From a virus, in the IMG/VR virus record IMGVR_UViG_3300012936_000200, positions 1-22,375 of that record: a DNA stretch of 22,375 nt. One strand, 5' to 3'. Position 1 is the stretch's first letter. Each line of letters opens with the position of its first letter. The position numbers and the translations under genes are program-made. The notes beneath the pieces were generated by a model. It did no database searches. It was not told the DNA's origin and was given only the letters and a program-made list of their open reading frames with translations. Below, in pieces: positions 1-22,375 of this stretch.

Positions 1-540
1 CAACCATTTAGTGGTGATGTTTTGATAGAAGGTAGGTATGGTCAATCAATAAGACTTGGTCACACACCATCAGGAGCAGGTACATCAAAAGACCCAAGTT
101 GGAGTGGTGACCCAACTAAACCAATAACAATAATTAGAAACCATCAAGAAGAAGGTGGTTGGAATAAATTTGTTATTGAAGATGTTGATAAAGATGATTC
201 GTCAATTTATTTAACATCGGGACAAACTGTAAAATTATCAACACCAAATTCTTTACCACCAATATCTGCGACAAGTGGATATAGTGATAAAGGTATCTTC
301 ATGAATTCAGGTAGAATCCATTTGAACGCAAGAGATGAATCAATTATATTATCATCTAAAGATAATCTTGCTATTAGTACAAGTGGATATAAGTTGTTAC
401 TAAATGAATACTTAGATGACTTATTAGAGATATTAAAAATAATTGCAGAAGGAAAGTATCCTACACCCGTAGGTCCTACAGGTCCGTTAGCACCTGCAGT
501 ATCTAAAGTAGCAGCACTGAAGAGTAAGATTAGTCAATAG
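1..540 (+). CDS. Baseplate hub/central-spike-like protein, C-terminal part (5' end outside window)
   Basis: The frame is open from base 1, so this is the 3' end of a longer gene; a TTG at 22 and a later ATG are internal codons, not convincing starts. At least 179 residues are visible. The piece begins GDVLIEGRYGQSIRLG, a beta-rich segment I associate with phage hub/spike proteins of the gp5/VgrG type. It continues into alternating polar/hydrophobic strands (SGRIHLNARDESIILSS, then DNLAISTSG) that look like a beta-prism or beta-helix tail. It ends in a short helix and a Pro/Gly-rich tail (PTPVGPTGPLAPA). Its position just upstream of gp25 and gp6 fits a role at the centre of the baseplate. No lysozyme domain is visible in this part. 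The assignment rests on remembered sequence style and on context, so it is moderate; a generic tail structural protein is the alternative. Confidence 0.5.
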   Translation, partial: QPFSGDVLIEGRYGQSIRLGHTPSGAGTSKDPSWSGDPTKPITIIRNHQEEGGWNKFVIEDVDKDDSSIYLTSGQTVKLSTPNSLPPISATSGYSDKGIFMNSGRIHLNARDESIILSSKDNLAISTSGYKLLLNEYLDDLLEILKIIAEGKYPTPVGPTGPLAPAVSKVAALKSKISQ

Positions 541-549
541 GAAGTTACA

Positions 550-1029
550 ATGCCTTTAATAAAAGCAAATTTAAAAAACGATATATTAAGTATTTTTGAT
601 GCGGTGGATGATGGAACCACATATGAATCCGCAGCAGAAACAATCGGTGAGGCAATTATTTCCTATTCTAATCCAATAATATATGCAGTCAATGGTAAAT
701 CACCAATGGACCAATCATTCAAAGCAAATCTTGCTACAAGTGCAATACCAAGTGCACCAAATGGTAAATTTATGTTAATGTTTGCAGATTGGTTAGCAGC
801 ATATACTGCTCAATTCCCCGCGGGGATGATAGCAGCAGGAGCAACAGCAGCGACTCCACCAGCAGGATTAGCAGCGTTAAAGATAACATTATTAACTATT
901 TGGGGGACTCCCGTGAGTCCAATACCAAATTCAAGACAAATATTTGCAACTAAGTTTTCAACTGCTGTTGACGTGTATATGAGAACAGGAACATACACAA
1001 TTGGTACAGTAGTTTCACCTTGGTCGTAA
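550..1029 (+). CDS. Unknown phage protein, Ala-rich, probably structural
   Basis: This 159-residue protein starts at an ATG nine bases after the previous stop and lies in the baseplate gene run. I do not recognise a family. The N-terminal ~60 residues look helical and acidic (DILSIFDAVDDG, then ESAAETIGEAI). Residues 78-112 are rich in Ala, Pro and Gly (WLAAYTAQFPAGMIAAGATA region) and mildly hydrophobic. There is no signal peptide and no clean membrane helix. The C-terminus (FSTAVDVYMRTGTYTIGTVVSP) is beta-like and hydrophobic, which would suit packing in an assembly. The coding sequence holds two GC-rich inverted repeats (815-826 and 905-920) that stand out in this AT-rich genome. From position alone it is likely a small baseplate or tail component. 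Confidence 0.65.
   Translation: MPLIKANLKNDILSIFDAVDDGTTYESAAETIGEAIISYSNPIIYAVNGKSPMDQSFKANLATSAIPSAPNGKFMLMFADWLAAYTAQFPAGMIAAGATAATPPAGLAALKITLLTIWGTPVSPIPNSRQIFATKFSTAVDVYMRTGTYTIGTVVSPWS
815..826. repeat. Perfect 12-bp GC-rich palindrome
   Basis: TCCCCGCGGGGA reads the same on both strands. It lies inside the Ala-rich gene at 550-1029 and encodes part of QFPAGM. Runs of C and G are otherwise rare in this window. It contains the CCGCGG hexamer. It has no loop and no following U-tract, so it is not a terminator by eye. Confidence 0.6.
905..920. repeat. Short inverted repeat (6-bp stem, 4-base loop)
   Basis: GGACTC and GAGTCC flank a CCGT loop inside the gene at 550-1029, about 80 bases after the palindrome at 815-826. 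The stem is GC-rich for this genome. No T-run follows, so it is probably not a terminator. It could be an mRNA hairpin or simply coincidence. Confidence 0.4.
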
Positions 1030-1047
1030 TAATAATTTATGTTAAAC

Positions 1048-1059
1048 ATATTTATATAA
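1048..1059 (+). promoter_or_regulatory. Candidate late promoter element ATATTTATATAA
   Basis: This 12-mer recurs exactly at 11591-11602, and its first nine bases recur at 19924-19932. In all three places it starts 26-31 bases before the ATG of a structural gene, as expected for a -10-type late promoter with a very short leader. The core TATTTATA is the exact reverse complement of the T4 late promoter octamer TATAAATA, so its orientation is uncertain. AT-rich composition makes chance possible, but by eye I did not find the octamer inside genes. Confidence 0.4.
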
Positions 1060-1073
1060 AAACAAATACAATT

Positions 1074-1520
1074 ATGGACACTAATAAATTTGTAAAAGCG
1101 TTAAAACTCTTGATAAAAGAAGAGGTTCGTAAGGAAGTTGAAAAACAAAAAACAACTATCAGAGAATCTGTTATTAAAGAGATGAGTACGCCTCAAACTA
1201 AAACTCAAAGTAAAAAACCAAAAGTCAAGTTTAAGAGTAACAAGTTTTCTGACTTGTTAAATGAAACAGTAGACACTTGGGATACTATGGGTGGACAAAC
1301 CTTGACATCACAACACGCTCAAGGTATGGACAGACAAACCATGGCATCGATGATGGGTCTTAGTAACCAACCAACACAACAATCAATGATACCACAGACT
1401 GATTCTGATGGTAGAGAAGTTGATGTAAACGCAGTGATGAACTCAGGTGTTGGTCAAGCATTAACAAGAGACTATTCTCAGTTAATGAAAGCAATAGATA
1501 CAAAGAAGGGTAGAGTATAA
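1074..1520 (+). CDS. Small charged phage protein, unknown function, upstream of gp25
   Basis: The product has 148 residues. The ATG at 1074 is chosen because the frame upstream, back to a TTG at 1020, is made of AT-rich non-coding-like codons and contains the ATATTTATATAA element. The first ~40 residues are highly charged and should form a helix or coiled coil (FVKALKLLIKEEVRKEVEKQ). A Lys-rich linker follows (residues ~45-60), then a Met/Gln/Thr-rich tail (MDRQTMASMMGLSNQPTQQS) that is probably disordered. The stop TAA overlaps the gp25 ATG by one base (TAATG), indicating translational coupling. I associate small proteins starting KFVKALK..IREEV with this position in marine T4-like phages, but no function is known to me. 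A scaffold or baseplate accessory role is inference. Confidence 0.7.
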   Translation: MDTNKFVKALKLLIKEEVRKEVEKQKTTIRESVIKEMSTPQTKTQSKKPKVKFKSNKFSDLLNETVDTWDTMGGQTLTSQHAQGMDRQTMASMMGLSNQPTQQSMIPQTDSDGREVDVNAVMNSGVGQALTRDYSQLMKAIDTKKGRV

Positions 1521-1957
1521 TGTCAAGAAAACGTGAAGAGAAAAAGTATCATCCATTAGACCTACAGAAAAATGTAGGTGTGGGTATCCCACTACCATTA
1601 GGTGGTGTACCTATTTTTGCTACTACATTCACGACAGAAGAACAGGCAATATCCAACTTAAAAAACTTATTATTAACAAGAAAAGGGGAAAGACCGTTTC
1701 AACCATTATTTGGAACCGATGTCCCATCTTTCTTGTTTGAGAACATAACAAAAAAATTACTTGACAACCTGAGAGCAGGGTTACAAAAGGATATAGAATT
1801 TTGGTTACCCTACATTCAAATGAAAGAGATTATAGTAGATGATTTACCCAATGAGAACAGAATTAATATTTCTTTTTCGTTTTCTGTAGGAGAAAGTGGA
1901 GCAAATCAGATAATTATATTAAACGTAGACGAACAGGGTAGTCTTTCAATCGCATAG
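1520..1957 (+). CDS. 25: Baseplate wedge subunit, gp25-like
   Basis: This 145-residue protein matches the T4 gp25 family in size and layout (T4 gp25 is about 130 residues). The family's conserved core is visible: a helix EQAISNLKNLLLTRKGERPF (residues ~41-60) carrying the L-T-x-x-GER motif, followed by QPLFGTDV. It ends with an amphipathic strand region (RINISFSFSVGES) and a terminal beta hairpin. In T4, gp25 joins gp6 and gp53 in the wedge and helps start sheath polymerisation; homologues occur in contractile injection systems. The gene overlaps the preceding stop by one base and is followed nine bases later by gp6, the classic 25-6 order. The extra ~20 residues at the N-terminus are Lys/Arg-rich. 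Confidence 0.93.
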   Translation: MSRKREEKKYHPLDLQKNVGVGIPLPLGGVPIFATTFTTEEQAISNLKNLLLTRKGERPFQPLFGTDVPSFLFENITKKLLDNLRAGLQKDIEFWLPYIQMKEIIVDDLPNENRINISFSFSVGESGANQIIILNVDEQGSLSIA

Positions 1958-1966
1958 GGTTAGAAT

Positions 1967-3880
1967 ATGGCAGACAAAATAAAAAAGGAAGTAAAACTTT
2001 TAGGAAGAGATTTTGGAGAAATAAGAAATAATCTTGTTGACTTCACAAAAACTTACTTCCCTCAAACATATAATGATTTCAACGAATCATCGCCGGGGAT
2101 GATGATATTGGAACTTGCGTCATATGTTGGTGATGTACTTTCTTATTATACTGATGTTCAGTTAAGAGAATCTTTATTAGAAGAAGCACAGGAAAAGAAA
2201 AATATATTTACGATTGCACAAGCAGTAGGATATAAACCAAAACTAAATGTTCCTGCTACAACAACACTAAGTGTTTTCCAAATCGTACCATCAATAGGTA
2301 GTGGTGATAGTGTAAGACCCGATTGGAGATATGCACTTACAATCAAAGAGGGAGCGACTGTAACAGCAGAATCAAACGGTGAAGTTGAATTTAGTACAAA
2401 TCAAAAAGTTAGATTTAATTACTCATCTTCATTCGACCCTACTGAAGTTTCCGTTTATCAGATTAACGATAACAACAACGAACCAATTAAATATCTTTTA
2501 AAGAAGTATGTAAAAGCAACAAGTGGTAAAGAAAAGACACAAACTTTTACATTTGGCGCCCCAAAGATATATGACAAAATTAGATTACAAGACGAAGACG
2601 GTCTTATAGATGTAATCAAAATATCCGATGATGACGGTGAAGATTGGACAAAGGTAGATTACCTTGGTCAAGACACCGTATTCGAAGAAACTCCAAACAC
2701 TGAAGAGTACTCATTAGAGTATTCAGCATATAGTTCTGATACACCTTCGTTACTAAAATTAAAAAAAGTACCGAAGAGATATATTACAAGAGTATCAGAT
2801 GAAGGTGAAATACATATTCAGTTTGGAGCAGGTATATCTGCAAACGCAGACGAAGAACTACTTCCAAACCCTGACAACGTTGGGTCTGCATTATATAATG
2901 CGAGTGGTAACCTAAATCAAGGTTTAGACCCATCGAACTTTCTGTATTCTAAAACATATGGAGTGGCTCCTGCTAACCAAACACTAACAGTTAGATATCG
3001 AGTAAGTAAAGGTGTATCTGATAACGTTCCAAGTAATGACTTAAATCAAATTGCGAACGTTGAGATTGAAACATCAAACTTAGGTCTCGATACAGCACTA
3101 TTCAACCAATCAAGAAACTCAATTGCAATGAATAACGAAGCAGCAGCAGTTGGTGGTAAGTTCGAAGAGACAGTTGAAGAAGTAAGAGAAAATGCAAAAG
3201 CATACTTTGGAGCACAAAACAGGTCAGTAACAAGAGAAGACTATGTAGTTAGAACTTATGCAATGCCACCACAATTTGGTTCGGTAGCAAAAGCATTTGT
3301 CGCTCCTGATTTCCAAATACAAACAATATTAGATGACGCAGGAAAACCAATACCAAATCCACTTGGTCTAAACTTCTATGTATTAGGATATGATGCAAAT
3401 AAAAAAATTACAGAACTAAATACCGCAACAAAACAAAACCTTGCGAATTATTTATCGTTCTATAGAATACTTACAGATGCGATTAATATCAAAAACGCAT
3501 ACATTGTAAATATAGGAATCGATTTCGAGATAGTAGTAAAACCAAATTACAATTCAAATGAAATACTTTTAAAATGTATAAGTAAATTAAGAGATTATTT
3601 CAAAGTAGACAATCAACAAATAAATCAACCGATATTATTGTCGGATGTATATGTCATGTTAGATGACGTGGACGGTGTACAAAGTGTTGTAAGACCTGAT
3701 AAGGACGGACTTGGTGGATTACAAATTTCCAACAAGTACGGTGGAACCTACTCACCGAGAAGATACGACATGAAATACGCAACGAGAAATGGTGTAATCT
3801 ATCCACCTAAAGACCCGTCTATATTTGAGGTTAAATATCCTGATACAGACATTAGAGGTAGAGTGGTACCATTATTTTAA
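1967..3880 (+). CDS. 6: Baseplate wedge subunit, gp6-like (baseplate J family)
   Basis: The product has 637 residues, close to T4 gp6 (660). The N-terminus carries the family's signature helical block: FNESSPGMMILELASYVGDV, then LSYYTDVQLRESLLEEAQ and IAQAVGYKPK (residues ~38-91). A beta-rich middle follows. A conserved baseplate-J-like segment, NRSVTREDYVVRTYAMPP, lies near residues 417-434. The C-terminal domain includes ILLSDVYVMLDDVDGVQSV (~555-573). Gp6 dimers tie the wedges into the ring around the hub and are the structural core of T4-type baseplates. The gene directly follows gp25 and has complete termini, so it looks intact. Identification is strong; details of partner contacts are family knowledge. 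Confidence 0.93.
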   Translation: MADKIKKEVKLLGRDFGEIRNNLVDFTKTYFPQTYNDFNESSPGMMILELASYVGDVLSYYTDVQLRESLLEEAQEKKNIFTIAQAVGYKPKLNVPATTTLSVFQIVPSIGSGDSVRPDWRYALTIKEGATVTAESNGEVEFSTNQKVRFNYSSSFDPTEVSVYQINDNNNEPIKYLLKKYVKATSGKEKTQTFTFGAPKIYDKIRLQDEDGLIDVIKISDDDGEDWTKVDYLGQDTVFEETPNTEEYSLEYSAYSSDTPSLLKLKKVPKRYITRVSDEGEIHIQFGAGISANADEELLPNPDNVGSALYNASGNLNQGLDPSNFLYSKTYGVAPANQTLTVRYRVSKGVSDNVPSNDLNQIANVEIETSNLGLDTALFNQSRNSIAMNNEAAAVGGKFEETVEEVRENAKAYFGAQNRSVTREDYVVRTYAMPPQFGSVAKAFVAPDFQIQTILDDAGKPIPNPLGLNFYVLGYDANKKITELNTATKQNLANYLSFYRILTDAINIKNAYIVNIGIDFEIVVKPNYNSNEILLKCISKLRDYFKVDNQQINQPILLSDVYVMLDDVDGVQSVVRPDKDGLGGLQISNKYGGTYSPRRYDMKYATRNGVIYPPKDPSIFEVKYPDTDIRGRVVPLF

Positions 3881-3890
3881 GAGGTGAAAA

Positions 3891-5966
3891 ATGATATATA
3901 GAATATACCCAAATAAAGACAACACTATCTACGAGAAGGACAACCTAAAACTTCAGAATACAGGTAAAGACCAAATTCTCGAAGTAGGTAAGTTCTATGG
4001 TGATGACAACATAACATTTGTTGGAAACAGTAGAATACTTCTTGGTTTCGATTTGACACCAATATCATCCTCTGTAGCAGACGGAACAATCACGTCACCT
4101 CAATATAGATTAAGATTAGAAAATATAGAAAGTTCGGAACTACAAGACGACTTTGATTTATTCGTATACCCACTAAAAGAATCATGGAATGAGGGACTTG
4201 GTCAGTTCAATGATTCACCAAAGAGTGAACACGCATCAAATTGGGTATTTAGAATCAGTGGTTCAAGATGGGATGTAGATAACTCTACAGTAGGAAAAGC
4301 AGTAGATGTAGATACACTAAACTCATTAAACGCATATTACAACTTCGCAGGAAGTCTTGGTAACTTTGAATTAGTTGACAAGATAAAAGGTTCAAATGGA
4401 GATGACCCATTACTATTTGTATCAGGTGGTAGATTGATTATGTCAGCATCAGAATTTAGTGGTGGTACAGCAAACTTATCATCTTCATTAGACTCGGGGT
4501 CAGTATACAATATTCAGTTTGATTTTAACAGAGAATCATTATCAGGAGTTGATTTCAATGTAATCAATCCAAGTGGGTCTCTATTAAACTCAGACATTGT
4601 TGGGTTCCAAGAATCATTAGTATCAACAGCAACATATAAAATGGCATTTACGGCAAGTATGCCAGGAGTTCATAAGTTTCAGTTTACATATTTTGACGAT
4701 GACGGTTCAAACGGGTCAGAAGGAAACATAGATAACTTTTTCTTCTTTACAACAACAGACCCTAACACTTTGGTGTTTGACCAATTCGCATCAAACCTAA
4801 CTGACCTACCTTCAAGTTACATAGTAAATGAGGGGATTGAAAACTTAGATGGTATCACAGGTTCAGCAGAAGTATTGAATAATACATTGACCATGACATC
4901 ATCAAAGTTTGGTGGAGCAACATTAAACAGAAAGTTTAGTCTACAAGAAAACGCAAACTATACAGCGAGTTTTGATATAGTGCCAGGAAACTTCCCTGAT
5001 ACATATGGTGATAACACTCCATTAGGAGTTGAGTTTACAGTACAAACACCAACGGGTAGATTAGTAGACATAAATGACTTTACAGGTTATACAAGATATA
5101 TAACGTCAAGTATGACTCAAAGAATTATATTCCAAGCAAGAGAATCAGGACAACACAACTTCCGATGGTCTTATTACGCAAGTGGTAGTGATTTACAAGC
5201 AAGTGCATCGTTAGATAACTTCTTAATAAAATCATTTGACCATGATACAACAAGTGCAAGATTTAATGATAACGACTATGAAGCACATTTTAATAAAACA
5301 TCAGGGGGTGGTACATGGTTTACTTCTTCATTTGGAAGTGGAAAGCATTACTATCAATCTTTTAATAGAAATACTGATAACATCGATGTCGAAGTAACCG
5401 ACTATGTATCAGAATGGATTGACGGAACAAGAACAAATAACGGATTCATAATTAAGAAATCTAAAACAGATGAGAACTCAACAATCAACTTCGGTAAGAT
5501 TAAATTCTTCTCAACTGATACACATACAATATATCCACCTGTATTAGAAGCAAGGTGGGATGACTCTTCATTTGATACAGGGTCATTAGACGCATTAAGT
5601 GGTGACGATTTAATCATTTACGTTAAAAATTTACAAACTGAATACAAAGAATCGTCAAAAGGAAAAATAAGAGTATTCGGTAGAGAAAGATATCCTAATA
5701 GAAGTTTCTCTACAAGTCCATTGAAAACGGTAAAGTATTTACCTTCAACTTCATATTACTCAGTAGTTGACGCAGACACGGAACAAGTGATTGTTCCATT
5801 CGATACTAACTACACAAAGTTAAGTTGTGATAGTAGTGGTAATTACTTTAATTTTTGGTTCAACGGATTACAACCCGAAAGATTTTACAAATTTTGTTTT
5901 AGAGTTGACCAAGGTGGTAACATTAGATACTACGATGACAACTTTTACTTTAAGGTAGTTAGATAA
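3891..5966 (+). CDS. Large virion protein with DNRLRE-like jelly roll and two inserted carbohydrate-binding-like sandwiches
   Basis: The product has 691 residues. A strong Shine-Dalgarno sequence (GAGGTGA, 3881-3887) precedes the ATG. Residues 1-120 resemble the start of a DNRLRE/TGF-beta-propeptide-like jelly roll, including SWNEGLGQFNDSP...SNWVF. Residues ~455-555 look like the second half of the same fold (GGGTWFTSS, then VEVTDYVSEWIDGTRTNNGF). Between them sit two similar beta-sandwich units (~175-288 and ~325-449). Each has a strand pattern like a carbohydrate-binding module and each closes with a DNF motif (IDNFFFF and LDNFLIK). The last ~100 residues form a further beta domain. Its place after gp6 suggests a baseplate-peripheral or fibre-network protein with a possible surface-sugar-binding role. 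Domain calls are by eye; overall structural function is likely. Confidence 0.75.
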   Translation: MIYRIYPNKDNTIYEKDNLKLQNTGKDQILEVGKFYGDDNITFVGNSRILLGFDLTPISSSVADGTITSPQYRLRLENIESSELQDDFDLFVYPLKESWNEGLGQFNDSPKSEHASNWVFRISGSRWDVDNSTVGKAVDVDTLNSLNAYYNFAGSLGNFELVDKIKGSNGDDPLLFVSGGRLIMSASEFSGGTANLSSSLDSGSVYNIQFDFNRESLSGVDFNVINPSGSLLNSDIVGFQESLVSTATYKMAFTASMPGVHKFQFTYFDDDGSNGSEGNIDNFFFFTTTDPNTLVFDQFASNLTDLPSSYIVNEGIENLDGITGSAEVLNNTLTMTSSKFGGATLNRKFSLQENANYTASFDIVPGNFPDTYGDNTPLGVEFTVQTPTGRLVDINDFTGYTRYITSSMTQRIIFQARESGQHNFRWSYYASGSDLQASASLDNFLIKSFDHDTTSARFNDNDYEAHFNKTSGGGTWFTSSFGSGKHYYQSFNRNTDNIDVEVTDYVSEWIDGTRTNNGFIIKKSKTDENSTINFGKIKFFSTDTHTIYPPVLEARWDDSSFDTGSLDALSGDDLIIYVKNLQTEYKESSKGKIRVFGRERYPNRSFSTSPLKTVKYLPSTSYYSVVDADTEQVIVPFDTNYTKLSCDSSGNYFNFWFNGLQPERFYKFCFRVDQGGNIRYYDDNFYFKVVR

Positions 5967-6502
5967 TGAGCGAACAAACAACAACACCAACAATAGTTGG
6001 AGTACAAGGTGATAGAGAACTGAAAAGAAATGTCAGAGGACAAGTCGTGTCCTATGAAATCCCTTCACCTGATTCTGTACCGCCGGGAACCGCACTTCCA
6101 AACTATAGTAAAGTTTATATAGAAGGTCAAGAAGGAACGGGTACTACTCCTGAAAGATTTAGTCTAACTCGAGTATTGGAAGGTCTTGACTCTTCAATAA
6201 GTGAATTAAGATTTAATAGTATTAATGTACGAAGTAATGTAAACGTAAGAACATCCATAGCGGGTACAATAGCAGGTGACCAAGTAGTAACAAGTGGATT
6301 CAATCCAGCAGGTGTAACGACACCAAATCTACCATCCCTTCCATCTTCAGGGCAAGCAGCATTCGGTACCGCAGGAACTACAGGTGGGTTGATAAACGGT
6401 GGTGGTGATGGAAGTCCGATTGGAGTCGGTGGATATGACTCTTATGGTTTTAATGCAGATTCGTTTGGGCCAGGATTAAACTTTAACATTAACCAACTAT
6501 AA
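5966..6502 (+). CDS. Small Gly-rich phage protein, unknown, probably structural
   Basis: This 178-residue protein's ATG overlaps the stop of the preceding gene by one base, so the two are probably translated together. The N-terminal half has a short Pro-rich segment (YEIPSPDSVPPGTALPNYSK) and a predicted helix/strand pair (SLTRVLEGLDSSISELRF, residues 66-83). From about residue 108 to the end it is low-complexity Gly/Ser/Asn/Phe-rich (TGGLINGGGDGSPIGVGGYD), likely disordered. No enzyme motif is visible. Similar Gly-rich tails occur at the ends of two other structural proteins in this window, in the gene at 7082 (C-terminal) and the gene at 12277 (N-terminal). It may be a baseplate linker or accessory protein, but that is inference from context only. 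Confidence 0.65.
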   Translation: MSEQTTTPTIVGVQGDRELKRNVRGQVVSYEIPSPDSVPPGTALPNYSKVYIEGQEGTGTTPERFSLTRVLEGLDSSISELRFNSINVRSNVNVRTSIAGTIAGDQVVTSGFNPAGVTTPNLPSLPSSGQAAFGTAGTTGGLINGGGDGSPIGVGGYDSYGFNADSFGPGLNFNINQL

Positions 6503-6513
6503 ATGAGAATAAT

Positions 6514-7095
6514 ATGTTTGAATTTACAATTGGAAATATAAAAACTTTCACACCTTGGGAACAACCAAGGTTTGATACGTTTAGAGGTTGGTGGAATAGA
6601 TTCAACAGAAGTGTTGACCTATCAGACTATAGAGTATATTTAGTTGGTTCATTCGCAGAAAATATTTATGGAGCAAGTATTCCAACAATGGATGTTGATG
6701 TTGTACTTAGAAACGAAGTAAAAGACCATACAAAATTAAAACATATTTTAGATACAGCAATGATATTAGGATTTGAATCTAAAATGTTTATAGATATAAA
6801 GTGGAGTTGTGAAACTCTTTGGACTGAACATCTTGGTATTAGAAAGAAGTGTCAAAGACCTTCTAAGTTAAGTAAGTTTACAAGAATTAAAAACCACAAC
6901 TATAGTATCAAGACAGTTAATGGTCAAACTTTAGAAAAAAGATTTTTACCAAAATCAATGAATTGTAAAGAGATTATAGATGGTCTGTATGAAGTAACAG
7001 GATATGATTACATGACAACATCTAAAGTAAATAAACGTATGAGAGAAAAAACTTATACAGGAAAATATTTGGACTTGAAGAATGCCTTTAAATAG
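6514..7095 (+). CDS. Nucleotidyltransferase-fold (DNA polymerase beta superfamily) protein
   Basis: This 193-residue protein carries the full acidic signature of the pol-beta-type nucleotidyltransferase superfamily. A strand-turn VYLVGSFAENIYG supplies the G45-S46 pair. TMDVDVVL follows with D60 and D62 as the metal-binding D-x-D, and KMFIDIKW carries the third acid, D94. Members transfer a nucleotide (commonly AMP) to proteins, RNA or small molecules. The C-terminal ~95 residues are basic and Trp/Cys/Lys-rich (ETLWTEHLGIRKKCQRPS), unlike the short MNT-type enzymes, and I cannot place them; they might bind nucleic acid. Residues 1-40 hold a Trp-rich segment (FRGWWNRFNRS). The gene lies between structural baseplate genes, and its end overlaps the next ATG by 14 bases. 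Substrate and role are unknown: tRNA, host-protein or virion-protein modification and defence-related activity all remain open. Confidence 0.72.
   Translation: MFEFTIGNIKTFTPWEQPRFDTFRGWWNRFNRSVDLSDYRVYLVGSFAENIYGASIPTMDVDVVLRNEVKDHTKLKHILDTAMILGFESKMFIDIKWSCETLWTEHLGIRKKCQRPSKLSKFTRIKNHNYSIKTVNGQTLEKRFLPKSMNCKEIIDGLYEVTGYDYMTTSKVNKRMREKTYTGKYLDLKNAFK
6552..6571. repeat. Inverted repeat just inside the nucleotidyltransferase gene
   Basis: ACCTTGG and CCAAGGT form a 7-bp perfect stem around the loop GAACAA, about 40 bases after the ATG at 6514. It would fold in the mRNA near the start of the gene and could dampen translation. It is also the type of short repeat expected by chance, so it is listed as a weak candidate. 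Confidence 0.35.
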
Positions 7096-10000
7096 ATTTA
7101 CAAATATAGAAGAGATAGAAAGTAAACAACCTGCCTTTGGTGACGTGTTTACATCTCAAGACCTTGCTCTAATTTCAGAAGGAGCAACATATCCTCAATT
7201 AGACAGTGAGGACGTAACAGGTATTGATGGGATTACAAGTCCAAGTTTGGAAGTTCACTACTACACACCACAAGGAGCATACTTAGGTGGTAAAACTAAT
7301 TCACCAATTACAATAGTTGGTGACGCAGGTAGTAAAACTATTTTTGTAAGGCCTGGTCAGGACATAAGAGAGGCAGGTTATACGAGTGGAACATACAAGT
7401 TAGTATACAACTTTTTACACCAAGCAGCATCAGGATTGAAAATAACAGAAATTTCACCAAACAGAAAAGAAGTTAAGATTCAATCAAATAATATAAATGG
7501 ACTTACAAATCTATATCAACTTTATAGTAGACCAAATAATCTTGTAGGAAACACATTTTCAGGTGACGATACATTTTTACCTGCTCAATTAAACTTTGGT
7601 GGTAATCAACTATATCCAATTGTAAATGCCGCATTTATGGGACAACGTGGTGGACAGTATGGTGCTATACTACCATTCCCTGTAGGTGACGCATCAGTAC
7701 AAGATAATAATAGAAATACAATATTTGTTCCCGTAACACAAGGTCCGTTAGAAGGTGGATTTGGAGATGACAACACAACTCCATTTGTTACATTCGCAGA
7801 AATAGACTTAGATGACACTATTCAAGGTGGTGTTAGTTTCTTCCCTATAACAAAATATAGATTAACAGGTATTTTTGATAGATTTAAACTTAGAAGAAAT
7901 GCAGACACGTCACTAAGTTGGTTAAGAAAAAATGAAGTATATACCACACCCGAGGAACTTCCATCAGATGTAGACGCTTCGACAAGAAACGCAATGTTAG
8001 AACCAACGTATACAACGGTTAACATAAACTCATTAGAGGTTAACTACAATGCGATGGACCTGAATCTAAATACAGTAAACGAGGTAATTGTTAAATTAAA
8101 TCAAGAATTACCATCTACTGTAAACGTTAACGATTCACTTGAAATATCATTAGAGTTACACAAACCATATGTCGAAAACATAATTCTATATGAAGCACTT
8201 GAAGACCCTAATCAAATTCCGTTCTTTTCAAATCCAAACTTTAATATTGACTTGGGTGAAAACAAAGGAGCAGCAGGAGAGTTTGAATCTTGGGATTCTT
8301 TATTAGACGCAGGTCTTCCAACAAAACAACAGATTGTAGATAAGTTTTTCAGTGGTTCACTTGGAAACGTAAAACTAAATATAGATTATTCTGATTTACA
8401 AAACTATATACACTTCTCATCTGCAGAAGAAAGAGTCAGAAACTTTAAATATAAACTACAACTTGTAGAAGGATATAATGCTAGAATTACAACTCTAACA
8501 GGAGTAAGTGGTTCTGAAGCAATAACAAATATTTCGGCGTCAACAAACAGAAGAGACGCGTTAATTGGTGGGTTTGATGATTTTGAGTATTGGTTATATT
8601 ACAATCATGAATCATCGCTATACACACACTTTAGTTCTTCTGAATATAGAATAGACCCATATCCAAAAGAATTAAAGAATCCACATACATTGTATGATTT
8701 GACATCATCACAAGGTACTAATTGGTTTAACAATACAATTGAGACTGCAAGAACATACGACGCATTTAACGATAGTAAGTTAACAGAAATGATTCCTTCA
8801 AATTTAGCGTTTGATGAAAAGAATGAAGAGTATGTTGAGTTTGTAAAAATGTTAGGTCAACATTTTGATATATTCTATAACTACATTCAGGAAATTACAC
8901 AAATCAATGACAGAGAAGAACATCCTAAAGATGGTATGGCACAAGACCTAATAGAGGTTATTGCAAATTCTTTCGGTTGGAAACTATTTAACGGATACTC
9001 TGATACTTCATTGTGGACATATGAATTTGGAGTTAGTCAAGAAGGTAATCCAATACAATCAGGTTCATTATATTCTAAACCAACAAAAGAGATTGTACAC
9101 GAAACTTGGAGAAGATTATTAAACAATGTGCCGGGAATATACAAAAGTAAAGGTACAGCACGTTCATTTAAAACATTGATATCTTCTTATGGTATTCCAA
9201 GTGCATTTTTAAAGATTAGAGAATACGGTGGACCAAGAATAAAAGACACTAAAGAGATATACGAACACGAAAGATATATCTACAAACTACAATTAGATGG
9301 GTTAACAAATGGAGAACACCCTTGGGATGTTATCAATGGTAGTAGACCGAAGACTATTGAAATAATAGCAAAACTACCACAGGGTAATCATACAATCATG
9401 AGACATCCAAATTTCTCTGGCACTGCAAAAGTTTATGATTTAATGTGGGAATACAACCAATTAACAGGAAAAGCAAGATGGGTTGTTAAAGAGAATAATT
9501 TAGAGACTGTAGCAACAACTCCATATGTTCCTTACAAACAAGAAAGAAATGTTGTAGTAGCAATATCATCAGGGTCAGGTGGATATACACTTAACTCAGC
9601 ATGGGTTGACGATTTTGGATTCACATTAGCAAACCCAACCGCATCTTGGACTACGGGTAGTCTTGACCACTGTTGGAGTGGTGTAGGTGGAGGCGCATAT
9701 GGTCTCGCGATACCTTATGTTAATGTAGGAAGTGATACTACGTCAAGTGTTCAAGAGGTAAGATACTACAAGAAACAGTTATCAAATGAAGTCATACTTG
9801 GTCATGCAGCAAATACTGACGCATATTATTCTGATGATAATACAACTGATTTAGATATCGATACATCATATGAGAATCTTCTATATAGAATTTTCCCTGA
9901 TAGTACATACAATAATATTAGTGGTTCTATATTATCAAGACATCCTAATCAACAGTTTACCGCATCAGCAACGGGTCTTATATTATCAGCATCTTTTGAC

Positions 10001-11557
10001 AGAACTAACAGAGCAGACCCAGCAAGATTGTCAGGTGAAGTAGATACTCAGTTTGTTTCTATTCCATCTGTTGGGGCATTAAACTTAACAAATAAAAAAG
10101 TAAGAATAGAATCTTCATCTTTAAGAGGACCATTACAGTTTGATAGGTCAAATGAAATTAGTCAATACGATGAAGCACCTCTTGATTCTAATTTATTAGG
10201 AACTTACTTCTCTACAACAGATACAATTAACTTTGATATCTACGCGTCTGAAGGTTACTTTGACGCAGGTGATTTGGTTGGTGATACTGATGTTAGAAAT
10301 AATGACGGATATGATTTATTAGATTTTAGAGCAAGAAACTATTTCCAAAAATATACAGGAAGAACAGCACTTCAGATTCAATTAGATATGTTATCAAGAT
10401 ACGATATGTCTATCTTTGATTCAATGAAACAATTAGTTCCAGCAAGAGCCGATTGGCATAAAGGTATTTTAATTGAACCACACATTTTTGAAAGAAATAA
10501 TTATTTAAGACCACAAGGGATATCATTTACACAAAATCAATATGAGAGTAGTGGAATAGCAACTTTAAATATAATATCAGGTTCTTACTTAACTTATACA
10601 AGTAGTATAACAAAAGACGCATTTAAACCGTCTGTTTACAAATACACAGATATTCAAAGACTTAGTTCTTCAGGTGATTATTTTACAGATACAAATCCAT
10701 ATTGGGAATATTCACCAACAGGTTCTACTATATTAGACGCAAGACTTTCAAAGACAGCATTAGAACCAAAGTATTTTTATTCAAATGATATAAGTGCATC
10801 AAAAGGTCCTGAGTTCGCAAGTTCCGCATCATTCCACTTTGCAAGAGTTCAGGATGATAGACTAACAGGTGGTTTACTTAATTTATATTACAATGGTTGT
10901 AGTATATCAAGTACATCTTTAACAGCAAATTCACCTGATACGCCTGACAATACTCCTGTAATTGAAGTTAGTATTGTTAACGATACTAAGTTAGTAATGA
11001 ACACTACAAAAGATATTGACCTTGAGTCAGGGGGTAAAGACCCTAAAGTTATTGGTATCATTCCATCCGAAGATTTATTATCAGTTCAAAAATATATCGA
11101 TAAGAATGAAGCACCAAATACTTCAGTTTCAAAAGGTGTAGATAAACAAATAGAAGACGACTTGTTTAGAAATCCACCAGCACTACCATTATTACCTCGA
11201 ACAAGAAAGAGACCAATAGGTAGAATAGCAGGTGGTGATAAAACAATTTCATTTGATTTTATACCATCTATTGGAAATACAAGAAAGAATGTTACATTAA
11301 ATGTTGACGCAACAAATAGTGTATTAAATAACGCTGTAAGAAAACAAATGAGAAGACAGTACAGAAGTGGTGGATTAGGTTCTAACACTATGGGTGGAAA
11401 TGTATCCAATGTAGGATTTGGAGTAGGACCACGTTCATCAAGAAGTAATACAGCAACTTTTGGAGCATTAAACACTTCAAAAGGGTCATCTTCTGATATA
11501 AATCAAAACAGAAGAAAGAACCAAAGAGGGGGTATCTTTACAAACAGAGGTACTTAA
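7082..11557 (+). CDS. Giant baseplate protein with P2-gpI-like core and lectin-like domain
   Basis: At 1491 residues this is the longest product in the window. Residues 1-550 are beta-rich virion-type sequence. Residues ~560-720 are helical and resemble the P2 gpI / tail protein I fold, including WRRLLNNVPGIYKSKGTA (~675-692) with the characteristic KGT turn. Residues ~775-915 look like a concanavalin/LamG-type sandwich ending VQEVRYYKKQLSNEVILGH. A conserved-looking helix block, MSIFDSMKQLVPARADWHKG, starts at residue 1109. The last ~110 residues are a basic, Arg/Ser/Gly/Asn-rich disordered tail (QMRRQYRSGG, NQNRRKNQRGG). Its position downstream of gp6 suggests that it replaces gp7 or a similar wedge component. 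It overlaps the nucleotidyltransferase stop by 14 bases. Structural role is confident; equating it with T4 gp7 is not shown. Confidence 0.8.
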   Translation: MPLNRFTNIEEIESKQPAFGDVFTSQDLALISEGATYPQLDSEDVTGIDGITSPSLEVHYYTPQGAYLGGKTNSPITIVGDAGSKTIFVRPGQDIREAGYTSGTYKLVYNFLHQAASGLKITEISPNRKEVKIQSNNINGLTNLYQLYSRPNNLVGNTFSGDDTFLPAQLNFGGNQLYPIVNAAFMGQRGGQYGAILPFPVGDASVQDNNRNTIFVPVTQGPLEGGFGDDNTTPFVTFAEIDLDDTIQGGVSFFPITKYRLTGIFDRFKLRRNADTSLSWLRKNEVYTTPEELPSDVDASTRNAMLEPTYTTVNINSLEVNYNAMDLNLNTVNEVIVKLNQELPSTVNVNDSLEISLELHKPYVENIILYEALEDPNQIPFFSNPNFNIDLGENKGAAGEFESWDSLLDAGLPTKQQIVDKFFSGSLGNVKLNIDYSDLQNYIHFSSAEERVRNFKYKLQLVEGYNARITTLTGVSGSEAITNISASTNRRDALIGGFDDFEYWLYYNHESSLYTHFSSSEYRIDPYPKELKNPHTLYDLTSSQGTNWFNNTIETARTYDAFNDSKLTEMIPSNLAFDEKNEEYVEFVKMLGQHFDIFYNYIQEITQINDREEHPKDGMAQDLIEVIANSFGWKLFNGYSDTSLWTYEFGVSQEGNPIQSGSLYSKPTKEIVHETWRRLLNNVPGIYKSKGTARSFKTLISSYGIPSAFLKIREYGGPRIKDTKEIYEHERYIYKLQLDGLTNGEHPWDVINGSRPKTIEIIAKLPQGNHTIMRHPNFSGTAKVYDLMWEYNQLTGKARWVVKENNLETVATTPYVPYKQERNVVVAISSGSGGYTLNSAWVDDFGFTLANPTASWTTGSLDHCWSGVGGGAYGLAIPYVNVGSDTTSSVQEVRYYKKQLSNEVILGHAANTDAYYSDDNTTDLDIDTSYENLLYRIFPDSTYNNISGSILSRHPNQQFTASATGLILSASFDRTNRADPARLSGEVDTQFVSIPSVGALNLTNKKVRIESSSLRGPLQFDRSNEISQYDEAPLDSNLLGTYFSTTDTINFDIYASEGYFDAGDLVGDTDVRNNDGYDLLDFRARNYFQKYTGRTALQIQLDMLSRYDMSIFDSMKQLVPARADWHKGILIEPHIFERNNYLRPQGISFTQNQYESSGIATLNIISGSYLTYTSSITKDAFKPSVYKYTDIQRLSSSGDYFTDTNPYWEYSPTGSTILDARLSKTALEPKYFYSNDISASKGPEFASSASFHFARVQDDRLTGGLLNLYYNGCSISSTSLTANSPDTPDNTPVIEVSIVNDTKLVMNTTKDIDLESGGKDPKVIGIIPSEDLLSVQKYIDKNEAPNTSVSKGVDKQIEDDLFRNPPALPLLPRTRKRPIGRIAGGDKTISFDFIPSIGNTRKNVTLNVDATNSVLNNAVRKQMRRQYRSGGLGSNTMGGNVSNVGFGVGPRSSRSNTATFGALNTSKGSSSDINQNRRKNQRGGIFTNRGT

Positions 11558-11590
11558 AAACAAAAAAATGATTTAAAAATAAAAAAAACT

Positions 11591-11602
11591 ATATTTATAT
11601 AA
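11591..11602 (+). promoter_or_regulatory. Candidate late promoter element ATATTTATATAA (second copy)
   Basis: This is an exact copy of the 12-mer at 1048-1059. It sits in the only sizeable intergenic gap (11558-11621, 64 bases), which otherwise holds A-rich sequence with no hairpin. The ATG follows at 11622, with a Shine-Dalgarno sequence AGAGGA at 11608-11613. If the element is a -10-type late promoter, the leader would be about 15 bases, as in T4 late transcripts. An intergenic location makes this the best-supported copy. Confidence 0.45.
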
Positions 11603-11621
11603 GTAAAAGAGGAAAACAACT

Positions 11622-12263
11622 ATGGGATTTTTAGACAATTCATCTGTAACAGTAGACGCTATCCTTACCAAGAGGGGAAGAGAATTACTCGCGGAAGGTA
11701 GAGACAAATTTTCAATTACCCAATTCGCATTAGCGGATGACGAAGTCGATTACGACCTTTGGAATCCTGCTCACTCATTGGGAAGTGATTTCTACGGAAT
11801 CGTTATTGAAAATATGCCAATCTTGGAGGCGATTACTGACGATTCATATTTAATGAAATACAAATTATTATCATTACCGAAATCAACGGTAAAGTTACCA
11901 TTTATAGAACTATCAATAACTTCTATCTCTTCAGCAGAAGAAGGAACAGCAAGTACTATAAACGTAACTACCAAAAATGGTGGTAATGAAAACTTAGGAT
12001 ATACAGCAATATTACTTAATAGTGATGTAGGTTCAGTAGCAGGTAACGCAGGAGTGCCAGGAACGACTTCACCTATTATTAATATTAATTCATATGCTAC
12101 TAATCAAGCATTAGCAGTAACGGGACTTAATTCATTCATATTTACTCCAACAAACAACTTACCAACTAATCAACAAACTAATACAAGAATTATTGTTATT
12201 GGTAATGAAACAGGTGGTAGAGCGGAAATAGATGTGACGGTAACACCTAAAGTAAACGAATAA
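11622..12263 (+). CDS. Conserved phage virion protein with C-terminal Ig-like domain
   Basis: The product has 213 residues with a clear Shine-Dalgarno sequence and a candidate promoter upstream. The N-terminus (MGFLDNSSVTVDAILTKRGR, then ELLAEGRDKFSITQFALADDEVDY) is a pattern I associate with a recurrent structural protein of marine T4-like phages. Residues ~1-90 form that conserved unit and include IENMPILEA. Residues ~95-213 are strand-rich and Thr/Asn/Ile-rich (STINVTTKNGGNENLGYTAI) and end RAEIDVTVTPKVNE, like an Ig-type sandwich. Such domains on phage particles usually bind carbohydrate or decorate surfaces weakly. It heads a three-gene run of virion proteins (11622, 12277, 13640). The exact virion location is unknown. 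Confidence 0.75.
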   Translation: MGFLDNSSVTVDAILTKRGRELLAEGRDKFSITQFALADDEVDYDLWNPAHSLGSDFYGIVIENMPILEAITDDSYLMKYKLLSLPKSTVKLPFIELSITSISSAEEGTASTINVTTKNGGNENLGYTAILLNSDVGSVAGNAGVPGTTSPIININSYATNQALAVTGLNSFIFTPTNNLPTNQQTNTRIIVIGNETGGRAEIDVTVTPKVNE

Positions 12264-12276
12264 GGAGAGATAGACT

Positions 12277-13623
12277 ATGGCATTTTTAAACAACTTCGGA
12301 TTCGGTGGCGCTAACCCTCTTGGTGGGGGTGGTGGTTTCTTTGGTGGTGGTAACCCATACGCTGGTGGTTTCGGTGGAATAGGTGGACCTAACTTAGGAA
12401 TGATTGGACCTCGAAACATGAATCAAAATAATGTATTATCACAAAACCTTCAAAATGGTGGTGGTGCATCAAATGTAACACCAACCGTTACACCAAGACC
12501 ATCTATACTAACACCACCTTCAAGTGGTGGTTCAGGAGCAGGTGGTGGAGTAAGGTCAATCGATGTCATACTAAATGATGATGTCGCAACAAATGACACA
12601 CCAATCGTTCCAGCAGGAGCATATGATTATGGTAGTGGAAAAGTTTATACCGCATTTACTACTGAAGATGTAGTAGAAGGTGGTACTAAGAGAGTAACAA
12701 GAGGACTATGGTCAGGTGGAAGTGGTGAGTTAACTGTATTCCATACATCATCGTTCTTATCAAATACTCAAAAAGCATATTACTACGAAGTATATAATGG
12801 ACTTCCATCAGTATCTACAAACGAACCTCAGTTCTCAGTAGCATACGGACACTACGCAGGTAGTGGTTCAGCAGGAACAAATGAAGATTCACCTTCATCC
12901 GCAATATACTCACAAATGCAACAAGTCTTGTTACCGTCTAACCAAAAGTTTTTCAAATGGCAAGATAGAAACCAAGATGATATTTACGCAATAGCAATTA
13001 ACAGAGCTAGATTAAAAGATAGATTAGACCCTGGCAATTGGGAATTAGTTCTTTCAGGTTCAGGTGGTGAAACACTTAGATTGATTGATGATAGTGGTGA
13101 CACGAATCAAGCAGGTAATGCAAGACAAACTAAATACAATGTTGTATCAGGTTCTCTTGTAGGTGGTGTTCAAAACTCAACTGAAATATTTGGTGAAGTT
13201 TATCCACAACATGGTATAATCATATTAGGTGCAGCAGCACTTGATGATTCAGCATCTTTAGGAACTGTAAGAACTGTAGCAGATAATCAAAACCATAATA
13301 GGTTGTTTGAAGCAATTAGTGGTTCAGCATACGAGTCTACATCAGACGGATTCCAAGCAAGAAATGAAGAAGAAGTTAAATCAACTTTCTACTTTGTTAG
13401 AGCTAAGAATGGTGAATATAACTTTAGTAACAACCCGACTTATATTTCAGGTTCAGAGGGTAGATTGAATCAATCAACTTTCGTTGGTGACCCAAAAACT
13501 TACATTACGAATGTTGGGTTATATAACAATGATAATGAATTACTCGCAATCGCTAAACTTTCTAAACCAATTTTGAAATCATTCCAAAACGAAGTATTAG
13601 TTAAGGTTAAATTAGATTTCTAA
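12277..13623 (+). CDS. Structural protein with Gly-rich N-terminus and shared C-terminal module
   Basis: The 448-residue product has a good Shine-Dalgarno sequence (AAGGAGAG) 13 bases after the previous stop. Residues 8-45 are an extreme Gly/Phe-rich run (GGGGGFFGGGNPYAGGFGG region), followed by a Pro/Ser/Gly linker to ~residue 92. The rest is globular and strand-rich. Residues ~379-448 form a module (GEYNFSNNPTYI, then YITNVGLYNNDNELLAIAKL, then VLVKVKLDF) that is clearly homologous to the C-terminus of the next gene. The two proteins therefore share a common terminal domain, probably a multimerisation or attachment point. No catalytic motif is visible. It is likely a virion surface or tail component; which one cannot be said from sequence. 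Confidence 0.75.
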   Translation: MAFLNNFGFGGANPLGGGGGFFGGGNPYAGGFGGIGGPNLGMIGPRNMNQNNVLSQNLQNGGGASNVTPTVTPRPSILTPPSSGGSGAGGGVRSIDVILNDDVATNDTPIVPAGAYDYGSGKVYTAFTTEDVVEGGTKRVTRGLWSGGSGELTVFHTSSFLSNTQKAYYYEVYNGLPSVSTNEPQFSVAYGHYAGSGSAGTNEDSPSSAIYSQMQQVLLPSNQKFFKWQDRNQDDIYAIAINRARLKDRLDPGNWELVLSGSGGETLRLIDDSGDTNQAGNARQTKYNVVSGSLVGGVQNSTEIFGEVYPQHGIIILGAAALDDSASLGTVRTVADNQNHNRLFEAISGSAYESTSDGFQARNEEEVKSTFYFVRAKNGEYNFSNNPTYISGSEGRLNQSTFVGDPKTYITNVGLYNNDNELLAIAKLSKPILKSFQNEVLVKVKLDF

Positions 13624-13639
13624 GAATTAGTGATGAAGT

Positions 13640-15367
13640 ATGGCAAAAGTATTCAAAAGGATATTCAATCAGGGAATAACCACACGTCCCTACAAAGCTC
13701 ATAAGAGATATGAGGTGACGGATGTAAACTATTCGTCATCATTCGAGATATCTACGTTTAGAGCAATATCCCCATTTAATACTAAGTTAGAAGTTTCTAA
13801 ATCAAAACACCAAGGTATCGAATACGATAATACTATCCTAACAGGTTCAGGTGCAATATCAAGAGACTTAAATAAGGTTCCACAAAAAATTATGTGGAGT
13901 ACCCTTAACAATCTATGTTTTAAGGATTATGGTGATAAACATTTATATTCAACAGCATCAATTGTTTCGATACCACAAAATAAATTTGGTTTAGGAATCA
14001 AACCTGAGTCAGTAACTATTTCAGATTTCTCAAGAGCAGCAGGTTCTGCGTCATTACATTTAAGTGAATCAAAATCTGATAATAACTGTGGTGTTTTATA
14101 TGATACAGCAATAGACCACACTAAATTTGTAGACGATAGATATTTAAAATTCTATTTAGGATTTAATAAGTATCCACACAATACAATCTATAAAATTCAA
14201 AAAGACGAAGGACCATTTGGTAATAATCTTCAATGTAAAAATGTAACCATAGTAAATGGAATAGATACAACAGGTGAAGCAACGGCAAGTGGTTATGGTG
14301 GATTCTTACAAACATCATCATCACTTTACATACCTGCAGCAGGTAGTAATACAGACTTCTTTAATTCAGCACAAAATTGGTCAATATCCACATGGGTTAA
14401 ATTACCACCAAGTCAGTCTATGTTAAGACACACAAAGAATACAATATTAGCAAAATCATCTCAACAGTATAATCCATATCTTGACTATAACCCAAGTTCA
14501 ACATCAAAAGGAACTACGTTTGGGTCAACTATGGTACGAGAAGCACCTAACTATCCATTTAAGATAAGTGTATTTAATCAGACAGCAGGTTCTAAGAATG
14601 GAAAATTAGAATTTCAGTTCTTTGACGGTAGAGAAGATAAGAGAGAATCATTAACAGTAACCTCTTCAAAAATTAATGATAACAGTTGGCATAATATTAT
14701 TGTAAATCATACGGGTGGTCAGAGTGGTGGAACCATGAAGTGGTATCTTGATGGAACTCAAGTTGGTGGTAACGTAGGAACTCATGTAAGGAGACCGATA
14801 GGTAATGAAGATGATATAACTATAATGTGTCACGATGGAATGGGTGATACAGGTACAAGTGGTTCGATTGATGAAATAAGATTTTACAATACAAACCTAT
14901 CGAGTGATAATATAGCATCATTAAATAACAATCATGTTATTAGTGGTTCAGCATATCAAACAAGAAATGTTGGATATACATTTTATCAAAAAGGATTAAT
15001 AGTAGTAACAGACCCAAGACCAAAATATCAAAATTGTTTTTTAGGTGATGGTGATTTTAACTACACAGGAAAAGGTTTTGAATTTACATATAATTCTACT
15101 AAACAAATAGAACAACAATCTATATTATGTGAAATAGGACGAGGTGAGTTTAATGTATCATCAAACAATACTCTTAGAATAACACAAGATGAAAACGAAC
15201 CAACTTTAAGAAACTTTGTTACAAGTTCTGATTTCAGACCATATGTAACACAAATAGGATTATATAATGACAATGGTGAATTACTCGCCGTTGGTAAAAT
15301 GGGTTCACCCATGAAGAAGAGACAAGATGTTGATGTAACAGTTGACGTTAGATTAGATTTTGAATAG
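13640..15367 (+). CDS. Virion protein with LamG/concanavalin-like lectin domain
   Basis: The product has 575 residues. The central part (~220-435) shows the hallmarks of a LamG-like jelly roll: an NWSISTWVKLP strand, KLEFQFFDG, INDNSWHNIIVNH, MKWYLDGTQVGG, then SGSIDEIRFYNTNLSSDNI at the end. Such domains bind glycans and are common in adhesion proteins. The C-terminal ~75 residues (GEFNVSSNNTLRI, then IGLYNDNGELLAVGKMGSP, then VDVRLDFE) match the C-terminus of the preceding gene. The N-terminal ~200 residues include IMWSTLNNLCF and lack a recognised fold. The most reasonable reading is a particle-surface or receptor-contact protein. The stop is two bases before the resolvase ATG, so the structural and DNA-metabolism genes are transcriptionally joined. 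Confidence 0.78.
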   Translation: MAKVFKRIFNQGITTRPYKAHKRYEVTDVNYSSSFEISTFRAISPFNTKLEVSKSKHQGIEYDNTILTGSGAISRDLNKVPQKIMWSTLNNLCFKDYGDKHLYSTASIVSIPQNKFGLGIKPESVTISDFSRAAGSASLHLSESKSDNNCGVLYDTAIDHTKFVDDRYLKFYLGFNKYPHNTIYKIQKDEGPFGNNLQCKNVTIVNGIDTTGEATASGYGGFLQTSSSLYIPAAGSNTDFFNSAQNWSISTWVKLPPSQSMLRHTKNTILAKSSQQYNPYLDYNPSSTSKGTTFGSTMVREAPNYPFKISVFNQTAGSKNGKLEFQFFDGREDKRESLTVTSSKINDNSWHNIIVNHTGGQSGGTMKWYLDGTQVGGNVGTHVRRPIGNEDDITIMCHDGMGDTGTSGSIDEIRFYNTNLSSDNIASLNNNHVISGSAYQTRNVGYTFYQKGLIVVTDPRPKYQNCFLGDGDFNYTGKGFEFTYNSTKQIEQQSILCEIGRGEFNVSSNNTLRITQDENEPTLRNFVTSSDFRPYVTQIGLYNDNGELLAVGKMGSPMKKRQDVDVTVDVRLDFE

Positions 15368-15369
15368 TT

Positions 15370-15804
15370 ATGAATAAAAAAGGAAATTGGTCCCACATCC
15401 AAAAAATGAAGGGACACAAAAGTGGGTTGGAAACTCGTATAGACGAACAACTCAAAGCACAAGGAATAGATGGTGAATATGAACAACACGAAGTATCATA
15501 TACAATACCAGCAACACACCACACTTACAAACCCGATTTTAGATTACCCAATGGTATCTACATTGAATCAAAGGGTTGGTTTTTACCTGAGGATAGAAAG
15601 AAACATTTACTCATTAGAGAACAAAATCCTGAAATGGATTTACGATTTGTTTTACAGTCCCCAAACGGTAAAATATACAAAGGTTCTAAAACCACTTACG
15701 CCGAATGGTGTGAGAAGAATGGTTTCAAATGGGCTAAAAAAGAAATACCCCAAGAATGGATTGAGGAAAAACAAACAGAAAATTTCTTTGATTATTCAAA
15801 ATAA
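15370..15804 (+). CDS. Holliday junction resolvase, T7 endonuclease I family
   Basis: The 144-residue product is nearly the length of T7 gp3 (149) and follows it almost throughout. SGLETRIDEQL carries E21. TYKPDFRLPNGIYIESKGW carries D56, E66 and K68, which correspond to the T7 catalytic set E20, D55, E65 and K67. The conserved DRKKHLLIREQNPEMDLRFV and KIYKGSKTTYAEWCEKNGFK segments follow, then IPQEWIEEK. These enzymes are domain-swapped homodimers that nick four-way and branched DNA symmetrically, clearing recombination intermediates before packaging and, in T7, degrading host DNA. All four catalytic residues are present, so it should be active. It starts the DNA-metabolism island directly after a virion gene. 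T4 itself uses the unrelated gp49 for this step. Confidence 0.95.
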   Translation: MNKKGNWSHIQKMKGHKSGLETRIDEQLKAQGIDGEYEQHEVSYTIPATHHTYKPDFRLPNGIYIESKGWFLPEDRKKHLLIREQNPEMDLRFVLQSPNGKIYKGSKTTYAEWCEKNGFKWAKKEIPQEWIEEKQTENFFDYSK

Positions 15805-15815
15805 TTTTGTATATT
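15788..15815 (+). promoter_or_regulatory. Candidate sigma70-like promoter before the primase gene
   Basis: TTGATT (15788-15793) and TATATT (15810-15815) are separated by 16 bases and match the bacterial -35 (TTGACA, 4 of 6) and -10 (TATAAT, 5 of 6) boxes. Transcription would start about 12 bases before the primase ATG at 15834. It overlaps the end of the resolvase gene. A Bacteroidetes-type -7 box match, TAATTTTG (15802-15809), also falls here but lacks a correctly spaced upstream box. High AT content makes chance matches common. Confidence 0.35.
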
Positions 15816-15833
15816 AGTGTAAGTTTATACTAA

Positions 15834-16766
15834 ATGGAAGATAGATTACTTGAATTATTGGAGTCTGTTCTTGGTAAATCCAAGAAAACATCGGGTGATA
15901 ATTATGCCTTTTATTCCCCGTTTGTGGACCACTATAAACCTAAGTTAGAAGTAAATATTAGAATTACTTCTGATGGAAGGAATCCATGGCATTGTTGGAT
16001 ATCTGACGAAAAGGGAAGAACAATAAAAACCCTTTTTAAGAAACTTCGTGTATCAAAACAAACTTGGGATGAATACAATAGTATATTCAGTAGAATAAAC
16101 CGTTATGTTCATTCTGATAATCAGATACAGGTAAATCAAGTTGAACTTCCAAAGGAATTTAAACCACTTTACAAAAAGTCAAACTCATTTAAGTACAAAC
16201 ACGCTCTTAACTACTTGTTAAAACGTGGACTTAGACCTGAGGATATTGTGAAATATAATATAGGATATTGTGAAACAGGAGAATATGAAGATAAAATTAT
16301 TATACCATCTTATGACGATGATGGAAAACTAAACTTTTTTGTTGGTAGGTCATTCTACCAATCAAAATACAAACACAAAAATCCAAAGGTATCTAAAGAC
16401 ATTGTAGGGTTTGACCTTTTAGTGAATTGGGATATACCATTGGTTTTATGTGAAGGAGCATTTGACGCAATAGCAATACGAAGAAATGCAGTTCCATTGT
16501 TTGGAAAAAGTATACAATCAAAATTAGAGAAGAAAATAATTGGAAATTCGGTAAAAAAGTTGTATATTGTATTAGATTCGGATGCTATATCTAACGCAAT
16601 AGGTCTGTCTAAGAAGTTTATGTCCTACGGGATTGAGACTCATTTAGTGGACTTAGGTGAGGAAGACCCATCTGAAATGGGATATGAACGTATAAACCAA
16701 AAAATTTATGATACACCACCACTTGATTTAAAAAAGTTAATGGAGTATCAACTATTTAACGTATGA
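15834..16766 (+). CDS. DnaG-type TOPRIM DNA primase with degenerate zinc site
   Basis: The product has 310 residues. Its N-terminus (YAFYSPFVDHYKPKLEVNI, residues ~24-42, and NPWHCW, ~50-55) aligns in style with the CHC2 zinc-binding domain, but only H53 and C54 remain, so the zinc ribbon looks lost. A middle primase segment runs ~105-185 (HALNYLLKRGLRPEDIVKYN, then DKIIIPSYDDDGKLNFFVGR). The TOPRIM fold follows, with catalytic E207 in LVLCEGAFDAIAI and D248/D250 in YIVLDSDA. DPSEMG at ~278-283 recalls the family's third acidic loop. Primases of this type synthesise RNA primers for lagging-strand replication with a gp41-like helicase; gp61 is the T4 counterpart. The gene ends in ATGA, overlapping the nuclease gene by four bases. 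No helicase is fused or adjacent. Zn loss could alter template recognition. Confidence 0.85.
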   Translation: MEDRLLELLESVLGKSKKTSGDNYAFYSPFVDHYKPKLEVNIRITSDGRNPWHCWISDEKGRTIKTLFKKLRVSKQTWDEYNSIFSRINRYVHSDNQIQVNQVELPKEFKPLYKKSNSFKYKHALNYLLKRGLRPEDIVKYNIGYCETGEYEDKIIIPSYDDDGKLNFFVGRSFYQSKYKHKNPKVSKDIVGFDLLVNWDIPLVLCEGAFDAIAIRRNAVPLFGKSIQSKLEKKIIGNSVKKLYIVLDSDAISNAIGLSKKFMSYGIETHLVDLGEEDPSEMGYERINQKIYDTPPLDLKKLMEYQLFNV

Positions 16767-19700
16767 GAAGAATAAAATATATCGATGTCGGTGTATCCGA
16801 TATCGGAAAGATATATCACATCGCAGATGTACATATCAGGAACCTTCAACGACACAAAGAATACCGTGAGGTATTTTCTAACCTTTATGGATATATCTTA
16901 TCCACAATGAGGGAAAATGACATCATTTATATAGCAGGTGATATCGTACACGCAAAAACCGATATGTCACCTGAGGTTGTTGATTTGACTCAGGAATTTT
17001 TATGTAAGTTATCAGACTTACTACCAACTATTGTAATTCCTGGCAACCATGACGCAAATCTAAACAATACATCAAGATTAGACGCTCTTAGTCCAATCAT
17101 AAAAGCATTAGACCACCCAAACTTACACTATGTAAAAGATACAGGTGCAGTTGGAATCGGTGGTTACACGTTTGTACATAAATCAATATGGGACAAGTCA
17201 GAAGGATTCCCACCCGCTACAGACTACAAGAAAAACAATGGACGAATTGCAATGTTACACGGTCCTGTTGATAACATTGAAACTGAACACGGATTTGTAA
17301 TACAGAATCAAAATGTAAAAGTATCACACTTTGAAAATTATGATTTAGTATTGTTAGGTGATATCCATAAACCAAACAATGAGGTGATGGGTAAATCACA
17401 TATAAAATATTCTGGCTCATTGATAGTTCAAAATCATGGTGAAGCAAAATATCCTATACATGGTATCTTAGTTTGGGATATGAAAAGTCTAAAAAGTGAA
17501 TTTGTTCCAATACACAATGATTATGGATATGTGACTGTTGATATTGAAAATGGTAAGATAGTATCTGATAATTATATGCCTAATAAACCAAGAGTTAGGG
17601 TAAGAGTAAAAGATACTAAAACTTCACAACTTAATAGATTAATCGCAAAGATTAAAAAACAAGCACAAGTACAAGAACTGACTGTACAAAAAGTTTTAAC
17701 TCGTAAAAGAGATGTAGAACACCAATCGATAGTATTACAAAATGTAAGAGATACAGGTTTTCAAAATAAACTTATCGAAGAATATTTAGAAGAAACAGAA
17801 CACCTTACAAAAGAACAACTAAGTGTAGTTACCAATATCAATAAAGATATAAATGACAAACTTGGAAAACCAAATATTGTAAGTAACTCAACGTGGATTC
17901 CAAAACGATTTGAGTTTTCTAATATGTTCTCATATGGAACTAACAATGTAATTGACTTTACAAATATGAAAGGTGCATATGGAATATTCGCACCAAACGC
18001 AAGTGGTAAGTCAACTCTATGGGACGCATTATCATTTTGTATGTTTGATAAGTGTTCAAGAACAATCAGAGCAGAAGATGTAATGAATTACTCTAAAATG
18101 AATTTTGATTGTAAGTTTGAATTCGAGTTAAACAATGTTGAATATTTTATAGAAAGAAAAGCAAAGAAAAGTCCAAAAAGAGGAACTGTAAAAGTTGATG
18201 TTGATTTCTATCGTATGATTGATGGACAAAAAGAATCATTAAATGGTGAACAACGTAGAGAGACAAATGCAATAATTAGAAACTACATTGGAACATATGA
18301 AGATTTTGTTTTAACAGCAATGTCAACACAATCTAATAACAGTGGGTTTATAGAAAAATCTCAAAAGGAAAGAAAAGAATTATTAGCACAGTTTTTGGAT
18401 ATGGATATATTCGAAGATTTATATCATCTCGCAAGTGAAGAGATTAGAGAACTAAATACTTTACTTAGAGAATATAAAAAACAAGACTTTCCTACAAAAC
18501 TAATTGAAGCAGAAAACGCACTAACAAGTATTACAGGTTCATTAGATGAATTACAATCTAAAAAAGATGAACTAAATCTTAAATTAGAAAATACTAATAC
18601 TAAGATAGAGTTTGAAATGACTCACTTAAAACCTGTTGAGGATATTGGTAATGTAGATGATATCTCAAAAGAACTAAAAGATTTGGAATTAGTTCGGGAT
18701 ACTCAAAATAAAGAGTGTGACCACAATCTTTCAGAACTACAAAATATCGAAGTATCTAAAAACGATATAGAAGGTAAACTTAAAACCTTAGATATCAAAG
18801 AGTTAAAAAAGAAAGATACTAAATTCAATAGATTAGATAAAAAGTTTAATGATTTAGATAATAAGATGGATACCATCAATATCGAGATAACTCATAAGAA
18901 AGACACTTTAGAAGGAATCGGTCAATTAACTTTCGATGATGATTGTGAACATTGTGTACAAAACAAGAATACTCCTATCGTAAAGAAAGCAGATAAACTA
19001 CAGAAGGACATAGAAACCTTACAGAAGAGTTTTAAAGACCTTTTAGAGAAGAAAGTTAAACTTATTGATGAAAGAGATAGTTTTAACGTTAAAAACGATT
19101 TAAAAGAGTTTGATACCCTTACTAAACAACAGATGGATTTAGAGAAGGAATGGTTAACTGCGTCTAAGATTTACGAGTCGTGTATGCAAGACGTTAGAGA
19201 TTTAGATATACAGTTAAAAGAACTAAAGTCTAAACTTCAGAAAGCAAAGAACCAAGAACAAGCAGTTAAGCATAACAAGCAGGTAAATGAAAAGATAAAA
19301 TCTTTTAAACTCACACGAGATTCTATAAAAGAAAAGATAGACGAGGTTGGTGATGAAATGATGAGTGTCAACTCTGAAATTACATTAGCAGAAAATTCCA
19401 TACAACAAGTTAACGAGTCAATCGAGAAACTTCGTGAAATGGAAATCAAATATGACGGATACGAATATTATATTAAATGTGTTAGAAGAGATGGAATCCC
19501 ATATCAACTAATATCCGAAGTATTACCAAAATTAGAAATAGAGATAAACAATATACTATCACCAATAGTAGACTTCCAAGTATTACTAAATACAGATGGT
19601 AGAAATATCAACTCATATATCGCATATGGAAGTGATGAATATTGGCCTCTCGAATTAACAAGTGGTATGGAAAAATTCATATCATCAATAGCAATCAGAA

Positions 19701-19933
19701 CAGCATTAATAAATGTATCAAATCTACCAAGACCAAACTTTATAGCCATTGACGAAGGGTTCGGTTCACTTGATACTGAGAACTTTAATTCTTTATATTT
19801 ATTATTTGATTACCTTAAAACGCAGTTTGATTTTATTATCACAATATCTCATATTGATAAGACCCGAGATATGGTTGACCAAATAATAGATATCAGTAAA
19901 GTGCGCGGGTTCTCAAAAGTTTCATATTTATAG
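16763..19933 (+). CDS. Fused Mre11-type nuclease and Rad50-type ATPase (gp47-gp46 fusion)
   Basis: This single 1056-residue chain joins two normally separate subunits. The N-terminal part is an Mre11/SbcD phosphoesterase: ADVHI (D22, H24), AGDIVH (D60), PGNHD (N95, H96), LHGP (H166) and LGDIH (D200, H202). A basic linker (~265-380) follows. The second part is Rad50/SbcC: Walker A APNASGKST (K416), two long Lys/Glu-rich coiled coils (~575-720 and ~740-915), and between them the zinc hook CEHC (C728, C731). The signature LTSGMEK lies at 965-971, Walker B IAIDEG has D997 and E998, the D-loop GSLD follows, and the H-loop histidine is H1030. In T4, gp46/gp47 resect double-strand ends for recombination-dependent replication. 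All catalytic elements appear intact. It overlaps the primase by four bases. T4's separate subunits total about 900 residues. Confidence 0.96.
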   Translation: MRRIKYIDVGVSDIGKIYHIADVHIRNLQRHKEYREVFSNLYGYILSTMRENDIIYIAGDIVHAKTDMSPEVVDLTQEFLCKLSDLLPTIVIPGNHDANLNNTSRLDALSPIIKALDHPNLHYVKDTGAVGIGGYTFVHKSIWDKSEGFPPATDYKKNNGRIAMLHGPVDNIETEHGFVIQNQNVKVSHFENYDLVLLGDIHKPNNEVMGKSHIKYSGSLIVQNHGEAKYPIHGILVWDMKSLKSEFVPIHNDYGYVTVDIENGKIVSDNYMPNKPRVRVRVKDTKTSQLNRLIAKIKKQAQVQELTVQKVLTRKRDVEHQSIVLQNVRDTGFQNKLIEEYLEETEHLTKEQLSVVTNINKDINDKLGKPNIVSNSTWIPKRFEFSNMFSYGTNNVIDFTNMKGAYGIFAPNASGKSTLWDALSFCMFDKCSRTIRAEDVMNYSKMNFDCKFEFELNNVEYFIERKAKKSPKRGTVKVDVDFYRMIDGQKESLNGEQRRETNAIIRNYIGTYEDFVLTAMSTQSNNSGFIEKSQKERKELLAQFLDMDIFEDLYHLASEEIRELNTLLREYKKQDFPTKLIEAENALTSITGSLDELQSKKDELNLKLENTNTKIEFEMTHLKPVEDIGNVDDISKELKDLELVRDTQNKECDHNLSELQNIEVSKNDIEGKLKTLDIKELKKKDTKFNRLDKKFNDLDNKMDTINIEITHKKDTLEGIGQLTFDDDCEHCVQNKNTPIVKKADKLQKDIETLQKSFKDLLEKKVKLIDERDSFNVKNDLKEFDTLTKQQMDLEKEWLTASKIYESCMQDVRDLDIQLKELKSKLQKAKNQEQAVKHNKQVNEKIKSFKLTRDSIKEKIDEVGDEMMSVNSEITLAENSIQQVNESIEKLREMEIKYDGYEYYIKCVRRDGIPYQLISEVLPKLEIEINNILSPIVDFQVLLNTDGRNINSYIAYGSDEYWPLELTSGMEKFISSIAIRTALINVSNLPRPNFIAIDEGFGSLDTENFNSLYLLFDYLKTQFDFIITISHIDKTRDMVDQIIDISKVRGFSKVSYL
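19924..19932 (+). promoter_or_regulatory. Candidate late promoter element ATATTTATA (third copy)
   Basis: The nine bases match the start of the 12-mer at 1048 and 11591. They overlap the nuclease stop codon and lie 29 bases before the fibre gene ATG at 19953, the same spacing range as the other copies. A Shine-Dalgarno GGAG (19942-19945) follows. This copy would switch expression back to late structural genes after the DNA-metabolism island. It is weaker than the others because the last three bases differ. Confidence 0.35.
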
Positions 19934-19952
19934 TTATATATGGAGTCTATGA

Positions 19953-22375
19953 ATGGCATTAGAATACAAAAGAAGAAGTAAACAGAATTTAGATAGGATA
20001 CAAGCACAGATTGTAGACCAATCTTCGAATTCTGTAGATTATTTCAATATTACTGAGTTACCCGACTATTTGGGGCCTGGAAGAAATTCTTTTAGAATAA
20101 AGGGTTCTTCTAAAAATACACTTGCTCCTAACTCACAAATTAGGATTGAGGTAAAAGATTCTGAAGGTAAACCAATATATCACGAAGTTCCAAACTTCTC
20201 ATCTGTAGACGGTTCTGTTTTAGTTACGATTTGGGTTTACTCAGATAGAGACGATAAAAGACAAAATACAGCAAGTGGTGACGCCACAATTACTATTATA
20301 GGAGCAGTAAGAGCATCTGTTCAAGATGGTAATAGAATTAGTAGAGGTAGAAGTCGTAGAGGTGGTAGAGGTCGAGGAATAACAAACGAAAGAGTTGTTA
20401 AGTGGACTAAAACAATTCCTGTACGAATTGATTCAAAACCTTCTTCAACAATTGTATTTCAATCACCAAACCTTCCAACAGCAACGGTATCATCAAGTTT
20501 AAGACCGTTTACAACTTTTAAGTTAGATAGTTCAGGAAGTGATAGTTTAGGTCAAGGAGAAAACAAAACATTATCACTAACAACTGACCAAATTAACGTA
20601 AAGTATAATGCGTCTAATTTTGGAGATGATGTAGCATTACAAAGAAATACAGGAGACAGTGATACATTTAATGCTGAGATGGAAAACGCAACCATTAGAC
20701 TTGATTTATCAAATGTAAGATTATATCCTGAGCAACGAACAGTAACACAACCAACATCTTTTACATCAAGTATTACAGCAGTAACGGGTAGTGATATTCT
20801 AAGATTAGAATCAGCAATCACCTCAAGTAATAACCATACGTTTAGATACTCTGATGGGTTTGATATTCCTGCAAGTATTACATACTTTAGTTCTGCTTCA
20901 AATGGAACATCACAAAACTTAAAAACAGTTGGTACAATTACAATACCATCTATAACTCCTATATCAGGTGAAGTAACTGAAGTTAGAACATCTGTAAAAT
21001 CAAAAGGTATTGGTGGTGATTTTGAAGTATTAGGAAATAATGTAGTAGATTCAGACACAAACTTTTCTTATACAATTAGTATTCCTTCTAAACACATTGG
21101 TGACCCAAAAACTTTAAAAGTAGAGTTTTTAAATACATTAGGTGTAGCATCAGAACAGTTCGTTTTGATTGAAGATGTTGTCTTCCCAGGCGCAAATACA
21201 TTCATAGGTGGTTCGGGTTCTTTAATCTCGGGTTCTATTTTTATATCAAACACATTAGGTAGTGGTATTGAGATTGGTGGAGCAAGTAGTGGATTCTTAA
21301 GGTCAGTTGGATACGAAGGATTTACGTCAGCATCTCTTGGAAAAGGGCCTGGTGGATTTTTAATTTATTCAGGTAGTGGTAACCTCGTAGTTGGGGTTGA
21401 CCAAATGGATGGTGTTGGTATGGAGTTCGTAGGTGACAACGATAACAGTCACCTTATATTCACAACATCAGGTAGTGGTTTATTAGATATAAAAGCAGAA
21501 AAGTTTTTCGTAGGTACGGCAGACAGTCAGTTTATGAGTGGTTCAGATGGTAACATTGAAATTAGTTCATCTGACTTTCACTTAGACCCAAATGCAAATG
21601 GTGGGGCCGGTAGTTTAGTAATTGGTACAAACGCAACAATCAAGTCGTCACTTACGGTAAATCAAATTCGAACTCCCGCAGTAATAAATGGAGCACCTGC
21701 AACCAAAACAAACGCCTCATCGTCAATTGACCAAGATGGTTTTGCAAGATTCGCATCAGCATCTATTGCAGGGTTTGAAGTAGTTGCAGAAGAAATAAGG
21801 TCATCTGACAATGCATTAAGATTAAAAGCAGCAGGTGATATAACCGCATCAAGAGTATTACTACAAGGTGGTACAATCACAGACGGTGTAACAATATTAG
21901 GTTCCGTTACAGCAAACAGTATTAGAACTCCTGCTGTAATCGCAGGTAATCCATCAACTGAAACAAACTCATCATCCTCTATTAGACCTGATGGTTTCGC
22001 AAGGTTTGTATCCGCAAGTATTGGTGGATGGGACATTACTACAAATTCAATTGAGGGTGGTAATTTAATAATGAAACCTGAGGGTATTTTACAAACAAAA
22101 GATTTCGCAAGTAATCTTAGAGGTTGGAAAATATCATCTGAAGGTAACGGTACCGCGGAATTTGAAAACGTAAGAATTAGAGGTACATTAAGAACAACAA
22201 CATTTGAAAAAGAATCAGTAAACGCAGTTGGTGGTCAATTATGGGTTACTAACGCAACAACTCTTACAGGTTCAAATATTACAGCAAATGAAACCACGAT
22301 GTCAGTTAAAAACGCAAGTGGTTTTACTGTTGGTGAAATATTATTAGCTAAAAAAGTAGCTGGAACAGGATTCCA
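19953..22375 (+). CDS. Large tail-fibre-like structural protein with internal repeats (3' end outside window)
   Basis: This open frame runs without a stop to the right edge, giving at least 807 residues. GGAG (19942-19945) is spaced correctly for the ATG at 19953. The N-terminal ~120 residues (MALEYKRRSKQNLDRIQAQI, then ITELPDYLGPGRNSFRIKGS) look like an attachment domain. A short Arg/Gly-rich loop spans residues 128-142 (RISRGRSRRGGRGRG). Beta-strand-rich sequence follows, with many Ser/Gly turns (YSGSGNLVVGVD, then DIKAEKFFVGTADSQFMSGS and GNIEISSSDFHLDP), typical of trimeric fibres with beta-helical shafts. Residues 570-608 and 655-693 are homologous repeats 85 residues apart. This supports a fibre shaft that grows by duplication. 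It follows the nuclease gene by 19 bases. Fibre versus baseplate-plate identity is not settled. Confidence 0.78.
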   Translation, partial: MALEYKRRSKQNLDRIQAQIVDQSSNSVDYFNITELPDYLGPGRNSFRIKGSSKNTLAPNSQIRIEVKDSEGKPIYHEVPNFSSVDGSVLVTIWVYSDRDDKRQNTASGDATITIIGAVRASVQDGNRISRGRSRRGGRGRGITNERVVKWTKTIPVRIDSKPSSTIVFQSPNLPTATVSSSLRPFTTFKLDSSGSDSLGQGENKTLSLTTDQINVKYNASNFGDDVALQRNTGDSDTFNAEMENATIRLDLSNVRLYPEQRTVTQPTSFTSSITAVTGSDILRLESAITSSNNHTFRYSDGFDIPASITYFSSASNGTSQNLKTVGTITIPSITPISGEVTEVRTSVKSKGIGGDFEVLGNNVVDSDTNFSYTISIPSKHIGDPKTLKVEFLNTLGVASEQFVLIEDVVFPGANTFIGGSGSLISGSIFISNTLGSGIEIGGASSGFLRSVGYEGFTSASLGKGPGGFLIYSGSGNLVVGVDQMDGVGMEFVGDNDNSHLIFTTSGSGLLDIKAEKFFVGTADSQFMSGSDGNIEISSSDFHLDPNANGGAGSLVIGTNATIKSSLTVNQIRTPAVINGAPATKTNASSSIDQDGFARFASASIAGFEVVAEEIRSSDNALRLKAAGDITASRVLLQGGTITDGVTILGSVTANSIRTPAVIAGNPSTETNSSSSIRPDGFARFVSASIGGWDITTNSIEGGNLIMKPEGILQTKDFASNLRGWKISSEGNGTAEFENVRIRGTLRTTTFEKESVNAVGGQLWVTNATTLTGSNITANETTMSVKNASGFTVGEILLAKKVAGTGF
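21660..21776 (+). repeat. Fibre-gene repeat unit, copy 1
   Basis: This encodes 39 residues beginning NQIRTPAVINGAP and containing SSSI..DGFARFASASI. It matches copy 2 at 28 of 39 residues by hand alignment. The DNA sequences differ more at third codon positions, indicating an old duplication kept under protein-level selection. Confidence 0.8.
21915..22031 (+). repeat. Fibre-gene repeat unit, copy 2
   Basis: This encodes 39 residues beginning NSIRTPAVIAGNP and containing SSSI..DGFARFVSASI. It lies exactly 255 bases (85 codons) after copy 1, in the same frame. Further copies may lie beyond the right edge. Confidence 0.8.

Follow-up and report, generated by a model that had tools for sequence, protein, structure and literature searches.

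Nucleotidyltransferases (NTases) of the pol-beta superfamily control what becomes of toxins, tRNAs, antibiotics and second messengers, and several of them take part in the conflict between phage and host. CCA-adding enzymes act on tRNA and other members of the superfamily on small molecules, and the canonical order of the fold is a strand, the GS motif, a helix, a strand carrying DxD, a further helix and a strand carrying the third D. MNT antitoxins AMPylate HEPN toxins (PMC7641770, PMC11586414), and MenT toxins extend tRNA acceptor stems (PMC10435456). The superfamily has been defined by an hG[G/S] motif followed by 9-13 residues and then DhD (PMC3985639). Here we describe an NTase-family gene at 6514..7095 on the plus strand of a linear fragment, a viral record of 22,375 bases which is referred to as the window. 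The gene has an ATG start and encodes 193 amino acids plus stop, as delimited by the open reading frame (ORF) list, its orthologues and dN/dS. We consider it probable that the product is a soluble pol-beta NTase of an undescribed family, which was acquired once and modifies a macromolecule inside the infected cell.

The active-site residues proposed in the initial annotation (G45-S46, D60-x-D62 and D94) were found at these positions in the translation. G45-S46 (6646..6651, plus strand) makes up the nucleotide-binding motif I (hG[GSA]), where strand 40-44 ends, D60-V61-D62 (6691..6699, plus strand) forms the DhD motif predicted to bind metal, with which strand 60-66 begins, and D94 (6793..6795, plus strand) is the third predicted catalytic acid, an hDh residue placed in strand 92-98, on a later strand as is usual for the pol-beta superfamily. 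The VGS-x13-DVD arrangement agrees with the hG[G/S] and DhD definition, the second position being S, A or G across the family, and the spacing between GS and DxD, which is 13 in the window protein, is 8-14 across relatives. The pattern hG[GS]x9-14[DE]h[DE]h...h[DE]h occurred once in the NTase, in none of the 15 other window proteins scanned and in 43 of 20,000 shuffles of the window NTase. Loss of the acidic residues in close homologues was looked for, and instead D60, D62 and D94, together with G45, did not vary among the 15 homologues aligned, whose identity goes down to about 30%. The catalytic residues also align in a remote relative, q155, which has kept both Asp residues of DxD as well as D94. 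Position 46 varies, being Ala in L006, L009, L010, L013 and L014 and Gly in q155. The equivalent residue can be Ser or Ala among the pol-beta relatives of AbiEii, and the AbiEii Ala mutant stays active (PMC3985639), data with which Ala46 in five orthologues is compatible.

An AlphaFold2 model (mee32024e4550) was built on an alignment of 15 sequences which included remote relatives of about 30% identity, and reached a pLDDT of 85.8 and a pTM of 0.85. The fold assignment rests on this second alignment because the model from 10 close sequences (69-92% identity) was poor, with a pLDDT of 42. The NTase core (residues 1-103; 6514..6822, plus strand) had block pLDDT values of 87-97 over residues 1-100 and was modelled as two N-terminal strands, helix 20-33, strand 40-44, helix 45-51 starting at G45-S46, strand 60-66 beginning with D60-x-D62, helix 72-88 and strand 92-98 with D94. 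Judging from this topology D60, D62 and D94 would cluster in space. A Foldseek search of the PDB with the model gave no match at E <= 0.001, and several top matches were unrelated folds. The best-supported PDB match was the MNT antitoxin 8xeo (probability 0.97, rmsd 3.1 over 81 columns), with further matches to HEPN-MNT 8xeh (0.80), CdnE (0.77), a CCA-adding enzyme (0.66) and AAD(9) (0.60); other NTases among the matches were TM1012 and LnuA, and the CCA-enzyme structures were 5hc9 and 3h37. In BFVD a full-length match was obtained to A0A516ML51 (E 1.5e-10, TM 0.73), a viral protein of 192 aa which resembles the window protein in structure over its full length although the two share only 18% identity. 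The NTase fold claimed earlier was thus borne out by a confident model with the canonical strand and helix order, the invariant triad, NTase structures recurring among the PDB matches, the BFVD match and weak matches to NTP_transf_2 and DUF6932.

None of the annotation databases named the window protein above cut-off. Its sole Pfam match was DUF6932 (E 0.15, 13 bits, residues 17-103). The family consensus matched PF01909 NTP_transf_2 with an E-value of 0.0013 and 19.5 bits, which does not reach the cut-off of 21 bits, and the orthologue L109 matched the same profile over the motif region (E 0.007, 17.2 bits). When whole phage records were scanned with PF01909, the window-type NTase gene was the sole match in G005, G010, G011 and G012. 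The remote relative L140 matched DUF6932 (PF22014) over the motif region with 25.5 bits (E 2e-5), short of the cut-off of 27 bits. No meaningful match to the window protein or its relatives was obtained among named phages, plasmids, sequences of solved structures or NCBIfam, and AbiEii and the PADLOC defence families gave no usable match. Two scans of 85,000 prokaryote genomes with short exact peptide patterns, which distant cellular relatives can escape, found no relative. Among the candidates raised by DNA patterns, glycosyltransferase-like proteins (L101 and others) were chance matches and were ruled out by sequence, and L138 and L139 were discarded as matches without an NTase-like ORF.

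The basic C-terminal region of about 95 residues pointed out in the initial annotation was found to be a beta-rich domain of about 90 residues (residues 104-193; 6823..7092, plus strand) with a pI of 10.0 and a net charge of +13. In the model it follows a low-confidence linker at about 108-114 and consists of five strands (122-163) and a helix (166-177); a Pfam search with this domain gave no match. The helix carries K171-x3-R175 (7024..7038, plus strand), part of a family motif GL[Y/W/H]...K...R...Y which aligns in the remote relatives L137, L140 and q155 too. Both K171 and R175 were invariant in 15 of 15 aligned homologues, and their equivalents align in q155. The net charge of the C-terminal domain is +9 to +14 within the clade and +3 in L137 and L140. 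The basic character of the domain mildly favours a macromolecular acceptor.

The ORF itself and its 14-base overlap with the next baseplate gene were as first described, the overlap lying at 7082..7095 on the plus strand, and this arrangement makes translational coupling of the two genes possible. The downstream gene (7082..11557, plus strand) encodes a giant baseplate-region protein of 1491 aa, recognized from its ORF and from gene-order comparison, and the upstream ORF (5966..6502, plus strand) a low-complexity protein of 178 aa without a Pfam match. The 178-aa protein is fast-changing, with 58% identity in L002 vs 95% for the neighbouring 691-aa protein, and its N-terminal part alone is recognisable in sister phages. 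Further upstream are a gp25 baseplate wedge protein (1520..1957, plus strand; Pfam GPW_gp25, E 6.6e-10) and a gp6-like baseplate wedge protein (1967..3880, plus strand), which matches the 'baseplate wedge protein' of Flavobacterium phage immuto and served as the clade marker in a tree. From ORFs and Pfam matches the window also encodes the 691-aa protein, further tail-region proteins and endonuclease I, in addition to primase-like and SbcCD/gp46-47-like proteins whose names we have given partly from our own reading of the sequences. One of the tail-region proteins (13640-15367, 575 aa) has a concanavalin-A-like lectin domain (Pfam Laminin_G_3, E 2.7e-11), and its C-terminal ~95 residues are about 33% identical to the end of the upstream 448-aa protein. 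The T7-like endonuclease I (15370-15804; Pfam E 1.5e-55) lies directly 3' of the tail genes of this large phage. The operon position of the NTase gene suggests late expression. Occurrences of the T4-like late-promoter motifs TATAAATA and CTAAATA in the window were not above chance.

The gene was found in 22 IMG/VR records, the window and 21 others, with 49-100% identity; because the collections were scanned by short peptide or DNA patterns this family range is a lower bound. Conservation of gene order beside the giant baseplate gene was checked as had been proposed, and the order gp25, gp6, 691 aa, 178 aa, NTase and giant gene was the same wherever a contig extended far enough, the overlap of the NTase with the giant gene being kept in 7 of the 7 records compared. 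The NTase gene is under purifying selection, with dN/dS of about 0.1-0.25 in most pairs and 0.42 in the most distant pair, where dS is less reliable. Contigs of NTase-bearing phages reach 180.8 kb, indicating large tailed phages.

A gp6 profile scan returned 80 loci. Loci which span the slot and whose gp6 is at or below about 71% identity have no NTase there, and in the sister loci inspected the giant gene comes immediately after the 178-like gene. The gp6 tree groups the NTase-bearing phages in a single clade (support 0.98), and the adjacent clade has no NTase in the slot. Microcystis phage Mel-JY01, Flavobacterium phage immuto and the uncultured LR756508 gave no NTase match anywhere in their records. 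The gene is therefore fixed in one clade and does not accompany the baseplate operon throughout the related phages. A single acquisition at the base of the clade is the simplest reading; one loss in the sister clade instead of one gain is an alternative which this distribution does not distinguish from it.

Remote relatives were found in other settings. L137, which is about 29% identical to the window protein, is flanked by a protein weakly similar to tail fibre J on one side and a tape-measure protein on the other, and L140 (about 30% identity) is antisense to structural genes and has a 4-nt overlap with an FkbM methyltransferase gene. The baseplate slot of the sister phage G019 is empty, and the sole family member in this phage is q155, a protein of 182 aa (L155 1372-1920, the same as L167 7693-8241) located in the replication module and supported by a profile E-value of 2.9e-6 and a tblastn E-value of 2e-6 against a 180-kb relative. 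The genes beside q155 we take to be 5'-exonuclease-like and helicase-like, with presumed RecA-like and ribonucleotide-reductase-like genes close by. With relatives in a replication module, in an FkbM operon and beside a tape-measure gene, the NTase family at large is not confined to baseplate operons.

Several further loci were recorded in these phages. At L156 (14789-15963, minus strand, and 5743-6309, plus strand) a phage has an NTase-FkbM methyltransferase pair antisense to its structural genes, and a sulfotransferase-like gene. In G007, the 180.8-kb relative, an unusual multi-enzyme ORF of 1302 aa (L166 10537-14445) lies 3' of the tail-fibre gene; its domains are cytidylyltransferase-like (Pfam E 1.7e-5) and a poly(A)-polymerase/CCA head (E 4.8e-31) with an RNA-binding region, and its C-terminal part contains an EKTDG stretch resembling ligase motif I. 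In G030, a more distant relative, a different NTase-like protein of 261 aa (TGSNVNYNWTDTSDIDLH; L169 1369-2154) starts on the final base of an open frame of 455 aa and has weak Polbeta and NTP_transf_2 matches. Separate NTase genes may be a recurring feature of such phages.

From the absence of the gene in sister phages and the non-baseplate contexts of its relatives, it is most likely that the product is a soluble enzyme which the baseplate operon carries, and not a conserved baseplate component. The ancestor of the clade would have gained the gene once, between the 178-aa and giant baseplate genes, and selection would have retained it thereafter. The NTase would be translated together with the giant baseplate protein, presumably late in infection, and its soluble state is likewise presumed. 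By analogy with the superfamily, D60, D62 and D94 may hold two Mg2+ ions, and G45-S46 together with K171 and R175 may hold the triphosphate of the NTP, from which NMP would be transferred to an acceptor. K171 and R175 could play a role like that of the C-terminal Lys/Arg motif of AbiEii (PMC3985639). The acceptor would most likely be a macromolecule, either a host protein, as for MNT acting on HEPN toxins, or an RNA end, as for CCA enzymes and MenT. By such analogies we would guess at protein and RNA with about the same likelihood, and would place a small molecule or glycan somewhat behind them. The modification would then support phage production or blunt a host defence.

Because the likelihoods which we attach to the different acceptors overlap with that of the preferred explanation, they do not add up to one. 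An MNT-like counter-toxin, which would silence a host toxin (of HEPN type or another) or a defence protein by AMPylating it, is a tentative possibility: an MNT antitoxin was the best-supported PDB match and AMPylation of HEPN toxins by such antitoxins is established (PMC7641770, PMC11586414), but no HEPN-like gene was recognized beside the NTase in the window, the spacing of 13 between GS and DxD (8-14 in the family) differs from the GSX10DXD of MNT, and the C-terminal domain is an addition. An RNA-directed NTase, which would extend the 3' ends of tRNA or the ends of other RNAs and so repair or inactivate host or phage tRNA, is possible to a similar, limited degree. It would make use of a basic C-terminal domain with K/R on its helix and would suit both the CCA-adding enzymes among the top structural matches and the three tRNAs encoded by the related phage G007; against this, no CCA-enzyme domains were found beyond the core, another gene of G007 already supplies a head domain of the poly(A)-polymerase/CCA type, and the C-terminal charge falls to just +3 in L137 and L140. 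It is quite unlikely that the enzyme modifies a small molecule or glycan, be it a sugar, a lipid head group or an antibiotic, in the course of surface or glycan modification. The 4-nt overlap of L140 with an FkbM methyltransferase gene, a sulfotransferase-like gene in the same phage, and AAD(9) and LnuA among the structural matches point in this direction, whereas neither the window clade nor G019 has such a partner and the basic domain suggests a macromolecular acceptor.

The location of the gene had led to the proposal that the enzyme modifies a virion protein or is packaged, and this proposal did not find support, as sister operons lack the NTase and relatives occur in non-baseplate contexts. 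A virion-associated enzyme, whether it attaches to a protein of the baseplate or tail, AMPylates one, or enters the host as packaged cargo of the virion, would explain the strict slot and the overlap with the giant gene throughout the clade, the position of L137 between tail-fibre-J-like and tape-measure genes, and the basic C-terminal domain. We nevertheless regard it as unlikely, given that sister phages share this baseplate operon, with a giant protein of 44-49% identity, yet have no NTase in the slot, that the only family member of G019 is in its replication module, that L140 is antisense to structural genes, and that gene overlaps are common to any compact phage operon. The more specific version, in which the NTase is made with the giant baseplate protein, carried by the tail and delivered into the host or active there on entry, seems very improbable; we know of no precedent for this type of phage effector enzyme. 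Least credible of all is an inactive NTase-fold protein which serves the baseplate operon as an adaptor or structural part, although the fixed position beside a structural gene could be cited for it. Because G45 and the D60/D62/D94 triad are invariant to about 30% identity and across gene contexts, we infer an active enzyme and not a structural relic.

The family combines an intact predicted active site with a single clade-wide slot, is found here in uncultured phages only and is nameless in databases. It provides a defined target for a new nucleotide-transfer reaction, for which a diverse set of orthologues has already been pinpointed, along with D60 and D62 as the positions for catalytically dead controls.

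The described systems each share some of the features of this protein. MNT antitoxins have an NTase core with GS...DxD in common with it and include the best-supported PDB match (8xeo), but they have GSX10DXD (PMC7641770) where the window protein has a spacing of 13, they adjoin a HEPN toxin gene where the window gene has the 178-aa and 1491-aa proteins as neighbours, and they lack its extra C-terminal beta domain. The AbiEii/DUF1814 toxins are similar in their long hG[GS]-DhD spacing and their C-terminal Lys/Arg motif (PMC3985639); their spacing, however, is 15 vs 13 in the window protein (PMC3985639), and they have a motif II Arg, a +DxxD motif IV and, for AbiEii, an AbiEi partner, while the window protein has no Arg between motif I and DhD and no [KR]DxxD, and its gene has no such partner. 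CCA-adding enzymes and the poly(A) polymerase head were represented among the structural matches to the model by 5hc9 and 3h37, whereas no profile match to the domains of either was obtained and the window protein has a single small core. DUF6932 (PF22014) is a family of unknown function, to which L140 comes near cut-off while the window gene falls far below it. On the evidence of sequence and model, the window gene is best described as a new uncharacterised family within the known pol-beta NTase superfamily.
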